From: Clostridiales bacterium
GTDB taxonomy: Bacteria > Bacillota > Clostridia > Christensenellales > Aristaeellaceae
NCBI GenBank assembly: GCA_016930575.1
Contig: JAFGGL010000040.1
Coordinates: 1-64,000, forward strand
DNA length: 64,000 bases
Direction of reading: 5' to 3'
Part shown: positions 1-64,000 of the stretch, one piece after another
Layout of the letters: each line of letters opens with the position of its first letter
Numbering within the stretch: the first letter of the stretch is position 1
The notes under the pieces: model-generated
What the model was told of the DNA's origin: nothing
Database searches by the model: none
What the model saw: only the letters and a program-made list of their open reading frames with translations
Position numbers and translations under genes: made by a program

Positions 1-650
1 CCCAGCGCGATAAACAGCCCGATGGTCGCAAGCGCCGGAGTCATCGACGGGAGGATCAGTTTATAGAAGATGGTGAAATCGCCGGCGCCGTCGATCTTTC
101 CGGATTCGGTGATCTCATGCGGGATGGCCTTGACGAAGTTTTTCATCAGAATGATGAGCCACGGATTCATCAGCAGCGGCAGGAGAACGGCCAGGTAGTT
201 GTCCTTGAGGCCGTACATTTTGACCATGACGTAGTAAAACGGCACCAGTCCGGCGGTAAACAGTGACGTGAAGTAGATGAAAAACGAGATCTTGTTGCGA
301 AGCTGGAAGTCTTTGCGCTGCAGGGCGTAGCCGGTCATGGAAACCACGAACAGGCCGACCAGGGTGCCGATCAGCGTCATACAAATGGTCACGATGTAGG
401 AGCCGATCAAAAGATCAGGGTTTTGCAGGATCAGGTTATAGGACCGGAGGGATACCTCCGGCGGCCATAAAGCAAAACCGGTGCGGCGTATAGCTGATTC
501 AGCGGAAAAAGAAGACGAGATGATCAACCAGAACGGAATGATACAGGCGACTGCGAACAGAGTTACAAAAACGTAGGTGAACCCTCGGATTGTACGGTCC
601 GTCCAGTCGATTTTCAAATGCTTGAATTTGTTTACCGAAGCTTTTGCCAT
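1..650 (-). CDS. Carbohydrate ABC transporter permease, LplC/UgpE type (partial, runs off window start)
   Basis: This is an inner-membrane permease subunit of a sugar ABC importer (MalG/LplC side). Translating back from the ATG at 650 gives MAKASVNKFK, a first membrane segment around residues 25-45, and the family's periplasmic region with 'SAESAIRRTGFALWPPE'. Further on comes the EAA-loop-like segment 'IPHEITESGKIDGAGD', which contacts the ATPase. About 216 residues are present and the C-terminus lies outside the window. It starts 13 bases after the stop of the LplB-like permease at 664-1650 and is surely co-transcribed with it. The binding protein is expected just beyond the window edge. 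The family is clear; the substrate is unknown, probably an oligosaccharide given the neighbours. Confidence 0.9.
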   Translation of the reverse strand, partial: MAKASVNKFKHLKIDWTDRTIRGFTYVFVTLFAVACIIPFWLIISSSFSAESAIRRTGFALWPPEVSLRSYNLILQNPDLLIGSYIVTICMTLIGTLVGLFVVSMTGYALQRKDFQLRNKISFFIYFTSLFTAGLVPFYYVMVKMYGLKDNYLAVLLPLLMNPWLIILMKNFVKAIPHEITESGKIDGAGDFTIFYKLILPSMTPALATIGLFIAL

Positions 651-663
651 ACTCTTCTCCTTT

Positions 664-1650
664 CTAGAACAGCGCGTAGTCCGGCTCGATACGGCGGACG
701 ACCGTGTTGGCGACCAACACGATGCCGAATCCGACCACCGACTGGAACAATCCGACGGCGCTGCCCTGGGAGAAGTTGAAGTTATTCATGAGCGCGCGGT
801 AAACATAGGTTTCGATGATATCGGTCGTTTTGAAAAGCACAGAGTTGTTGCCGACAAGGTTATAGAACAGTCCGAAATTGCCGCGTATGATGCCGCCCAT
901 GGCAAACAGGAGCAGGATGATGACTGTCGGTTTCAAGCTGGGAAGCATGATATAGCGAATGCGCTGGAAGCCGTTGGCTCCATCTACCGTGGCGGCTTCG
1001 ATCATCGATTCATCGATAGAGGTGATGGCCGCAAAGTAGATGATCGTGCCGTACCCGGTGGTTTGCCACAGGTTGACGGCCACGATGATGAACGGCCACG
1101 CGCCGGCCTGTGAATATAACTTAGGCATGATGCCGCCCGTTGTGCGGACTATGGAGGAGATGAAGCCGTAATCATAATTGATCAGGTTATACACCAGCAG
1201 GCTGACCAGAACCGGCGATATAAAGTACGGAAGGAACATCATGGACTGGGTCAGCTTTTTAAATCTGTGGGACTGCACCTCATTGAGCAGGATCGCAAAC
1301 GCGATCTGGAAGAAATTGCCCAGCAGGATGAACGCCAGGTTGAACAGGATGGTGTTGCGCAACAAAAGCGTCAACTGGCCTGAAGTGAAAAGGAAGGCGA
1401 AATTCTTGAAGCCGATGTACGGACTGCCGAAAATGCCTTTGACATAGTTAAACTTCGTAAACGCTATGTAGCTGTAGGGCATCGGGATATAAGAAAAAGA
1501 AATAAAGAATAAAATCGCGGGAAGGCACATAAACAGCAGCGTCTTGTTTTGCCGTGTGTTTTTCCACAGAGAGGTCTTCCTGACCGTAACCGGCAATGCG
1601 TCCGTCGCGGCTTTCTTCTTTCGGAACAGTGCCCTCTGCAATAAACTCAC
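664..1650 (-). CDS. Carbohydrate ABC transporter permease, LplB/UgpA type
   Basis: First permease of a CUT1-type sugar importer, 328 residues, a normal length. A basic N-terminus (FRKKK, then TRQNK) precedes the first membrane helix 'CLPAILFFISFSYIPM', and the EAA loop 'ESMIEAATVDGANG' lies near residue 220. Six membrane helices are expected. The listed start is GTG with a poor ribosome site. A TTG at 1641, preceded by GGGGTGAG, is an alternative start, so the first few residues are uncertain. It is followed by the LplC-like permease and diverges from the LacI-type gene at 1996. An operator-like site sits only about 9 bases upstream of the start, so the operon is probably under that repressor. 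Confidence 0.9.
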   Translation of the reverse strand: MSLLQRALFRKKKAATDALPVTVRKTSLWKNTRQNKTLLFMCLPAILFFISFSYIPMPYSYIAFTKFNYVKGIFGSPYIGFKNFAFLFTSGQLTLLLRNTILFNLAFILLGNFFQIAFAILLNEVQSHRFKKLTQSMMFLPYFISPVLVSLLVYNLINYDYGFISSIVRTTGGIMPKLYSQAGAWPFIIVAVNLWQTTGYGTIIYFAAITSIDESMIEAATVDGANGFQRIRYIMLPSLKPTVIILLLFAMGGIIRGNFGLFYNLVGNNSVLFKTTDIIETYVYRALMNNFNFSQGSAVGLFQSVVGFGIVLVANTVVRRIEPDYALF

Positions 1651-1658
1651 CCCGATTT

Positions 1659-1672
1659 TGTAAACGTTTTCT
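1659..1672. promoter_or_regulatory. Operator-like site TGTAAACGTTTTCT (LacI/CcpA type)
   Basis: The 14-mer fits the catabolite-response-element pattern TGWAANCGNTNWCA at all but the last base. It lies directly upstream of the permease operon. Its core TGTAAACGT recurs on the minus strand at 1851-1859 in front of the LacI-type gene. It could bind CcpA or, more specifically, the neighbouring regulator. This is inference from pattern only. Confidence 0.5.
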
Positions 1673-1847
1673 TGAATCTCAATATACCGTACCCATTTCC
1701 GTTTGTCAACAGCTTTTTGTATGTTTTGGAATTATTATATTTGTTTGTATACATGATTTTAAAGAAACGGGTTTATCTCAACGGTATTCATGTGTTTTCC
1801 CCGTATGTATCTTCCACGCATTTCCAATGTGCCCGCGCACATTTTGA

Positions 1848-1868
1848 AATACGTTTACACAACGTATT
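1848..1868. promoter_or_regulatory. 21-bp perfect inverted repeat (operator candidate)
   Basis: AATACGTT-TACAC-AACGTATT is a perfect 8-bp inverted repeat with a 5-bp spacer. It touches the -35 element of the candidate promoter for the LacI-type regulator, which suggests autoregulation. It contains the TGTAAACGT core shared with the site at 1659-1672. Confidence 0.5.
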
Positions 1869-1895
1869 GCATTTCTCACAATTCAATAGTAAAAT
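1867..1895 (+). promoter_or_regulatory. Sigma-A-type promoter for the LacI-family gene
   Basis: TTGCAT at 1867-1872, a 17-base spacer and TAAAAT at 1890-1895. The start of transcription would fall near 1902, about 95 bases before the start codon. The -35 overlaps the end of the inverted repeat at 1848-1868. Confidence 0.45.
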
Positions 1896-1995
1896 ATAAC
1901 CGCTGTATTTTCACGCCGCGGAATCAGGCGGCTGATTGCGCCCCGTATCCGGGGAAAAGGATGCCGGCCGGTACCGGGCAAAACGAAGGAGCGTT

Positions 1996-3045
1996 ATGCA
2001 AACCAGCAAAATCAACATCTTTGATATCGCGAAAGAGGCGGGCGTTTCCATCGCCACGGTTTCGCGTGCGCTCAGCGATACGCCGAACCTGAATTCCGCC
2101 AAGCAGCGGAAAGTACTCGAAGTCGTGCAGAAGTACAACTACAAGCCCAGCGTCGCGGCAAGCGGATTGAACAAGGGGCACTCCAAACTCATCAGCATCG
2201 GCCTGCCCGAGATCGCCCATCCGTTTTACAGCGAGTTGTTTTCTGCAGCTGCGGACGAAGCCAGGTCCAACGGCTATTCGCTGATCCTTTCCCGTATCCC
2301 CGACAGCAGCAGCGGATATCAGACGTTTCTGGACCAGCTGATCGAGCGCCGGCCCGACGGGGTGATCCTTGCCGGCGGCATGGTGGAAGACGACAAGGAA
2401 AAAGACAGGCTGACGGTGCTCAACCATCTGCGCAACTATATGCCCATCGTGCTCATCGGCGATCCGCTGGAAAGCTTCCCCTGCGTTTGTATCTCCGGCG
2501 ATATGCGCGAAAGCGCCACCATGACCGTGCGGCACCTGCACGCCCTGGGGCATAAGCGTATCGCCTTTCTGGGCGGCAAACGGCAGAAGCGCGGCTCCTC
2601 CAAACGCGAGCAGGGGTACCATGACGAGATGATCGCGCTCGGGCTTGAGGAAAACATCTGCGTCCGGCTGGAATCCGGCTATTCGCTGGAGGACGGCGCC
2701 CTGGGAATCCATAAACTGCTTTCGGAGTTCAACGAGAAAACGAGGCCCACGGCCGTCATTGCGATCAACGACCTGGTCGCCATGGGCATCCTGCGGCAGC
2801 TCAACAACATGGGAATCAGCGTGCCCGCCGATATAGCGGTCGTCGGCTGCGACAACCAGTTTTTCACGGCCTACACCAATCCCCCGCTGACGACGATCGA
2901 CCTGCACATCAGCGACCTTGGCAGGCGCGCGATGACGCACCTTTTGCACTGGGAAAAGGGGCAAAGCTTTCATCACATCATTAAAACAGATCTCGTCGTG
3001 CGCGAATCCTGCGGCGTCAAGCTGGGGCGGCGGAAGATACTGTAA
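1996..3045 (+). CDS. LacI/GalR-family transcriptional regulator
   Basis: DNA-binding sugar-responsive repressor of 349 residues, the usual LacI length. The N-terminal helix-turn-helix reads 'IFDIAKEAGVSIATVSRALS' (residues 8-27). The hinge follows, then a type 1 periplasmic-binding-protein-like effector domain (from 'LISIGLPEIAHPFY' to the C-terminus) with the family signatures 'ADIAVVGCDN' and 'LTTIDLHISDLGRRA'. The ATG at 1996 is chosen because GAAGGAG lies 5 bases upstream; an upstream in-frame start at 1936 lacks this and would add 20 residues before the helix-turn-helix. It diverges from the sugar permeases at 1650, the likely target. Two operator-like sites lie between them. A strong terminator follows. 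Confidence 0.93.
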   Translation: MQTSKINIFDIAKEAGVSIATVSRALSDTPNLNSAKQRKVLEVVQKYNYKPSVAASGLNKGHSKLISIGLPEIAHPFYSELFSAAADEARSNGYSLILSRIPDSSSGYQTFLDQLIERRPDGVILAGGMVEDDKEKDRLTVLNHLRNYMPIVLIGDPLESFPCVCISGDMRESATMTVRHLHALGHKRIAFLGGKRQKRGSSKREQGYHDEMIALGLEENICVRLESGYSLEDGALGIHKLLSEFNEKTRPTAVIAINDLVAMGILRQLNNMGISVPADIAVVGCDNQFFTAYTNPPLTTIDLHISDLGRRAMTHLLHWEKGQSFHHIIKTDLVVRESCGVKLGRRKIL

Positions 3046-3054
3046 CGCATAAGC

Positions 3055-3086
3055 AAACGCGCGGGCTTTCGCCCGCGCGTTTTTTT
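3055..3086 (+). terminator. Intrinsic terminator after the LacI-family gene
   Basis: A 12-bp stem (arms 3055-3066 and 3071-3082, mostly GC) with a TTTC loop runs straight into a T tract ending at 3086. It begins 10 bases after the stop codon. It may also slow minus-strand readthrough from the beta-galactosidase gene, but the T tract on that side is poor. Confidence 0.9.
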
Positions 3087-3110
3087 GTTGCTTGAAATCT
3101 GTTTCGGCAT

Positions 3111-7799
<4,689 letters not shown>

Positions 7800-7951
7800 A
7801 GCATTTACCTAGTAAATATCGTTCCCGGTGGCCGCCGCTCCACGTTCGGCGCGTGTTCAAAGCGCTGCAGACAGGCCTGTGCGCTTCACCGATCAGCACG
7901 GCTTTGATTCCGCGTCGACCCAAGTTCGATCCCCATGTACGTCTTGAGCAT
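7800..7951 (-). pseudogene. 5' remnant of an FGGY-family carbohydrate kinase
   Basis: The ATG at 7951 follows the GH127 stop by 3 bases and has AAAGGA as a ribosome site. It reads 'MLKTYMGIELGSTR', the start of an FGGY sugar kinase, then shifts frame. Dropping one A restores 'IKAVLIGEAHRPV', the expected continuation of the phosphate-binding region. After about 45 codons the similarity is lost and a stop follows; the intact family is near 500 residues or more. It is therefore a frameshifted and truncated relic, once translationally coupled to GH127. In arabinose loci this slot is typically a ribulokinase-like gene, so this strain may have lost that step here. Only the first part is secure. 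Confidence 0.75.
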
Positions 7952-7954
7952 CGC

Positions 7955-9865
7955 TTATCCTTTCTCAGGCAGAAAACAGCGCATCGGGGAGACGCCGCGG
8001 TTGGCCCACGCAAAATAAGGAATCAATATGATATCGCAATCGCTTGTCTGCGGCGGCTTGGATGAATACAGCTGCCCCGTGTCCGCCGTGCGGCAGCCCG
8101 CCGTGCGCAGTTTGGGGACGCCGCCGATGCTGTCCGACACCAGCACCTCGACAGGCGCGCCGCGGGTCACGGACAAGCCGAGTACGTCCCCGTCGTTGTC
8201 CACGCCTTCCGCACAGTATACCAGCGGACCGCGCATGAACGCAATCCTTCCCGAATCCCCGGCGATGTTTTTGTTCGGATACACGCGCCGCGGCTTCATA
8301 TCGATCTCCACGGTCACGGTATCGCCGTTTCGAAGGGCGTTGAGGTACGCATACCCCTCTCTGAAGATATGATATGCCGGTTCGCCGTTGAGCAGTATCC
8401 TGTTGTGCAAACTCCAGGCCGGAATCCTGACGGCCAGGCAGATTTTGCGCCCGTCTTCGGCCTTCGCGAGACGATAGGTCAGCGTGCCGCCGACGGGATA
8501 ATCCGTCGTCAGCGTGATCATCGCCCCGTGCGTTGCCGTCAAGTCCAGTTCGCCCGCTGCGTACAGGTGGGAGTATACGGTGTTGTCCTCAATCCCCCAC
8601 GCGTAGCGCCCGAGCGAGGCGAACAGCCGCGCGGCGTTGGGCGGGCAGCAGGCGCAGGCAAACCATTTGGAGCGGCGGATGCGCACATGACGGTGCGCCG
8701 GGGTTTCCCCCGCGATGCCGGGAACGGCCTCCAGCGGGTTGACATAGAAGAACGCCTTGCCGTCCAACTGCATGCCCGCCGCCGCACAGTTGTATAGCGC
8801 GCGCTCCATCACGTCGGAGTAGGCGCCGTCATGATCCAGTTCGAGCATCCTGCGCGCAAAGAAGATCAGCCCGACGGCGGCGCAGGTCTCCGCATACGCG
8901 GTGTCATTGGGCAGGTCGTAATCCCTGGTAAACGCCTCGCCGTTCGCCGCGGAGCCGATGCCGCCGGTCAGGTACATCCTGCGCTGCGCGATGCTGTTGA
9001 AAAGCGTTTGGCAGGCAAGCTTCATCCCTTCGTCGCCGGTCTCTTTGGCGAGATCCGCCATGGCGGAGTACAGGTATACGGCGCGCACCGCGTGCCCGAC
9101 GGCGTCGGTCTGTTCGCGCACGGGCAGATGCGCCTGCCAGTATTCCAGGTTTCCGATCTCGCCGGACCAAAGCTTGAAGGGATCGCGCTTAAATTCCAGG
9201 CGGAAGTAATCGCTTGCGCCCCTGGCGTCCACGAACTGGCTGGCAAGCGCCAGGTACTTCCGCTCCCCCGTGCATTGATACAGGCGCACAAGCGCGAGCT
9301 CCACCTCGGGATGCCCGGGGAACGCGGCGGCGTACTCCCCTTGGAAATACTCTGCGATATGGTCGGCCATCCGACAAACGATCTGTAAAAGTTGCGTGTC
9401 GCCCGTGCATTCCTTCAGCGCGACCGCCGCCTCCATCATGTGCCCGGCGCAGTATAGTTCATGCGCTTCCCTCAGGCTGCGCCAGCGTTTATCGGGCGCC
9501 TTCACGGTGAAATAGGTATTGAGATACCCGTCCTTTTGCTGTGCCTTCCCGATCAGCGCCACAAGCTCCCAAACGCGCTCCTTCAGCCCATCGTCCGGCC
9601 TGTGCAGCAGCGAATACGCCGCCGCTTCCAGCCACTTGGCAACGTCGCTGTCCTGGAACACCATACCGTAAAACGCGCCGTCGCACTTCCCGGTCTCGAT
9701 CATCTGCGCGGCAAGGCGGAAGTTTTCCACCGCGTGGCTTTTCTCCGTGCCGCCGATCTCATCATGCAGCGCGCGTTCAAGATAGGGTATGGTTTCCTCG
9801 ATGATCAGGGTCTCCAGACGTTTCAGAAACCCCTGCCCCAGGCGGAAGTCGGTGAGCGCGTCCAT
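7955..9865 (-). CDS. Beta-L-arabinofuranosidase, glycoside hydrolase family 127
   Basis: Zinc-dependent exo-enzyme that removes beta-L-arabinofuranose, as found in plant hydroxyproline-rich glycoproteins and some arabinans. It has 636 residues, a typical GH127 (former DUF1680) length, with an (alpha/alpha)6 barrel followed by beta-sandwich domains. The zinc/catalytic set of the family (Glu-x-Cys and Cys-Cys) is visible as 'AETCAA' (Glu326, Cys328) and 'ACACCPPN' (Cys406, Cys407). There is no signal peptide, so it acts in the cytoplasm. AAGGAG lies 7 bases before the ATG. It starts 3 bases after the stop of the ArsR-type regulator and is followed after 3 bases by the FGGY relic. Confidence 0.93.
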   Translation of the reverse strand: MDALTDFRLGQGFLKRLETLIIEETIPYLERALHDEIGGTEKSHAVENFRLAAQMIETGKCDGAFYGMVFQDSDVAKWLEAAAYSLLHRPDDGLKERVWELVALIGKAQQKDGYLNTYFTVKAPDKRWRSLREAHELYCAGHMMEAAVALKECTGDTQLLQIVCRMADHIAEYFQGEYAAAFPGHPEVELALVRLYQCTGERKYLALASQFVDARGASDYFRLEFKRDPFKLWSGEIGNLEYWQAHLPVREQTDAVGHAVRAVYLYSAMADLAKETGDEGMKLACQTLFNSIAQRRMYLTGGIGSAANGEAFTRDYDLPNDTAYAETCAAVGLIFFARRMLELDHDGAYSDVMERALYNCAAAGMQLDGKAFFYVNPLEAVPGIAGETPAHRHVRIRRSKWFACACCPPNAARLFASLGRYAWGIEDNTVYSHLYAAGELDLTATHGAMITLTTDYPVGGTLTYRLAKAEDGRKICLAVRIPAWSLHNRILLNGEPAYHIFREGYAYLNALRNGDTVTVEIDMKPRRVYPNKNIAGDSGRIAFMRGPLVYCAEGVDNDGDVLGLSVTRGAPVEVLVSDSIGGVPKLRTAGCRTADTGQLYSSKPPQTSDCDIILIPYFAWANRGVSPMRCFLPEKG

Positions 9866-9868
9866 CGT

Positions 9869-10804
9869 TTATCTCCTTGCCGTATTCGGCGCTTTGTTCC
9901 TGCAAGACATACGCACCTTGATATCCTGATGATAGTTGCCGAACGAACGCCCGAACACCGTCAATCCGCCGACGTTCCCGGCGGTTTCGGGCACAGACAG
10001 GCGGAAGTTGATGTTCGGGCTGCCCTCGACGTTAAGATCGCCGATGCGGACGCCGGAAATCCTCATCCCGTCGATAAATGTGCCCGATTTATTCACGGAC
10101 AGCAGCTTAAAAAGCCCATGCTGGTTCCAGCCGCGGAACCACCATTTCGGATTGTAGACGCCCGGCGTTTCACCGAAGTCCGCGGGGCTCGTCCAAAAGC
10201 CCAGCGGACGGCCGTTGATGTGGAAATGGATATCGCTGGGCCAGTGCTCGGCGCTTCCGGGGGCCTCGGAGCACAGCTCCATCGACAGCTGGATCTCCAG
10301 CAGTTCCTGCGACGCCGTCAGGAAATTGGGGACCATGTACTCCACATACCCGGAACCGAACCACAGGATGTCGGCCTGCGTCCGTTCCGGCGACGCGAAA
10401 TGCCGCGGATCGTCCACCTCGCCGATCAGGTGCTCGCCGGTCGCCAGCCCGCAGGTGGGATACACCTCGTACGCCGTGTACTGCCCCACGCCGATCTCGG
10501 TTTCAAACACGCTGCGCTCGCCGTCTTCCGGCCGGGTCTCCACCAGGATTCGCTCCTCCTTGATGCGGCAGACCTTCTGCACTCCGTGCGCGCCGGACGC
10601 CACCTCGATGGATAAAAGCCCGCAGTCTTCCAGCATCTTGATATGCGGGGTCAGCGCGCCGTCGGTGATTCCCACGGCGGACGCGATCGCGGACATGTGC
10701 AGCGGCCCGTTCTGGGCGACCGTCTCCAGGATACGGATTCGGACGTCCGAACCGAGCGCGCGGAACAGCGGCAGACTTTCCCTGAGAGACCGGAGATGCA
10801 GCAT
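9869..10804 (-). CDS. ArsR-type winged-helix regulator with a large C-terminal beta-rich domain
   Basis: Predicted repressor or activator of the arabinose-glycan operon that it heads. Residues 1-85 form an ArsR-like winged helix ('SDVRIRILETV' and 'GITDGALTPHIKMLEDCGLL'). The remaining 225 or so residues are beta-rich with many aromatic and Gly/Asn residues ('HFHINGRPLGFWTSP', 'NPKWWFRGWNQHGLF') and look like a carbohydrate-binding jelly-roll rather than a metal site. The metal cysteines of classical ArsR proteins are absent. The ATG at 10804 is preferred over 10810 because GGAGG then sits 6 bases upstream. It has its own promoter (10895-10923) and a palindrome downstream of that promoter. 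The sugar-sensing role is inferred from the fusion and position. Confidence 0.8.
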   Translation of the reverse strand: MLHLRSLRESLPLFRALGSDVRIRILETVAQNGPLHMSAIASAVGITDGALTPHIKMLEDCGLLSIEVASGAHGVQKVCRIKEERILVETRPEDGERSVFETEIGVGQYTAYEVYPTCGLATGEHLIGEVDDPRHFASPERTQADILWFGSGYVEYMVPNFLTASQELLEIQLSMELCSEAPGSAEHWPSDIHFHINGRPLGFWTSPADFGETPGVYNPKWWFRGWNQHGLFKLLSVNKSGTFIDGMRISGVRIGDLNVEGSPNINFRLSVPETAGNVGGLTVFGRSFGNYHQDIKVRMSCRNKAPNTARR

Positions 10805-10860
10805 AGCCATCCTCCACGCGGTGAAATCACGTTGTATTGCGTAATCCGTGCGTTTAGTTT

Positions 10861-10870
10861 GGAATATTCC
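10861..10870. promoter_or_regulatory. Palindrome GGAATATTCC, operator candidate
   Basis: A perfect 10-bp palindrome set in an AT-rich context between the ArsR-type gene and its promoter, about 20 bases downstream of the expected transcription start. A repressor bound here would block transcription of the regulator-GH127-GH51-GH2 operon. Confidence 0.4.
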
Positions 10871-10894
10871 TAATTAATTCACGTCGATAGCATC

Positions 10895-10923
10895 ACCTTA
10901 CCGCAAAGCACAGGGATTGTCAA
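10895..10923 (-). promoter_or_regulatory. Promoter of the ArsR-GH127-GH51-GH2 operon
   Basis: Read on the minus strand: TTGACA (10923-10918), a 17-base spacer, then TAAGGT (10900-10895). The consensus -35 and exact spacing make this a good sigma-A-type promoter. It faces away from the GH27 promoter at 10959-10988. Confidence 0.65.
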
Positions 10924-10958
10924 CCGGTTTTTCCCGCCGCGGTATAAAAAAGGCACGC

Positions 10959-10988
10959 TTGCGGTTTGGCTTCCGGCAATGCTATACT
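10959..10988 (+). promoter_or_regulatory. Promoter of the GH27-galT unit
   Basis: TTGCGG (10959-10964), an 18-base spacer and TATACT (10983-10988). Transcription would start near 10995, only a few bases before the ribosome site at 11001, giving a very short leader. Confidence 0.6.
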
Positions 10989-11015
10989 ACAAAAAAGACG
11001 GGAGGGACGAGTGCA

Positions 11016-12269
11016 TTGATCGCAGCCACACCCCCCATGGGCTGGAACAGCTGGGACTGCTACGGCGCGGCCGTCGACGAAAAAACCGTACGGCAAAACG
11101 CCGGTTTCATGGCAAAGCATCTGAAACCGCACGGATGGGAATACGTCGTGGTTGATATTCAGTGGTATCAGCCGACAGCCAAAAACCACCGTTATGAATC
11201 CTTTGCCGCGCTGACGATGGACGCATACGGCAGGCTGCTGCCCGCCGAAAACCGCTTCCCGAGTGCCGCGGGCGGCAAAGGCTTCAGGCCGCTGGCTGAC
11301 TATGTGCACGGCCTGGGGCTGAAGTTCGGCATCCACATCATGCGCGGGCTGCCCCGCGCGGCCGCACATAACCGGCTGCCCGTGCTGGGTACCGACGTCG
11401 GCTGCGAGCAGGCCGCGAACCCTCATTCCATCTGCGCGTGGAACCCCGATATGTACGGCGTACGGGCCGGTACGCCCGAAGGCAAAGCCTATTACGGCAG
11501 CATCTTCGCGCTGTACGCCGCCTGGGGCGTGGACTACGTCAAGGTGGACGATATCGCACGGGAATACCCGCATTGCATGAAGGAGCTGGAGTTGATTTCC
11601 GAAGCTTGCCGCGCCTGCGGGCGGGAGATGGTGCTGAGCCTCTCGCCCGGACCCGCGCCGCTGGAATATGCGGAGCACCTGAAACAATACGGCAACCTGT
11701 GGCGCATCACCGACGATTTCTGGGATAACTGGGTATTACTCAAGGCGATGTTTGAACGCGCCGCCGTCTGGTGCGTGCACGCGGGCCCCGGCCACTGGCC
11801 GGACGCGGACATGCTGCCGCTTGGCGCGATACGGCAGTGCGATTCTGCGGACAACCGCACGCGCTTTACCAAAGAGGAACAGATCACCATGATGACGCTG
11901 TGGTGCGTGATGCGCTCGCCGCTGATGATGGGCGGCGACCTGCCCAAATGCGACGATTTCACGATGCGCCTCCTGACAAACGACGCGGCGCTTGCGCTTC
12001 TTCGCGAATCGCACTGCGCGCATCCGCTGTATACCACGGACGAAAGCGCCGCGTGGACGGCCCTCCGCAAGGACGGCACGGGAGAGTATCTGGCGCTGTT
12101 CAACCTTTCGGACGAAGCGCGCACCCTGACGCAATCCGTTGCAGAGCTGGAATGCGGCCCCGTCCGGTCCGTCACGGAGCTGTGGACGGGCGAACGTTCA
12201 AAAGCCGTACCGGACATCCGCGCCGCCGTCCCGACGCACGGCGCCAGGCTGTATTTCCTGCGGACGTAA
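11016..12269 (+). CDS. Glycoside hydrolase family 27: alpha-galactosidase or beta-L-arabinopyranosidase
   Basis: Cytoplasmic retaining glycosidase of clan GH-D, 417 residues from a TTG start. The TTG at 11016 is chosen because GGAGGG lies 9 bases upstream, and the protein then begins at the family opening 'TPPMGWNSWDCYG'; the longer frame from 10917 would run through the promoter. The nucleophile is in 'GVDYVKVDDI', the acid/base is probably in 'WRITDDFWDNW', and a C-terminal beta-sandwich follows the barrel. It diverges from the arabinose operon and is followed by galT, which fits release of galactose that then enters the Leloir pathway. GH27 also holds beta-L-arabinopyranosidases, equally plausible beside GH127 and GH51; sequence alone does not decide. 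Confidence 0.87.
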   Translation: MIAATPPMGWNSWDCYGAAVDEKTVRQNAGFMAKHLKPHGWEYVVVDIQWYQPTAKNHRYESFAALTMDAYGRLLPAENRFPSAAGGKGFRPLADYVHGLGLKFGIHIMRGLPRAAAHNRLPVLGTDVGCEQAANPHSICAWNPDMYGVRAGTPEGKAYYGSIFALYAAWGVDYVKVDDIAREYPHCMKELELISEACRACGREMVLSLSPGPAPLEYAEHLKQYGNLWRITDDFWDNWVLLKAMFERAAVWCVHAGPGHWPDADMLPLGAIRQCDSADNRTRFTKEEQITMMTLWCVMRSPLMMGGDLPKCDDFTMRLLTNDAALALLRESHCAHPLYTTDESAAWTALRKDGTGEYLALFNLSDEARTLTQSVAELECGPVRSVTELWTGERSKAVPDIRAAVPTHGARLYFLRT

Positions 12270-12350
12270 CGAGGCGGCGGCTTTTTCATCGCCGCCCTTC
12301 TGTGCTATAATGCACAAAAGCGGCCATTCAGACAAACGGAGGAAACACGC

Positions 12351-13862
12351 ATGGTCTATCGGGCGATCGGGCAGCTGGTGCGATACGGCGTCGGAAAAGG
12401 GCTGATTCGAAGCGCGGACGCCGTATATACATACAACCGCCTGCTGGAGATCCTTGCGCTGCCGGGAGACTGTAAAGAAAATATTGAATCCGCAGAAGCG
12501 AAGCATACGCTGCACGAACTGCTCGCGCTTTTGACGGACGACGCCTGCAGGCGCGGCGTCATCAAAGATACGCAGGGCAGCCGCGAGCTGTTCGATACCA
12601 GGCTGATGGGTGCGCTCACGCCGCTCCCGTCCGCTGTCGCGGACCGATTTGCGCAGGAATATCAGGATTCCCCCGCGCGGGCGACCGATTGGTTTTATGA
12701 TTTCAGCCGGGACGTAAACTATATCCGCGCGGACCGCATCCGAAAGGATATCCGCTGGCGGAGTGAAACCGAATACGGTGCGCTGGATATCACCGTCAAC
12801 ATGAGCAAGCCCGAAAAGGATCCGCGCGATATCGCCGCTGCCGGGAGCGCGCCGACGCGGGGATACCCCCGCTGCCTGCTGTGCTCGGAGACCGAGGGCT
12901 ACGCCGGGCGCGCGGATTTCCCCGCGCGGCAGAACCACCGCATCGTCCCGCTGCCGCTCTGCGGGGAGGCGTGGGGCTTTCAGTACTCGCCGTACGTGTA
13001 TTACCACCAGCACTGCATCATCCTCAACACGCGGCACGTGCCTATGGTGATTGAGCCCCGGACCTTTGATCTGCTGTTTGGTTTTCTGAGGCAATTCCCG
13101 CATTTCTTCGTGGGTTCCAACGCGGACCTGCCGATCGTGGGCGGGAGTATCCTCTCCCACGAGCATTTTCAGGGCGGCAATTACGAGTTCCCGATGGCAA
13201 AAGCGCCGGTCGAACACCCCTTTGCGCTGGATCAATTCCCCGACGTTTCCGCGGGAATCGTCCGCTGGCCGCTGTCGGTGATCCGGCTGAGCGGCGCGGA
13301 ATCCGAAGCCCTGACCGCAGCGGCCTCGCATATTTTGGATATCTGGCGCGGCTACAGCGACAAGAGCGCGGACATCCTCGCGAGCACCAACGGCGAGCCG
13401 CACAACACCGTCACCCCGATCGCCCGTATCCGCGATGGGCAATACGAGCTCGACATCGTACTGCGCAACAACCGCACATCGGGGGAACACCCGCTGGGTA
13501 TCTTCCATCCGCACGAGGAATACCACCACATCAAAAAGGAGAACATCGGCCTGATCGAGGTCATGGGCATGGCTATACTCCCCTCGCGGCTGCGCGGGGA
13601 ACTGCGGGAGATCAAAAAAGCGATGCGTGAAAACCAACCTTCCCCCGATCCGCCGCACGCGGACTGGGTGAAGGCGATGACGAAGCGATATGCCGCCGCA
13701 AACCGCCCGATGCAAACGATGTCGGAAGCGAAACTGGAAACCGCACTCCGCGCGGAGGTCGGGAAGGTGTTCTGTGGGGTGCTGGAAGACTGCGGCGTGT
13801 TCAAGCGAAACGAAGCAGGCCGGCGGGCGTTTGGGAAATTCATCGCCGCAATATCGGCGTAA
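12351..13862 (+). CDS. galT: UDP-glucose--hexose-1-phosphate uridylyltransferase, class II
   Basis: Leloir pathway enzyme exchanging UMP between UDP-glucose and galactose-1-phosphate. The 503 residues and opening 'IGQLVRYGVGKGLI' are those of the Firmicutes class II GalT. The active-site region reads 'VGGSILSHEHFQGG' with 'RHVPMVIEPRTF' before it. The ATG has GGAGG upstream. It follows GH27 by 81 bases. That gap holds a GC hairpin (about 12273-12297) and a TATAAT at 12306-12311, so galT may have a second promoter. No galactokinase or epimerase gene lies in the window. A terminator follows directly. Confidence 0.95.
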   Translation: MVYRAIGQLVRYGVGKGLIRSADAVYTYNRLLEILALPGDCKENIESAEAKHTLHELLALLTDDACRRGVIKDTQGSRELFDTRLMGALTPLPSAVADRFAQEYQDSPARATDWFYDFSRDVNYIRADRIRKDIRWRSETEYGALDITVNMSKPEKDPRDIAAAGSAPTRGYPRCLLCSETEGYAGRADFPARQNHRIVPLPLCGEAWGFQYSPYVYYHQHCIILNTRHVPMVIEPRTFDLLFGFLRQFPHFFVGSNADLPIVGGSILSHEHFQGGNYEFPMAKAPVEHPFALDQFPDVSAGIVRWPLSVIRLSGAESEALTAAASHILDIWRGYSDKSADILASTNGEPHNTVTPIARIRDGQYELDIVLRNNRTSGEHPLGIFHPHEEYHHIKKENIGLIEVMGMAILPSRLRGELREIKKAMRENQPSPDPPHADWVKAMTKRYAAANRPMQTMSEAKLETALRAEVGKVFCGVLEDCGVFKRNEAGRRAFGKFIAAISA

Positions 13863-13868
13863 TTAGAA

Positions 13869-13894
13869 ACTCGGGATCAAATCCCGAGTTTTTT
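13869..13894 (+). terminator. Intrinsic terminator after galT, overlapping the convergent gene's end
   Basis: A 9-bp stem (13869-13877 with 13881-13889), a 3-base loop and a T tract to 13894. The right side lies inside the last codons of the convergent helical-repeat gene (stop at 13877-13879), so the two transcription units end on each other. Confidence 0.85.
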
Positions 13895-14512
13895 CATTGC
13901 TTTTATCACCCTTGCCTGCTGGGACGCGGACAGTTCTTTCAATCGGCTTCGGATGCTGTCCGTTATCGGTTTGTGGTTGTCCTCGCGCAGGCAAACCGAT
14001 ACGCGCTCGAAGTGCTGGGGAATCTCCTTGGCCCTGCAGGCCCTAAAATGCCGGACCAAAACGGGCATCACCCGTTTTTCATACGCGGCGTCCGCCCCGC
14101 ACAGCGCGGCCAGGACGCTCACCGCGCTGTCCCGCGTGATGACGCTGCCGGTTTCATACGCCGCAAGCACCGTGTCCAGCTTCGCGTATACGGGCTTTGG
14201 ATTGAGCCCGGCGATACACCCAAGCGCGATCATCGCGCCCCAGACGAGGCGGTTGTTTTTCGAGCGCAGCAGATTGAGGAAGACGTCCGCGTACCCGGCG
14301 ATCAGCGCCGGATCGCGGTATCCGGTCTCATACAGAACCTTGATGCAGTCACTGGCGGTCGCCTTGTCCGACCGCAGGCCTCCGGCGATCTCCGCTATGC
14401 CGTCCCTGTCCCCGGCGTCCGACAAGCGCTGCGCCAAATCGATATTCGGCCAATCTCCGCTGCTGCCCAACGCGCTTGCGATTTGATTCAACGCGTTCAT
14501 CTTCGGCCTCAT
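13877..14512 (-). CDS. Small helical-repeat (HEAT-like) protein, unknown function
   Basis: A 211-residue, apparently soluble protein without signal peptide or cysteine motif. It is almost all amphipathic helices in a HEAT/ARM-like rhythm: 'ASDCIKVLYETGYRDPALIA', then 'NRLVWGAMIALGCIAG', then 'RDSAVSVLAALCGAD'. Such repeats usually mediate protein contacts. Its ATG at 14512 overlaps the stop of the EAL gene in ATGA, so translation is coupled; an internal ATG at 14500 with GAGG upstream is an alternative start. It ends the operon of binding protein, hybrid kinase and EAL protein. A role as partner of that pathway is inferred from position only. Confidence 0.7.
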   Translation of the reverse strand: MRPKMNALNQIASALGSSGDWPNIDLAQRLSDAGDRDGIAEIAGGLRSDKATASDCIKVLYETGYRDPALIAGYADVFLNLLRSKNNRLVWGAMIALGCIAGLNPKPVYAKLDTVLAAYETGSVITRDSAVSVLAALCGADAAYEKRVMPVLVRHFRACRAKEIPQHFERVSVCLREDNHKPITDSIRSRLKELSASQQARVIKAMKKLGI

Positions 14513-16587
14513 CCGTACTCGGCGGCAATGCCGATCGCCGCGTCCTCATCCAACGGTTTACTAAACAGGTATCCCTGCATCATATCGCAGTCGAAATCCA
14601 GCAGATACTGCTTCTGCTCGTTGTACTCCACGCCTTCGGCGATGACGGAATGTCCCATCCGGTGCGCCATGGCGATGATGTCGCGGGTGATGGTCTTCTC
14701 CCGCTGCGCGGTGAGCAGCCCGTCGATGAAGGTTTTATCGATCTTCAGGATGTTGATGTTCATAACACGTTCACGCGACAGCGTGGAGTAGCCGGTGCCG
14801 AAATCGTCGATGGAGGTCTTCACGCCGACCTTCATGAGTTTTTCCAGTTTCTTGTTGATCACGCTGAAACTGCCGGCGAATACAGATTCGGTCACTTCCA
14901 GCCCGAAGTTCTCGGGCCGCAGGCAGTACCGCTTGACGATATCCAGGAATTCAGTGATGAACTCGCTGCGCAGAAGCTGGATAGCGGACGCGTTGACGAA
15001 GATACGGATGTTCCTGTGCCCCGAATCCTGCAGGCGCTTCTGGAAGGCGCAAGCCATCTCGATAATCCGCTTGCCAAGCGGGATGATCAGTTGCGTCTCC
15101 TCGGCGATGGGAATGAACTCCAGCGGCGACACCCTGCCCAGCGTTTTGCTTTCAAACCGCGCCAGCGCCTCGAATTCTTCCACTTTATTGTTTTTCAGGT
15201 TCAATATCGGCTGGAACTGCAGGTAGAGGCGTTCATCCGGCGAACCGTCAACCGCCCGCATCAGCGCTTCCTTCACGTCGGCTTCCCGTTTCATCGCGGC
15301 TTCCATGTCGCTGTTGAAGAAGCGGTAGCCGAAATTCTGGTCCTTGTCGCTGCGCTCCGCCGCCGTGGACGCATTCTTGATGATATTTTCGATCGCGCCG
15401 TCCCCGTAGTCAAACTCCACGATGCCGATGCCGCAGCCGACGGTACGCAGGATCTGGATGGAATCCACCAGGTCCAGTATTTCCTGGCTGAATGCTTTCA
15501 GCTCGTCCTCGTCTTCATATTTCGTTATATAGAAAGCAAAGCGCTCAAAGGAGATTTGGAACAGCTGCCTGTGCTCGTCTTCCAATTCGGAGAGGCTTGC
15601 CGCAAGTTCCACCATGATCTCTTCGCAGAAGTTGTACCCGTAGGACAGGCTGATCGCGTTGATCTTGCGCAGGCTCAACAGCACAATCGCGCGGGCGCCT
15701 TCGGCTTTCCCCTCCATGTCTTCGGAAAGGATATTGGCCAGATACCGGCGGTTGTGCAGTTTGGTCAGGCTGTCGATCTCCGAGATATGTTTGAGTTGCA
15801 TCTCCTTTTCCTTGCGGTCGCTGATATCCTGCACAAGGCAGATGTGGTTGAGCTCCGTATCCTTGAGTATGTTCAGCTGCGCGACGATGACGTCCACCCA
15901 AACAATATTGCCGTCCGGCCGCACAAAGCGCTTTTCCATCCTGTAGCTTTCGATTTCCCCGGCCTTGAAGCGGCGGTAGAGCGCTTCCTCCTTGGGAAGG
16001 TCGTCCGGGTGCGTGATCTTCGCCCAGCCGAGTTCGATGAGCTCTTCCCGGGTCCGCCCGGTGATCCGCTGATATTGTTCGTTGAAGATCGTTTTCTCTC
16101 CGCCGCCGCTGCCGGGATTTTCCCCGTGCGAAAGCGCGATGCCGATAGGCGCCTGGTTAAGGAGCGTATCCAGCGTCAGGTTGCGCTCATACAACGTCTG
16201 TTCGTACAGTTTTTGAATTTGCAGGAGTTCCAGGTGGATACCGATGCGCAGCCGCAGCGATTCCAGGTTGATCGGCTTGCGGATGAAGTCCACCGCGCCC
16301 GCCTGCAGCCCGCGGATCTCGTTATCGAGCTCGTCGTAATTGGTAAGGATGATCGCGCGCATCTGTTTGTTCTGGTTGATGTCCTTGAGTTCGTTAAGCA
16401 CTTCAAAGCCGTTCATCACGGGCATGTTCAGGTCCAGGATGATCAGGTCGATATCCGGCTGCTCGTGGATCAGCCGCATCGCTTCGCGGCCGTTTTGCGC
16501 CGTGATCACGTCAAAGTCGCTCAGCATGTTTTTGATGATCAGGCGATCGGTCGCCGAATCATCCACGACCAGGAGTTTTCCGGTCAT
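14509..16587 (-). CDS. REC-PAS-(degenerate GGDEF)-EAL protein, predicted c-di-GMP phosphodiesterase
   Basis: Response regulator with a cyclic-di-GMP output, 692 residues from the ATG at 16587. That start has GGGAGG 7 bases upstream; an earlier in-frame ATG at 16608 does not. Order: receiver domain (about 1-120, phospho-acceptor Asp52 in 'ILDLNMP'), short linker, PAS (about 135-260), GGDEF-like domain (265-430) and EAL domain (435-690). The GGDEF signature is replaced by 'SFERF', so cyclase activity should be lost. The EAL domain keeps 'FEALARF', 'NASAIQ', 'DDFGTGYS', 'KIDKTFI' and 'IAEGVE', so it should hydrolyse c-di-GMP. It lies 42 bases after the hybrid kinase, its likely phosphodonor, and overlaps the HEAT-like gene in ATGA. 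Confidence 0.9.
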   Translation of the reverse strand: MTGKLLVVDDSATDRLIIKNMLSDFDVITAQNGREAMRLIHEQPDIDLIILDLNMPVMNGFEVLNELKDINQNKQMRAIILTNYDELDNEIRGLQAGAVDFIRKPINLESLRLRIGIHLELLQIQKLYEQTLYERNLTLDTLLNQAPIGIALSHGENPGSGGGEKTIFNEQYQRITGRTREELIELGWAKITHPDDLPKEEALYRRFKAGEIESYRMEKRFVRPDGNIVWVDVIVAQLNILKDTELNHICLVQDISDRKEKEMQLKHISEIDSLTKLHNRRYLANILSEDMEGKAEGARAIVLLSLRKINAISLSYGYNFCEEIMVELAASLSELEDEHRQLFQISFERFAFYITKYEDEDELKAFSQEILDLVDSIQILRTVGCGIGIVEFDYGDGAIENIIKNASTAAERSDKDQNFGYRFFNSDMEAAMKREADVKEALMRAVDGSPDERLYLQFQPILNLKNNKVEEFEALARFESKTLGRVSPLEFIPIAEETQLIIPLGKRIIEMACAFQKRLQDSGHRNIRIFVNASAIQLLRSEFITEFLDIVKRYCLRPENFGLEVTESVFAGSFSVINKKLEKLMKVGVKTSIDDFGTGYSTLSRERVMNINILKIDKTFIDGLLTAQREKTITRDIIAMAHRMGHSVIAEGVEYNEQKQYLLDFDCDMMQGYLFSKPLDEDAAIGIAAEYG

Positions 16588-16629
16588 ACTTGTGCCTCCC
16601 TTTGCCATCGGCTGCGGTCATCGCGCAGC

Positions 16630-19545
16630 TTATTCATGCTCCTGCATGGTTTGGATCTCGCCGAGCAGCGCTTCCAGCGTTCCCAGGAATTCCCGGCTCA
16701 GCATTTCGATCTCCTGGTTGTTTTCCTCTTTCAATGCCGTTTGCAGTCGCACGGCCAGCTCGTACAGCGGCTTTGCGCCGATGCTGCCGGAGCTTGACTT
16801 AAGCTTGTGCACGATGCCGACGGCCTCGCCGTAGTGCATGTCTTTGATAGCCTGCGACAGTTTCTCCGCCGTATCCAGGTTCTCCGAACGGTATTGCGCA
16901 AGCACCTGCAGGTACAATTCGCGGTTCATCCCTATGTTGCGGACACCGGTCTGGGTATCCAGCACGGCCGGGGCAGCTTCCGGCGTTGTGTCGTTTGCTT
17001 TCAAGATATCCCGCACCGCCTTGATAAACTGCTCGGGATCAAAGGGCTTCGTCAGGTAATGATGGATGCCGTTTTGCTCGCACTGGTCCTTGATGCCCGT
17101 GATGACGTCCGCCGTCAGCGCCACGATGGGCACGTCCCCGGAGAGCCTGCGGATCGCCGCAGAAGCTTCGTAGCCGTTCATCATCGGCATGTGCAGGTCC
17201 ATCAGGATCAAATCGATTATATCCCGGTTCTGGGTGTAAAGCTCCACCGCGATTTTTCCGTTTTCGGCCAGCAGCACCGTAAGCCCCGCCTGTTCCAGAA
17301 GCGTTTTAGCGATCAGCTGGTTGGTCTTGTTATCCTCGGCGACCAGCACGCTGTACTGCTTCCGCCCGGCTGCTGTCTCGCTGTGCGTCTCCTCCGACAT
17401 CTGCGACGCGGCGATCGCCTTGAGGTGGAAGATGTCCAATATCCCGTTGAGCAGGACCGACGGGATGATCGGCTTGCCGATGCCAACGTCCACATGGTTC
17501 TCGTCCAGCTTGTCAAACAGGTCTTCCCGCATCATCGGCATCAGCATGAGGATCTTCGGTTTGACGGCGATCCTGTCGTTTTCCAGGATGTTCTGCACAA
17601 AGGGGAAGCCGCCTTCATTGGGCGTTTCGTAGTCCACGATCAGCAGATCGAAGGGCTTGGCATGTTTGCCGTTGGCCGCCTGCAGCATCGAAAGCGCGCT
17701 GATCTGCGACGTCGTGAGCTCGCTTTCCATCCCAAAGGACTCCAGGTAGGTCTGGATCAGGTTCATGCTCGAAACGGATTTCTCAAACACAAGCGTACGG
17801 ATATCCTTAAGTTGCTCGCCGGAAACCCTGCTCTTATACTCCGTTTCCTTATCCTTGTCCACGGGCAGCGGCAGACGGATCACAAAGGACGAACCTTCGC
17901 CGGGAGCGCTGAATACCTGCACGTCCCCGCCCATCAGGTCCACGAGATTCTTGACGATCGACAGCCCGAGCCCCGTGCCGCCGAAACGCCTGTTGATGCT
18001 GGTATCGGCCTGCGTAAAGGGCGTAAACAGCTTTTTCACCTGCTCTTCGGTCATCCCGATTCCCGTGTCCTTCACCGTAAACGAGAGGTGACAGATATCG
18101 TCCACGCGCTCCGTCAGCCGGATATCCAGCGTGACCTCGCCCTCGCTGGTGAATTTCGCGGCGTTGTTCATCACGTTGATCAGAATCTGCTCCAGCCGTT
18201 TGGCGTCGCCGAGGTACCAGTTGGGCGCCGACGGGTCCTTGATCAGCCGCAGCCCGATTTTCTGCTCTTCGATCTTGAAGGAAACGATGCTGATGACGTC
18301 CTTCACCACCTGGTCCATGCTGAATGGCGCGACTTCCAGTTCCACCTTGCCCGCTTCGATCTTGGAGAAGTCCAGGATATCGTTGATGATTCCAAGCATG
18401 ATGTTGGAGGACTGGGTGATTCTGTCCGCATACATCTTCTGCGTGACGGTGACCTTGGTCTTCTTCAGGAGGTAGGCCATGCCGATGATCCCGTTGAGCG
18501 GCGTGCGGATCTCATGGGACATCCTGGCTAAAAACCTGGACTTGACCTGGTTGGCCTCGTCGGCCTCCATCTTCGCCTCTTCCATCGCCTTTTCGCTCTT
18601 CTTGCGGATAACGATTTCCTTGCGCAGGCGGACGATCCAGAACGCCGACACCAACAGCACCAGCGCGGCGACGCCCGCGGCGATCAGTATGATGCGGATC
18701 AGCCACGTATAGTCCGCGCTTTCCTTGATGCTGATCCACTTGTCGCTGATGGCGATCTTGCTTTCTTCGTCGATGGCTTTGAGCGTTTTGTTGATGATGC
18801 CGATGAGCTCCGGCCAGTCGCTGCGGACGGCGAAATACAGATGCTGCGGCTCTTCGGTATCGATGGGGATGACCTTCAGGTTTGTGATCCCGATGGACTT
18901 CGCCAGGTAATTGGTCGTCGCCAGGTTGCCGACAAATACCGTCTCCCTGCCGTCGGCTACCGCCCGCAGCGCGTCCTCCACATTGTTATAGAGGATCAGC
19001 GTGATCTCGTTGAAATCGGCCAGGTAGCTGTGGTGCGAGCTGTTTTGCTGCACGGCGACGGTCCTGCCGTTGAGGTCGTCGAATGATTTGACGTCGTTGT
19101 TGTCCTCGCCTAAAAACATCACGCGCTGAAAGGAGATATACGGGTCGGAGAAGAGGAAATATTTCTCGCGCTGCGCCGTTTTGGATACGCAGGGCAGCAT
19201 GTCCAGCTTCCGTTCCACCGCGTACTCGTATGCCTGCGACCATGTCAGGTTTTCCGCGGCCGTAAACTGCAATCCGGTCTTTTGGGAGATCAAATCCAGG
19301 TAATCCGCCGCGATGCCCTTGTACTCGCCGTCCGTATCAAAAAACTCGTACGGGATGAATTCGGGATCGACGCCCAGCGTGATCACCGGATGGTCGCCGA
19401 TGAATTTGAACTCAAAATACGTCAGATTGAGGGCAAACAGGTCAATCCCGCTTGTATCTTCCGCGATTGCGCCGCCGATTCCAAGCACGACGGCCAGCAT
19501 GAGCAGCGCGGCCAGCCCTCTTCGCACAAGTGCGGTTCTTCTCAA
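16630..19545 (-). CDS. Hybrid sensor histidine kinase with extracellular SBP_bac_3 domain, two REC domains and Hpt
   Basis: Membrane sensor with a complete phosphorelay in 971 residues. A signal peptide (1-28) is followed by a periplasmic amino-acid-type solute-binding domain (about 53-270: '[14 protein letters not shown]', 'RKLDMLPCV', '[11 protein letters not shown]') and one membrane helix (281-303). Then come HisKA with His344 in '[10 protein letters not shown]' and HATPase (Asn461, 'DTGIGM' at 493, 'GGTGLGLS' at 522). The first receiver is divergent (Asp638); the second is typical (Asp783, Lys833). An Hpt domain carries His913 in '[10 protein letters not shown]'. It starts with TTG at 19545, with AGGAGGG 7 bases upstream. 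It lies between an orphan binding lipoprotein and the EAL response regulator, so a ligand-to-c-di-GMP route is likely; the ligand is unknown. Confidence 0.93.
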
Positions 19546-19588
19546 TCAGCGTCCCTCCTCTTCTTGCAGGATGGCGCGTTTCATCGGT

Positions 19589-20920
19589 TTACTGTACCTG
19601 TAAAATTTGATTTCCTTTATGCTCTACTTCGCTGAGGAACGCTTCGATCGTCGTCTCCCCGGTCATCACCCGGTGCAGCCCGGGCTCGTATATCTCGTCC
19701 TTCACCGTCTGCCAGGCGGGCACGGGCACGTCGATGCTCGGCGTTTCAAAGCCTGCGATGAAGGTTTGATACTCCGGATGCATGACAAAGATCTGGCTGT
19801 CCGCCATATCGATGCGGATGGGCGTCCTGAACGGGTAGTAGGCATCGTGCTCCGGGCTGTACTCGCCCTTCATGATCTCCTCCTGGGCTTTCACGGAGAT
19901 CATGAAGCGGATAAACTCCCTCGCCGCTTCGCTCCCCTGTTCGTCCATGCCGGCTGGAATCGCCAGCATCAGCGGCCCGACCTCCGAACACAGGCCGACG
20001 GTTGCAAGCGGCAGGATGCCCACCTCGAACGGATTTCCATTTTTCTGGATATCGGTCAGGCCCCAGATTCCGAGTATCTCAAACGCCACTTCCTGATTCC
20101 GGAACGCCGTCTGCACCTCGGCCGCCGTATCGTCAAGCCAGGTCGGCTGCGCGTGCGCCCCCAGCACGTCCCTGTAGATGCGCAAAGCTTCTGCGGACTG
20201 CTCGTTATTGATAACGACGCTTTTCCCGTCGTCTGAGACAAGGCCGGAGCCGAAACCGTAGATGAACTGGTTCACCATCCAGGAGATATCGTTTGATTGC
20301 GCGCCCACCAGGCCGAGGCCCTTGGCTTTCGTTTTCCGGTCGATGGTCTCGATCGCGCTGATGAAGCTATCCATATCCGTGATGCCGTCCGCGTCCACGC
20401 CTGCGCTTTCAAGGATACCCTTGTTGTATAAAAGGCACATGGAATGCCCGAGCCACGGGATGCCGTAGACCGCTTCGTCCACGGAGGTCAGCGCCCATAT
20501 GGCGTCGTAAAACAGCTCCTTCACATCGGCGAACGCTTCCGTAAGATCCATCAGGTACCCCTGGCTCCCGAAATAGCGGATAAAGCGGTACGGGAGCACG
20601 TATACGGTATTTTCGTTTGCGTTAAGCAGCGCTCCCACCGCCTCGCGGTCTTCATCGCCGTCGATCACCGTGACCTGCGTGTCCGACTGCGCGTTGAATT
20701 CATCCACGATCGCCTGTATCGCCTCGCCGCGGCCGGAATAACTTTTCCAGGTGATTCGAAAAGACAGCGGATGCCGCTCCGCGGGCGTTTCGGTCTGCGC
20801 AGCGGTTTGGGTGCCGCCGGCTGTGCTTGTTGCTTCCGGCGTTTGGCCGCCGTTGCAGGAAACCAGCAGTCCGCACAGCAAAACAAGAATCAGTACGGCT
20901 ATCAATCTGCTGCGGCGCAT
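19589..20920 (-). CDS. Extracellular solute-binding lipoprotein (family 1), orphan, first gene of a signalling operon
   Basis: Sugar-type binding protein of 443 residues from the ATG at 20920, which has GGAGG 10 bases upstream; the longer GTG start at 20944 would put residues before the lipoprotein signal. The N-terminus is basic, then hydrophobic, then the lipobox 'LLVSC'. A TPEATST-rich tether follows, then a two-lobe fold ('GIPWLGHSMCLLYNKGIL', 'PFEVGILPLATVG'). No permease or ATPase genes lie nearby. The next genes are a hybrid kinase with its own binding domain and an EAL regulator. It may therefore present ligand to the sensor rather than feed a transporter; alternatively it could serve permeases encoded elsewhere. 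Transcribed from the promoter at 21068-21096. Confidence 0.88.
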   Translation of the reverse strand: MRRSRLIAVLILVLLCGLLVSCNGGQTPEATSTAGGTQTAAQTETPAERHPLSFRITWKSYSGRGEAIQAIVDEFNAQSDTQVTVIDGDEDREAVGALLNANENTVYVLPYRFIRYFGSQGYLMDLTEAFADVKELFYDAIWALTSVDEAVYGIPWLGHSMCLLYNKGILESAGVDADGITDMDSFISAIETIDRKTKAKGLGLVGAQSNDISWMVNQFIYGFGSGLVSDDGKSVVINNEQSAEALRIYRDVLGAHAQPTWLDDTAAEVQTAFRNQEVAFEILGIWGLTDIQKNGNPFEVGILPLATVGLCSEVGPLMLAIPAGMDEQGSEAAREFIRFMISVKAQEEIMKGEYSPEHDAYYPFRTPIRIDMADSQIFVMHPEYQTFIAGFETPSIDVPVPAWQTVKDEIYEPGLHRVMTGETTIEAFLSEVEHKGNQILQVQ

Positions 20921-21067
20921 GGGTATGACACCTCCGGTGGACACAAATAAGCCTCAGACACAAATGTTCATGAAGATCAGTTATTGCGGTCCAGGTTGTG
21001 TTCGCTGCCGTTTACGGTCAGGCGTGTTATGGAAAACCAGATCGGCGATTCGTTTTCTGTCTGTTCT

Positions 21068-21096
21068 ATCGTACTTTGATTTCCTGATATTGTCAA
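21068..21096 (-). promoter_or_regulatory. Promoter of the binding protein-kinase-EAL operon
   Basis: On the minus strand, TTGACA (21096-21091), a 17-base spacer and TACGAT (21073-21068). This leaves a leader of roughly 140 bases before the lipoprotein start at 20920, in which no clear riboswitch fold was seen. Confidence 0.65.
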
Positions 21097-21219
21097 ATAT
21101 TCACTGTATTAAATACTCCCACGAATCATGCAATTTATTATACAACATCTGTATGTGAATTGCACCAGGAAATTATTAACTGACGGTTTCCGTTTGCTTC
21201 TCGCAAGAGAAAGCCCCGC

Positions 21220-21702
21220 TCATTCCTCCGGCGCGGCGGTAAGCGTTTCCTCGTCCTTCGCCGCGCGCCTTGCGAGGCTGTTGGTATTCATGGTCTTGCG
21301 GAAAACCACGAGGCTTTGGAACAGGAATTCCGTGAGGAAGTTGACGATCATCGTGCCGCCGACCACGATATACTCGTTCCAGCCGATCACGGTCAACGCG
21401 TCCACCCACCAGGTGCTCACGGGCGTGAACACGGCGTAGTACAGGAACACGAGCGTCATGGCCTTGGGGATATTGGCCGCGGATTTGAAGGTGTAGCGAC
21501 GGTTGAAGGTGAAGTTCCACACCACGCTTAACACCAGCGCGATCAAGTAGCTGGGCCAGTAGCTTAAGCCGGTCAATTCGTTGAGCAGCGTGAAGCTGCC
21601 GATTTGTATCAGCCCCGCCGATATGGAAAACAGCGTGAACTTCAACAGCTGCCACGCCCGCTGCGTCATGCTCAGCTGCGCGCCGTTTTTCGGTTCGGTC
21701 AT
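21220..21702 (-). CDS. GtrA-family membrane protein
   Basis: Small integral membrane protein of 160 residues with four hydrophobic helices, beginning at 'LKFTLFSISAGLIQIGSF' and ending near 'VGGTMIVNFLTEFLFQSL'. The motif 'NFTFNRRYTF' between the second and third helices is the GtrA hallmark. Relatives are thought to move lipid-linked sugars across the membrane or to assist glycosyltransferases in cell-surface polysaccharide or teichoic-acid decoration. No glycosyltransferase gene is adjacent. It lies downstream of the P-loop kinase (21748-22299) with a 45-base gap. The charged C-terminal tail ('KDEETLTAAPEE') is cytoplasmic. Confidence 0.9.
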   Translation of the reverse strand: MTEPKNGAQLSMTQRAWQLLKFTLFSISAGLIQIGSFTLLNELTGLSYWPSYLIALVLSVVWNFTFNRRYTFKSAANIPKAMTLVFLYYAVFTPVSTWWVDALTVIGWNEYIVVGGTMIVNFLTEFLFQSLVVFRKTMNTNSLARRAAKDEETLTAAPEE

Positions 21703-21747
21703 GCGGTCAGCCCCTTTGCACGTTTTATACAGTATAACAGACGTCCG

Positions 21748-22299
21748 TTATAAATCAAACGCTGTTTTGATCTGCAGCGCGGCGGCGTCCGGCGGCAGAT
21801 CGGTGTTGTCGATTTTTATGTAGTTCTCAAACGGGATCTCGCCGGGCATGCTTTCCAGGCGGTGCGCGGCGTTGTCGCGGAACAGCCGCTGGTTGGAGGC
21901 TTCGATATCCCGCTTGGAGGCCTTGTGCTTCAGGCGGTTTTCCGTGGCGTTTCGCGCCATGCGGACTTCCCTGGGCGCGACCAGCTCCACATAGTAAAAC
22001 TCGGTGTCGTACGGCCTGAAGATATCCTTGATGTGCTCGATGGCAGCCCAGTCGGACGGCATATCGAACGCCCACATGTAGGTAAAGATCATGCCGTAAC
22101 AGTCCGACGCGGCGAACTCCTCAAAGATCACTTCCCTGAGCCGCGAGGTCACGTGCCCGTTGAACTTCCCGAAGATCTCGATTACGGGTTCGATGGTCAT
22201 ATGGTTGTGGAACAGCCGCAGATCCGTGATCTTCATCAATTCCTGCCCGACCGTCATCTTGCCGACGGCCGCGTCCCCGATCAGAAACACCAGTTTCAT
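21748..22299 (-). CDS. P-loop nucleotide-binding protein, shikimate/adenylate-kinase-like
   Basis: Soluble 183-residue protein with an N-terminal P-loop 'LIGDAAVGKMTVGQEL' (residues 6-21). The residue after the P-loop lysine is Met followed by Thr, a variant seen in a group of uncharacterised kinase-like proteins. 'FHNHMTIEPVIEIF' follows, with a possible acidic/His substrate site, then 'YYVELVAPREVRMARN' resembling the lid of small-molecule kinases. The substrate is unknown. It sits 23 bases after the amylase gene and 45 bases before gtrA, probably in one transcript, but no shared function is evident. Confidence 0.7.
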   Translation of the reverse strand: MKLVFLIGDAAVGKMTVGQELMKITDLRLFHNHMTIEPVIEIFGKFNGHVTSRLREVIFEEFAASDCYGMIFTYMWAFDMPSDWAAIEHIKDIFRPYDTEFYYVELVAPREVRMARNATENRLKHKASKRDIEASNQRLFRDNAAHRLESMPGEIPFENYIKIDNTDLPPDAAALQIKTAFDL

Positions 22300-22322
22300 T
22301 CTGCCACCAACTTCTTGCTTTT

Positions 22323-23816
22323 TTACGGCAGCGCCCAGACCACAGTCGAACGCGGAGCAATCATCATGCCGCCGTCTGTTTGTTCACTCTGCATGTCGCC
22401 GGTGTCAAACACCGCCAGCAGCGTGCCGGATGACGGCATGAACAGCGCTTCGTCATGCGAGAAATTATACGCAATGAGAATCGTTTGTTCGCCGTCGGTC
22501 AGCGTGAACGCACCCAGGCGCGTATCGCCAGTCTCGACAACTTCAGCGCTCCCATCGACAAAGAGCGGGTACTGATTTCTAAACTCCAATACGGATCGGT
22601 AGAAGTTCAATAATGAATCCGGATCATTCTCCTGTTCGTCCGCGCCGGTCTGCAGCCGCTGCGCCTGCGTGGCGCCTTCCGGCGGCAGACAGACGCCCGT
22701 CTGCTCCGTAACGCTCCAGAGCATGGGCAGGCGTTTGTTCGGATCGTCGCCCGAGCCGGTCATACCGATCTCCTCGCCGTAATAGAGGAACGGCACGCCC
22801 GGCGACAGCAGATACAGCGCCGCGGCCTGCTTTTCCATTTGCTGATCGAGGACCAGCACGCCGGATATCCGCCCCTGGTCGTGATTGCCTAAAAACGGCG
22901 CGGCGACCGCATCGGGGTTGACCGCCGCGATGTCCTGCCGCCAGGCGACGATCCCGCCGGCGAACGACTGCCCGCTTTCGCTGCGCATGGCTTTGGAAAG
23001 CGAGCCCGTGGACGACATCGGGAAGTTGAACAGCGCGTCAATGCCGCTTTTATAGAGTTCCAGTATCGTCACGCCGTCCGTCCATGCCTCGCCGACTAAA
23101 AACGCTTCCGTGTCGATTTCCTTGACGGTCTTGTCCAGCCATTCCAGAAAGTCGATATTACTCTGCGACTGCGCGTCATAGTAATGCGTCACCGCGTCCA
23201 GGCGGAAGCCGCCCACGCCGCGGGAAAGCCAGAACGCAGCGATGGCTTTGATCTCCTCCCGCACGGCCGGATTGTCCAGGTTCAACTCGGGCATGCCCTC
23301 ATCGAAGCCCGCCGCGTAATACCAGTCCGTACCCTCGACCGGGCAATCGCCCTTCCCCTGCGTGAACTGGTAGTAATCAATATAGGGATCGGACAGATCC
23401 CCGTTTTGCAGGCTTTCCACGGCGGACGCGAACCACGGATGCTCCGAAGACGTGTGGTTGACGACCAGATCGAAAACCAGCGTGATTCCGCGCGCTTCAC
23501 ACGCGCCGGCCAGTGCGTCGAAATCGGCGAGAGTGCCGAAGTCCGGGTCGATATCCGTGTAATCCGCAACGTCGTATTTATGATAGGACGGCGACGGCGA
23601 CACGGGCGTCAGCCAGACGCCGTCAACGCCGAGCGCTTGAATATAATCAAGCTTTGAAACGATCCCGTTCAAGTCCCCGATGCCGTCGCCGTTTGAATCG
23701 CGGTAGCTGCCCGTGAAGATCTCATACACGGCCGAAACCCCGGCCGCGGAGGCAAGCGGCAGCAGGCACGGCAGGCACACGAGTAAAATCGTCGCTATTC
23801 TCTTCAATTGTCTCAT
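22323..23816 (-). CDS. Secreted alpha-amylase family protein, glycoside hydrolase family 13
   Basis: Alpha-glucan hydrolase of 497 residues with a signal peptide (1-24, ending 'LPLASAAG'), so exported. The GH13 barrel starts at 'YEIFTGSYRDSNGDGIGDL'. Conserved regions: 'FDLVVNHTS' (115-123), 'GGFRLDAVT' with nucleophile Asp207, 'FLVGEAWTD' with acid/base Glu243, and 'FLGNHDQGR' with Asp313. A calcium site of the DSNGDGIGD type is present near residue 40. The C-terminal beta-domain ends the protein; there is no cell-wall anchor or carbohydrate-binding module. Probably starch or maltodextrin breakdown outside the cell. No maltodextrin transporter was seen next to it. Confidence 0.93.
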   Translation of the reverse strand: MRQLKRIATILLVCLPCLLPLASAAGVSAVYEIFTGSYRDSNGDGIGDLNGIVSKLDYIQALGVDGVWLTPVSPSPSYHKYDVADYTDIDPDFGTLADFDALAGACEARGITLVFDLVVNHTSSEHPWFASAVESLQNGDLSDPYIDYYQFTQGKGDCPVEGTDWYYAAGFDEGMPELNLDNPAVREEIKAIAAFWLSRGVGGFRLDAVTHYYDAQSQSNIDFLEWLDKTVKEIDTEAFLVGEAWTDGVTILELYKSGIDALFNFPMSSTGSLSKAMRSESGQSFAGGIVAWRQDIAAVNPDAVAAPFLGNHDQGRISGVLVLDQQMEKQAAALYLLSPGVPFLYYGEEIGMTGSGDDPNKRLPMLWSVTEQTGVCLPPEGATQAQRLQTGADEQENDPDSLLNFYRSVLEFRNQYPLFVDGSAEVVETGDTRLGAFTLTDGEQTILIAYNFSHDEALFMPSSGTLLAVFDTGDMQSEQTDGGMMIAPRSTVVWALP

Positions 23817-23946
23817 CTGTCGCCTTCCCTACATGCACACCGAGTGCGGTTCGTTCAATATGGTTTATGGAAACGATGATTCATAGTAGCATTTCGCCGC
23901 GGCAATTTCAACGTTGTATTTCCTGCGCGGAACTTCGCCACGTCCA

Positions 23947-23974
23947 TTGACAACGCACAGGTTTTTGCTATGAT
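23947..23974 (+). promoter_or_regulatory. Promoter of the YitT-family gene
   Basis: TTGACA (23947-23952), a 16-base spacer and TATGAT (23969-23974). The leader contains a GC hairpin (arms 24006-24012 and 24025-24031) just before the ribosome site, which may influence translation. Confidence 0.65.
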
Positions 23975-24046
23975 GATCTGGAATCCTGACGGAATGATTT
24001 TCCAGCCGGAGGTCCAAAGCGAACTCCGGCGGAAATGGAGCCTTGT

Positions 24047-24949
24047 ATGCAGCGAAACGGCACCGCCCATCCGGCCAGCTTGCGCGATAAGCCAGGCAAA
24101 CGTAACGGCGCGGCCAAAGATTACGTTTTACTCACGCTGGGATCGCTGCTGATCGCCGTCGGCGTATATTTCTTCAAATTCCCCAATCATTTTTCCACAG
24201 GCGGGGTCAGCGGCCTTTCCATCATCTTCAACCACTATCTGCCCTCTGTCAGCCAAGCGGCATACATGTTCGTCATCAATCAGCTGCTTCTGGTTGTCGG
24301 ACTGATCCTATTCGGGCGGGGCTTCGGCTTGCGCACGGTGTATTGCAGCCTTGTGATGAGCGGCACGGTATGGGTGCTGGAAGCCCTGGCGCCGATGAAC
24401 GCGCCGCTTACCAGCCAGCCGCTGCTGGAATTGTTATTCGCGGTCACGCTGCCGGCGATCGGCAGCGCCGTGCTGTTCAACATCGAATCGTCCAGCGGCG
24501 GCACGGATATCATCGCGATGGTCCTTAGGAAATTCACCTCGCTCAACATCGGGATCTGTCTGTTGGCAGGCGATTTCTGCATCACGCTGATGGCGCTGGT
24601 CGCCTTCGGACCCGAGACCGGGCTGTTCAGCATTCTGGGCCTGATGATCAAAGCGGTCGTCGTGGACCTGGTGCTGGAAAACATCAAGGTGCATAAGAGT
24701 TTTCAAATCATCACATCCAATCCGGACGCCATCGTGAAGTTCATCGTGGAGGAACTGCACAGGGGCGCCACGGCGTTACACGGCGAAGGCGCGTTTACGC
24801 ATCTGGATAAAACCGTACTCCTGACCGTCGTCAACAGGATGCAGGCTGTCAAGCTGCGCCGTTTCATCAGGGACGCGGATCCTTCCAGCTTCATCCTGAT
24901 CACCAACACAAGCGAGATCATCGGCAAAGGATTCCGCGGCACGATATGA
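24047..24949 (+). CDS. YitT-family membrane protein with C-terminal DUF2179 domain
   Basis: Integral membrane protein of 300 residues with about five hydrophobic helices ('LLTLGSLLIAVGVYFFKFP', 'GGVSGLSIIF', and 'SSSGGTDIIAMVL' in the conserved core) followed by the soluble DUF2179 domain (about 215-300, 'GATALHGEGAF', 'LLTVVNRMQAVKLRRFI'). The family is widespread in Bacillota; its transport or regulatory role is not settled. The ATG at 24047 is preferred over 24035 because GGAG lies 6 bases upstream. It has its own promoter and is followed after 57 bases by the YbaK-like gene. Confidence 0.9.
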   Translation: MQRNGTAHPASLRDKPGKRNGAAKDYVLLTLGSLLIAVGVYFFKFPNHFSTGGVSGLSIIFNHYLPSVSQAAYMFVINQLLLVVGLILFGRGFGLRTVYCSLVMSGTVWVLEALAPMNAPLTSQPLLELLFAVTLPAIGSAVLFNIESSSGGTDIIAMVLRKFTSLNIGICLLAGDFCITLMALVAFGPETGLFSILGLMIKAVVVDLVLENIKVHKSFQIITSNPDAIVKFIVEELHRGATALHGEGAFTHLDKTVLLTVVNRMQAVKLRRFIRDADPSSFILITNTSEIIGKGFRGTI

Positions 24950-25006
24950 CGGGATCCGTATCCGCTTCGCCCGCATTGATACAATAAAAGGCATGTGGAG
25001 GTCTTC

Positions 25007-25477
25007 ATGGCGATCGACAAGGTGAGAGCCTACTTCGGGCAATGGAACATGGAACACAGAATCCTGGAATTCGGCGTTTCAAGCGCGACGGTAGACCTCG
25101 CGGCGGAAGCCGTGGGGTGCGAACCGCGGCGCATCGCCAAAACCCTGTCGTTTTTGTTGGCCGGCGCCCCCGTCCTGATCGTTGCGGCCGGCGACGCGAA
25201 GATCAGCAATCCCAAATATAAAGCGGCTTTCGGCACGAAAGCCAAGATGCTGAACCCGGAAGACGCCCTGCGGCTGATCGGCCACGCCGTAGGCGGCGTC
25301 TGCCCTTTCGCGGTGTGCGAAGGGGTGACCGTCTATCTTGACGTTTCCCTGAAACGGTTTGATACCGTTTTCCCCGCCTGCGGCAGCCCCAACAGCGCGA
25401 TCGAGCTGACGATACCCGAGCTGGAAACGTATTCCGGTTTCACATCCTGGGTCGATGTCTTCCAGGGGTGGGAATAG
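25007..25477 (+). CDS. YbaK/EbsC-family aminoacyl-tRNA editing protein
   Basis: A 156-residue free-standing editing domain related to YbaK (Cys-tRNA-Pro deacylase) and ProX. It would hydrolyse mischarged tRNA in the cytoplasm. Family marks are 'EPRRIAKTLSFLL' with the conserved lysine, 'GDAKISNPKYKAAFG', 'GHAVGGVCPFA' and the C-terminal 'VFPACGSPNSAIELT'. The ATG at 25007 has GGAGG 5 bases upstream; the start at 24995 does not. It ends in a strong terminator and is co-directional with the YitT gene, probably on the same transcript. The cognate misacylated tRNA cannot be told from sequence. Confidence 0.92.
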   Translation: MAIDKVRAYFGQWNMEHRILEFGVSSATVDLAAEAVGCEPRRIAKTLSFLLAGAPVLIVAAGDAKISNPKYKAAFGTKAKMLNPEDALRLIGHAVGGVCPFAVCEGVTVYLDVSLKRFDTVFPACGSPNSAIELTIPELETYSGFTSWVDVFQGWE

Positions 25478-25495
25478 CGGAATTAAACCTATGAA

Positions 25496-25537
25496 CGCCC
25501 CGTACCGGCTGCCGAGCAGCCGGTACGGGGCGTTTTT
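25496..25537 (+). terminator. Intrinsic terminator, probably bidirectional
   Basis: A long GC stem (25496-25512 with 25516-25532) around a short loop is followed by five T at 25533-25537. It closes the YitT-YbaK unit and sits just past the stop of the convergent acyl-CoA synthetase gene (25566). Confidence 0.88.
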
Positions 25538-25565
25538 GCAAAGGAATCTTTCCGCGCAGTTCGGG

Positions 25566-27797
25566 CTATTTCCGGCTCCAGTACGCGGCGAACGCGTCCA
25601 GGCTGCGGATGGCCGAGCGGATGTCTGAGAACACCGGCAGGCCGTTCTCCTCCAGGTAGCGCACAAGTTCCTGATAATGCCTGCCCGCGTTGACCGATAC
25701 CACTACCGGTTTTTGCGTCTTCCGAAACGCGCGTACCAGCAGCGGGCCGATGGCGTCCTCGTCCAGGTAATTCTCCTCCACGGTCTTCAGCGAATCAACA
25801 TGCGGCACGATGCCCACGAACAGGCAATCCACGTTTTGGTCCGAAAGCACCGCCTCGATAAAGCGCGCGTACAGCGGATCGTCGGTCATCGGTGTCAGGT
25901 CCAGAAAGGCCGTTTCCACGTTCACCAGCCCGTGCGTGTTGAGCGTTTTCAAAGTTTCCACCGTTTCGGGCGCGAGGACGGCGGGCGTCAGCTCGTTGAG
26001 GATATCCGCGCCCATCGTAGCCTCCAGCCCCGCGTTCACAACGCCCGCCACGCGGCAGCCACGCGCGGGCTTCTTGGAAAGCACCGCGAAGGTCTTGGTG
26101 TAGTTGTAGAAGTCGTCCAGTTCTTCCGTCAATATGCTGCCGCCCTGCAGGCACGCCGCGCGGAACACCTCGTAGCTGCCGCTCATCGCCGCCGTATGCG
26201 ACGCGGCGGCCTTCGCGCCCGCTTCGGTGCGGCCGGATTTATAGACGATCACGGGCTTGTGCGATCGGCGCAGGAGATCGTAAAACTGCCTGCCCTCGCC
26301 CTTGCCCAGCCCCTCCAGGTAGATGGCAATCACGTCGGTCTTCGAGTCCGATTCGAAATACGCCGTCAGATCGGGGATGTTCACGTCCACCTTGTTGCCG
26401 AAACTCACGATACTGCGGAAGATTCCCGTCTGCTGGTTGCGTTCGATGAAGGTGATGCTCATCGCGCCCGACTGGGTCAGAAGCGCGGCGTTGCTGTGCC
26501 CGCTCAGGGGGACGGACAGCCGGTTTTCCTCGATAAACAGGGTGTTCACGCCGTTTTCCCCGTCGCACGGAGCGGCAAACACGCCCATGCAGTTGGGACC
26601 GATCACGCGCACGCCGGGCTTGCGCACGCGGGCGATCTCGGCGGCGAACCGGTTGTAATCCATATCCGCCGGGATGCCGGAGATGAGGATCACGCTCTTG
26701 CCCGACGGCACCGATTCCACAAACGGGATGGAATACTGCCCGGGCGCGGCATAGACCAGCAGATCGTACGGCGCGGCGATCTCGCCGATGCTTTTGTACA
26801 GCGGGAATACCTGCCCGCCGATCTCCGTTTCGCCGCCTTTGGGATTCACGCAGCAGATATCGCTGCGGCCGAGGTCCACAAGCAGGCTGACGATGTTGCG
26901 CGCCATATTGTACTTCTGCGCATCGGTGGACACGCCGACGACCACGACGCCTCGGGGACTGAAGAAACGCGACAGGCCCTGCTCATCGGGCTGCACGTCC
27001 ATATCGCCGCCGTCCGCGGCGGGGATGAATTCGGCGTAGCCGTCTACCGCAACGAAGCGCCTGTCCTTGGAAAACACGATGGGATTCAAATCCAGCGTTT
27101 TGAAATAGAACGGCGGGCTGCTGTGCGTGAACATCGAATACGCAAGGCCGAGTTCGGACAGCCGGGCCACCGCCAGGGCGATCTGGTCCAAACGCTCAAG
27201 GCAGCCCATATCCCGGAACTTGTGGCGGATGTTGAGTTGATTTAAAAGGTTTTTGGCGTCCTCCAGCGTAACGGGCGCGAGCATGAGGTTTGCCGGATCG
27301 TAAAACTTCGCGAAAAACTCCGCGTCGTCGCCGCCCTTGGTAAGCGTCACCACCGTGCCGAACGACGGGTCCTCCTGGAAGCCCAGCATGATCTCGTCCC
27401 CGATAGCCTGCGTGAAGTGGATGAATTCGACCAGTAAAAATCCGTCGATACGCGGCTTTTGGCCGTCCTCGAAATGGGAGAGCACGTCGCGCCGCATATG
27501 GCTTAATACATAGCGGATGAACAGGGGATCGGCGATGCTCACCCGTTTCACGCCGCCGTAGCGCTGGTTGTGTGCCATGTCGCGCGACACGACCTTCACC
27601 ATGATGTCCCTGCCGCCGAACGCCGCGATCAACTCGTCGGTCACCTGGTCGGGGGCCGTTACGAACCGGTACAAGGGGATTTGAAATCCGACGAGCCTGA
27701 GTATCTCGTACACCTCGTGCTCGTACAGCGTATGCCGCCCGTCGCCGTGCGCCGCCTCAAGCAGCGCGTCGACCTGTTCGATGACCTGTTTTTCCAT
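25566..27797 (-). CDS. Acyl-CoA (acetyl-CoA) synthetase, ADP-forming, fused subunits
   Basis: Converts an acyl-CoA, ADP and phosphate to acid, CoA and ATP (or the reverse), a substrate-level energy step in fermenters. The 743 residues fuse both subunits with the ATP-grasp part first (about 1-245: 'MVKVVSRDMAHNQRYGGVKR', 'EFIHFTQAIGDEIMLG'). The CoA-binding Rossmann domain follows (from 'RGVVVVGVSTDAQKYNM'), then the succinyl-CoA-ligase-like domains with 'GPNCMGVF', 'TQSGAMSITFIER' and the phospho-histidine loop 'AASHTAAMSGSYE'. This order is the reverse of the common alpha-beta fusion. It stands alone between convergent and divergent neighbours, so context gives no substrate. Confidence 0.88.
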   Translation of the reverse strand: MEKQVIEQVDALLEAAHGDGRHTLYEHEVYEILRLVGFQIPLYRFVTAPDQVTDELIAAFGGRDIMVKVVSRDMAHNQRYGGVKRVSIADPLFIRYVLSHMRRDVLSHFEDGQKPRIDGFLLVEFIHFTQAIGDEIMLGFQEDPSFGTVVTLTKGGDDAEFFAKFYDPANLMLAPVTLEDAKNLLNQLNIRHKFRDMGCLERLDQIALAVARLSELGLAYSMFTHSSPPFYFKTLDLNPIVFSKDRRFVAVDGYAEFIPAADGGDMDVQPDEQGLSRFFSPRGVVVVGVSTDAQKYNMARNIVSLLVDLGRSDICCVNPKGGETEIGGQVFPLYKSIGEIAAPYDLLVYAAPGQYSIPFVESVPSGKSVILISGIPADMDYNRFAAEIARVRKPGVRVIGPNCMGVFAAPCDGENGVNTLFIEENRLSVPLSGHSNAALLTQSGAMSITFIERNQQTGIFRSIVSFGNKVDVNIPDLTAYFESDSKTDVIAIYLEGLGKGEGRQFYDLLRRSHKPVIVYKSGRTEAGAKAAASHTAAMSGSYEVFRAACLQGGSILTEELDDFYNYTKTFAVLSKKPARGCRVAGVVNAGLEATMGADILNELTPAVLAPETVETLKTLNTHGLVNVETAFLDLTPMTDDPLYARFIEAVLSDQNVDCLFVGIVPHVDSLKTVEENYLDEDAIGPLLVRAFRKTQKPVVVSVNAGRHYQELVRYLEENGLPVFSDIRSAIRSLDAFAAYWSRK

Positions 27798-28522
27798 ACC
27801 CTTGTTCCCCTATTCTATGGCTGTGCTTCCATTGCCCGCAGCATAACGGAAAATCCGCATAAACCGCCGGCGCGCAGTAATAATGCGCTGCGTGAACCTA
27901 TGGATGGTATGGAATAATCATAGCATGAATAAACGGGATTGAAAAGACGGAAAAGTACAGGTGGTATATGAGCTCTCTGTGCAACAAAAACGACGGTACA
28001 AACTAAGCGTATTCCGCACAAGCGTACTCCATACACCGTCCCATACGCCGAGAAACCCGTTTCGGGACGACAGGATTTGGAGGGATATCATAGCCAAAAA
28101 CGACTGTAATCCGTTGTCAATTCAATCCGTGAAAACGTCTTTAAATAAGGGTTTCAAAATACCGCAAACAATACAAATAAACGAATATCAATCCCAACTG
28201 CGGTAAATTATGATGGTGGTCGAATATTGTTATAAGAACGCTAAAACTTTGGATCCAGCGTAAGTTGTGTGCCGGTTCGCGGTTCCATTTTCATGGCATC
28301 ATCAATGCATAAATGAAGAATGCAACGAAAAAAAGAAGATATTTTATCGCGTCTCAGGGTATGCCGTGATTGACCAATTGTCATCATTGTTTTGTTGAAT
28401 CGCAATTTACTGGAATGCTCCCCGGAAATATGATATACTAAAAGCCAACAAGACACAATTCACTACCGCTTCCTCTATGAAAACTCTTGTACGGTTTGAC
28501 TGATTCGAAGGGGAGTTTTTTA
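27798..28522. other. Intergenic region, no gene seen; entry into AT-richer block
   Basis: About 725 bases with no convincing reading frame on either strand. Base composition becomes visibly AT-richer near 28,000 and stays so to about 42,200. A plausible -10 (TATACT, 28433-28438) with a poor -35 precedes the fibronectin-type gene. Some hairpin-forming GC stretches occur near 27,870. No tRNA, riboswitch or repeat array was recognised. Confidence 0.5.
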
Positions 28523-29872
28523 ATGCGAAAACTTATCATTCGTTATATGATAACTCTTGCTTGTCTTATAATCATAACCATGGTTTTTTTCACTGCTACG
28601 GCATTGGCGGACCCGTATCCTTCCAATGTGCATGCGACGCCTGTAGATGCTACAACTATCCAGGTAACCTGGTCTGATAATGCGTGGGCGCAAAGCTATC
28701 GTGTATACCGTAACATGGATATGGCGGCGGAAGTGGCCGAGGATGTGAATGTATATCTGGACACCGGATTACTGACAGGTATGGCTTATTATTATCGAGT
28801 GGCTTCTGTAGTGGATGGAATAGAGTATTCCTCAACGGGCAGCACTGCAACCTGGGCTATGCCCCTGGACGCGCCTTCCATCAACTCCGTGTCATCAGAA
28901 ATAGGCGTAGACTACGAGGGGCATATTCTTCTGCTAATCGACCTGACATACACGGCCGTAACCGGCGCTACCGGATATGAGATATTCGCCAGAGAAGAGG
29001 GAGTCGGCGCATACACACAAGTATCGGAGACGATCGATACGTATGTCACCGTAGGGTATAGCCTGCCTGACGAGGCGACGCGTTATTGGTTCAAGGTACG
29101 CGCATGCAATAGCTTTCTGTTTACAGAGTCCGACGAGTACCAGTTGTTCTCCGGTCCTTTCAGTGATGCGGTTTATATCGACTATACACCGCTGCAACTC
29201 CCAAATCTTGGCGGGTACTTCTTGTATGAAGAAGTGTGGCCCTGGGATGATCCCTGGGCGGCAGAGTATCTGGCATCCATTCTGGACGTGTATGGCAATC
29301 CTCAGAAATGGCCGCAAGATATACCGCTGGATACAGCCATGCTTTCCGAGCTTGCGCGGAAACTGATGAATCAGGAGGAATTGACGGCTTATGAGCAGCG
29401 TATCGTAAATGCTGTACATCCACACGGACTTGCGCTGCTTCTCGGCGTATATGAATCGCCGCCGGGCAAGCAGGCGGCGGAAGCGCTGTCACAGCATCTT
29501 GCAGAAATACATACGCTCCTTGGCACCGCGCTGCCAGAGGCATTGTCCGGTGAAATGCAGCAGTTGTATTTTGCGGCGCTGGACAAAACATGCGCGTTGG
29601 CATCGCTATCGATGGGTTTTGAGTGGGACGACAACCTGGCGCTCACCAGCTTACAGATCAACGCGGGGCTGATGAGTGATATTGTATTCAGCAATTTGCC
29701 GGGCGTCGGTGCGATGCTGGAATATATCACGATGGCGACACCGACACAAACACCTGCCCCTGCATCGAATATTCAACACGCTCCGGCACAATTCGTCATG
29801 TTTGCTTCTACGCCAACACCGACCCCCACACCGGCGCCTATCGTGCTAACAATCAGGTTAATCCGCCCATGA
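28523..29872 (+). CDS. Secreted protein with two fibronectin type III domains and Pro/Thr tail
   Basis: Exported protein of 449 residues. A signal peptide (about 1-32, ending 'ATALAD') leads into a first fibronectin III domain (about 36-118: 'IQVTWSDNAWAQSYRVYR', 'GMAYYYRVASV') and a second (about 120-218: 'ATGYEIFAREE', 'RYWFKVRACNS'). A helical region of unknown fold (225-400) follows, then a low-complexity tail ('TPTQTPAPA', 'TPTPTPTPAP'). There is no sortase motif, lipobox or catalytic signature. The ATG at 28523 has GGGAG 7 bases upstream. The next gene is a smaller secreted protein; together they may be surface or matrix components. Function unknown. Confidence 0.8.
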   Translation: MRKLIIRYMITLACLIIITMVFFTATALADPYPSNVHATPVDATTIQVTWSDNAWAQSYRVYRNMDMAAEVAEDVNVYLDTGLLTGMAYYYRVASVVDGIEYSSTGSTATWAMPLDAPSINSVSSEIGVDYEGHILLLIDLTYTAVTGATGYEIFAREEGVGAYTQVSETIDTYVTVGYSLPDEATRYWFKVRACNSFLFTESDEYQLFSGPFSDAVYIDYTPLQLPNLGGYFLYEEVWPWDDPWAAEYLASILDVYGNPQKWPQDIPLDTAMLSELARKLMNQEELTAYEQRIVNAVHPHGLALLLGVYESPPGKQAAEALSQHLAEIHTLLGTALPEALSGEMQQLYFAALDKTCALASLSMGFEWDDNLALTSLQINAGLMSDIVFSNLPGVGAMLEYITMATPTQTPAPASNIQHAPAQFVMFASTPTPTPTPAPIVLTIRLIRP

Positions 29873-29921
29873 AACGACTGTAATGGAAACCGATTTTCGG
29901 ACAAGTAAGGAGTGCTGTCAG

Positions 29922-30665
29922 ATGAAAAAAAGATTGCTTCGGCGTATCCTGGTTCTATTGGTTTTGTTGCTAACCTTCGCAACCCCGGCCATTCCGATGG
30001 CCTCCGCCAGCCCGACCTCTACCCCTTCGCTTTATCCGCCCAGCTCATTGGTGTCGCTGACACATAACTGTCCCAATACCGGCATTATGGTTCCCGAAAC
30101 TTTCAACCCCTTGAACTACAGTTATATTCTAACAGTAGCCAGTTGGGTGAGCCGTGTGACGATTACGCCGGTGAGTTTGGATCCGGTAGCGATGATCTAT
30201 GTAAACGGACAGTACAACCCGTCAGGCCAGACGTCGCAGGAATTCGACATGACGAATAATCCGCAGGCGGTAACGATCATGGTTACTACCGGCAGTGAGA
30301 CATCAGTCTATACGGTCTTCCTGCAGCGCCGACCCAGCGAGGCTCGTACGCGCGTTTCAATTGGTTACCTGAAAAATTTCTACCAGAGCGGCGGAAAATG
30401 GTATGCAAAGCTGGATTTGGTTACCGTTACATACGGAGACGGTTATACCAACTACACCTCCTCTTATACCAATGAAACCACAGCGCTTTACAACCATGCG
30501 ATTGCCACCAACTGTATTTTCTACACGGGATCGCAGAACAACCCGACCCGGTACAGGGAACCCAATTCCTTCCTGTCTCACATCACACTAAACGGAAGCG
30601 AAATGTTCCGCGTGATCTATTTGGAGGATGAAATTGTCGCACTGATTCCGTATGATATCCATTAG
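29922..30665 (+). CDS. Secreted protein with cadherin-like beta-sandwich domain, unknown function
   Basis: A 247-residue exported protein. The signal peptide (1-29) is strongly basic then hydrophobic ('MKKRLLRRILVLLVLLLTF', cleavage near 'ASA'). Residues about 40-140 resemble the cadherin-like beta-sandwich repeat found in bacterial surface proteins ('FNPLNYSYILTV', 'VTITPVSLDP', 'GSETSVYTVFLQR'). The last 105 residues are Tyr/Thr/Asn-rich and not recognised. AAGGAG lies 9 bases before the ATG at 29922; an earlier start at 29883 would spoil the signal peptide. It follows the fibronectin-type gene by about 50 bases and is probably co-expressed. It converges on the REC-GGDEF gene. Confidence 0.7.
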   Translation: MKKRLLRRILVLLVLLLTFATPAIPMASASPTSTPSLYPPSSLVSLTHNCPNTGIMVPETFNPLNYSYILTVASWVSRVTITPVSLDPVAMIYVNGQYNPSGQTSQEFDMTNNPQAVTIMVTTGSETSVYTVFLQRRPSEARTRVSIGYLKNFYQSGGKWYAKLDLVTVTYGDGYTNYTSSYTNETTALYNHAIATNCIFYTGSQNNPTRYREPNSFLSHITLNGSEMFRVIYLEDEIVALIPYDIH

Positions 30666-30679
30666 TTCCGCCGAGCTAA

Positions 30680-30818
30680 TCCCGATTCTGATGGTTGTGA
30701 GCGCTATACAACCGTTAAACGCCGAATCATCAATGGATTGCAGACTGTCGGACAAGCCGATGTACAAAAGTGCAAAGCAGTCTCTGAATGTGTTCTCCCG
30801 ATATTGACAGCAGAATGT
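30680..30818 (-). pseudogene. Relic of a BspA-type leucine-rich-repeat (LRR_5) protein
   Basis: On the minus strand the reading 'ENTFRDCFALLYIGLSDSLQ' followed by 'SIDDSAFNGCIALTTIRIG' matches the repeat unit of BspA-like surface proteins (AFxxCxxLxxIxIPxxVxxI). Only about two repeats remain. No signal peptide, start codon or ribosome site belongs to them, and the frame runs into the REC-GGDEF gene upstream. It is best read as a fragment of a deleted surface-protein gene. Confidence 0.65.
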
Positions 30819-30882
30819 CCGTCCAACGCGGTAGGAATCTCGACGGATTCTTCCTGTTACGACTTTATACTCCCTAAACAGC

Positions 30883-31791
30883 TCAATAACTCGTTTTATT
30901 CCTACCGCTTTCCTTTGATTTATAAAGTGCTTTATCAGCCTCTTCAACTAAACCAGCTGATGATACATTCTTGGCTGGGAACTTCGTTGCTACTCCTGCG
31001 CTTATAGTAACAATTTCCTCAACATCTGAAAATGCATGAGGTATTTTTAGTGACATTACGTTTTGTCTCATTTTTTCTGCTATGATAAACGCATTGTCCG
31101 CATCGGTGTTTGGTAAAATACAAACGAATTCCTCGCCTCCGTATCTTGCTAGAAAGTCAGTTTTACGAACGAGAGTTTTCGAGAGTACCTGCGCTATCTT
31201 CACGAGGCATTCATCTCCTCCTTGGTGCCCGTAATGATCGTTGTATTGTTTGAAGAAATCTATATCCATCATTACCATGGAAACCGGCATTGAAACACGC
31301 ACTGCCAGATTCCATGTCGAATCAAGATATTCATCAAACTTTCGCCGATTTGATATGCCTGTCAATCCATCCAAATATGAAAAGTTTTCTAAACGATCCC
31401 TGTATCGTTTCAATTCCAAATGCATACTTACTCTGGCTTTCACGATAACAGAGTTATATGGCTTTTTAATATAATCAACGGCACCCATATTGAATCCGCG
31501 GATTTCCTCTTCCTCATTTATTTTCCCTGTCACGAATATTACCGGGATGCTTTTTGTTTGCGAGGCTTCTTTAAGCCTCATACACACTTCGTATCCGTCA
31601 ATACCGGGCATTATTATATCTAGCAGAATAAGATCTGGTGGATTATCCGAAAAGCAGATATCCAGCGCTTTCTCACCACTTGTTGCGGCTCTGATTTTAT
31701 AGTCTGACCTCAATAATTCAGCAAGAACACTAACGTTTTCTTTTGCATCATCAACAACTAGAATTGTCGGCCGCTCAGATGAATCAAACAT
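30883..31791 (-). CDS. Response regulator with diguanylate cyclase output (REC-GGDEF, PleD/WspR-like)
   Basis: Makes cyclic-di-GMP when phosphorylated; 302 residues. The receiver (about 1-120) has phospho-acceptor Asp in 'LILLDIIMPGID' and the switch lysine in 'YIKKPYN'. The GGDEF domain (about 135-300) opens with 'DGLTGISNRRKFDEYL' and has the active motif 'RYGGEEF'. An RxxD inhibition site (RKTD) lies five residues before it, so product feedback is expected. Cytoplasmic. The ATG at 31791 lies inside the end of the hybrid kinase gene (stop at 31784), with GGTGG as the ribosome site, so the two are translationally coupled and almost certainly partners. Together they form a kinase-to-c-di-GMP circuit opposite in sign to the EAL module at 14509. 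Confidence 0.92.
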   Translation of the reverse strand: MFDSSERPTILVVDDAKENVSVLAELLRSDYKIRAATSGEKALDICFSDNPPDLILLDIIMPGIDGYEVCMRLKEASQTKSIPVIFVTGKINEEEEIRGFNMGAVDYIKKPYNSVIVKARVSMHLELKRYRDRLENFSYLDGLTGISNRRKFDEYLDSTWNLAVRVSMPVSMVMMDIDFFKQYNDHYGHQGGDECLVKIAQVLSKTLVRKTDFLARYGGEEFVCILPNTDADNAFIIAEKMRQNVMSLKIPHAFSDVEEIVTISAGVATKFPAKNVSSAGLVEEADKALYKSKESGRNKTSY

Positions 31792-34700
31792 TCCTTCCAC
31801 CGCCCAAGTCAATTTTCATTTTTTTAGCTAATTCATTTAGAGGCTTTTTCGCCATCTCGAAATCAAAATCACCTATGTGTTTTGCAAGTTCTTTCAATTC
31901 CTTGTAATGGTTCGATTCACCGATTAGTTTTTGAAGCTCATCCAGGGGCTTTTCTGCATCAACATTATCTTCCCAAACGAAAAGAGCCAACTCCCGCAAT
32001 ATGGGTTCAACTTCCGATAGATCAATTGGCCTGTCTACTTTCTGTTTATCCACTTTGATATCTATATCAAGTTCGCTTAACAGCTTGTTTAGCGAGTCAA
32101 AGCTGTTAACCAGATTTTCGAGCAACTCATCACATTTCTCGATATCGTTATTTGATAGTAATAGCTCAAGTTCAGCCGCTATATTCTGTATCTCTTGGGC
32201 TGATACATTCCCCGCAACGCCTTTTAGTGCATGTGCTAGTCTCGATGCCTCCTCGAATTTTCTTTTATCCACCGACTTTTTTATATTGCTCGGTATTGAT
32301 GAATATTCCCGAGAAAAATTCACTAAAAGCTTCTTATAAAGTTTCTTATTTCCGTTCAATCTATTTAGTCCAGCATTAAGGTCAAATCCAGGTATATTTG
32401 CAGGCAGCTGTATTATTCCCTCACCCACAATGCCATTATCGCTCTGTTTCCCCAACTGTATCATGCCCTCATCAACCGCTTTCCCAACCCACTTCTTAAT
32501 TGTAGAAAACAGGTTCTTCGGATCAATTGGCTTACTCACATAATCGTTCATACCAGCAGCTAAACATTCCGCTTTAACACCCTGCATCGCATGGGCTGTC
32601 ATGGCAATAATAGGCAATTCTTCAAACTGTATTTGTTTTCTTATTTCCTTTGTAGCTTCATATCCTCCCATTACCGGCATTTGTAAATCCATCAGTACTA
32701 CATCATAATTCTTCTCTTTCACGGCCGCTATAGCTTCTTTTCCGTTATTTGCTATATCAACCATGGCACCTGCGCTGCTAAGTATCTCCTTTGCTACTTC
32801 TTGATTTATCTCGTTATCCTCGACGAGAAGAACATTGATACCATCAACTCGATCTATTGCATTAAGCTCTTTTTCCCTTTCGGATCTTTGAACCGAAGCA
32901 TCCGATTTATCTATACCGAACATATTCATTATGCTATCAAATAAAAGTGATTGATTGATTGGTTTCATAAGAAAGGTATTTATCCCAATTTTCTCCGCTC
33001 TTTTAGCAATCTCTTCTCTTCCATACGCAGATACTAAAATTATCCTTGGTTTATGTTCAATGTTTTCATTATCATTAATCATTCTTGCCACTCTGATCCC
33101 ATCAAATTCAGGCATTCTCCAGTCCATGATTACTAAATCATATGGTTTACCTTTAGCTTCTTTTTGTAGTTCCAAAATTGCAGCTTGTCCGGATGCTACA
33201 GCCATGGCACTAATCCTAAATGATTCTAATTGCTCCTTCAAAACCTCTCTTGACATCTCATTATCATCTACAATCAAAACTTTTATATTTCGAAGTTTAT
33301 CACTATCGAATTGCTTTTTATTTTTCTCTTTGGCTTGCATTATGAAATCAATGACAAATGAAAATGTGCTTCCGACTCCGAATTCGCTCTCAACGAGTAT
33401 TCTTCCTTTCATCATTTCCACAAGCCTTTTAGAGATTGTAAGCCCAAGGCCTGTGCCGCCAAATCTTCTTGTTACAGAAGTATCTGCTTGCGAAAAAGCG
33501 GTGAACAATTTAGCTTTTTGTGCTTCTGTTAATCCGATTCCGGTATCATTCACGCTAAATTTAATTTGGCATGATACATCATCCTTCTTTACTAATTCAG
33601 TTTTAACTAAAACATGTCCTTTTTCTGTGAATTTAACCGCATTATTCACCAGATTTACTAGTATTTGCCCAATTCTTAAGGGATCTCCTATAAGCGCATA
33701 TGGAACATTACTTGAAATACTATTGATAAGCTCAATGTTTTTCTCTGCAGCTTTATCAGAAAGCATGCTCATTGTATCATTAACTACATCATCAAGACGA
33801 AATTCAACCTTCTCCAATTCCAACTTGCCTGCTTCTATTTTCGAGAAATCGAGAATATCATTGATAATACCATGTAAAGACTTTGCCGCAGAATCAATTT
33901 TAGCGACGTAGTCTGTCTGTTTTTGCGATAATTCTGTCTTTTTTATAAGTCCGGAAAACCCAATTACTGCATTCATTGGTGTACGAATTTCATGGCTCAT
34001 ATTAGCCAAAAACTCACTCTTTGCTTTTGTGGCTTCTTCTGCTACTTCTTTTGCTTTTAGCAATTCCGCCTCGCTTTTCTTCTGCTCGGTGACGTCTCTG
34101 ATGATTCCAACCGAATACATACCACTACTGATTTCGACCGTAGATAGCGATAGCTGTACATGGATTTTCTTTTTATCTTTACGACTAGCTTCGATACAAA
34201 GTATTTCTCCAGCTGTTCTTCCACCCTCTTTCTGTTGAAGGCCTAGATATGCTGCATGGTATGTTTTTCTATAGTTTGAAGGTATAATTAGCTTTATCAA
34301 GTTTTGACCAATAGCTTCGGTACTTGTATAGCCGAAAATCCTTTCGGCGGCAGGATTCCAATATGTGATTTCGCTGTTCTGGTCCATCATAAGAATGGCA
34401 TCATATGCTGAATCAGAAATAGAACGCATTCGAATCTCACTATCATGCAACGCATCCTCTGCCTGCTTGCGTTCGGTGATATCACGGATGGCAGCCATCC
34501 TTATTTCTGTTCCATGTGTTTGAATTGTCTTTCCTTGAATTTCTGTATAGAATGATTCGCCGCTTTTTTTAATGAATCTAATTTCATATGGGCTCGTATA
34601 GTCCATCAAAATGTGTTTTCGTGCAATGGGTCTATCATCACAATAAATAAACTCAAAAAGGTCATGTTCAAGCATTTCTTCATGTTCGTAGCCAAGTAAT

Positions 34701-35230
34701 TTTAGAAAAGATGAATTGAGATCCTTTATAATTCCATTATCATGTACAACAATTCCCTCTATTGTGATTTCCGATAGTGTCTGGTACCGCTCTTCTCTTT
34801 CCTTTATTTGAAATTCAGCATTCTTCTGGTTGGTAATATCTGTTGAGATCCCCCATGTGCCTACGATATTTTTATCTTTATCATATAATGGGTATCTGGA
34901 TACTTTGTACCATAAGGTTTCTCCACTCGCGAATGTTTCATGTTCTTCCGCGTTAAGTATAGGGATTCCCGTTTTCATAATTTGCTGCTCGCATTGGTAG
35001 GCTTCGGTTGCATGCTTCTTATTAAAATAATCAAAATCTGATTTCCCAATAACATTCTTTATGTCAGATTCATTTAAGCATCTTTTTAGATGAGAATCAC
35101 TACTATAGATGAAACGGGATTCTTTATCTTTGAAATATATCAAATCCGCAGTACTCTTCATCATGATCTCAAAAGCATCTTTATATTCCAATGAAATATA
35201 ATCTGCCATGTACCTAGACTTTTTGTCCAT
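31784..35230 (-). CDS. Cytoplasmic PAS-PAS-PAS hybrid histidine kinase with two REC domains and Hpt
   Basis: Multistep phosphorelay sensor, 1148 residues from the ATG at 35230 (GGAG 7 bases upstream; an earlier frame start at 35299 lacks this). Three PAS domains (about 20-135, 145-260, 270-390) form the input; no signal peptide or membrane helix is visible, so it senses something inside the cell. HisKA carries '[12 protein letters not shown]' and HATPase has 'DTGIGL' and 'GGTGLGLT'. Receiver 1 has 'LVIMDWRMPEFDG', receiver 2 'VVLMDLQMPVMGG', and the Hpt has 'LAHALKGVAGN'. About 90 further helical residues end the protein, with an inexact repeat ('KPLDELQKL', 'KPLNELAKK'). It overlaps the REC-GGDEF gene by 8 bases. 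Notably AT-rich compared with the flanking loci. Confidence 0.92.
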   Translation of the reverse strand: MDKKSRYMADYISLEYKDAFEIMMKSTADLIYFKDKESRFIYSSDSHLKRCLNESDIKNVIGKSDFDYFNKKHATEAYQCEQQIMKTGIPILNAEEHETFASGETLWYKVSRYPLYDKDKNIVGTWGISTDITNQKNAEFQIKEREERYQTLSEITIEGIVVHDNGIIKDLNSSFLKLLGYEHEEMLEHDLFEFIYCDDRPIARKHILMDYTSPYEIRFIKKSGESFYTEIQGKTIQTHGTEIRMAAIRDITERKQAEDALHDSEIRMRSISDSAYDAILMMDQNSEITYWNPAAERIFGYTSTEAIGQNLIKLIIPSNYRKTYHAAYLGLQQKEGGRTAGEILCIEASRKDKKKIHVQLSLSTVEISSGMYSVGIIRDVTEQKKSEAELLKAKEVAEEATKAKSEFLANMSHEIRTPMNAVIGFSGLIKKTELSQKQTDYVAKIDSAAKSLHGIINDILDFSKIEAGKLELEKVEFRLDDVVNDTMSMLSDKAAEKNIELINSISSNVPYALIGDPLRIGQILVNLVNNAVKFTEKGHVLVKTELVKKDDVSCQIKFSVNDTGIGLTEAQKAKLFTAFSQADTSVTRRFGGTGLGLTISKRLVEMMKGRILVESEFGVGSTFSFVIDFIMQAKEKNKKQFDSDKLRNIKVLIVDDNEMSREVLKEQLESFRISAMAVASGQAAILELQKEAKGKPYDLVIMDWRMPEFDGIRVARMINDNENIEHKPRIILVSAYGREEIAKRAEKIGINTFLMKPINQSLLFDSIMNMFGIDKSDASVQRSEREKELNAIDRVDGINVLLVEDNEINQEVAKEILSSAGAMVDIANNGKEAIAAVKEKNYDVVLMDLQMPVMGGYEATKEIRKQIQFEELPIIAMTAHAMQGVKAECLAAGMNDYVSKPIDPKNLFSTIKKWVGKAVDEGMIQLGKQSDNGIVGEGIIQLPANIPGFDLNAGLNRLNGNKKLYKKLLVNFSREYSSIPSNIKKSVDKRKFEEASRLAHALKGVAGNVSAQEIQNIAAELELLLSNNDIEKCDELLENLVNSFDSLNKLLSELDIDIKVDKQKVDRPIDLSEVEPILRELALFVWEDNVDAEKPLDELQKLIGESNHYKELKELAKHIGDFDFEMAKKPLNELAKKMKIDLGGGRNV

Positions 35231-35308
35231 ATAACTTCTCCACAATTTAATATTTATAATGCTCGCGATTCTTAAATCCTTTATTCTAAGAGGATTCAAC
35301 CTTCTTTT

Positions 35309-35338
35309 ACTTTAACACAAAACCTCGTACCTAGTAAA
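35309..35338 (-). promoter_or_regulatory. Promoter candidate of the PAS hybrid kinase-GGDEF operon
   Basis: On the minus strand TTTACT (35338-35333), an 18-base spacer and TAAAGT (35314-35309). Both boxes are one or two bases off consensus. Confidence 0.4.
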
Positions 35339-35394
35339 GTTTGATTTATTCATCACAATCATAGTCTGTCTTTCATCTAGCAGTTGGAATAATT

Positions 35395-38136
35395 CTATTC
35401 TGTTCGCAAAGCTGCTACAGGATCTTTTTTAGCTGCTTTTCGGGATGGAATTATTCCCGCAATCAAGGTGAGTAACATACTGAGGACAACGAGTATAGCG
35501 GCGCTGATAATGGGCAGTGATGCCTTTACGCCTGTCGTATCGAGCATTATGCGAATGATAGTATTTCCCGGTATCAGCAGGAGATAGGTGATGCTCACAC
35601 CAATTAGGCCCGCAAATAAACCGATGATTAGCGTTTCCGCACTGAAAACCTCTGAGATATTACCTTTGGAAGCACCAATCGCACGAAGAATGCCAATTTC
35701 CTTGGTTCGCTCCAATACGGAAATATAGGTGATGACACCGATCATAATGGAGGAAACGATTAACGAAATCGCTACAAAAGCGATCAAAACATAGGAAACG
35801 ACGTTGATAATCGTTTTAACGGAAGACATGATAAGCGCCACGAAATCTGTATAAGTGATTTGATCGGCCTGATCTGCCTGTTTGTTATAGGCGGTGATAC
35901 AATCGGTGATGGCATCCTTATCTTGAAAGGTGTCGGCATAGATGCTGATGGATGATGGCGACTGTTTGTTTATGACACCAAATGCGGTCATATTTTCATC
36001 ATAGCTGCTCTTTGTAATGTATTGATCATAAACGATCAAGAGAATGGAATCATCCAGATTTTTCAAGTACATGTCAACTAGCGTAGCAAGTGAGCTTGCA
36101 TCTTGGGACAACAGTATATTTTGCATATCGGGATCGTTGGCATAAATTACGCGTATTATAGAATTTGCAAGTGCCGCTTTTTCCGATACAGTCAAGCTCG
36201 ACAGATATTTCGCAGCGTAATTCGCTTTTGCCGCGTCACTAGACGGTGAAAAGGGAAGCCCGTTCAGAACGTTGATACCTGGTGTTTCCTGCTGAGCTGT
36301 GACAACAGCACTAGTATTGGTATGCTGAACAATGTAATCCGTAAGCGCTGCTGTATATCCGACAATGCCGAAAAATACTGCACTGCTCGCATTCCCAGTA
36401 AGGCGGGCTATGCCGGAGACATGCAAAGTAATAGCGTTGTCTAGAAGCCTTGCTATTTCGCTACTATCTGCATCGATTCTTGTAAATGTTCCATCACCTT
36501 TCTCAGCATAGAAATCGCAAACCGGAATGAGATAGAAGGAATGAGCGCAGATATCTTCATAGTCAAATGCATAGGTTTCCAAAACCACGTCTTTGCCATC
36601 TTTTATTTTTTTCATAATCTCCTTATATTGCGCTGAAGGCAGCAAGCCTAGTTTATATAGGGTGGCGGAGGATAGCTCATTGTCTTCGTTCAGAACAATC
36701 ATGACGTCATCATAGCGCTTTGGCCAACTACCGTAGAGAACGTCAAAATTCTCCGTGATAGCAGCGCTGACAAGCTGATCGCCTTGACTAGGTATAAGCT
36801 CCTCAAATACAGAGGAATTTGATATGTCGGTGAGACCTGACAGACCTGATAGTCCGGCTATTTCCGCCAGACGACCGACAGGCGATGACTTCGCGTTAGT
36901 ATCGGTCAGTGTGCTGCCGTCCGTATTGATAAGAGCGCCATCAGGATCTTTGGCGTAGACGGCGTATTGAATATCGTAAGAATATATTACGCCGTTTTCC
37001 CCGAGGTATTGCTTTATTGCACTGTTTGGATTATCTATATATTCCTTAAAAGCCGTCAGGTTGTTATGGGCGGTGATATCCGTCGTCAATCTAGATGCAA
37101 GTGTCAGACTTGTGTTGTTCGAATATACTTTCTCCAGATCATGTGTGATGTTGATATCCCGCATCTCCCTTCTTACAGCAAGCAGGCTGCTCAGGTCGAA
37201 GGATTGTGCGCGAATTGTTATTGGATATGCCGCCATCGTTTCTTTCTGTATGCCTTCGATATAATTATTCACACCGTTGGAGAGCGACAGAATCAACGCA
37301 ATCCCGATAATGCCGATTGACCCGGAGAAGGCTGTCAGCACAGTTCTTCCCATCTTGGTGCGCAGGTTGTTGAAGCTCAGAGAAAGCGAGGTAAAAAAAG
37401 ATATCGATGCTTTCCTCATGTTTTTATGATTCGAAGGAATGGGTTTGGCTTCTTCCATTTCTGCCGGATTTGAATCATGCGTAATCTTACCATCGTATAG
37501 ATTGATGATACGATTGGCATACTGGTTTGCCAACTCCCGGTTATGCGTCACCAACACAACAAGCCTGTTCTTTGCAACTGCTTTCAGAAGGTGTATCACT
37601 TGCGCACTAGCTTCGGAATCCAGAGAGCCGGTTGGTTCATCGGCAAGCAGTATGTCAGGGTTGTTGATCAGCGCACGGGCAATGGCGACCCGTTGCATCT
37701 GGCCTCCTGACAGTTGATTGGGTCTCTTATGAAACTGATTTCCAAGCCCGACGGTCTGCAGTGCTGCTTTTGCGCGTTTTCTGCGTTCGCCTTTGGAAAC
37801 GCCAGAGATTGTCAGCGCAATTTCAACATTTGCCAGGATAGACTGATGCGATATAAGATTGTAATTTTGAAAGATAAACCCAATAGTATGGTTCCGATAC
37901 GAATCCCAATCCCTGTCGTTGTATTTCTCCGTGGATATGCCATTGATAATCAGATTGCCGGAATCATAGCGGTCCAAACCACCGATCACATTGAGCAATG
38001 TGGTTTTCCCGGAACCACTTGGACCGAGTACGGCTACAAATTCATTATCACGCAAGTTGAAGCTGACATCGTCAAGTGCCTTCTGCGTTAATTCCCCGGT
38101 AACATACGTTTTCGAGACATTCTTCAGGATCAGCAA
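35395..38136 (-). CDS. MacB-like ABC transporter, fused ATPase and FtsX-type permease
   Basis: A 913-residue protein joining an ABC ATPase (1-225: Walker A 'GPSGSGKTT', signature 'LSGGQMQRVAIARAL', Walker B 'LLADEPTGSLD') to an FtsX/MacB-type permease. One membrane helix lies near 260-280, followed by a large extracellular region (about 285-770). Three C-terminal helices follow with the family's 'LERTKEIGILRAIGASKGNI'. Such proteins are mechanotransmitters for exporting peptides, lipoproteins or antibiotics rather than importers. It starts with TTG at 38136, with GAGGG 9 bases upstream, 13 bases after the amino-acid ABC ATPase stop. This co-transcription with an importer is unusual. The substrate is unknown. 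Confidence 0.9.
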   Translation of the reverse strand: MLILKNVSKTYVTGELTQKALDDVSFNLRDNEFVAVLGPSGSGKTTLLNVIGGLDRYDSGNLIINGISTEKYNDRDWDSYRNHTIGFIFQNYNLISHQSILANVEIALTISGVSKGERRKRAKAALQTVGLGNQFHKRPNQLSGGQMQRVAIARALINNPDILLADEPTGSLDSEASAQVIHLLKAVAKNRLVVLVTHNRELANQYANRIINLYDGKITHDSNPAEMEEAKPIPSNHKNMRKASISFFTSLSLSFNNLRTKMGRTVLTAFSGSIGIIGIALILSLSNGVNNYIEGIQKETMAAYPITIRAQSFDLSSLLAVRREMRDINITHDLEKVYSNNTSLTLASRLTTDITAHNNLTAFKEYIDNPNSAIKQYLGENGVIYSYDIQYAVYAKDPDGALINTDGSTLTDTNAKSSPVGRLAEIAGLSGLSGLTDISNSSVFEELIPSQGDQLVSAAITENFDVLYGSWPKRYDDVMIVLNEDNELSSATLYKLGLLPSAQYKEIMKKIKDGKDVVLETYAFDYEDICAHSFYLIPVCDFYAEKGDGTFTRIDADSSEIARLLDNAITLHVSGIARLTGNASSAVFFGIVGYTAALTDYIVQHTNTSAVVTAQQETPGINVLNGLPFSPSSDAAKANYAAKYLSSLTVSEKAALANSIIRVIYANDPDMQNILLSQDASSLATLVDMYLKNLDDSILLIVYDQYITKSSYDENMTAFGVINKQSPSSISIYADTFQDKDAITDCITAYNKQADQADQITYTDFVALIMSSVKTIINVVSYVLIAFVAISLIVSSIMIGVITYISVLERTKEIGILRAIGASKGNISEVFSAETLIIGLFAGLIGVSITYLLLIPGNTIIRIMLDTTGVKASLPIISAAILVVLSMLLTLIAGIIPSRKAAKKDPVAALRTE

Positions 38137-38149
38137 TTTTTTGTACCCT

Positions 38150-38869
38150 CTAGTACGCGCTCAGGAATTTGATCGTTTTTTCACGTTTTGGGCTTTGCAG
38201 CATCTGTTTCGTCGGTCCTTCCTCATAAACACCGTTTTCATCAAAAAACAGGATCCTGTCGGTATAATCGTGGGCAAATTGAAGTTCATGCGTCACGATA
38301 ATCAGCAGTTTGTTTTGCAATGCAATATCTGCGATCACAGACAGTACTTCCTCCTTCATGGAAGGATCCAGTGCTGATGTAGGTTCATCAAACAAAAGTA
38401 CATCCGGGTTGAGCGCTAGCGCTCGTGCTATGCCTATACGCTGCTGTTGTCCGCCGGATAATTCCGAGGGATAGGCAAACCGCTTGTCCGGCAATCCGAC
38501 TTTTCCCAGCAATATTTCGGAAAAAGCAAACGCCTCAGCTTTGGATGTATGACGGGTTTTTATTAGCGCAAGTGCGATATTGTCAATCACGTTGAGATGG
38601 GAGAACAGATTAAATTGCTGAAATACCATACCTGTATGTGAAATAGCCCGCATATGCTCACGGCGGGAGCCGAAGAGCCGGTCTCCTGCGATGCGCACCT
38701 CTCCGGAGTCTGGTCTTTCAAGTCCATTCAGGCAGCGAAGGAACACGCTTTTCCCGACGCCTGATTGTCCAATGATAGCGATCCGCTCATTTTTGGCAAA
38801 TCGGGCGCTTATGTTCTCAAACACTGTCTTTCCGCCAAACGCTTTTGAAACATTCCGAATGGTGATCAT
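38150..38869 (-). CDS. Polar amino-acid ABC transporter ATPase (GlnQ type)
   Basis: ATP-hydrolysing subunit of an amino-acid importer, 239 residues, the standard length. Walker A is 'GQSGVGKSV' (the last residue of the usual GKST is Val, so slightly atypical), Q-loop 'GMVFQQFNLFSH', signature 'LSGGQQQRIGIARAL', Walker B 'LLFDEPTSALD' and switch histidine in 'IIVTHELQFA'. Its ATG overlaps the permease stop by 4 bases (38866-38869), so it is translationally coupled. It belongs with the permease and binding protein upstream (40606-38866). The amino acid transported cannot be named. Confidence 0.94.
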   Translation of the reverse strand: MITIRNVSKAFGGKTVFENISARFAKNERIAIIGQSGVGKSVFLRCLNGLERPDSGEVRIAGDRLFGSRREHMRAISHTGMVFQQFNLFSHLNVIDNIALALIKTRHTSKAEAFAFSEILLGKVGLPDKRFAYPSELSGGQQQRIGIARALALNPDVLLFDEPTSALDPSMKEEVLSVIADIALQNKLLIIVTHELQFAHDYTDRILFFDENGVYEEGPTKQMLQSPKREKTIKFLSAY

Positions 38870-39555
38870 TTCGTGTTCCTCCGATAATACCGATGGCTTG
38901 CGCCAAACTTTCGCTTCTCAATCCAGGCGAACAGGCCATATATCAAGTAGGATAAACCCAGATAGAACATGATACCGATGAACAACATGAAAAACGGCTC
39001 CAAGGTTCTCGTGCTCATATAATTGATCGCTCGCGTAAGGTCTGTGATGGAGATATAACCCACAACACAGGTCCACTGCAAAAGGTTGATTACAGCGCTT
39101 TTGTATACGGGCATCGCTACAATGCTTGCCTGCGGAAGCAAGACATAGCTGAAAATAGCAAAACGGCTTAATCCCAGAGCACGCGCCGAATCAAGCTGTG
39201 GTTTTGAAACCGATAGAATGGCACTGCGCATGATCTCAGCTACATTGCCTGAGACATTGAGCGAAAACGCGATGATTGCAATAAAAACGGCATCTATGCG
39301 GACGGATTGAAAGACTACATAGTAAAACAGCATCAACAGCATCAGCACAGGCGTGCCTCTGATAAACGCAATGAACGCCTGAGCGGGAACAGCAAGCACA
39401 CGTTTGTGCGAGATACGAAGCATACAGACTGGTACCGCTAAAAGCGTTCCCAAAACGAGGGCAGCGGCCGTAATCTGAATCGTTACCAGCAAACCCTGTA
39501 ATATACTATACCAGGCGTTGTTCTGGATTAGATTCTCTTGGATAAACGCAATCAT
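38866..39555 (-). CDS. Amino-acid ABC transporter permease (HisMQ/GlnP type)
   Basis: Membrane subunit of a polar amino-acid importer, 229 residues. The opening 'ILQGLLVTIQITAAALVLG', the loop 'FIRGTPVLMLLMLFYYVVF' and the coupling loop 'ALGLSRFAIFSYVLLPQA' are typical of the family; about five membrane helices are visible. There is only one permease gene, so it probably acts as a homodimer. It overlaps the ATPase gene by 4 bases and is separated from the binding-protein gene by 73 bases containing a stem-loop. Confidence 0.94.
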   Translation of the reverse strand: MIAFIQENLIQNNAWYSILQGLLVTIQITAAALVLGTLLAVPVCMLRISHKRVLAVPAQAFIAFIRGTPVLMLLMLFYYVVFQSVRIDAVFIAIIAFSLNVSGNVAEIMRSAILSVSKPQLDSARALGLSRFAIFSYVLLPQASIVAMPVYKSAVINLLQWTCVVGYISITDLTRAINYMSTRTLEPFFMLFIGIMFYLGLSYLIYGLFAWIEKRKFGASHRYYRRNTK

Positions 39556-39582
39556 TGCCGGTCTCCTTCGCTATAATATGAA

Positions 39583-39616
39583 GCAGCCGACCTGCGTTTA
39601 TCCGCAAGCCGGCTGC
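39583..39616 (-). promoter_or_regulatory. Stem-loop between binding-protein and permease genes
   Basis: GCAGCCG (39583-39589) pairs with CGGCTGC (39610-39616), and an inner TGCG/CGCA pair extends the stem. No strong T tract follows on the minus strand. Such structures after binding-protein genes commonly protect the 5' mRNA or attenuate the downstream permease, giving excess binding protein. Confidence 0.5.
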
Positions 39617-39628
39617 AATAACATACTG

Positions 39629-40606
39629 TCACTTCAGTTCAATCGCTGTAATACTCATAATCAAATACGGATCGGTTGAAATGATCGCGTCGCTTCTGAC
39701 ACCGAGCAATGCAAGCATTTCCGGCGAAAGGGATTGTTCCTGCCAGAACACAACATCGATTTTGCCGGAAGCCAGCGCAGCGATGATTGCGTTTTTCGAC
39801 AGTTGTACAAACTCAATCTTGTACCCAAGATATACGCCGATTTGCGACATTAGGTTGACATTGAAACCAACAGGCATGCCGCTCTCATCCACATAATCAA
39901 TCGGCGGGATATCGCCCGTTACGCCGACATACAGCGTTTTGTCTGCCTCATATGGGGGGATTTCAGCCAAAGTGCCTTTGATCATTGCCATTGTCAGCGC
40001 ATCCAAAATTCCGTTTTCTTTCAGGTAGGCTATCGCTTCGTTGAGTTCTTGGCAGAGTTCCGGATTGGTCGCCAAAACGACCATAGAGAAGGAGATATCG
40101 TTATAGTCCCTCAGCCGCGGGTCCATGTATAGATAGAGGGTAGGGTCCATCTGCGCCATAAAGGTCGCGTTGGCGTCCATACTTAACAGCGTATCCACTT
40201 TGCCGGTTTTCAACGCCATCAATGCTTCGTTGACGGTAGGATAGCAGATGAAGTCTTGAATAGGTATTTCTAGCAATTCGGTGAAGAAGGTATAGATCTC
40301 CTCCGCTGACGCTTCCATTTCCATAGTAGCAAGCACTTTCCCGTCAAATGTTCTCTCTTCAGGTACCGCTTCTTCCTGGGCCGGCATCATCGTCTCCGCT
40401 TGCTGCAAAAGCAGTAACAACTCATCAATGGATGTAACCCCATATGCCTGCATGGCGGATTCAATGTCTGAAAATCCCATTGCCTGCAGTGTGGCCAAAA
40501 CTTCTTCAGGAATCGTAACCTGTTCTGCAAACGCAAAATTGGTCAAGCACAGTACAATCGACAGTGTGAATACTAAAAGCCTTCTCACCCATCTAAATTT
40601 TCGCAT
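39629..40606 (-). CDS. Amino-acid ABC transporter binding protein (SBP_bac_3) with permuted lobe order
   Basis: Exported 325-residue binding protein with a signal peptide (1-27, 'FAFAEQ') and no lipobox cysteine. A short helical stretch (30-85, Leu/Gln-rich) follows. The usual lobe order appears swapped. Residues about 90-215 look like the second half of SBP_bac_3 ('NEALMALKTGKVDTLLSMD', 'LNEAIAYLKENGILDAL'). Residues about 222-325 look like the normal beginning ('LYVGVTGDIPPIDYVDESG', 'FNVNLMSQIG', 'ALASGKIDVVF'). The ATG has AAGGAG 8 bases upstream. It heads the amino-acid ABC operon. A minus-strand TATAAT (40663-40658) is the likely -10. Confidence 0.85.
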   Translation of the reverse strand: MRKFRWVRRLLVFTLSIVLCLTNFAFAEQVTIPEEVLATLQAMGFSDIESAMQAYGVTSIDELLLLLQQAETMMPAQEEAVPEERTFDGKVLATMEMEASAEEIYTFFTELLEIPIQDFICYPTVNEALMALKTGKVDTLLSMDANATFMAQMDPTLYLYMDPRLRDYNDISFSMVVLATNPELCQELNEAIAYLKENGILDALTMAMIKGTLAEIPPYEADKTLYVGVTGDIPPIDYVDESGMPVGFNVNLMSQIGVYLGYKIEFVQLSKNAIIAALASGKIDVVFWQEQSLSPEMLALLGVRSDAIISTDPYLIMSITAIELK

Positions 40607-40657
40607 GTATAAGTCTCCTTTTCATTTGTTTTTTATTGCGCAGTTTACCTTGGCTTC

Positions 40658-40663
40658 ATTATA
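40658..40663 (-). promoter_or_regulatory. -10 element of the amino-acid ABC operon
   Basis: Consensus TATAAT read on the minus strand, about 50 bases before the binding-protein start. The -35 region 17 bases upstream is poor (ATCACC), so the promoter may need an activator. Confidence 0.4.
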
Positions 40664-40948
40664 ACATAATTTACCGGTTTGGTGATATAAAAAGGTATTC
40701 CGGTGCCAGTATTATAATATGGCGGAGGCTGGGTCTCCTGAAGAAAATCCGATTGATCCATTCTTCATTGAAAAATTGAGCCGCATTGTTGCGGCTTTAT
40801 TGCCTGGGCCGAGACTGAATTCCAGGATTTGTGGGCAAAACAAACGGATAGGCCGATCTAGCACTTCCATAAGAACGCAAGCCTTTTTTACAGGGACCTT
40901 ACGCTTATTATACTCCGGTGCTGGATTGTGCGTTCGGTACTTTTATCG

Positions 40949-41426
40949 CTGTTATATACAGCATAATCCGCTACTGGGTGTTATGTTGCCGCATAATAAG
41001 AAAAAGGCAATGCAGGCTATCAGCAATGATGATGCTGGCCGCTTTTTAGAAGCTATCAAAGAGCACAAGTATGAAGCTGTGTTTCTCTTCGATATTTTCA
41101 ACAGGCTGCGGCAAGGTGAACTTCTGGGGTTAACCTGGGATTGTATAGATTTCAATGCGGGTACGGTCACCGTTAAAAAGCAGCTACAACGTGAGCGGGT
41201 TAAGGTCTGAGTTCTGATGGTGTACACCTTCATGATCTGCAGCACCTCTGTGGCCTATATACCCGTGAGAACGGCGCAAGCATGAAGGAAATACAGTTGA
41301 TGCTTGGACATTTATAATATTAGCACAATAATGGATATTGACGGCCATAAATTTAACTTGCTAGAAAGGGAAACAGCTCAAAAAATGGATACCTTTATCC
41401 GTTCAAAGTGGAACAAAAGCAGTTAA
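40949..41426 (+). pseudogene. Decayed tyrosine recombinase (phage/ICE-type integrase)
   Basis: Three broken stretches in different frames reconstruct the C-terminal half of an integrase. The first is 'YIQHNPLLGVMLPHNKKK' then 'AISNDDAGRFLEAIKEHK' and 'RQGELLGLTWDCIDFNAGT' (40949-41208). A degraded 'HDLQHLCGLYTRENGASMKEI' box with the catalytic His region follows, then 'MLGHL'. The last is 'ISTIMDIDGHKFNLLE' running to 'FIRSKWNKSS' and a stop at 41426. Frameshifts and stops separate them, and the catalytic Tyr is lost. The N-terminal arm-binding half is missing. It marks an old integrative element at this end of the AT-richer block. Confidence 0.8.
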
Positions 41427-41480
41427 TTTACCTCAGTAACTATATTGAGAACTGTGTAATTCTATCATTTTCATAAAGAA

Positions 41481-41512
41481 AAACCCCTGCAATACTTATA
41501 TTACAAGGGTTT
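41481..41512. terminator. Hairpin with T tract, strongest toward the minus strand
   Basis: A 14-bp imperfect stem (41481-41494 with 41499-41512). Read on the minus strand it is followed by TTTTTCTTT, a good terminator; on the plus strand the T run is short. It lies between the integrase relic and the IS element. Confidence 0.6.
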
Positions 41513-41541
41513 CTCCGGTAAAGCACGCCTAAATTGATAAA

Positions 41542-41559
41542 ATGCACCTACAGGTGCAT
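41542..41559. repeat. 18-bp palindrome ATGCACCT-AC-AGGTGCAT
   Basis: Perfect 8-bp arms around a 2-bp centre, about 40 bases before the IS left end. Could be a binding site or an element-end relic; nothing decides. Confidence 0.4.
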
Positions 41560-41666
41560 AGGAAAACGAAAGCTCATCTATTGGAAAAAGATCATTGACC
41601 TGCTCCCCAAAAATCTGGTCCAAAGAAAGAGTTAGGAATCTGGTAGAATAGGAAAGAAAGGACCAG

Positions 41667-42023
41667 GTGACGCAGATGAAAAAAGGCAGGTATACAGAGG
41701 AACAGATTGCATTCGCATTACAACAGGCAGAGCATGGAACATCGGTAGCGGAAGTATATCAGAAAATGGGAGTGACCGAGCAAAGCTTCTACCGGTGGAA
41801 GAAGAAATTCGGAGGCATGCTGCCAGGTGACGTGAAAAAGCTCAAGCGGCTGGAGGATGAGAACGCAAAGCTTAAGAGACTGGTGGCGGATCTGAGCCTC
41901 GACAAAGCGATGCTGCAGGATGTACTCTCAAATAACCGGCAAGGCCTGTTGACCGGAGAGGGGCAGCGATCTATCTTCCGCAGCAATATTCCGTCAGTGA
42001 ACGGCGGATGTGTTCTGCGTTGA
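41667..42023 (+). CDS. IS3-family transposase OrfA
   Basis: DNA-binding subunit of an IS3-type transposase: a helix-turn-helix ('QIAFALQQAEHGTSVAEVYQ', 'GVTEQSFYRWKKKFGGM') followed by a leucine-zipper-like helix ('KKLKRLEDENAKLKRLVADL') and the usual end 'LDKAMLQDVLSN'. The usual OrfA ends near 41930; here the frame runs about 30 codons further in a non-conserved tail, so a point change or shift probably removed the native stop. The GTG at 41667 follows AAAGGA; an ATG at 41676 is the alternative start. Confidence 0.8.
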   Translation: MTQMKKGRYTEEQIAFALQQAEHGTSVAEVYQKMGVTEQSFYRWKKKFGGMLPGDVKKLKRLEDENAKLKRLVADLSLDKAMLQDVLSNNRQGLLTGEGQRSIFRSNIPSVNGGCVLR

Positions 42024-42215
42024 AAATATATCGGAATGCCTATCGATATCAACCGGTCAAGGATCAGCAGGCCCAGTTGAGAATGCGAATACGGGAGATA
42101 GCAGAAGTGCGGATCCGGTACGGATATCGCCGTATTCATGTGTTGCTGCTTCGGGAAGGCTGGCATATCAACCACAAGAGAGTATACTGGGCTGAAGCGC
42201 CGTCCGTTACGGCAA
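41936..42215 (+). pseudogene. IS3-family transposase OrfB, 5' fragment
   Basis: In the frame +1 to OrfA the sequence reads 'PARPVDRRGAAIYLPQQYSV' then 'SERRMCSALKIYRNAYRYQP' and 'RIREIAEVRIRYGYRRIHVL' up to 'HINHKRVY', the N-terminal third of an IS3 OrfB. The DDE integrase core that should follow is missing. Confidence 0.8.
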
Positions 42216-42229
42216 AAAGGGAGCGGTAT

Positions 42230-44176
42230 TTATTCCCAAACCATAACTCGATTGTATCCCTTCTTGAGTTCTTCCAACGGACCTGCTTTAGCCGTTCCTG
42301 CGCGGGCATTACCCAGCAAATCGGTATCCAGCATAATCGGGCGGCCATCCGGCGCGTCGTATACGCACGCCGTGATGCGCGGCGCGCCAAGAGTAGCCGT
42401 GCTTATAATACCCGCCTTATGCTCAAGCATCTCTGCAGAGACATCCAGTTCTAGGTACGCCTTAGCGTTCTCCTGCGAAACCTTTACGTCAGCGCAGTAT
42501 GTTGGCAGCGTGGTTGCGCCCTTTTCATGGTTATATGCTTTCGCGTAGCGCAGATAAACATTGTCACGGATATAGACAGGCTGGTGAACGCGCATGAACT
42601 TATCCAGATCGCCGACGCCAAGCGAAATAACCATTTGTCGGTAGGTTTCCAAATCAGCCGGGAAGCCGTTATAGCTAGTAGTACCGACACAGGAATCCGT
42701 TTCCAGTGCCTCGCCCTGACCCGCAAACAGGTTGTTGAAGAACCGGTCGTCGCCTCCGTAAACCACCGCAGTGGAAGCGACTTGCGTGGTGTGCGCATAA
42801 TGATATGGTGTGGATCGGTCCGGCACCATAATGCGCCGCATGGAACCGCCGATCAGGTTATGCACGAAGGCTGTGCCCTGCGCAGCGTTGTCGATGGTGT
42901 ATGAGGAAGCAAAAATGTTATTGTCCACCAAGCAAGGTCCGTGCGTGACCTCAATGAAGAAATCCCGGCTGTTGTCGTGCATCACGTTTTTGGAGATACG
43001 CGTGCCCTGTGCCTGCCAGTCCAGCCATGTGCCCAGCGTGCAGTGATGGATATGGTTGTTGAGAATCTGCGCGTCGATTGCGGCGTGGAGCTTGATGCCT
43101 GCGATTTCATAGCCGAAATACTCATATTTCACCGCAATGTTGTAGATGTGGTTGTGCTCGATCCTGCTGAAAACGCACCCCATATGACCTACGATGCCGT
43201 TTTGGCCGCAGTCGAAAATGGTGTTGTTGCGGATGATATGCGACCCGATGGTTGCCTTGCACCAGCCTTGCTGCAATGCCTTGAATACCGATTCCATCTG
43301 GTTCTGGTATCCGGGTTTGAGTTGATAACGCGTACAGAAATTATCTCCCGTAGAAGCTTCCTTCCCGATGCTGATCGCACTGCACTTAGCGTCGTGCAGA
43401 ATGTTATTCTCAATGATCCAGCCTTTGCTCCAATGCGCGCCGACCATGCCCGGCTGATCCGCAGTCGGCGGCGTCCACGGACACGCGGCCTGCGCAAACT
43501 CAAATCCGCGCACGATGATGTAGTTGACGCCCGGGCGTTCAGGATAGAAACAACATTTCCGGACATTGATCTCGGTCAGTTCACGGTTCGGATCCGCCCC
43601 CTGGAAATTCGCATAGATGGTCGTATGCGTGTCGTCCACCTCGGCATACCATTGGTACAGCGTGCCGTCAGGATCCGCAAGGTATTCCGGGTGCAGGCTC
43701 CAGCGCGGAGCGTAGCCATTCACCCGGCGCGTCGGTTGCTTTACTTCGTCCAGGCTGACCGCTTCGTAGAAGGAGCGTCCGTTTAGGTATATATCGCCGG
43801 TATGCACTACGTGGTTTGTGGGATAAATAAACCAATCGCCGCCCAACTGATGCGCATAGGGGTTATAGTCGCCGAAAAATGTATTGGGAAGGGCGACTTT
43901 CCAGGCCGTGCCTCCGATGTTTTCCCACCCCGTGATTTGCTCCGACCCCTTGACAACGACCTTTTCGTCTGCGGCGGCTTCATATACGATACGTTGCAGG
44001 TCGTTCGTGCCGGCGTTGGCAGGCTTCACCCATTCACGGTAAACGCCTTCATGGACAATAACGCGGTCTCCCGGTTCTGCAATGGCGGCAGCATGCCCGA
44101 TGGTCTGAAATGGCAGCGCCTTGGAGCCGCATTGAAAATCGCTGCCGCTTTTTGCCACGTGATATTCCTGGTTCAT
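42230..44176 (-). CDS. Beta-xylosidase, glycoside hydrolase family 120
   Basis: Cytoplasmic beta-xylosidase acting on xylo-oligosaccharides, 648 residues. The fold is a right-handed parallel beta-helix with many Asn/His turns ('IIENNILHDAKCSAISIG', 'RIEHNHIYNIA', 'ILNNHIHHCT'). The opening 'EYHVAKSGSDFQCG' and 'DRVIVHEGVYREWV' match the family. The two catalytic positions of the characterised GH120 enzyme (Asp382 and Glu405, 23 apart) have counterparts at exactly that spacing: Asp386 in 'TWLDWQAQG' and Glu409 in 'FFIEVTHG'. AAGGAG precedes the ATG. It is the last gene of the operon from the esterase (46615), with the decayed GH51 gene between. The truncated IS abuts its stop codon; the C-terminus looks complete. 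Confidence 0.88.
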   Translation of the reverse strand: MNQEYHVAKSGSDFQCGSKALPFQTIGHAAAIAEPGDRVIVHEGVYREWVKPANAGTNDLQRIVYEAAADEKVVVKGSEQITGWENIGGTAWKVALPNTFFGDYNPYAHQLGGDWFIYPTNHVVHTGDIYLNGRSFYEAVSLDEVKQPTRRVNGYAPRWSLHPEYLADPDGTLYQWYAEVDDTHTTIYANFQGADPNRELTEINVRKCCFYPERPGVNYIIVRGFEFAQAACPWTPPTADQPGMVGAHWSKGWIIENNILHDAKCSAISIGKEASTGDNFCTRYQLKPGYQNQMESVFKALQQGWCKATIGSHIIRNNTIFDCGQNGIVGHMGCVFSRIEHNHIYNIAVKYEYFGYEIAGIKLHAAIDAQILNNHIHHCTLGTWLDWQAQGTRISKNVMHDNSRDFFIEVTHGPCLVDNNIFASSYTIDNAAQGTAFVHNLIGGSMRRIMVPDRSTPYHYAHTTQVASTAVVYGGDDRFFNNLFAGQGEALETDSCVGTTSYNGFPADLETYRQMVISLGVGDLDKFMRVHQPVYIRDNVYLRYAKAYNHEKGATTLPTYCADVKVSQENAKAYLELDVSAEMLEHKAGIISTATLGAPRITACVYDAPDGRPIMLDTDLLGNARAGTAKAGPLEELKKGYNRVMVWE

Positions 44177-44191
44177 GATCTTTGCTCCTTT

Positions 44192-45005
44192 TTATGCGAT
44201 TAATTCGTCCGGATTGGGAATGTATTTGTTTTTATTCTGCCGTTCAGCAACACATTCTCCCGTCTCGGCCATTTTGCAGTGCAGCGGGGAATGGGAACGC
44301 GCTTGAGGCAGATCGGATCCGGATATCGTTTGTTTGGAACGCGCGTAACGAAAACTCCGATAGATCCATTCGCTTGAAAGCGGAATACCTTCCAAGAAAG
44401 CTTTTTGACGATTGCCGTCGCTTTGTCGTCTGGACACAGCCTCCATATTCAACGAAAGAAGAACGAAATCGGGGTTCGCGTATGTCATCATTGAATACAT
44501 ATTATCGACGCACATTTCATTCCCTAGATACCATGCTTTAGCTTGCCATGGCGTTTCCTGCCCATATTTCCCTCTCGTGTCAGACCTGAAATTGCCTGAA
44601 GTATGATCGGTGCATTCCACAATATGAAGCGCGTCTCTTAGGCATTGGTGCCCAAGTTGATGATACGCATCGGCTCGGCGCCGATCGCACGCGTCCACTT
44701 CTATTCGTCGTGACCGATTTCATAGGTATAGTACCGGTACTAGGCAGTATCAAGCCGCGTTTTTCTTATTCTTTGGGGCTTATGGAGTCCTTCTAGTCTA
44801 AAACGGAAATGAAAATTACTGCCCGGAAGCCGTACGATTGGAATGTTAGTCGACTTTATCGCTTTTATAAATTCCTTCCGAGAACCATTTGCATCCGCGG
44901 TCGGATGTTTCGGGTCGTACACGCCGCCATTGACCATTGTCCCGATAGGCTTAAGGAATGCGCCGTACAGCCCTGGAGAAATCTCCCTGATCTGGAATTA
45001 AGGTT
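44192..45005 (-). pseudogene. Decayed alpha-L-arabinofuranosidase (GH51)
   Basis: Fragments in changing frames rebuild a GH51 gene: 'REISPGLYGAFLKPIGTMVN' (near 45000), '[20 protein letters not shown]', 'NIPIVRLPGSNF', then across stops 'IGAEPMRIINLGTNA' and 'GKYGQETPWQAKAWYLGNEM'. The acid/base Glu in 'LGNEM' survives, but the following half with the nucleophile is gone, replaced by about 90 unrecognised codons ending at 44192. Several stops and shifts exclude function. It lies between the esterase and GH120 genes, so the operon once had a co-acting arabinofuranosidase for arabinoxylan. It differs from the intact GH51 at 6098 (for example 'EPIGTMVNGG' style rather than '[10 protein letters not shown]'). 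Confidence 0.85.
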
Positions 45006-45100
45006 GTACATGGATCCCGGCTATTTTCATTATTATTTCCCATGGATTGTCCGGCGGTGTCTGATTTTGCTCGATACGCACTGGAAAATGTAAAGATCGT

Positions 45101-46615
45101 TCAGGATTTACCGCTGGAGAGATAAGCGTCAAGCAGCAGCCGCGTAACCGAACTTGCAGGACTTTGTACCGGTTTTACGACATCACCGAATGACATGAAA
45201 ACAGGATTCTGCGAATCTAGAGCCGGCCAGTAAGGCAAACACTCGCCGAGCGTCCCTAAGCCGTTAGGATCTCCGCTGCTGATGAAGTTAAACAGATAGT
45301 CACACATTTGCCGTGCTAAATCATAATGCTTTCCGGTAAATGGTCGCCAGCATTTTGCGAGTGTCTCGAAAAAGAACCAAAGGTCCACGGAGTGGAACGC
45401 GCCGGGGTTGTCATACCCGGGGATCTCGGCGCTGAACTCATAGGCGTAAATCGTATCCTTCGCTTTCATCCCAGCGGCGTGGACAGCAAACGCAATGGCA
45501 TTCACATCCCCTTCGCGCCGGATGCTTTCCTTTGTGGCGGGCGAGGTAAACGCCGCCAGAAAACGTGCCTGATCCAAGCCGGGGATTTTGGCGGCATAGG
45601 TCCGCAGGGAAGCGTCGTCCTCAGCGCGTGGGCTGAGGCGGAATTCATTGTCCGTGGAGCCCATGATCACCGGGCAATGGACGCGATCCTCATGCAGATA
45701 CCAGCGGTCGGGGGCATAAGGCAGGAACGCGCCATCAACCGAGGCGGGCCACAGACCGGCATTCGTCCAGGAGAGCGCGGCGTCAAGCAGCCGCCGCCAG
45801 GGCACACGCCGGGCCTCTTCCAACGTACCAACACCCAGCGCTTCCCGGAAAAAGCGCTTGCCTCTCTGCTCAGCTTCCCGCAATGGGACACATAGCGAAA
45901 ACATATCTGGGTACGCAGGAGCAAATAAACCACTGACGATCACCGCGCGGCGGAACAGCCCCTCGTTTTTCCGATGGGAAATCTGCGCACTGACGCTCAT
46001 TCCACCCGCCGATTGTCCGCCGATGGTGATGTTCTCCGGATCTCCTCCGAAGGCTACGATATTACGTTTTACCCATTGCGTGCCGAACTGCTGATCCAGG
46101 AAACCAAAATTCGTAGCACTCTGCGGAGCTTCTGCGGTCAGCTCGGGGTGCGCCAGGAAACCGAATACGTTGAGCCGATAGTTGATGGTGACTACCACCG
46201 CGCCGCGCCTGGCGATGCGCTCTCCGTCAAATTCCATTTCGACTGTCGCGCCGACCTGCAGCCCGCCACCGAAATACCATACGAACACCGGCAGTTCGGT
46301 TTGCTTTTCTGCCGGCGCCCAGATATTTAGGTATAAGCAATCCTCATCCATGCACGGGTCGTCATCCACCCACCACTCACGCGTATAGATATTGTCTTTG
46401 TTTTTGCCGGTCACAGCCTGCGGGGTAATGGGGCCGAAATCGTAGGCGGCATACTCGCCTTTCCAGTGATCGCACGGCTGAGGCGGGCGCCAACGGTTCT
46501 TCCCCACCGGCGGAGCGGCAAACGGGATTCCTTTGTAGCTGGTGATGCGCGGATCTGCGGCAGGCAAACCCCTGACTATGCCAGACTCAGTTTTTGCTGT
46601 GCGGATCAAGGGCAT
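45101..46615 (-). CDS. Type B carboxylesterase (PnbA-like)
   Basis: Serine hydrolase of the alpha/beta fold, 504 residues. N-terminal 'SGIVRGLP' and 'YKGIPFAAPPVGKNRW' are typical of the family. 'MDEDCLYLNIWAP', the oxyanion hole 'YFGGGLQVG' and the nucleophile elbow 'IGGQSAGGMS' follow; a catalytic Glu ('GSTDNEFRL') and His ('GAFHSVDLWF') can be placed. There is no signal peptide. GGAGG lies 8 bases before the ATG at 46615. Upstream of GH120 and a GH51 relic, it probably removes acetyl or feruloyl groups from imported xylan fragments, although substrate cannot be read from sequence. A minus-strand TATAAT at 46797-46792 is its likely -10. Confidence 0.9.
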   Translation of the reverse strand: MPLIRTAKTESGIVRGLPAADPRITSYKGIPFAAPPVGKNRWRPPQPCDHWKGEYAAYDFGPITPQAVTGKNKDNIYTREWWVDDDPCMDEDCLYLNIWAPAEKQTELPVFVWYFGGGLQVGATVEMEFDGERIARRGAVVVTINYRLNVFGFLAHPELTAEAPQSATNFGFLDQQFGTQWVKRNIVAFGGDPENITIGGQSAGGMSVSAQISHRKNEGLFRRAVIVSGLFAPAYPDMFSLCVPLREAEQRGKRFFREALGVGTLEEARRVPWRRLLDAALSWTNAGLWPASVDGAFLPYAPDRWYLHEDRVHCPVIMGSTDNEFRLSPRAEDDASLRTYAAKIPGLDQARFLAAFTSPATKESIRREGDVNAIAFAVHAAGMKAKDTIYAYEFSAEIPGYDNPGAFHSVDLWFFFETLAKCWRPFTGKHYDLARQMCDYLFNFISSGDPNGLGTLGECLPYWPALDSQNPVFMSFGDVVKPVQSPASSVTRLLLDAYLSSGKS

Positions 46616-46980
46616 ATAGTTTTCCTCCTGATTGTGTGTTTTATGGGAGTTCGGCATTCGGCCTTTTGGAGAAGGTTCGTTACGTTTCGCCTCTGCCTGC
46701 TTGTGGTGGATTCCGGGGGTACAGACTATTTCGCGGCAGAGGTTGAAGCAGATCTGGTGATCAGGTCTTTGTGAATGGTGGCGTACTTGATATTATACAC
46801 AAAAAGAAGCAGGTATAAAAGCATCATGTGATCCGCAAGACAATTTTTGGCGCAGAAGGCTTTAAAGAGTTTTCGTATGTGATGAAAGGGTATTGTTGAC
46901 GTTTTTGTAGCGACGCATATGCATCAGTGGTATTATAATAGTGAAAGAAGCGGATGATCCGATGCGAATGCAAAAGGAGT
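46616..46980. other. Divergent intergenic region with two -10 boxes
   Basis: Contains a minus-strand TATAAT (46792-46797), with a weak TTTTAT box 17 bases upstream, for the esterase operon. A plus-strand TATAAT (46934-46939), also with a weak -35, faces the helix-turn-helix relic and SDR operon. No gene was seen. Confidence 0.45.
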
Positions 46981-46984
46981 AATT

Positions 46985-47175
46985 TGCACGCAGGAATTAC
47001 CGTGCTCTCATCATAGAACGGCTGTCCGAAGGCAGTACTGTCGCGGAGGTTATACAGTATACGACAGCAAGAACGGTTCAGTCGCGACGATCCGGCGGTT
47101 AAGAGAACACTCTTGGGGAGAGCGATCGAGCAGGGGATGGCGGACGGTAACGCGAAAGTTCTGCAAGCGTGCATC
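46985..47175 (+). pseudogene. Possible relic of a small helix-turn-helix regulator
   Basis: After a good ribosome site (AAAGGAG at 46973-46979) the sequence reads 'RNYRALIIERLSEGSTVAEV', then after a shift 'KNGSVATIRRLREH', resembling the start of a DeoR/GntR-type DNA-binding domain. No uninterrupted frame exists and no ligand domain follows. This would be a lost local regulator of the downstream operon. Low confidence. Confidence 0.3.
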
Positions 47176-47226
47176 TAAAAAGCAAAGTGAAAGTACGGCA
47201 AGGAATAATGAAAAAGGAAGATATTC

Positions 47227-47997
47227 ATGAACGTAAGAAATAAGATGATTCTAGTCACCGGCGGCGCCGGAGGCCTTGGTAGCGCGATGGCAAAGCTGCT
47301 GAGCGAAAACGGGGCGAAAGTCCTGATAATGGATTTGGAAGCTGCTCGGGGAAAAGGTGAAGCGATTGCCGCCGAACTGAAAGTTGCGGGCGGCGAGGCC
47401 TGGTTTTATGGCGCGGATGTTACCTCCGAGGACGACTGGAAAAGGGCGATCGAGTTTGCCAAACAAAACAGTGACAAGGTGGATGTGCTCATCAACAACG
47501 CGGGCATCAATATCCGTAAGCCTGTGGAGGAAATGAACATCGACGAGTGGATGACGATGATGAAGGTCAATACCGGTTCCACATTCCTTGGCTGCAAATA
47601 CGTCATGCCGGTGATGCGCAAACAGGGCGGCGGCGTCATCATCAATACCTCCTCCGTATGCGGTCTGATCGGGCATAAATACACAACGGAAGCCTATACC
47701 GCGACCAAGGGGGCGATCACGATGCTGACAAAGGCGATCGCTTCCCGCTATGCCAAGGACAACATCCGATGCAATTCCATACACCCGTCCACAGTGGATA
47801 CGCCTTTTATTCAAGCGCTGTTCAACGATCCCGAAACCGGCGCACAGCGGCGTGCAGAGCGGCTGGGTGAAGTGCCGCTGGGACGGCTTGCCACTTCTGC
47901 CGACGTCGCCAACGCGGTCTTATATCTGGCGAGCGACGAAGCTTCCTTTATCAACGGCGTTTCGCTTCCGATCGACGGCGGTGTGACCTGTTATTAG
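47227..47997 (+). CDS. Short-chain dehydrogenase/reductase (SDR), sugar/polyol type
   Basis: NAD(P)-dependent oxidoreductase of 256 residues. Cofactor motif 'VTGGAGGLGSAMA' (residues 10-22), 'LINNAGINIRKPVEEM', catalytic Ser in 'INTSSVCGL', and Tyr/Lys in 'YTATKGAITM'. Pro-rich turn 'HPSTVDTPF' and C-terminal 'FINGVSLPIDGG' complete the classical SDR pattern. Asp36 in 'LIMDLEA' favours NAD. Closest in style to gluconate/ketogluconate or polyol dehydrogenases. First gene of a cassette with split transketolase and a beta-hydroxyacid dehydrogenase, so it probably oxidises or reduces the sugar fed to or produced by that transketolase. Confidence 0.9.
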   Translation: MNVRNKMILVTGGAGGLGSAMAKLLSENGAKVLIMDLEAARGKGEAIAAELKVAGGEAWFYGADVTSEDDWKRAIEFAKQNSDKVDVLINNAGINIRKPVEEMNIDEWMTMMKVNTGSTFLGCKYVMPVMRKQGGGVIINTSSVCGLIGHKYTTEAYTATKGAITMLTKAIASRYAKDNIRCNSIHPSTVDTPFIQALFNDPETGAQRRAERLGEVPLGRLATSADVANAVLYLASDEASFINGVSLPIDGGVTCY

Positions 47998-48029
47998 TCA
48001 ATCGAGATTTAACAATAGGAGAAAAGTAT

Positions 48030-48869
48030 ATGGAATTCAATGCGAACGAAATCCGCGATCTAAAAAAACGCGCGGCGCAGCTCAGGAGTAATCTGATCGA
48101 TATGGTCCCTCCGGGGAAAGTGGGTCATCTCGGGGGCAGTTCCTCCATTATGGATGTTGTTGCTGCCCTTTACTTCAAAGTCATGAATGTGTTCGAAGAT
48201 CCTAGGGACCCTCGGCGCGACCGACTGGTATTTTCCAAGGGACACGCGGTGCTGGCACAGTACGCCGCGTTTGTAGAGCTGGGCTATGTGGAGCGCGAAG
48301 CGCTGAAGTATGTCAAGACTCTGGGATGCACCCTGCAGGGCCATCCGGATATGGATCAGACGCCCGGCATTGAAGCGGTTACCGGTTCTTTAGGGCAGGG
48401 TTTGTCCATTTGCCTGGGTATGGCGCTCGGCTTTCGATTGGATCAAAAAGCTTCCCGTGTGTATTGTATCGTCGGTGACGGAGAGCAGGCGGAGGGCCAG
48501 ATTTGGGAAGCTGCGGTGGCGGCCGCAGCTTACAAGGCGGACAATCTCTGCACGGTCATTGACGTTAATGGCGTTCAGGCGACTGACTCGGTTGATCGTG
48601 TGCTTGCAAATCCCGATCTCTATCAGAAGTGGGAAGCGTTCGGCTGGCATACCATCGAAATCGACGGTCATGATATGAATCAAATCCTTGCCGCTTTTGC
48701 CCAAGCCGAGGCGACGAAGGGCAAGCCCACTGCCATTTTAGCAAGAACTGTCAAGGGCAAGGGCTTCGCCTTTGCGGAGGGCAAGGCTGCCTATCACAAC
48801 GCGGCAATGAACGAGGACGAATACGCACAAGCCAGGGAAATGGTCAAAAAAATGATGGAGGAGGTGTAA
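48030..48869 (+). CDS. Transketolase, N-terminal (thiamine diphosphate-binding) subunit
   Basis: First half of a split transketolase, 279 residues. It moves a two-carbon ketol unit between sugar phosphates or related substrates. The cofactor motif 'GDGEQAEGQIWEAA' through 'DNLCTVIDVNG' is intact. 'FSKGHAVLAQYAAF', 'GHPDMDQTPGIEAVTGSLG' and 'ILARTVKGKGFAF' are family signatures. A good ribosome site (AGGAG) precedes the ATG. It is followed after 2 bases by the C-terminal subunit. Split transketolases are used in several special pathways besides the pentose phosphate route, so the true substrate is open. Confidence 0.95.
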   Translation: MEFNANEIRDLKKRAAQLRSNLIDMVPPGKVGHLGGSSSIMDVVAALYFKVMNVFEDPRDPRRDRLVFSKGHAVLAQYAAFVELGYVEREALKYVKTLGCTLQGHPDMDQTPGIEAVTGSLGQGLSICLGMALGFRLDQKASRVYCIVGDGEQAEGQIWEAAVAAAAYKADNLCTVIDVNGVQATDSVDRVLANPDLYQKWEAFGWHTIEIDGHDMNQILAAFAQAEATKGKPTAILARTVKGKGFAFAEGKAAYHNAAMNEDEYAQAREMVKKMMEEV

Positions 48870-48871
48870 CA

Positions 48872-49810
48872 ATGGGGACGGGCAATATGCGGATGGCCTA
48901 TGGCCGGGCATTGCTGGAATTGGGCAGAACCAACAATCAGATCGTCGTTCTGGAAGCCGATCTTGGGAAATCCACCATGTCCAACATATTTGAGGGTGAA
49001 TTCCCCGAGCGCTACTTCCAGATGGGTATCGCGGAGGCGAACATGATATCCGTAGCCGCCGGCCTTGCGCTGACGGGACACGTTGCGTTTGCCAACTCCT
49101 TTGCGGTATTCGTTTCCGGGCGCCCTTACGACCAGATTCGGTCCTCCGTGGCTATTCCGCACCTGAACGTCAAGATCTGCGGGTCCTCCGCTGGATTGTC
49201 GGATTTCGGCGACGGGAAGACCCATCAGTCTGTCGACGATATCGCGATTATGCGCGTGCTGCCGAACATGAAGGTGTTCTCTCCGGCGGATGCTGTCGAG
49301 ACTGCTAAAGTCGTCATGGCGATGGCAGAAATTCCCGGCCCGTGCTACATTCGTTTGAACCGCAACGACTTGCCGGATGTTACCGATCCCGGCGAACCTT
49401 TCGAATACCGCAATGCGAAAACACTCCGAGACGGCAAGGATATTGTGATTTACGCGACGGGATATATGGTCTATCAAGCGCTGGAAGCAGCAAAGACTCT
49501 GGAAGCGGACGGCATTTCCGCGAAGGTGATCAACGTCGCAACAATCAAGCCTTTCGACGCCGAAGGCGCGCGTGCGGCTGCTGTAGGCATGAAGGCGGCG
49601 TTTTCTGTCGAGGAAGCGAGCATCTACGGCGGGCTGGGATCCGCGGTTTGCGAAACGCTTTGCTCCGGACCGGACGAGAGCCGGATTCCGGTGGGCGTAA
49701 TCGGTATTCGGGATACCTTCGGTACCTGCGCACAGAGCTACGAAGAGCTGCTGAAATGCTATCACCTGATGCCGGAGGATATTGTAGCTAAGGTTAAGGA
49801 TATGCTGTAA
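48872..49810 (+). CDS. Transketolase, C-terminal (pyrimidine-binding) subunit
   Basis: Partner of the preceding gene, 312 residues. It carries the pyrimidine-binding domain with the catalytic Glu in 'MGIAEANMISVAAGLAL', the entry 'LEADLGKSTM' and 'CGSSAGLSDFGDGKTHQSVD', then the C-terminal transketolase domain (about 190-312, 'VIYATGYMVYQALEAAKTL'). GGAGG precedes the ATG at 48872, and the stop of the first subunit lies only 2 bases upstream, so equal expression is likely. Both subunits are complete, so an active heteromer is expected. Confidence 0.95.
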   Translation: MGTGNMRMAYGRALLELGRTNNQIVVLEADLGKSTMSNIFEGEFPERYFQMGIAEANMISVAAGLALTGHVAFANSFAVFVSGRPYDQIRSSVAIPHLNVKICGSSAGLSDFGDGKTHQSVDDIAIMRVLPNMKVFSPADAVETAKVVMAMAEIPGPCYIRLNRNDLPDVTDPGEPFEYRNAKTLRDGKDIVIYATGYMVYQALEAAKTLEADGISAKVINVATIKPFDAEGARAAAVGMKAAFSVEEASIYGGLGSAVCETLCSGPDESRIPVGVIGIRDTFGTCAQSYEELLKCYHLMPEDIVAKVKDML

Positions 49811-49849
49811 TTCTTTTATACACTGAAAGACGCATTGGAGGGAAAGGCG

Positions 49850-50737
49850 ATGAAAATTGGATTTATCGGACTTGGCATCATGGGCAAGCCCATGGCAAAA
49901 AACCTGGTCAAGGCGGGTTATGAACTGATCGTAAGTGATAAGTACGCAAAAAACGCGGTGGAAGAACTTGCCGCTGAAGGCGCAGCCGCAGCCGAGACCA
50001 ACGCGGAAGTCGGCGCGCAGGCGGATATCCTCATCACAATGGTCCCCAACTCCCCGGAAGTCAAGGAAGCGCTTTTCGGTGAAAACGGGGCGGCGCAGAC
50101 GCTCAGGCCTGGCAGCATCGTGCTGGACTGCTCATCCATCGATCCCGTCGCGTCCCGTGAAATCAGCGTAGAACTGGCTAAAAAGGGCGTGGAATTGATG
50201 GATGCCCCGGTATCCGGCGGCGAACCCAAGGCAATTGACGGCACGCTGGCCTTCATGGTAGGCGGCAGGCCGGAAATCTTCAATAAGGTGAAGCCGCTCC
50301 TGGATGCAATGGGCGCATCCGCCGTTCTTTGCGGTGATACAGGCGCGGGCAATGTGACCAAGCTGTGCAACCAAATTGTCGTCGCGGTGAACATCGCTGC
50401 TGTTGCGGAAGCCCTGACGCTCGGCCAGCAGTGCGGCGTTGAGCCGGAGAAGATTTTCCAAGCCATCAAAGGCGGTTTGGCCGGCTCCGCTGTGATGAAC
50501 GCCAAGGCGCTCATGATGATGAACCAGAACTTCAAGCCCGGTTTCCGCATCAATTTGCACATCAAGGACCTGAATAACGTTGTCGAAGCCGCCGCGAAGT
50601 ACGATAGCCCGATCCCGCTGACTCAGTCCGTGCTCGAAATGATGAAAATCCTCAGGCGCGACGGCGACGCGAGCTGCGATCACAGCGCGTTGGCCAAGTA
50701 CTATCAGAAGCTCACAAACGAAAAATTGCATCACTAG
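49850..50737 (+). CDS. Beta-hydroxyacid dehydrogenase family (GarR-like, 2-hydroxy-3-oxopropionate reductase type)
   Basis: NAD(P)-dependent reductase of 295 residues. N-terminal Rossmann motif 'GFIGLGIMGKPMAKNL' (4-19), substrate motif 'DAPVSGGEPKA' (about 120), catalytic lysine in 'GNVTKLCNQ' (about 170) and the C-terminal helical domain ('INLHIKDLNNVVEAA'). Members reduce tartronate semialdehyde or related beta-oxo acids and aldehydes; others act on succinic semialdehyde or sulfur-bearing analogues. The ATG at 49850 is used because GGAGG lies upstream of it; the longer TTG frame at 49835 overlaps that site. It is the last gene of the SDR-transketolase cassette, where it probably disposes of the short aldehyde or ketoacid released. 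Confidence 0.9.
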   Translation: MKIGFIGLGIMGKPMAKNLVKAGYELIVSDKYAKNAVEELAAEGAAAAETNAEVGAQADILITMVPNSPEVKEALFGENGAAQTLRPGSIVLDCSSIDPVASREISVELAKKGVELMDAPVSGGEPKAIDGTLAFMVGGRPEIFNKVKPLLDAMGASAVLCGDTGAGNVTKLCNQIVVAVNIAAVAEALTLGQQCGVEPEKIFQAIKGGLAGSAVMNAKALMMMNQNFKPGFRINLHIKDLNNVVEAAAKYDSPIPLTQSVLEMMKILRRDGDASCDHSALAKYYQKLTNEKLHH

Positions 50738-51287
50738 GCGTTCGTATAGAACCGCCGTAAATACTTGTGTGGTTTGGTGTTACTCTACTGTTTTAAGATT
50801 TGTTGCCGTAGAGGAAAACGAAACAACTTTCATATTCGGAGCTTGGCTTTTGACATGCTTCGTCGTACAGGACACAAAACAGTAGAGCGCGGCTGAGCCT
50901 GTTGATTATACCATCATCTTTATATTTGGCATAATACTCGAAAACACAGTTGTTGGCGAATGGCGACGGTGTGCGATATAAATTGATTGTTTAGCAGAAC
51001 CAACACCAGCGGGGATATTGCATTGTTCAGCGGAAGAATGGCTGGCACCGGCAAGGATGAAAGGATCGCCCGGCATCCGGATACATCAGAATTTGATATA
51101 GCAGGTCAATGAATAGAGAATTAGTATAGGTCATGTCGAAGATCATTGCTCCTGCTGTATACCGATGCTTACAAACGAGCGGGGCCGCAAAGGACACTAG
51201 CATAAAAAGAAAGCGTCGTCAGTAGCGGAAAACAACAACAGACTACACATTATTACGGGGGATTATTATGCGTAGCTTCCGTATGGC
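50738..51287. other. Intergenic region, no gene recognised
   Basis: About 550 bases between convergent genes. No good ribosome site plus open frame was found on either strand and no clear terminator stem with a T run. Short protein-like stretches (for example near 51,050-51,110 on the plus strand) are too short to assign and may be relics. Confidence 0.45.
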
Positions 51288-52052
51288 TTATTCTGGAATT
51301 AAGTCACCAGAACACGCAGATTTCTTGCGGTATTGCGATGGGCTTATACCCGTGTTCTGCTTGAATATCTTGCAGAAGTGAAAGGAATCGGTATAACCAA
51401 CCCGCGCGCCGACTTCCCGGATGAGGAGTTCCGTATCCGTCAGCAACTGCTTGGCCGTAAAAATACGGCATTCCGTCAGGAATCGATGCGGGGAAATGCC
51501 CACCCGGTTGCGAAAGATGCGCGTAAGATACGATCCCGAAAACCCGTATCGTGCCGCGGTTGCTGAGAAATTGATGGGTTGTGCCAGGTTATCGCGGATG
51601 TAGTGCTGCACAGCGTCGACAATCTGTCCCGGGCTTTGCGAGGATTCCGCAACGATCTCGCCACGCCGGCTATTAAGCTCCGAATACATTTTTTCCAGCG
51701 TGTTTCTGAGCTCTTCCCGGTTGACAGGTTTCAATAGATAATCAAAAGCTTGATTCTGCAACGCATCACGTACGAACTGAAAATCATCGTATCCACTGAT
51801 GATCACTTTTTTGATCCCGGGTCTTCGTTCGGCCAGGAGGCCGAACAGCTCGAGCCCGTTTATAACGGGCATTTTTATGTCTGAAAACACGACATGAGGA
51901 AGCAGTTCCTCTGTCATCCGAAGCGCCTCCGCGCCGTCGTGCGCGATGCCTGCAACACGGAATCCGGGATGTGTTTTTTCGATATTCATTGCAATGTTGT
52001 TGGCGATAAGCTTTTCATCGTCGGCAACGATCACACGAAACTTATCCTCCAT
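51288..52052 (-). CDS. YesN-type response regulator with AraC DNA-binding domain
   Basis: Transcription factor of 254 residues. The receiver (1-125) has phospho-acceptor Asp58 in 'VVFSDIKMPVINGLEL' and Lys in 'YLLKPVNREEL'. A short helical linker leads to a C-terminal AraC-type double helix-turn-helix (about 150-250: 'ATAARYGFSGSYLTRIFRN' and 'VGARVGYTDSFHFCKIFK'). The start overlaps the end of the YesM-type kinase by 11 bases, with GGAGG 8 bases upstream, so the pair is coupled. It diverges from the binding-protein/permease/GH31 operon at 53985, its probable target. Confidence 0.94.
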   Translation of the reverse strand: MEDKFRVIVADDEKLIANNIAMNIEKTHPGFRVAGIAHDGAEALRMTEELLPHVVFSDIKMPVINGLELFGLLAERRPGIKKVIISGYDDFQFVRDALQNQAFDYLLKPVNREELRNTLEKMYSELNSRRGEIVAESSQSPGQIVDAVQHYIRDNLAQPINFSATAARYGFSGSYLTRIFRNRVGISPHRFLTECRIFTAKQLLTDTELLIREVGARVGYTDSFHFCKIFKQNTGISPSQYRKKSACSGDLIPE

Positions 52053-53835
52053 GATAGGGTCCTCCGATCGTTACGCACGCGCCGCCATCGGCGTTGTTCC
52101 CCACGATGAAGATGACGTTTTGGGCGTTCAGCAACCGATTGCGCATGCAAATGTTGAGTAATCCCATTCCCCCGATGGAAAGCGACGGCATGAGGCCCAC
52201 CACGTTGATGATGCGGATGTTTTCGTTGATTTCGCGCAGCGTGTCGTCGGTAAATCCCGGTCCGTTGTCTCTGACCGTAATCTCATAACGGTCGGTAGTG
52301 TGGCTACCGGTGATGCGCACGTGCCAGGGCGGCTTATTTTGTGTGACGAACTTCACGGAGTTTTCCACGAGCAACTGCAGACAGAGTTTTGGTACCTGCA
52401 CGTTCATGAGATCATCGGGAACGTTCACACTGAAGCAAAGATCGCCCTGATACCGAAGCGTCATGCACCGAAGGAAATCCTCAGTGCATTTCAGTTCGTC
52501 CTCCAGTCGTACGGATATACCCGTATCCGAGGAAATATAACGGAGAATACGTGCCATTGCCTGGCACATTGCGACGATTTCCTCCTTCATATCGCCCTCC
52601 GCCATGGATTGTATCGCAGACAGGCTGTTATAAAGGAAATGCGGGTTCATCTGCGATTGCAACGCCAGCATTCGGGATTGCATCTCCTGCTGCTGCGCCA
52701 ACAGCTGTTTCTGCATGCTGCTCTCAATCTTTGCCTGCATATGCAGGAAGCCATCGTGCAGCGCTGCGATCTCGATGATGTTCGTTACGGGTTTCCTTTC
52801 TTTTACTTGCGCGCCCAGGTCGTATTGCCGCACCTCGTGGGAAAGCGCCGAAATGGGGTCGGTGATTCTCTTGGCCGCGAAGAACCCGATCACCAGCGCG
52901 AAGCACAGCGTCAGCAACACGGGCAGGACGATCCCCCGTAAATACTTTATGACGGGAAGGAACACCTCTGAACGGTGTATGAAAAGGATGGTGATAAAGC
53001 CCGACTGTTCGGACGGCACGCACAGGCTGAATACGCTGTCGGCTTTGCCGTCTGTTTGAAACTCCTGAAAGTCCTCAGGGTAGCCTGTTCGCTTTACGTG
53101 AGCAAGCTCCGTATCCCATCCGGCATCTAGCGGCCACATGGGTACGCCGCTCTGATCCAGTACGATGACGGTTTCCCCGTATACGCTTCCCGAATTGATG
53201 GCGGCGGCAAGCACTTTGCGCATGCTTTTTTGGATCTCCACATATCCCTGCGGAAGGTTGAACACATCGTAATACTTCCTGACAAGGGAGATGAAGCGTT
53301 TGCCGTTCGGATCGGTGTAGTAGCGGGAAATATGGGCGTCTTCGCCCGTATAGCAAACGGTTTTGTTGAATTCGCTATCCTGCAGCGCCTGATACCATGG
53401 CTGGTCCTGCGCTCTGTCGTCCCGCACTTCGTTGCACAGGCCTGAGGCAACTGCTCCCTGATCCAGCGCGTATAGGTTGATTTGATCCACCGGGCGGTTC
53501 GGGCCCAGAATGCTGGTGAGAAGCTCGCCCAGCATCTTGGCGTTTTCAAATGTGGACATCGTATCCTGGGCCTGTTTGCCGCTCAGGTATTTGTAGAATG
53601 TGTCCTTGACGAGATTGGAATAGGAAACGTTCATCGATACCATGTTCATCTGCTGCAATTCGCCGTCGATTGTCGCGGCGACGTTCTGCGCGTTCTGCCG
53701 GAGCGCGGCAAAGGTCTGCTTGCTTACGTTCTGCGCTTCGGAGTACACGAAATAAACCGTGAACGCGACAAAGGACATCAGAATAATGATCGAATAAGTG
53801 AGAAAAAGCGAAGAGCGTATGGTATGGCGCTTCAT
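52042..53835 (-). CDS. YesM-type sensor histidine kinase
   Basis: Membrane sensor of 597 residues. A first membrane helix (about 8-32, 'LFLTYSIIILMSFVAFTVY') is followed by an extracellular dCache-like region (about 35-285), a second helix (about 295-320, 'GIVLPVLLTLCFALVIGFF') and a HAMP domain. The His_kinase domain has phospho-His in 'SQMNPHFLYNSLSAIQ', and the HATPase has 'LQLLVENSVKFV' and 'DNGPGF'. The ATG at 53835 has GGAGG 5 bases upstream. Partner YesN overlaps its end. In this family the ligand is usually an extracellular oligosaccharide or its binding protein, matching the divergent transporter. Confidence 0.93.
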   Translation of the reverse strand: MKRHTIRSSLFLTYSIIILMSFVAFTVYFVYSEAQNVSKQTFAALRQNAQNVAATIDGELQQMNMVSMNVSYSNLVKDTFYKYLSGKQAQDTMSTFENAKMLGELLTSILGPNRPVDQINLYALDQGAVASGLCNEVRDDRAQDQPWYQALQDSEFNKTVCYTGEDAHISRYYTDPNGKRFISLVRKYYDVFNLPQGYVEIQKSMRKVLAAAINSGSVYGETVIVLDQSGVPMWPLDAGWDTELAHVKRTGYPEDFQEFQTDGKADSVFSLCVPSEQSGFITILFIHRSEVFLPVIKYLRGIVLPVLLTLCFALVIGFFAAKRITDPISALSHEVRQYDLGAQVKERKPVTNIIEIAALHDGFLHMQAKIESSMQKQLLAQQQEMQSRMLALQSQMNPHFLYNSLSAIQSMAEGDMKEEIVAMCQAMARILRYISSDTGISVRLEDELKCTEDFLRCMTLRYQGDLCFSVNVPDDLMNVQVPKLCLQLLVENSVKFVTQNKPPWHVRITGSHTTDRYEITVRDNGPGFTDDTLREINENIRIINVVGLMPSLSIGGMGLLNICMRNRLLNAQNVIFIVGNNADGGACVTIGGPYHGG

Positions 53836-53984
53836 CCTGTCCTCCGGTTCAAAAAAAACATAGATCAGCCGAATCCATCCATTCAAATTGCGACGGGATG
53901 CTAATATACTTAAGACAAAAGAGGACTGTTACCTCATTGTATGCTCGTGAAATAATCTTGTCAATCAAAGAAGGAGGCTTGCCA

Positions 53985-55262
53985 ATGAACTTTCTCAAGA
54001 AAACCCTGGGCGTTGCGCTGACGCTGATTTTGTGCTTTGTGATCGCAGGCGCATCCGCCGGAACGACTATCACCTACATGGCCAGCAGCGACTGGGTCAT
54101 GGATGCCGAGATGGACCTCGGCGCGAAATTCTTCGAAGAAACAGGAATCACCGTTGACTATCAGATTGTCCCGGCCGACCAGTATATCAATCTTCTAATG
54201 ACAAAACTCAATGCGGGCGAATGCACCGATATCTTCGGCTCTCAGGGCGGCCGGTTTGACATCGTAACTCAGCTGAACGTGGAAAAGAACGCGCTGCCCC
54301 TGTCTGGCGAAGCTTGGGCGTCCAACGTGGATCCTCTGGCGGCTGCGGAACTGAGCGTAAACGGCGTGCTGTACGGGCAACCGATACAGGATGTGTCCGC
54401 GGTCTGGGCGGTTGCCTACAACAAGCAGATCTTCAGCGACTTAAGTCTCAGCGTACCAACGACCTATGCCGAGTTAAAAACCATCTGCCAGACGATCCTT
54501 GATTCCGGCATTACGCCTATATACGAGTGTGTGTCGGATGGCTGGCATCACGTGCTTTGGTTCCCTGAAATGGGCGTAGCTCTTGAAAAAGCGGAACCCG
54601 GCCTGGCGGATAAGTTGAACAGGAACGAAACCACCTTTGCACAGAGTACTGCGGCGTTGACATTGGTCAGCCAGATCAAGGAAATGGCAGACCTTGGTTA
54701 CTGGGGTGACAACTACATGGCGAACACCTATGCGGACGCCACGAAAAACATTGCTTCCGGCGAGTTTGCCATGTTCGTCGCGAACCAAGGCTTCCCGAGC
54801 GAAATTCATGTCGCGTATCCGGATTTTCCAGCGGAGAATATCGGCTATTTCGTCATCCCGCTGCTTGATAACCAGATTCTGAATATGAATCCCGTCGGTC
54901 CTTCCCGCTTTGTGTATTCCGGCTCCGCAAACGCCGACGCCGCCAAACAGTATCTGGCGTTCATCGCGCAGCCCGAGAATCTCCAGTACCTGGTCGATAA
55001 CGTTCCCAAGTACAATGCCTTGCCATACTCAGGCTTGCAGAACAGGTACTCCGACGAGATCAAGGCTTTCTATGATGCTTATCCGGTCCACGGCACGGTG
55101 TACCAGACGCTTGTGAAGTACTTGAATCCCCAGTGGATGGAAATCGGCAAAGAACTTACGGCCATGCTTCAGGGTGATGAGACTGCAGAACAGGTGCTGG
55201 CCAATATCGACCGGAACCGCGCGGATCAAGCGAAAGCAGCCGGCGACGCATACTGGCAATAA
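53985..55262 (+). CDS. Sugar ABC transporter extracellular binding protein (family 1)
   Basis: Exported binding protein of 425 residues for a CUT1-type importer. The signal peptide (1-25) ends 'AGASAGTT'. There is no lipobox cysteine, which is unusual for a Gram-positive-type binding protein; attachment may be by an uncleaved signal or partner binding. Two-lobe fold marks: 'EFFEE'-like 'KFFEETGITVDYQIV', 'NGVLYGQPIQDVSAVWAVA', 'GEFAMFVANQGF', 'NIGYFVIPLL'. AAGGAGG precedes the ATG at 53985; upstream in-frame starts would extend into the promoter region. First gene of the transporter-GH31 operon, divergent from YesMN. A strong stem-loop separates it from the permeases. Confidence 0.92.
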   Translation: MNFLKKTLGVALTLILCFVIAGASAGTTITYMASSDWVMDAEMDLGAKFFEETGITVDYQIVPADQYINLLMTKLNAGECTDIFGSQGGRFDIVTQLNVEKNALPLSGEAWASNVDPLAAAELSVNGVLYGQPIQDVSAVWAVAYNKQIFSDLSLSVPTTYAELKTICQTILDSGITPIYECVSDGWHHVLWFPEMGVALEKAEPGLADKLNRNETTFAQSTAALTLVSQIKEMADLGYWGDNYMANTYADATKNIASGEFAMFVANQGFPSEIHVAYPDFPAENIGYFVIPLLDNQILNMNPVGPSRFVYSGSANADAAKQYLAFIAQPENLQYLVDNVPKYNALPYSGLQNRYSDEIKAFYDAYPVHGTVYQTLVKYLNPQWMEIGKELTAMLQGDETAEQVLANIDRNRADQAKAAGDAYWQ

Positions 55263-55457
55263 TGCAATATCGTCGCAGACCAAGGTGCACAGGAATCTCC
55301 CCTGGCATTGTCGAAAGAGAATCTGAGCGCACGTCTCATGACCAGCCTTGTAACCTTTCGGAGATACAGGCAACCTTCTCACCGACTGCGGAATGCCTGG
55401 ATCGGCAAGACATACCCCGCTGAATAAGGCGGGGGAAAGCGGTCTTTCCAATGCATC

Positions 55458-55487
55458 GGCGGGGCGGGCTCGTAGGCCCGCCCCGCC
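55458..55487 (+). promoter_or_regulatory. Strong GC stem-loop between binding-protein and permease genes
   Basis: A perfect 12-bp GC-only stem (55458-55469 with 55476-55487) and a 6-base loop, followed by TTATATA rather than a T run. A smaller stem lies at about 55412-55435. It likely stabilises the upstream mRNA or partly terminates, so that more binding protein than permease is made. It ends 22 bases before the permease start. Confidence 0.7.
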
Positions 55488-55509
55488 TTATATACTCACG
55501 GAGGAAAGC

Positions 55510-56388
55510 ATGAACGAACGAAAGGTTTACCCAACCTATTTTGCGGCCGGAGCGTTGTTTTTATATGTTATCCTGTACGTTTTCCCGGGGATTATCGGTA
55601 TAGGCTATGCGTTTACGGACTGGTCGGTATATTCTAAAGAGCTGCATTATATCGGCTTTGATAATTTCGCCACAGTTTTTTCATCGAATTACAATTATAC
55701 GCGATATATTACAAATACGCTTACGTTCACCGTCGTCACGACGGTGATGAAGAACATTTTAGGCATCGGCCTGGCGCTGATGCTGACCAAACGGATACGC
55801 TTTCTGAACTTTCATCGAGCGGTGATGTACGTCCCTTCCGTGCTATCGGCGCTGATCGTCGGGATGATTTTCCGCTCCATCCTCAATCCCAAAGTCGGAC
55901 TACTCAACGTTACCTTGCGGGCGGTTGGGCTGGACGGACTTACGATGCAATGGCTCACCGATTCGAAAATCGCGTTCCGTTCCGTTATGGCGGTGGATAT
56001 CTGGAAGGGGATGGGGTATATAATGACGATTTTCATCGCAGGCATTATGTCCATCTCCCCGATGTATTTCGAGGCGGCTGACATCGACGGCGCCAACAGT
56101 TGGCAGCGGTTTCGCTATATTACGCTGCCTATGCTCTCGCCGACACTCGCGGTGACGACTGTACTGAACGTTATCTATGGTTTGAAAGTATTCGACATGG
56201 TTTATGCGCTGACCAATGGCGGTCCGGGTTACGCTACGGAAGTGCTGTATACTGGCGTGTATAAGGAATTCGGCTTAGGACGGTATGCTATCGGCACGGC
56301 ATTATCTTCCATTATGTTTGTGTTCATGCTGGTCGTCGGCTACTTTATGATACGGCTGCTTACGAGAAATGAGGAGTCGCTGGCATGA
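55510..56388 (+). CDS. Sugar ABC transporter permease (UgpA/MalF type)
   Basis: Membrane subunit of 292 residues with six helices. The start is 'MNERKVYPTYFAAGALFLY', with GAGGAAAG just before the ATG; the longer frame from 55393 runs through the stem-loop and is rejected. The coupling loop 'SPMYFEAADIDGANSWQRF' (about 190-210) is typical, as is 'YALTNGGPGYATEVL'. It overlaps the second permease by 4 bases. Substrate is probably a xylose- or glucose-containing oligosaccharide, inferred from the GH31 gene downstream. Confidence 0.95.
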   Translation: MNERKVYPTYFAAGALFLYVILYVFPGIIGIGYAFTDWSVYSKELHYIGFDNFATVFSSNYNYTRYITNTLTFTVVTTVMKNILGIGLALMLTKRIRFLNFHRAVMYVPSVLSALIVGMIFRSILNPKVGLLNVTLRAVGLDGLTMQWLTDSKIAFRSVMAVDIWKGMGYIMTIFIAGIMSISPMYFEAADIDGANSWQRFRYITLPMLSPTLAVTTVLNVIYGLKVFDMVYALTNGGPGYATEVLYTGVYKEFGLGRYAIGTALSSIMFVFMLVVGYFMIRLLTRNEESLA

Positions 56389-57212
56389 AAACAAGAAAAA
56401 GACTGCGCTCCTTGGGCGTGAACATGATAGCCTGCCTTTTGTCGCTGATCATGTTAATCCCGATCGTCTTGATTCTCCTCAATTCCTTCAAAACCAGCCA
56501 GGCTGCGTCCGATATGTCGCTGGCGTTGCCGGTGGGTGGGCTTCACTTTGAAAACTACACGCTGGTGATACAAAAGGGTAAGCTTGGCGTTACCTTTTTC
56601 AACAGCCTGCTATACTCCAGCGGAAGCGTTTTGCTGTGCGTAATCCTAAGCGCGCTTGCGGCTTATGTCCTGTCCCGCAACCGCAGCCGCCTGCACCGTT
56701 TCATCTATGTGTTCATTGTGCTTGGCATCACCATGCCGATCAACTTTGTTTCCCTCATGAAGGTGATGCAGCTGACGCTTCTGCAGAACACGCGGATTGG
56801 CATCATTCTTCTGTATACGGCCATACAATTGCCGTTTGACGTGTTTTTGATTTACAGTTTCGTAGGGAAAATCCCGCGTGACATCGACGAGGCGGCCGTG
56901 ATAGACGGATGTACGCCCCTGCGGCTGTTTTACTCCGTGGTGCTGCCGCTGCTCAAGCCCGTTCTGGTTACCGTGATGGTGCTGACCTTCCTGAATACAT
57001 GGAACGAGTTCGTGCTGCCGCTTTATTTTCTCGGCTCTTCCTCCATGTGGCCGATGACGCTGGCCGTGTATAATTTTTTCGGTATGTACGTTACGGACTG
57101 GAACCTCGTATCAGCGGATATCGTGCTGACAGTTCTGCCCGTGGTGATCGTATATCTCTTGGGGCAAAAGCATATCGTTGCGGGTATGACGGCGGGCGCC
57201 GTGAAGAGCTGA
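56385..57212 (+). CDS. Sugar ABC transporter permease (UgpE/MalG type)
   Basis: Second membrane subunit, 275 residues, with helices beginning at 'NMIACLLSLIMLIPIVLIL' and the coupling loop 'IPRDIDEAAVIDGCTPLRLF' (about 160-180). Its ATG overlaps the preceding stop (ATGA). No ATPase gene lies in the operon, as is common for CUT1 systems that share one MsmX-type ATPase encoded elsewhere. Followed after 57 bases by the GH31 gene. Confidence 0.95.
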   Translation: MKTRKRLRSLGVNMIACLLSLIMLIPIVLILLNSFKTSQAASDMSLALPVGGLHFENYTLVIQKGKLGVTFFNSLLYSSGSVLLCVILSALAAYVLSRNRSRLHRFIYVFIVLGITMPINFVSLMKVMQLTLLQNTRIGIILLYTAIQLPFDVFLIYSFVGKIPRDIDEAAVIDGCTPLRLFYSVVLPLLKPVLVTVMVLTFLNTWNEFVLPLYFLGSSSMWPMTLAVYNFFGMYVTDWNLVSADIVLTVLPVVIVYLLGQKHIVAGMTAGAVKS

Positions 57213-57269
57213 GCGCGCCTGTCGCCGGCGCATAAACACAGGAGTTCTCATCAGTAAAGGAGTGGGCTT

Positions 57270-59597
57270 ATGTGGACCATAATTTCGGAACAGCCGAAGG
57301 CAGCTGTATTCTCTGATGGGCGGGACTGCCTCCGTATCGGGGCGGTGAACCGGGGGTGCTTTCGTATCACGCAGACGAGGGAAAAGGGTTTTATCCTGCG
57401 CAATGAGCCAATGATCGTTCGTGCGCAATCGGAGGCTGCGTTTTCGGTTTCGGAGGAGAAGGTTGTGTATCGAATCCAGACGGACGCGCTGTATATTACG
57501 CTGGACTGTCAGCGTGGATTCTTATCCTATTATGACGGGAGCGGCCGTTTGTTGACGAGCGAGCCTGCGGCGTGCGGTCGCACCCTGACGAGAACCGACA
57601 TCGTTCGCTATCGTTATGACGTCGATGCTGAAACGACGCAGCACCAAAGCGTGGACGGGGCGAAAATGACGGCGGAGGGAACACCATACACCGATCGCGA
57701 AGGGTTTTCGGCGCGGCTTTCGCTACGTGTTGCGGAAGACGAGGTTTTATACGGCCTCGGGCAGCACGAGGAGCGCGTGCTTAACCACCGGTATGATGAC
57801 CAGTATCTATACCAGCACAATTGGAAAATCAGCATCCCTGTGCTCGTTTCGTCGAACGGATGGGGCGTGTTCCTCAACACAGGTTCCTATGTCGCTTATC
57901 ATGGAGACCGGGACGGCTGCACATTTGTGGTAGACGCTGCGGACGAGCTGGATTACTTCGTGTTCTACGGCGGGAATCTGGACGGTTGCGTCGCGGTGAT
58001 GCGCAGCCTGACGGGCGACGCCCCGCTGCCGCCGCAATGGGCATTTGGCTATCTGCAATGCAAGGAGCGTTATAAAACCCAACAGGAATTGATCGATATT
58101 GCTACGGAGTACCGCAGGCGGAATGTTCCGCTGGACGCTGTGGTACAGGATTGGTTTTCCTGGCCGGAGGGCTTATGGGGGCAAAAAAGCGTCGACACGG
58201 CTCGGTATCCCGACCTGAAAGCGGCAACGGACACATTGCATGGAATGCATTGCCATCTGATGTGGTCTATCTGGCCGAATATGACCGGCAACGGAGCGGA
58301 TCGCCTCGCGTTTGAAAAACTGGGGCTTCTGCTGGGGAACCGCTCTACTTATAATGCGTTCAGCGCTGACGCCCGGGCCCTGTATTGGAAACAAGCTGAC
58401 GATGGGCTGTATTCCCAAGGTGTGGATGCCTGGTGGTGCGACTGCTCCGAACCTTTCGAAGCCGATTGGCACGGCGAGGAGGAGCCGTCCGGGGCGGAGC
58501 GTATGCGGATGAACGTATCCGAAGCCAAGCGATATATTGACCCGACCTTGATCAATACCTATTCCGTTTACCACGCTCAGGGGGTGTACGAGGGACAGCG
58601 GGGTACCGATGCTGGGAAACGTGTATTGATTCTGACGCGTTCCGGCTATCCCGGACAGCAGCGTTACGGCACGTTTGTTTGGAACGGCGACACGTCGGCA
58701 TCCTGGAAAGCGCTGAGAGACTGGATCCCCAACGCGCTCAACCTTTGCGTAACCGGAATCCCGTATTGGACGCAGGATGTCGGTGCCTTTTTTGTGAAGC
58801 GCTGGAAGCAATGGTTCGGGCGCGGTGAGTATGAAAACGGCGTGCAGGATGAAGCGTACAGGGAGTTGTACCTGCGGTGGTTTCAAGCCAGCACGTTTTT
58901 ACCGATGCTCCGTGCGCATGGCACGGATACGCCCCGTGAAGTCTGGCAATTCGGCACGTCGGGCGATGAATATTATGATGGCATCGTAGAGATGATTAAA
59001 CTCAGGATGCGGTTGTTGCCTTATCTTTATTCCCTGGCGGCGGACATTACCTTCCGACGCGGCACGATGTTGCGAATGCTTGCCTTTGATTTTTCTTATG
59101 ACCCGACCGCAAGGGAGATCATGGACGAATTTCTGCTGGGGCGCGCCTTGCTTGTATGCCCTGTACTCACGGAAGGCGCGCGTTCCAGAATGGTATACCT
59201 GCCCGCAGGTGTCGGCTGGTTTTCGTTTGCGACCGGCGCTTTTTTCCGCGGCGGTCAATGGATTAAGGCGGACGCGCCTTTGCAGGAAATACCGTTGTAC
59301 GTACGCGCGGGCAGTATCCTGCCGTTGGGGCCGGTAAAGCAGTATACGGCGGAAGTCAATGGACAACCCCTGATCCTGCGCATTTATTCCGGCGCCGACG
59401 CGGATTTTAGTCTTTATAACGACGCTGGCAACGGATATAGATACGAGCATCAGGATTACGGTTGGCTCCATTTGCATTGGGATAACCGCAAACACAGCTT
59501 GACGCAAACCGTCGAAGGCGATCCGCGATATATCGCGGGAAACCCGTTGATTGAGGTGATTGAATACCCTTCATCGGCTGAAGAACGGATAGTCTAG
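57270..59597 (+). CDS. Glycoside hydrolase family 31, alpha-xylosidase/alpha-glucosidase type
   Basis: Cytoplasmic retaining alpha-glycosidase of 775 residues. N-terminal beta-sandwich (about 1-240), (beta/alpha)8 barrel (about 255-580) and C-terminal beta domains. The nucleophile is Asp391 in 'DAWWCDCSEPF', a variant close to the WWxDxxEP motif of XylS-like alpha-xylosidases. The acid/base is Asp474 in 'FVWNGDTSASW'. 'QDWFSWPEGLWG' and 'LRAHGTDTPRE' are further family segments. AAAGGAG lies 7 bases before the ATG; no signal peptide. Last gene of the YesMN-facing transporter operon, so it should cut the imported oligosaccharide, plausibly a xyloglucan-derived xyloside. Alpha-glucosidase activity remains possible. 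Confidence 0.9.
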   Translation: MWTIISEQPKAAVFSDGRDCLRIGAVNRGCFRITQTREKGFILRNEPMIVRAQSEAAFSVSEEKVVYRIQTDALYITLDCQRGFLSYYDGSGRLLTSEPAACGRTLTRTDIVRYRYDVDAETTQHQSVDGAKMTAEGTPYTDREGFSARLSLRVAEDEVLYGLGQHEERVLNHRYDDQYLYQHNWKISIPVLVSSNGWGVFLNTGSYVAYHGDRDGCTFVVDAADELDYFVFYGGNLDGCVAVMRSLTGDAPLPPQWAFGYLQCKERYKTQQELIDIATEYRRRNVPLDAVVQDWFSWPEGLWGQKSVDTARYPDLKAATDTLHGMHCHLMWSIWPNMTGNGADRLAFEKLGLLLGNRSTYNAFSADARALYWKQADDGLYSQGVDAWWCDCSEPFEADWHGEEEPSGAERMRMNVSEAKRYIDPTLINTYSVYHAQGVYEGQRGTDAGKRVLILTRSGYPGQQRYGTFVWNGDTSASWKALRDWIPNALNLCVTGIPYWTQDVGAFFVKRWKQWFGRGEYENGVQDEAYRELYLRWFQASTFLPMLRAHGTDTPREVWQFGTSGDEYYDGIVEMIKLRMRLLPYLYSLAADITFRRGTMLRMLAFDFSYDPTAREIMDEFLLGRALLVCPVLTEGARSRMVYLPAGVGWFSFATGAFFRGGQWIKADAPLQEIPLYVRAGSILPLGPVKQYTAEVNGQPLILRIYSGADADFSLYNDAGNGYRYEHQDYGWLHLHWDNRKHSLTQTVEGDPRYIAGNPLIEVIEYPSSAEERIV

Positions 59598-59635
59598 TTA
59601 ACGCCAGGCTGGACGCGCTGGTTAATGTGATGTAT

Positions 59636-59668
59636 TAAAAAGCCGCCTCCATTTATAATGGAGGCGGC
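59636..59668 (-). terminator. Intrinsic terminator of the minus-strand sugar operon
   Basis: A perfect 12-bp stem (59642-59653 with 59657-59668) with a 3-base loop. Read on the minus strand it is followed by TTTTT (59641-59637). It lies about 40 bases past the FucU/RbsD stop and also separates this operon from the convergent GH31 gene. Confidence 0.9.
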
Positions 59669-59710
59669 GGGCGGAGAAACGGCGCATGGAGGTAATACAC
59701 CGTTTTACAG

Positions 59711-60139
59711 CTATTTTACGATGCCTTTTTTCAGGATGACGTTCGCGTAGAGCGCTTTTTCACCCGTGGCGACGCATGCGTAGCAACGCTGCCCTCTCGT
59801 GTAGAAGGCGTTCTTGTCGATCGTTTCGTCGCGCAAGCCGTCAGCGTCGTGCTTTTCTCCGATTTCCCGGTAATATTCCCAGATCTCCGGCTTGTATGGA
59901 TCGCCAGGCAATACAGCCATCAGGGCTACAGGGTGCTCCACATAGGCGTCCAGCGGGAAAAACTTGAGAAGCATATCCAGTATTTCCCGGATTCCGTGGC
60001 CGTCCATACGAACGCAGCGTTCTGGGCAACCGAACTTTGGATAATTTCCATCGCACAGCAGAAGCTCGTCGCCGTGTCCCATTTCCATAATCACTTTCAT
60101 CAACTCCGGGGGCATAAGATCCGGAATGTGCTTTAGCAT
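59711..60139 (-). CDS. RbsD/FucU-family sugar mutarotase
   Basis: Interconverts anomers (or pyranose/furanose forms) of a free sugar, 142 residues, the normal size of the decameric FucU. The conserved 'MGHGDELLLCDGNYP' (catalytic His22 and Asp) and the C-terminal 'CYACVATGEKALYANVILKKG' are present. Closer to FucU (fucose mutarotase) than RbsD by the 'MEMGHGDE' and 'FYTRGQRCYA' segments. Last gene of the operon, 10 bases after the aldo/keto reductase. The sugar is probably one produced or consumed by the reductase and dehydrogenase upstream. Confidence 0.93.
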   Translation of the reverse strand: MLKHIPDLMPPELMKVIMEMGHGDELLLCDGNYPKFGCPERCVRMDGHGIREILDMLLKFFPLDAYVEHPVALMAVLPGDPYKPEIWEYYREIGEKHDADGLRDETIDKNAFYTRGQRCYACVATGEKALYANVILKKGIVK

Positions 60140-60149
60140 GTTTGTTTCC

Positions 60150-61163
60150 TCACTTCGTTATCGTGCCGTTTTCATCCCATAAATCGTGCCAGTCTTTCGC
60201 GCCCGGCCATAGAAACACCTGTCCCTTGATGAGACGGTTGTTGCATTCCACGGTCTTCAAGTCCGTCATCTCGTTCTTTGTGAGCGGATCGACCGTCGTG
60301 CATTTCAGATTGGACGCATATTCGTTCTCATAGATGGAGAATGGAATGGGAATCTGACCGCGCTGTACAGCCCACTTTAGGCAGACCACGGCGGGGTGCA
60401 CATCGTGCGCTTTAGCGATCTCCACAACTTTCGGCACCGTGATATCCGCAACGTCGTCGGGCGTTATATCGCGTTCCGGGCGCGTCGGGCTGCCGATGGG
60501 GCAGAAGCCGATGGGCTGAATGCCGCGGCTGGTGATGTAGTCATACAACTCCCATTGCTGGAAGCAGGGGTGAAGCTCCATCTCAATCAGCGAGGGCATG
60601 ATGCGGCACAGCGGCAGCACCGTGTCCAGTTTGGGAATGGTCATGCTGCTCATGCCGATATGGCGAATAAGCCCCATGTCGTGCAACTTTTCCATCTGAC
60701 GCCACGTTGCCATGAACTCGTCCACGGAGAAGGGCCTGCTATTCGGGTTGCGGCTGTCACCGTCGCATCCCGGGGCATGATAGTTGGGGAAAGGCCAGTG
60801 CACGAAATATGCGTCGATAAAATCCAGCCGCAGATCGCGTAGCGTCTGTGCACAGGACAGAAGCACATCGCCCTTTCCGTGCATATCGTTCCATACCTTC
60901 GAAGTAATGAACAATTCCTCGCGTTTGACAATTCCTTCGTCTATCGCTTGCTCGAAAACCTTGCCTATCAAATCCTCGTTTCCATATACCGATGCACAGT
61001 CAAACATGCGGTATCCGATGCGAATCGCACCGGCAACCGCTTGCGAGACCTGCTTGGATGTGAAACGGTCGCTGCCGAACGTACCCATGCCGATGCAGGG
61101 GATTTCCTCACCAGTATACAGCTTTCGTTTGGGGACAATACCTGGATTGATCGATTCTGACAT
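60150..61163 (-). CDS. Aldo/keto reductase, aldose-reductase type
   Basis: NAD(P)H-dependent carbonyl reductase of 337 residues in a TIM barrel. The catalytic tetrad is visible: Asp and Tyr in 'FDCASVYGNEDL', Lys in 'ITSKVW' and His in 'AYFVHWPF'. 'IGMGTFGSDRF' opens the barrel. The ATG at 61163 has AAGG 7 bases upstream; a longer frame to 61262 would overlap the dehydrogenase end and is not family-like. Members reduce aldoses to polyols or act on keto-sugars. With the GatD-like dehydrogenase upstream it could complete a sugar-polyol-ketose conversion. 91 bases separate it from that gene. Confidence 0.9.
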   Translation of the reverse strand: MSESINPGIVPKRKLYTGEEIPCIGMGTFGSDRFTSKQVSQAVAGAIRIGYRMFDCASVYGNEDLIGKVFEQAIDEGIVKREELFITSKVWNDMHGKGDVLLSCAQTLRDLRLDFIDAYFVHWPFPNYHAPGCDGDSRNPNSRPFSVDEFMATWRQMEKLHDMGLIRHIGMSSMTIPKLDTVLPLCRIMPSLIEMELHPCFQQWELYDYITSRGIQPIGFCPIGSPTRPERDITPDDVADITVPKVVEIAKAHDVHPAVVCLKWAVQRGQIPIPFSIYENEYASNLKCTTVDPLTKNEMTDLKTVECNNRLIKGQVFLWPGAKDWHDLWDENGTITK

Positions 61164-61254
61164 GATAAGACCTTCTTCTTCAAAAAAGATACGTTGTTGA
61201 TATCGTGAAAATAGTTGTTGCGGTGAGACGCCGGCTTGAGGAATCCGCCGTCCC

Positions 61255-62301
61255 TTATTCATTCACCAGCATGATCTTGCCGTGCACCTGCGTCGGATTC
61301 TGATACAGCGCGAAAGCTTCGGCAACCTTTTGCATCGGATAAGTCCGGAAGATAAACGCCGGATCGAATCGCAATGCGCCTAAGGCAAAATAATGTGCAG
61401 TCAGTTCCCATTCCCTGCCGGGGAAGGGCGCGGAATAGCTCATCCAGCTTCCAGTCAGCTGAAACTCCTTACGGTTTATATTTTCCCATTCACGTGGAGT
61501 GAATGTAAGATCCTGGTGCGGGGTGCCAATAAAGCATACGCGCGCCTTATTGGCGGCCAGTGAAAACGCCATCCGCATCGTGGCGGGAAAACCGGCCGTC
61601 TCAAACACATAATCAAATCCCGCGCCATCTGTAATATCCATGGACTTTTCCATATATTCTGGCATCTGCGTGTTGACAGTTTCATCCGCACCCATACGTT
61701 TCGCCAACGCAAGCCGACCATCGTCGATATCGAAAGCAACCAGCTTCTTCGCGCCGAAAATCCTTGCCCACTGCACCGTGAAAATACCGATCGTGCCACA
61801 GCCTAAAACCGCGACCATTCCGCCCCCGCGGTATTTCCCCTGGAGTACGCCGTGAATTGCAACCGTGGCGGGTTCGAACATCGCAGCCTGTTTGTATGGA
61901 ATGGAGGGATTGTACTTCACCGCATTTTGAGCCGGCAGCACGACATACTCTGCGAAGCTGCCTTGCTCCCGACTTCCGATAAAGGAGTAGTACTTACACA
62001 GGGCAAAGTTGCCACGCTGACAGTCTCCGCACGTCATGCAAGGCACAAGCGGCGCTCCGCTCACGGTATCGCCGACTTTCAATCCGTTCACGCCCTCGCC
62101 GACTTCCACAATGTCGCCGCTGAACTCATGTCCGAGTACCATCGGGTAGTAATGCGCGCCGTTGTGCAATACACGCGGCACGTCGCTGCCACAGATGCCT
62201 GTCGCTCGAATGCGGACCTTTACCTTTCCCGGCGTCGTAAACGGCGTTTCCCAGTCATCATACCGTATATCTTCGTTGCCGTATAATACTGCCGCTTTCA
62301 C
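61255..62301 (-). CDS. Zinc-dependent medium-chain dehydrogenase, galactitol-1-phosphate dehydrogenase (GatD)-like
   Basis: Polyol or polyol-phosphate dehydrogenase of 348 residues. Catalytic zinc ligands are in 'GICGSDVPR' and 'YYPMVLGHEFSGD'; the structural zinc lobe 'PCMTCGDCQRGNFALCKYY' keeps four Cys. NAD-binding motif 'VLGCGTIGIFTVQWA'. The segments 'SDVPR-NGAHYYP', 'FIGSREQGSFAEY', 'GTPHQDLTFTP' and 'LTGSWMSYSAPFPGREWE' closely follow E. coli GatD. Galactitol-1-phosphate or a similar polyol phosphate is therefore a fair guess. The gene lies 16 bases after the FGGY kinase and in an operon with a class II aldolase, as in galactitol loci, but no PTS genes are in view. Confidence 0.9.
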   Translation of the reverse strand: MKAAVLYGNEDIRYDDWETPFTTPGKVKVRIRATGICGSDVPRVLHNGAHYYPMVLGHEFSGDIVEVGEGVNGLKVGDTVSGAPLVPCMTCGDCQRGNFALCKYYSFIGSREQGSFAEYVVLPAQNAVKYNPSIPYKQAAMFEPATVAIHGVLQGKYRGGGMVAVLGCGTIGIFTVQWARIFGAKKLVAFDIDDGRLALAKRMGADETVNTQMPEYMEKSMDITDGAGFDYVFETAGFPATMRMAFSLAANKARVCFIGTPHQDLTFTPREWENINRKEFQLTGSWMSYSAPFPGREWELTAHYFALGALRFDPAFIFRTYPMQKVAEAFALYQNPTQVHGKIMLVNE

Positions 62302-62317
62302 AGAATCCTGCTTCCTT

Positions 62318-63805
62318 TCATTGAACGTCGCTGGTCATTATGGGTTTCAACCGAGCATATAGCTCACGGTACTGGGCGTAGCGTGTATCATAGATTGGTT
62401 TTACTTGTGTATTCGGCTCGTGCATGCGCGTAATCTTCACGGTTTTTGTGCGGGCGTTAACAAAGTTTTCATACACGCCCGTACCCACACCCGCCAGAAT
62501 CGCCGCGCCAAGCGTCGTGGCTGTATCGCTGACCGAAACATAGATGGCATGGCCGGTGATATCGGCCTTGATTTGCGTCCACAAGCGACTGTTGGCGCTG
62601 CCGCCAACGGACTGCAGGCTGTGTGCATGCGCACCAGCTTCCTGCGCAACATCAAGGTTATGCCGCAGCGAAAACCCCACGCCTTCCATTGCCGCACGGA
62701 TCAGATGTCCACGCGTTTTGGCGTAGTTCAATCCGAAGAACACGCCGCTTGCGTTCGGGTTCCAAATAGGGCTGCGCTCTCCTGCCATGTATGGAAGGAA
62801 TACCACCCCGTCGCTCCCGGCCGGTTCCTGCGCCGCCAGTTCGTCCATCTGTCCAAAGGTAAGCTCCGGGCATATGGTTTCTTTCAGCCATTTCAACACA
62901 CCGCCGCCGCCCGTGGTGCCACCTTGTATAAGCCAGCGTTCCGGCACCACATGCGCCCCCATAATCAACCGAGGAGCAGCTGCATAGCGGTTGATGCACA
63001 GGCTCATCCCGCCTGCCTGGCCGCCTTGCTCTTGCGTTTGGCCCGGGTCAATTACACCTGCGCCCAGTGCTCCACATGCCGCGTCTAGGCCGCCCGCGAC
63101 AACGGGAGTGCCCTCCGCAATCCCGGTTGCTTTTGCCGCTGAATGCGTTACAGCGCCGACCACGCGGTGGCAGGGCAACAATTCAGGCAGAAGTTCCGGA
63201 CGTATTCCCAACGCCTTCGCCGTCGGAAGATCCAACTGCCCTTTGCGGACATCAAAGCAACACAGGCCGTAGCCCTGTGAGATATCCTGTGTAATTCGTC
63301 CTGTCAGCATATAGACGATGTAACTGTTTGATTGCAGAATTGACTGCGACTTTTCGTACACTTCGGGACGTTCGTTTTTATACCATAGAATCTTAGGCAG
63401 CGTATAACTTGGCTGTACGGGATTACCGCATAAAGCAAACAAAGTTTCTTCCGGTACGCGCCCGATGATTTCGTCGCACTCGCGGCGTGCGCGCGTATCT
63501 GTCCATATCGGCGTGTTGCACAATACGTTTCCGCCGCCGTCCACAGCAACGGCGGACCAGCTTTGCCCCGCCACGCCTAAGCCTGCAATTTCCCCTGGCT
63601 GAAGGCCGCTCTTTTCGATTACGGTTTTGGACGCAACGCACAGCGCCTGCCACCAATCTTTCGGATTTTGCTCCGCCCAACCGCGATGCGGGTAAAATAC
63701 GGAGTATTCGCCCGCAGCCTGCTCAACTACCGTGCCGTCAGCCCGATGCAACGCAACTTTACAGGCGGAAGTACCGACATCAATCCCCAATAGGTAAGTA
63801 TTCAT
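62318..63805 (-). CDS. FGGY-family carbohydrate kinase, xylulokinase-like
   Basis: Phosphorylates a free ketose or polyol with ATP, 495 residues from the ATG at 63805. That start has GGAAAGG 6 bases upstream, and the protein begins 'MNTYLLGIDVGTSACKVAL', the phosphate-binding motif. 'GVAGQSWSAVAVD' with 'IWTDTRARRECDEI' is the xylulokinase-like active-site region, and 'GGTTGGGGVLKWLKE' and 'VGGSANSRLWTQIKADITG' form the C-terminal ATP-binding part. It starts one base after the aldolase stop (63807). Xylulose is the first guess, but the FGGY family is broad and the operon suggests a less usual sugar. Confidence 0.92.
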   Translation of the reverse strand: MNTYLLGIDVGTSACKVALHRADGTVVEQAAGEYSVFYPHRGWAEQNPKDWWQALCVASKTVIEKSGLQPGEIAGLGVAGQSWSAVAVDGGGNVLCNTPIWTDTRARRECDEIIGRVPEETLFALCGNPVQPSYTLPKILWYKNERPEVYEKSQSILQSNSYIVYMLTGRITQDISQGYGLCCFDVRKGQLDLPTAKALGIRPELLPELLPCHRVVGAVTHSAAKATGIAEGTPVVAGGLDAACGALGAGVIDPGQTQEQGGQAGGMSLCINRYAAAPRLIMGAHVVPERWLIQGGTTGGGGVLKWLKETICPELTFGQMDELAAQEPAGSDGVVFLPYMAGERSPIWNPNASGVFFGLNYAKTRGHLIRAAMEGVGFSLRHNLDVAQEAGAHAHSLQSVGGSANSRLWTQIKADITGHAIYVSVSDTATTLGAAILAGVGTGVYENFVNARTKTVKITRMHEPNTQVKPIYDTRYAQYRELYARLKPIMTSDVQ

Positions 63806-63806
63806 A

Positions 63807-64000
63807 TCAGGCCTTTCCATTGCATCCGCATAGCTTGATGAGGTCTGTTACGCGAGCCCTGACTGCTTCCCGGCCTACCGAAAGATATCGCTTTGGATCG
63901 TATGTGTCAGGGTTATTTGCAAGTGCGCTTTTCACGCCGTTGGAAAATGCGATTCGAAGTTCTGTGGCATAGTTAACTTTGCAAATTCCACGCTTTACGC
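63807..64000 (-). CDS. Class II fructose/tagatose-bisphosphate aldolase (C-terminal part, runs off window)
   Basis: The last 64 codons of a zinc-dependent aldolase. Read back from the window edge: 'GVKRGICKVNYATELRIAFS', then 'NPDTYDPKRYLSVGREAVRA' and a Gly/Lys-rich end 'CGCNGKA'. The asparagine in 'KVNYATELR' is the conserved substrate contact of GatY/KbaY/FbaA proteins. The stop at 63807-63809 lies one base upstream of the kinase start, so the two are coupled. With a GatD-like dehydrogenase in the operon it may cleave tagatose-1,6-bisphosphate or a related ketose phosphate; fructose-bisphosphate is the alternative. Confidence 0.88.
   Translation of the reverse strand, partial: VKRGICKVNYATELRIAFSNGVKSALANNPDTYDPKRYLSVGREAVRARVTDLIKLCGCNGKA

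Follow-up and report, generated by a model that had tools for sequence, protein, structure and literature searches.

A sugar-type binding lipoprotein encoded with a hybrid kinase and a predicted c-di-GMP phosphodiesterase: a recurrent three-gene set and candidate receptor in a Clostridiales bacterium

What is a sugar-type binding lipoprotein for, when the genes that follow it encode a hybrid histidine kinase and a cyclic-di-GMP (c-di-GMP) regulator? The external signals that set c-di-GMP in Gram-positive anaerobes are poorly known, and any locus that couples a solute-binding protein to the turnover of this messenger deserves a close look. Such a locus lies in the window, by which we mean the whole 64,000-nucleotide stretch of Clostridiales DNA analysed here. 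The initial annotation described four genes, all of them on the minus strand, with domains and spacings that, but for the qualifications below, the sequence and Pfam bear out:

19589..20920, minus strand: SBP_bac_1 lipoprotein, module gene 1 (Pfam, lipobox Cys22, AlphaFold2 model, structural match)
16630..19545, minus strand: hybrid histidine kinase, module gene 2 (Pfam, conserved phosphorelay residues)
18733..19383, minus strand: SBP_bac_3 external sensor domain of the kinase, of the lipoprotein-associated type (PF00497, 5.7e-24; sensor tree)
14509..16587, minus strand: REC-PAS-GGDEF*-EAL response regulator, module gene 3 (Pfam, located residues)
13877..14512, minus strand: HEAT-like helical protein, outside the conserved module (absent from most genomes, in unrelated contexts elsewhere)
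21068..21096, minus strand: sigma-70-type promoter-like site, TTGACA-17-TACGAT, upstream of the lipoprotein gene (consensus match only)
13865..13893, no strand assigned: terminator-like hairpin of 13 pairs between the converging galT-like and HEAT-like genes (T run scored on the plus strand)

The lipoprotein starts at an ATG behind CGGAGGTG (a GTG frame begins at 20944), the kinase at a TTG behind GAGGAGGG, and the EAL protein at an ATG behind AAGGGAGG, upstream of which lies another ATG at 16608. The spacings in the window are indeed 43 and 42 bases, followed by an ATGA overlap of the EAL and HEAT-like genes. That a single promoter drives all four is less secure: one 10-of-12 match (21096-21068) is aptly placed, but the region holds 5 such matches where 3.3 are expected, no excess over chance. 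The HEAT-like stop codon sits within the terminator-like hairpin. In the leaders of the window and of four other loci (L022, L023, L025, L026), no c-di-GMP riboswitch or other Rfam RNA reached the gathering threshold.

The lipoprotein matches SBP_bac_1 (1.4e-29), its lipobox Cys22 is invariant in 21 of 21 aligned lipoproteins, and its AlphaFold2 model (pLDDT 89.4) finds its best structural match in T. maritima MalE3 (Z 42.0, 374 residues, rmsd 2.5), so the predicted fold is that of maltose/cellodextrin-binding proteins. Such a fold with a lipobox is one mark of ABC transporter binding proteins. The second mark, cognate permeases linked to the gene, is absent; permeases stand in line only at a distant locus, L044. 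GH127, melibiase-type, galT-like and alpha-amylase genes lie near the cluster in the window, and L023 carries GH8 and GH67 genes nearby. Other loci have varied flanks (GGDEF, S-layer, sigma-54 regulator, P-type ATPase, arabinose isomerase); a ligand assignment from neighbouring genes was therefore dropped, and we claim none on that basis.

Do these genes belong together? We sought relatives of the lipoprotein in a collection of 84,980 species by exact peptide patterns, a search that favours close relatives. At twenty of the 22 loci (L024-L043), the immediate neighbours on the same strand are a hybrid kinase of this family and a REC-phosphodiesterase. As in known three-component systems, a binding-protein gene adjoins a sensor kinase and a regulator across genomes, and no ABC transporter operon was detected around it by permease profiles. 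The conserved synteny thus exists, although it spans three genes and not the four proposed. The recurrence of this set in distantly related bacteria points to a receptor unit. Named species, Sporomusa and Fusibacter, are among its carriers. Within its own class the lipoprotein is rare, although widely scattered, since at E 1e-60 only the genome of origin, among 391 sampled, encodes it; no relatives were found in viral contigs.

The phosphodiesterase is HD-GYP in 19 of the 20 loci and EAL in one (L024), with which the window agrees. The initial annotation had not foreseen HD-GYP as the usual partner. That two unrelated phosphodiesterases replace each other favours c-di-GMP breakdown as the output. 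The two intergenic gaps, measured in 18 HD-GYP loci, run from -4 to 81 and from -86 to 20 bases, and all 18 aligned partners share invariant HD, second-His and GYP motifs. The EAL protein (Response_reg, PAS, GGDEF and EAL in Pfam) has a receiver aspartate, D52, and is a predicted c-di-GMP phosphodiesterase, with E473, N532, E564, D594/D595, K615, E651 and Q671 in place at what we take to be the catalytic positions; SFERF, at residue 346, stands where an active diguanylate cyclase would have GG(D/E)EF. Together, the SBP_bac_3 hybrid kinase with Hpt and the adjacent REC-EAL protein, catalytic residues intact, make up a Roc-like pair.

The fourth gene does not belong. The label "HEAT-like" holds only in part: the model is all-helical at low confidence (pLDDT 57.7), and the HEAT_EZ match (E 0.024, 15.6 bits) falls below the cut-off of 27. 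The gene was proposed to encode an output adaptor of the EAL protein, and the ATGA overlap and a base composition alike by codon position favour that idea. However, it occurs in 1 of 120 genomes of its own family, being absent from all 119 others, and in 6 of 391 class genomes, its own included; around the four fuller copies among the five others, no EAL, HD-GYP, family kinase or lipoprotein was found in the surrounding stretch examined. An adaptor role is thus very improbable. We reject the protein as a module member; its gene looks like a local passenger, a bystander.

Could the lipoprotein simply be an ordinary binding protein for transport, supplying a permease encoded at another locus, and be linked to the kinase through co-regulation only? 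It has the fold of sugar-transport binding proteins, its own genome holds 54 BPD_transp_1 matches, and a relative of 37% identity, in Epulopiscium (L044), sits with two permeases. Against this, the lipoprotein keeps company with kinase and phosphodiesterase at 20 of 22 loci, and a search with profiles built from sequences gathered in this analysis detected no permease adjacent to and in line with it in the 20 module loci, as the initial annotation had held for the window. Permeases turned up only in the outgroup L044, elsewhere in the window and beside L023/L030 (one genome, where they are divergent and, by our reading, have their own SBP-like gene next to them); pairing of permeases with a relative of the lipoprotein, which if consistent would have told against a receptor, is confined to the one distant locus L044. 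The type of the kinase sensor, moreover, follows the presence of the lipoprotein (see below). We consider the transport reading unlikely.

The kinase has SBP_bac_3, HisKA, HATPase_c, Response_reg and Hpt domains, and H344, D783, K833 and H913 are present in 37 of 37 full-length kinases of the family. The phosphorelay had been drawn through two receivers and Hpt; these domains are present, but in all 37 the first receiver is missing the second of the usual two acidic residues, so that only one kinase receiver, the second, looks intact. Approached from the kinase side, 21 of 25 genomes have the kinase without the lipoprotein, neither adjacent nor, at E 1e-20, elsewhere in the genome. This absence from most of the kinase family was not anticipated. 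It implies that the kinase does not need the lipoprotein, which is an added partner, and, as most of its relatives lack one, the kinase can probably also sense alone. Among the loci, L054 and L060 reach contig ends, leaving the partner out of view; L071, which ends ahead of a readable EAL, is classed with the EAL type on the strength of its REC-PAS-GGDEF part; L056, L066, L067 and L071 contain split MAG genes; the L027 kinase is cut by a contig end; and the set leaves aside G772, a fragment, as well as G624 and G457, whose sensor matches are weaker (3e-41 to 4e-51).

Might the two proteins then sense separately, with the lipoprotein a scavenger, buffer or competitor for a ligand that the kinase binds itself? 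The predominance of kinases without lipoprotein would suit this, as would the retention, in 37 of 37 kinases, of T123 and R126, which presumably line the SBP_bac_3 pocket. But the sensor sites that best discriminate lipoprotein presence (Q140/K, K216/R, C119/A) follow the lipoprotein, though ligand-pocket changes could account for these too, and N207, present in all 37, is aligned with an Asp in 7ejg and in the first BvgS domain, which makes an ordinary amino-acid ligand for the external domain doubtful. (7ejg, a domain of an EAL protein and presumably RmcA, ranks second among the sequence matches of the sensor.) Separate sensing strikes us as slightly less probable even than transport.

The sensor and the kinase core have different trees (L024 and L030, duplicates of L022 and L023, were left out, as were L044 and L045). 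In the sensor tree (43 rows), a branch with 100/97 support divides 23 rows, namely 22 with an adjacent lipoprotein plus L051, from 20 rows of which none has one; the window sensor groups with the lipoprotein-linked sensors (99/95). L051 (G106) has a sensor of the lipoprotein type, yet no lipoprotein in a 95% complete genome. In the core tree (41 rows), the EAL-partnered cores, 19 in all, form one clade (99/97), with the 22 HD-GYP-partnered cores outside. Forcing the EAL-partnered sensors into one clade is rejected by the AU test (p 0.0001, at a cost of 119 log units), as is a single clade of the 22 lipoprotein-linked cores (p 0.004); the AU group "LH+LE+L051" was picked after tree inspection, the other two having been fixed beforehand by gene neighbourhood. 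In other words, the external domain type tracks lipoprotein presence and the kinase core tracks phosphodiesterase type. The window kinase appears to be of mixed ancestry, a lipoprotein-type sensor on an EAL-type core, which the initial annotation did not foresee.

One could instead do without a chimera, and suppose that EAL-type kinases descend from lipoprotein-linked ones and that their sensors diverged fast once the lipoprotein was lost. This would oppose only the swap, leaving intact both the link of sensor type to lipoprotein and the receptor reading. Sensor identities do differ little: stretches of the window sensor favour the lipoprotein-linked set by only -0.02 to +0.08, so that the sensor swap rests on the trees. 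The window, L022 and L051 are the first branches within the EAL core clade, and the lipoprotein-less sensors lie behind two long inner branches (0.16, 0.12). However, the forced grouping of EAL-partnered sensors is costly, as given above, and HD-GYP kinases without lipoprotein (L061, L063) fall on the lipoprotein-less side of the sensor tree. We hold descent without a swap to be a serious alternative, with the odds somewhat against it. Lipoprotein distances (22 sets) correlate with those of the sensor at r 0.76 and of the core at r 0.61, and for HD-GYP modules alone almost equally (0.77 and 0.74), a weak test because all rows share ancestry.

We arrive, then, at a lipoprotein-dependent receptor that would drive a phosphorelay to a c-di-GMP phosphodiesterase, a reading to which we give a probability of roughly 64%. 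The association proposed at the outset, of lipoprotein with kinase and phosphodiesterase, has held up in 20 of 22 loci and in the sensor types. The reading is based on the linkage of the genes, their domains, the tree patterns and the conserved residues of phosphorelay, EAL and HD-GYP, and from these we infer docking, ligand, phosphotransfer and direction. The membrane-anchored lipoprotein would bind an extracellular solute, probably an oligosaccharide, and dock on the SBP_bac_3 domain of the kinase, altering autophosphorylation at H344; phosphate would pass from H344 to D783, to H913 of Hpt and to D52 of the EAL regulator, with an effect on c-di-GMP hydrolysis. The unit would be modular, external domain going with lipoprotein and kinase core with phosphodiesterase, and in the window's own genus a lipoprotein-type sensor would have been joined to an EAL-type core. 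TorT-TorS, LuxP-LuxQ and XylFII-LytS, the outputs of which are transcriptional, have, to our knowledge, external domains that are not Venus-flytrap (SBP) folds. That the lipoprotein docks on such a fold, the SBP_bac_3 domain, and that the interface moved between kinase lineages as a unit, we offer tentatively, as somewhat short of an even bet.

The papers searched do not describe the lipoprotein-kinase-phosphodiesterase module, and we regard it as a variant of known binding-protein sensor and c-di-GMP systems (CuaDSR, TorT-TorS; RocS1-RocR; NspS-MbaA). As the relevant part of PMC6321045 describes them, TorT-TorS, LuxP-LuxQ and XylFII-LytS resemble the proposed module in that the binding protein docks on the external domain of the kinase. 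In CuaDSR of Ruminiclostridium cellulolyticum, an SBP lipoprotein of about 410 residues is likewise encoded beside a sensor kinase and a regulator, CuaD is reported to bind CuaS, and three- and two-component forms are both reported to perceive cellobiose; however, in that account, no domain is predicted in the extracytosolic part of CuaS, and the regulator, CuaR, is a YesN/AraC transcription factor (PMC10384115, in the part concerned). The module, by comparison, has a hybrid kinase with its own SBP_bac_3 domain and a c-di-GMP phosphodiesterase output. RocS1-RocR of Pseudomonas shares the SBP_bac_3 unorthodox kinase with Hpt and the REC-EAL phosphodiesterase regulator, but RocS1 combines a PAS with two SBP_bac_3 domains, other regulators are transcription factors, and the passages on this pair in PMC12051241 mention no binding-protein partner. 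NspS-MbaA of Vibrio also uses a dedicated SBP for signalling, not transport, to set cellular c-di-GMP; as the corresponding section of PMC8967002 has it, NspS binds polyamines and acts directly on the GGDEF-EAL membrane receptor MbaA without a phosphorelay. RmcA of Pseudomonas aeruginosa ties an SBP_bac_3 domain to a phosphodiesterase, but within one protein that senses L-arginine, without kinase or separate binding protein in the portion of PMC8846402 that treats it.

The module offers a defined, portable input, made up of lipoprotein and sensor, and EAL and HD-GYP outputs that are interchangeable. It makes testable whether one binding-protein fold can dock on another, and where in a kinase the input is chosen and where the output. 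If the tentative docking and transfer are true, one binding-protein fold would read another, a lipoprotein-reading sensor of the HD-GYP-kinase kind would have been joined naturally to an EAL-type core, and the family would be a natural domain-swap series in which the input and the output of c-di-GMP phosphorelays come apart.

The four minus-strand genes between 21096 and 13877 agree in order and domains with the initial annotation, which had taken them as a single unit under one promoter, with the lipoprotein presenting ligand to the kinase and the HEAT-like protein acting as output adaptor.

Genes of the window operon
19589-20920, minus strand: lipoprotein, SBP_bac_1 domain, lipobox cysteine
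16630-19545, minus strand: hybrid kinase, external SBP_bac_3, HisKA, HATPase_c, two receiver regions, Hpt
14509-16587, minus strand: response regulator, REC-PAS-GGDEF-EAL
13877-14512, minus strand: HEAT-like gene, ATGA overlap with the response regulator gene

Good ribosome-binding sequences precede the first three genes. For the proposed single promoter there is a 10-of-12 match upstream of the lipoprotein gene, but such matches are not clearly commoner here than in shuffles. The lipobox cysteine is invariant in an alignment of 21/21 relatives, and kinase residues H344, D783, K833 and H913 are conserved in all 37 full-length relatives, every one of which is missing the second acidic residue of the first receiver. 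The response regulator carries SFERF in place of the GGDEF motif, and its EAL domain retains the catalytic positions.

How much of this is a conserved unit? Three genes are: lipoprotein, kinase and phosphodiesterase. The lipoprotein is present in three of the six genomes of the window's genus, the second of which (G058) has lipoprotein, kinase and REC-PAS-PAS-GGDEF-EAL gene in the window's order without the HEAT-like gene, and the third (G014) lipoprotein, REC-HD-GYP and kinase; flanking genes differ among the three modules. An alignment of these three lipoproteins, searched against 84,980 species with one genome each, gave 22 loci, under record names that include Sporomusa, Pelosinus, Fusibacter, Lachnoclostridium, Syntrophomonadaceae and various Clostridia. 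A kinase of the window's family and a receiver-phosphodiesterase gene adjoin the lipoprotein in 20 of the 22 (L024 and L030 repeat the G058 and G014 loci), and in 19 of these 20 the phosphodiesterase is REC-HD-GYP, its gene lying after that of the lipoprotein and before that of the kinase; in 18 HD-GYP loci the intergenic gaps are -4 to 81 bases at one junction and -86 to 20 at the other. The expected synteny thus holds for three genes but not for the fourth. No other genome among 120 of the family has the HEAT-like gene; among 391 class genomes five further ones do, and the four fuller copies, 41-49% identical, have unrelated neighbors, so the four-gene unit is not borne out and the HEAT-like gene is most likely a passenger of the window operon.

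The two exceptions among the 22 loci are L044:2737-5846, where an Epulopiscium relative (37% identity) stands in line with two MalFG-like permeases, which may be a sign of transport ancestry, and L045:8917-9498, a truncated copy (194 residues) without a kinase, whose MAG shares its name series with that of L024. Profiles built from the sequences gathered here, which are not exhaustive, found no further permease next to the modules except a divergent transporter in the G014 locus (L023/L030). A module in a record titled Desulfobacteraceae bacterium (L029, LKPX01000123.1) is sister to L023, a locus of the window's genus, in the trees of both sensor and core; mis-binning of the contig is likelier than transfer. 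The REC-HD-GYP gene of Sporomusa ovata is split into two frames in the assembly (L033:10259-11196), and that of S. silvacetica (L035) is a single frame. Many family genomes have frames of ~970-1230 residues (e.g., G094:C10:11406-11840) that match the lipoprotein only at positions ~105-265 and appear to make up a family of long SBP-like proteins.

The external domain of the kinase, used alone as query (E 1e-30 for the family, 1e-40 for phylum and class), gave matches in 5/120 family, 11/398 phylum and 14/382 class genomes, the window's own included in each. With two weaker matches (G624, G457) and one fragment (G772) set aside, the kinase genomes number 25. Only four (G000, the window's own, with G014, G058 and G710) have the lipoprotein; in the other 21 none was seen nearby and none is found genome-wide at E 1e-20. 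Seventeen of the 21 have a neighbor of REC-PAS-GGDEF-EAL type (one, L071, on a contig that stops before the EAL; another, L057, without a PAS match), two have REC-HD-GYP (L061, L063) and two reach contig ends (L054, L060). The wider unit is therefore a kinase-phosphodiesterase pair, to which the lipoprotein is an added partner.

The kinase appears to record both associations. In a tree of 43 sensors (external domains), a branch with 100/97 support parts 23 rows, 22 with an adjacent lipoprotein, from 20 rows with none; the exception, L051, has a lipoprotein-type sensor in a genome without the lipoprotein and groups with the window and L022 among such sensors (99/95). In a tree of 41 kinase cores, one clade (99/97) takes in all 19 kinases with an EAL partner and none of the 22 with an HD-GYP partner. 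AU tests rejected EAL-partnered sensors as a single clade (p 0.0001) and lipoprotein-linked cores as a single clade (p 0.004, or 0.007 with L051 added, an addition chosen after the trees were seen). The simplest reading has sensor type following the lipoprotein and core following the phosphodiesterase, which would make the window kinase a lipoprotein-type sensor joined to an EAL-type core. It is possible instead that lipoprotein-less sensors diverged fast, with no sharp swap, and sliding-window identities, which differ only slightly over the sensor, speak for this. Q140/K, K216/R and C119/A are among the sites that best separate the sensor types, and these sites may serve in docking or in ligand binding.

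The lipoprotein model (pLDDT 89.4) has sugar-binding proteins as its best structural matches (by Foldseek as well), among them Thermotoga maritima MalE3 (Z 42.0) and Clostridium thermocellum CbpB (Z 40.7), at identity near 20%. These matches and seven invariant or nearly invariant tryptophans (58, 142, 156, 214, 261, 286 and 403) suggest an oligosaccharide, and we claim no particular ligand. The external domain of the kinase is nearest by sequence to BvgS, 7ejg and EvgS domains; a standard amino-acid ligand for it is doubtful, since N207, present in 37/37, replaces the Asp of 7ejg and the first BvgS domain. Elsewhere in the window (38150-40606), ABC genes that read as polar amino-acid type (ATPase, permease) have as neighbor an SBP-like protein matching only half of the SBP_bac_3 profile.

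What would the relay be for? Probably c-di-GMP hydrolysis, for which the best evidence is that EAL and HD-GYP, two unrelated c-di-GMP phosphodiesterase folds, interchange in the same role with their catalytic motifs conserved. c-di-GMP is expected in the window's genome because GGDEF is matched there 12 times, counting the degenerate domain of the response regulator. A second hybrid kinase frame of the window (31784-35299) adjoins a gene with a strong GGDEF domain (30895-31377). GGDEF, HD-GYP or EAL genes directly adjoin the module in L025, L029, L037, L038, L033 and L035, which suggests local c-di-GMP circuits.

Part of this design is held in common with CuaDSR (PMC10384115), RocS1-RocR (PMC12051241), NspS-MbaA (PMC8967002) and RmcA (PMC8846402), and each of TorT-TorS, LuxPQ and XylFII-LytS (PMC6321045) has part of it. 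Titles and abstract openings, in a search that subscription papers mostly fell outside, gave no literature on a module of lipoprotein, hybrid kinase and phosphodiesterase, and we place it among the binding-protein-dependent sensor systems. Gene linkage, motifs and tree patterns are observed; ligand, docking, phosphotransfer and the sign of the final change we infer. Most likely, the lipoprotein would capture its ligand and dock on the external domain of the kinase, phosphate would pass from H344 to D783, H913 and D52, and c-di-GMP hydrolysis would be altered as the end result.
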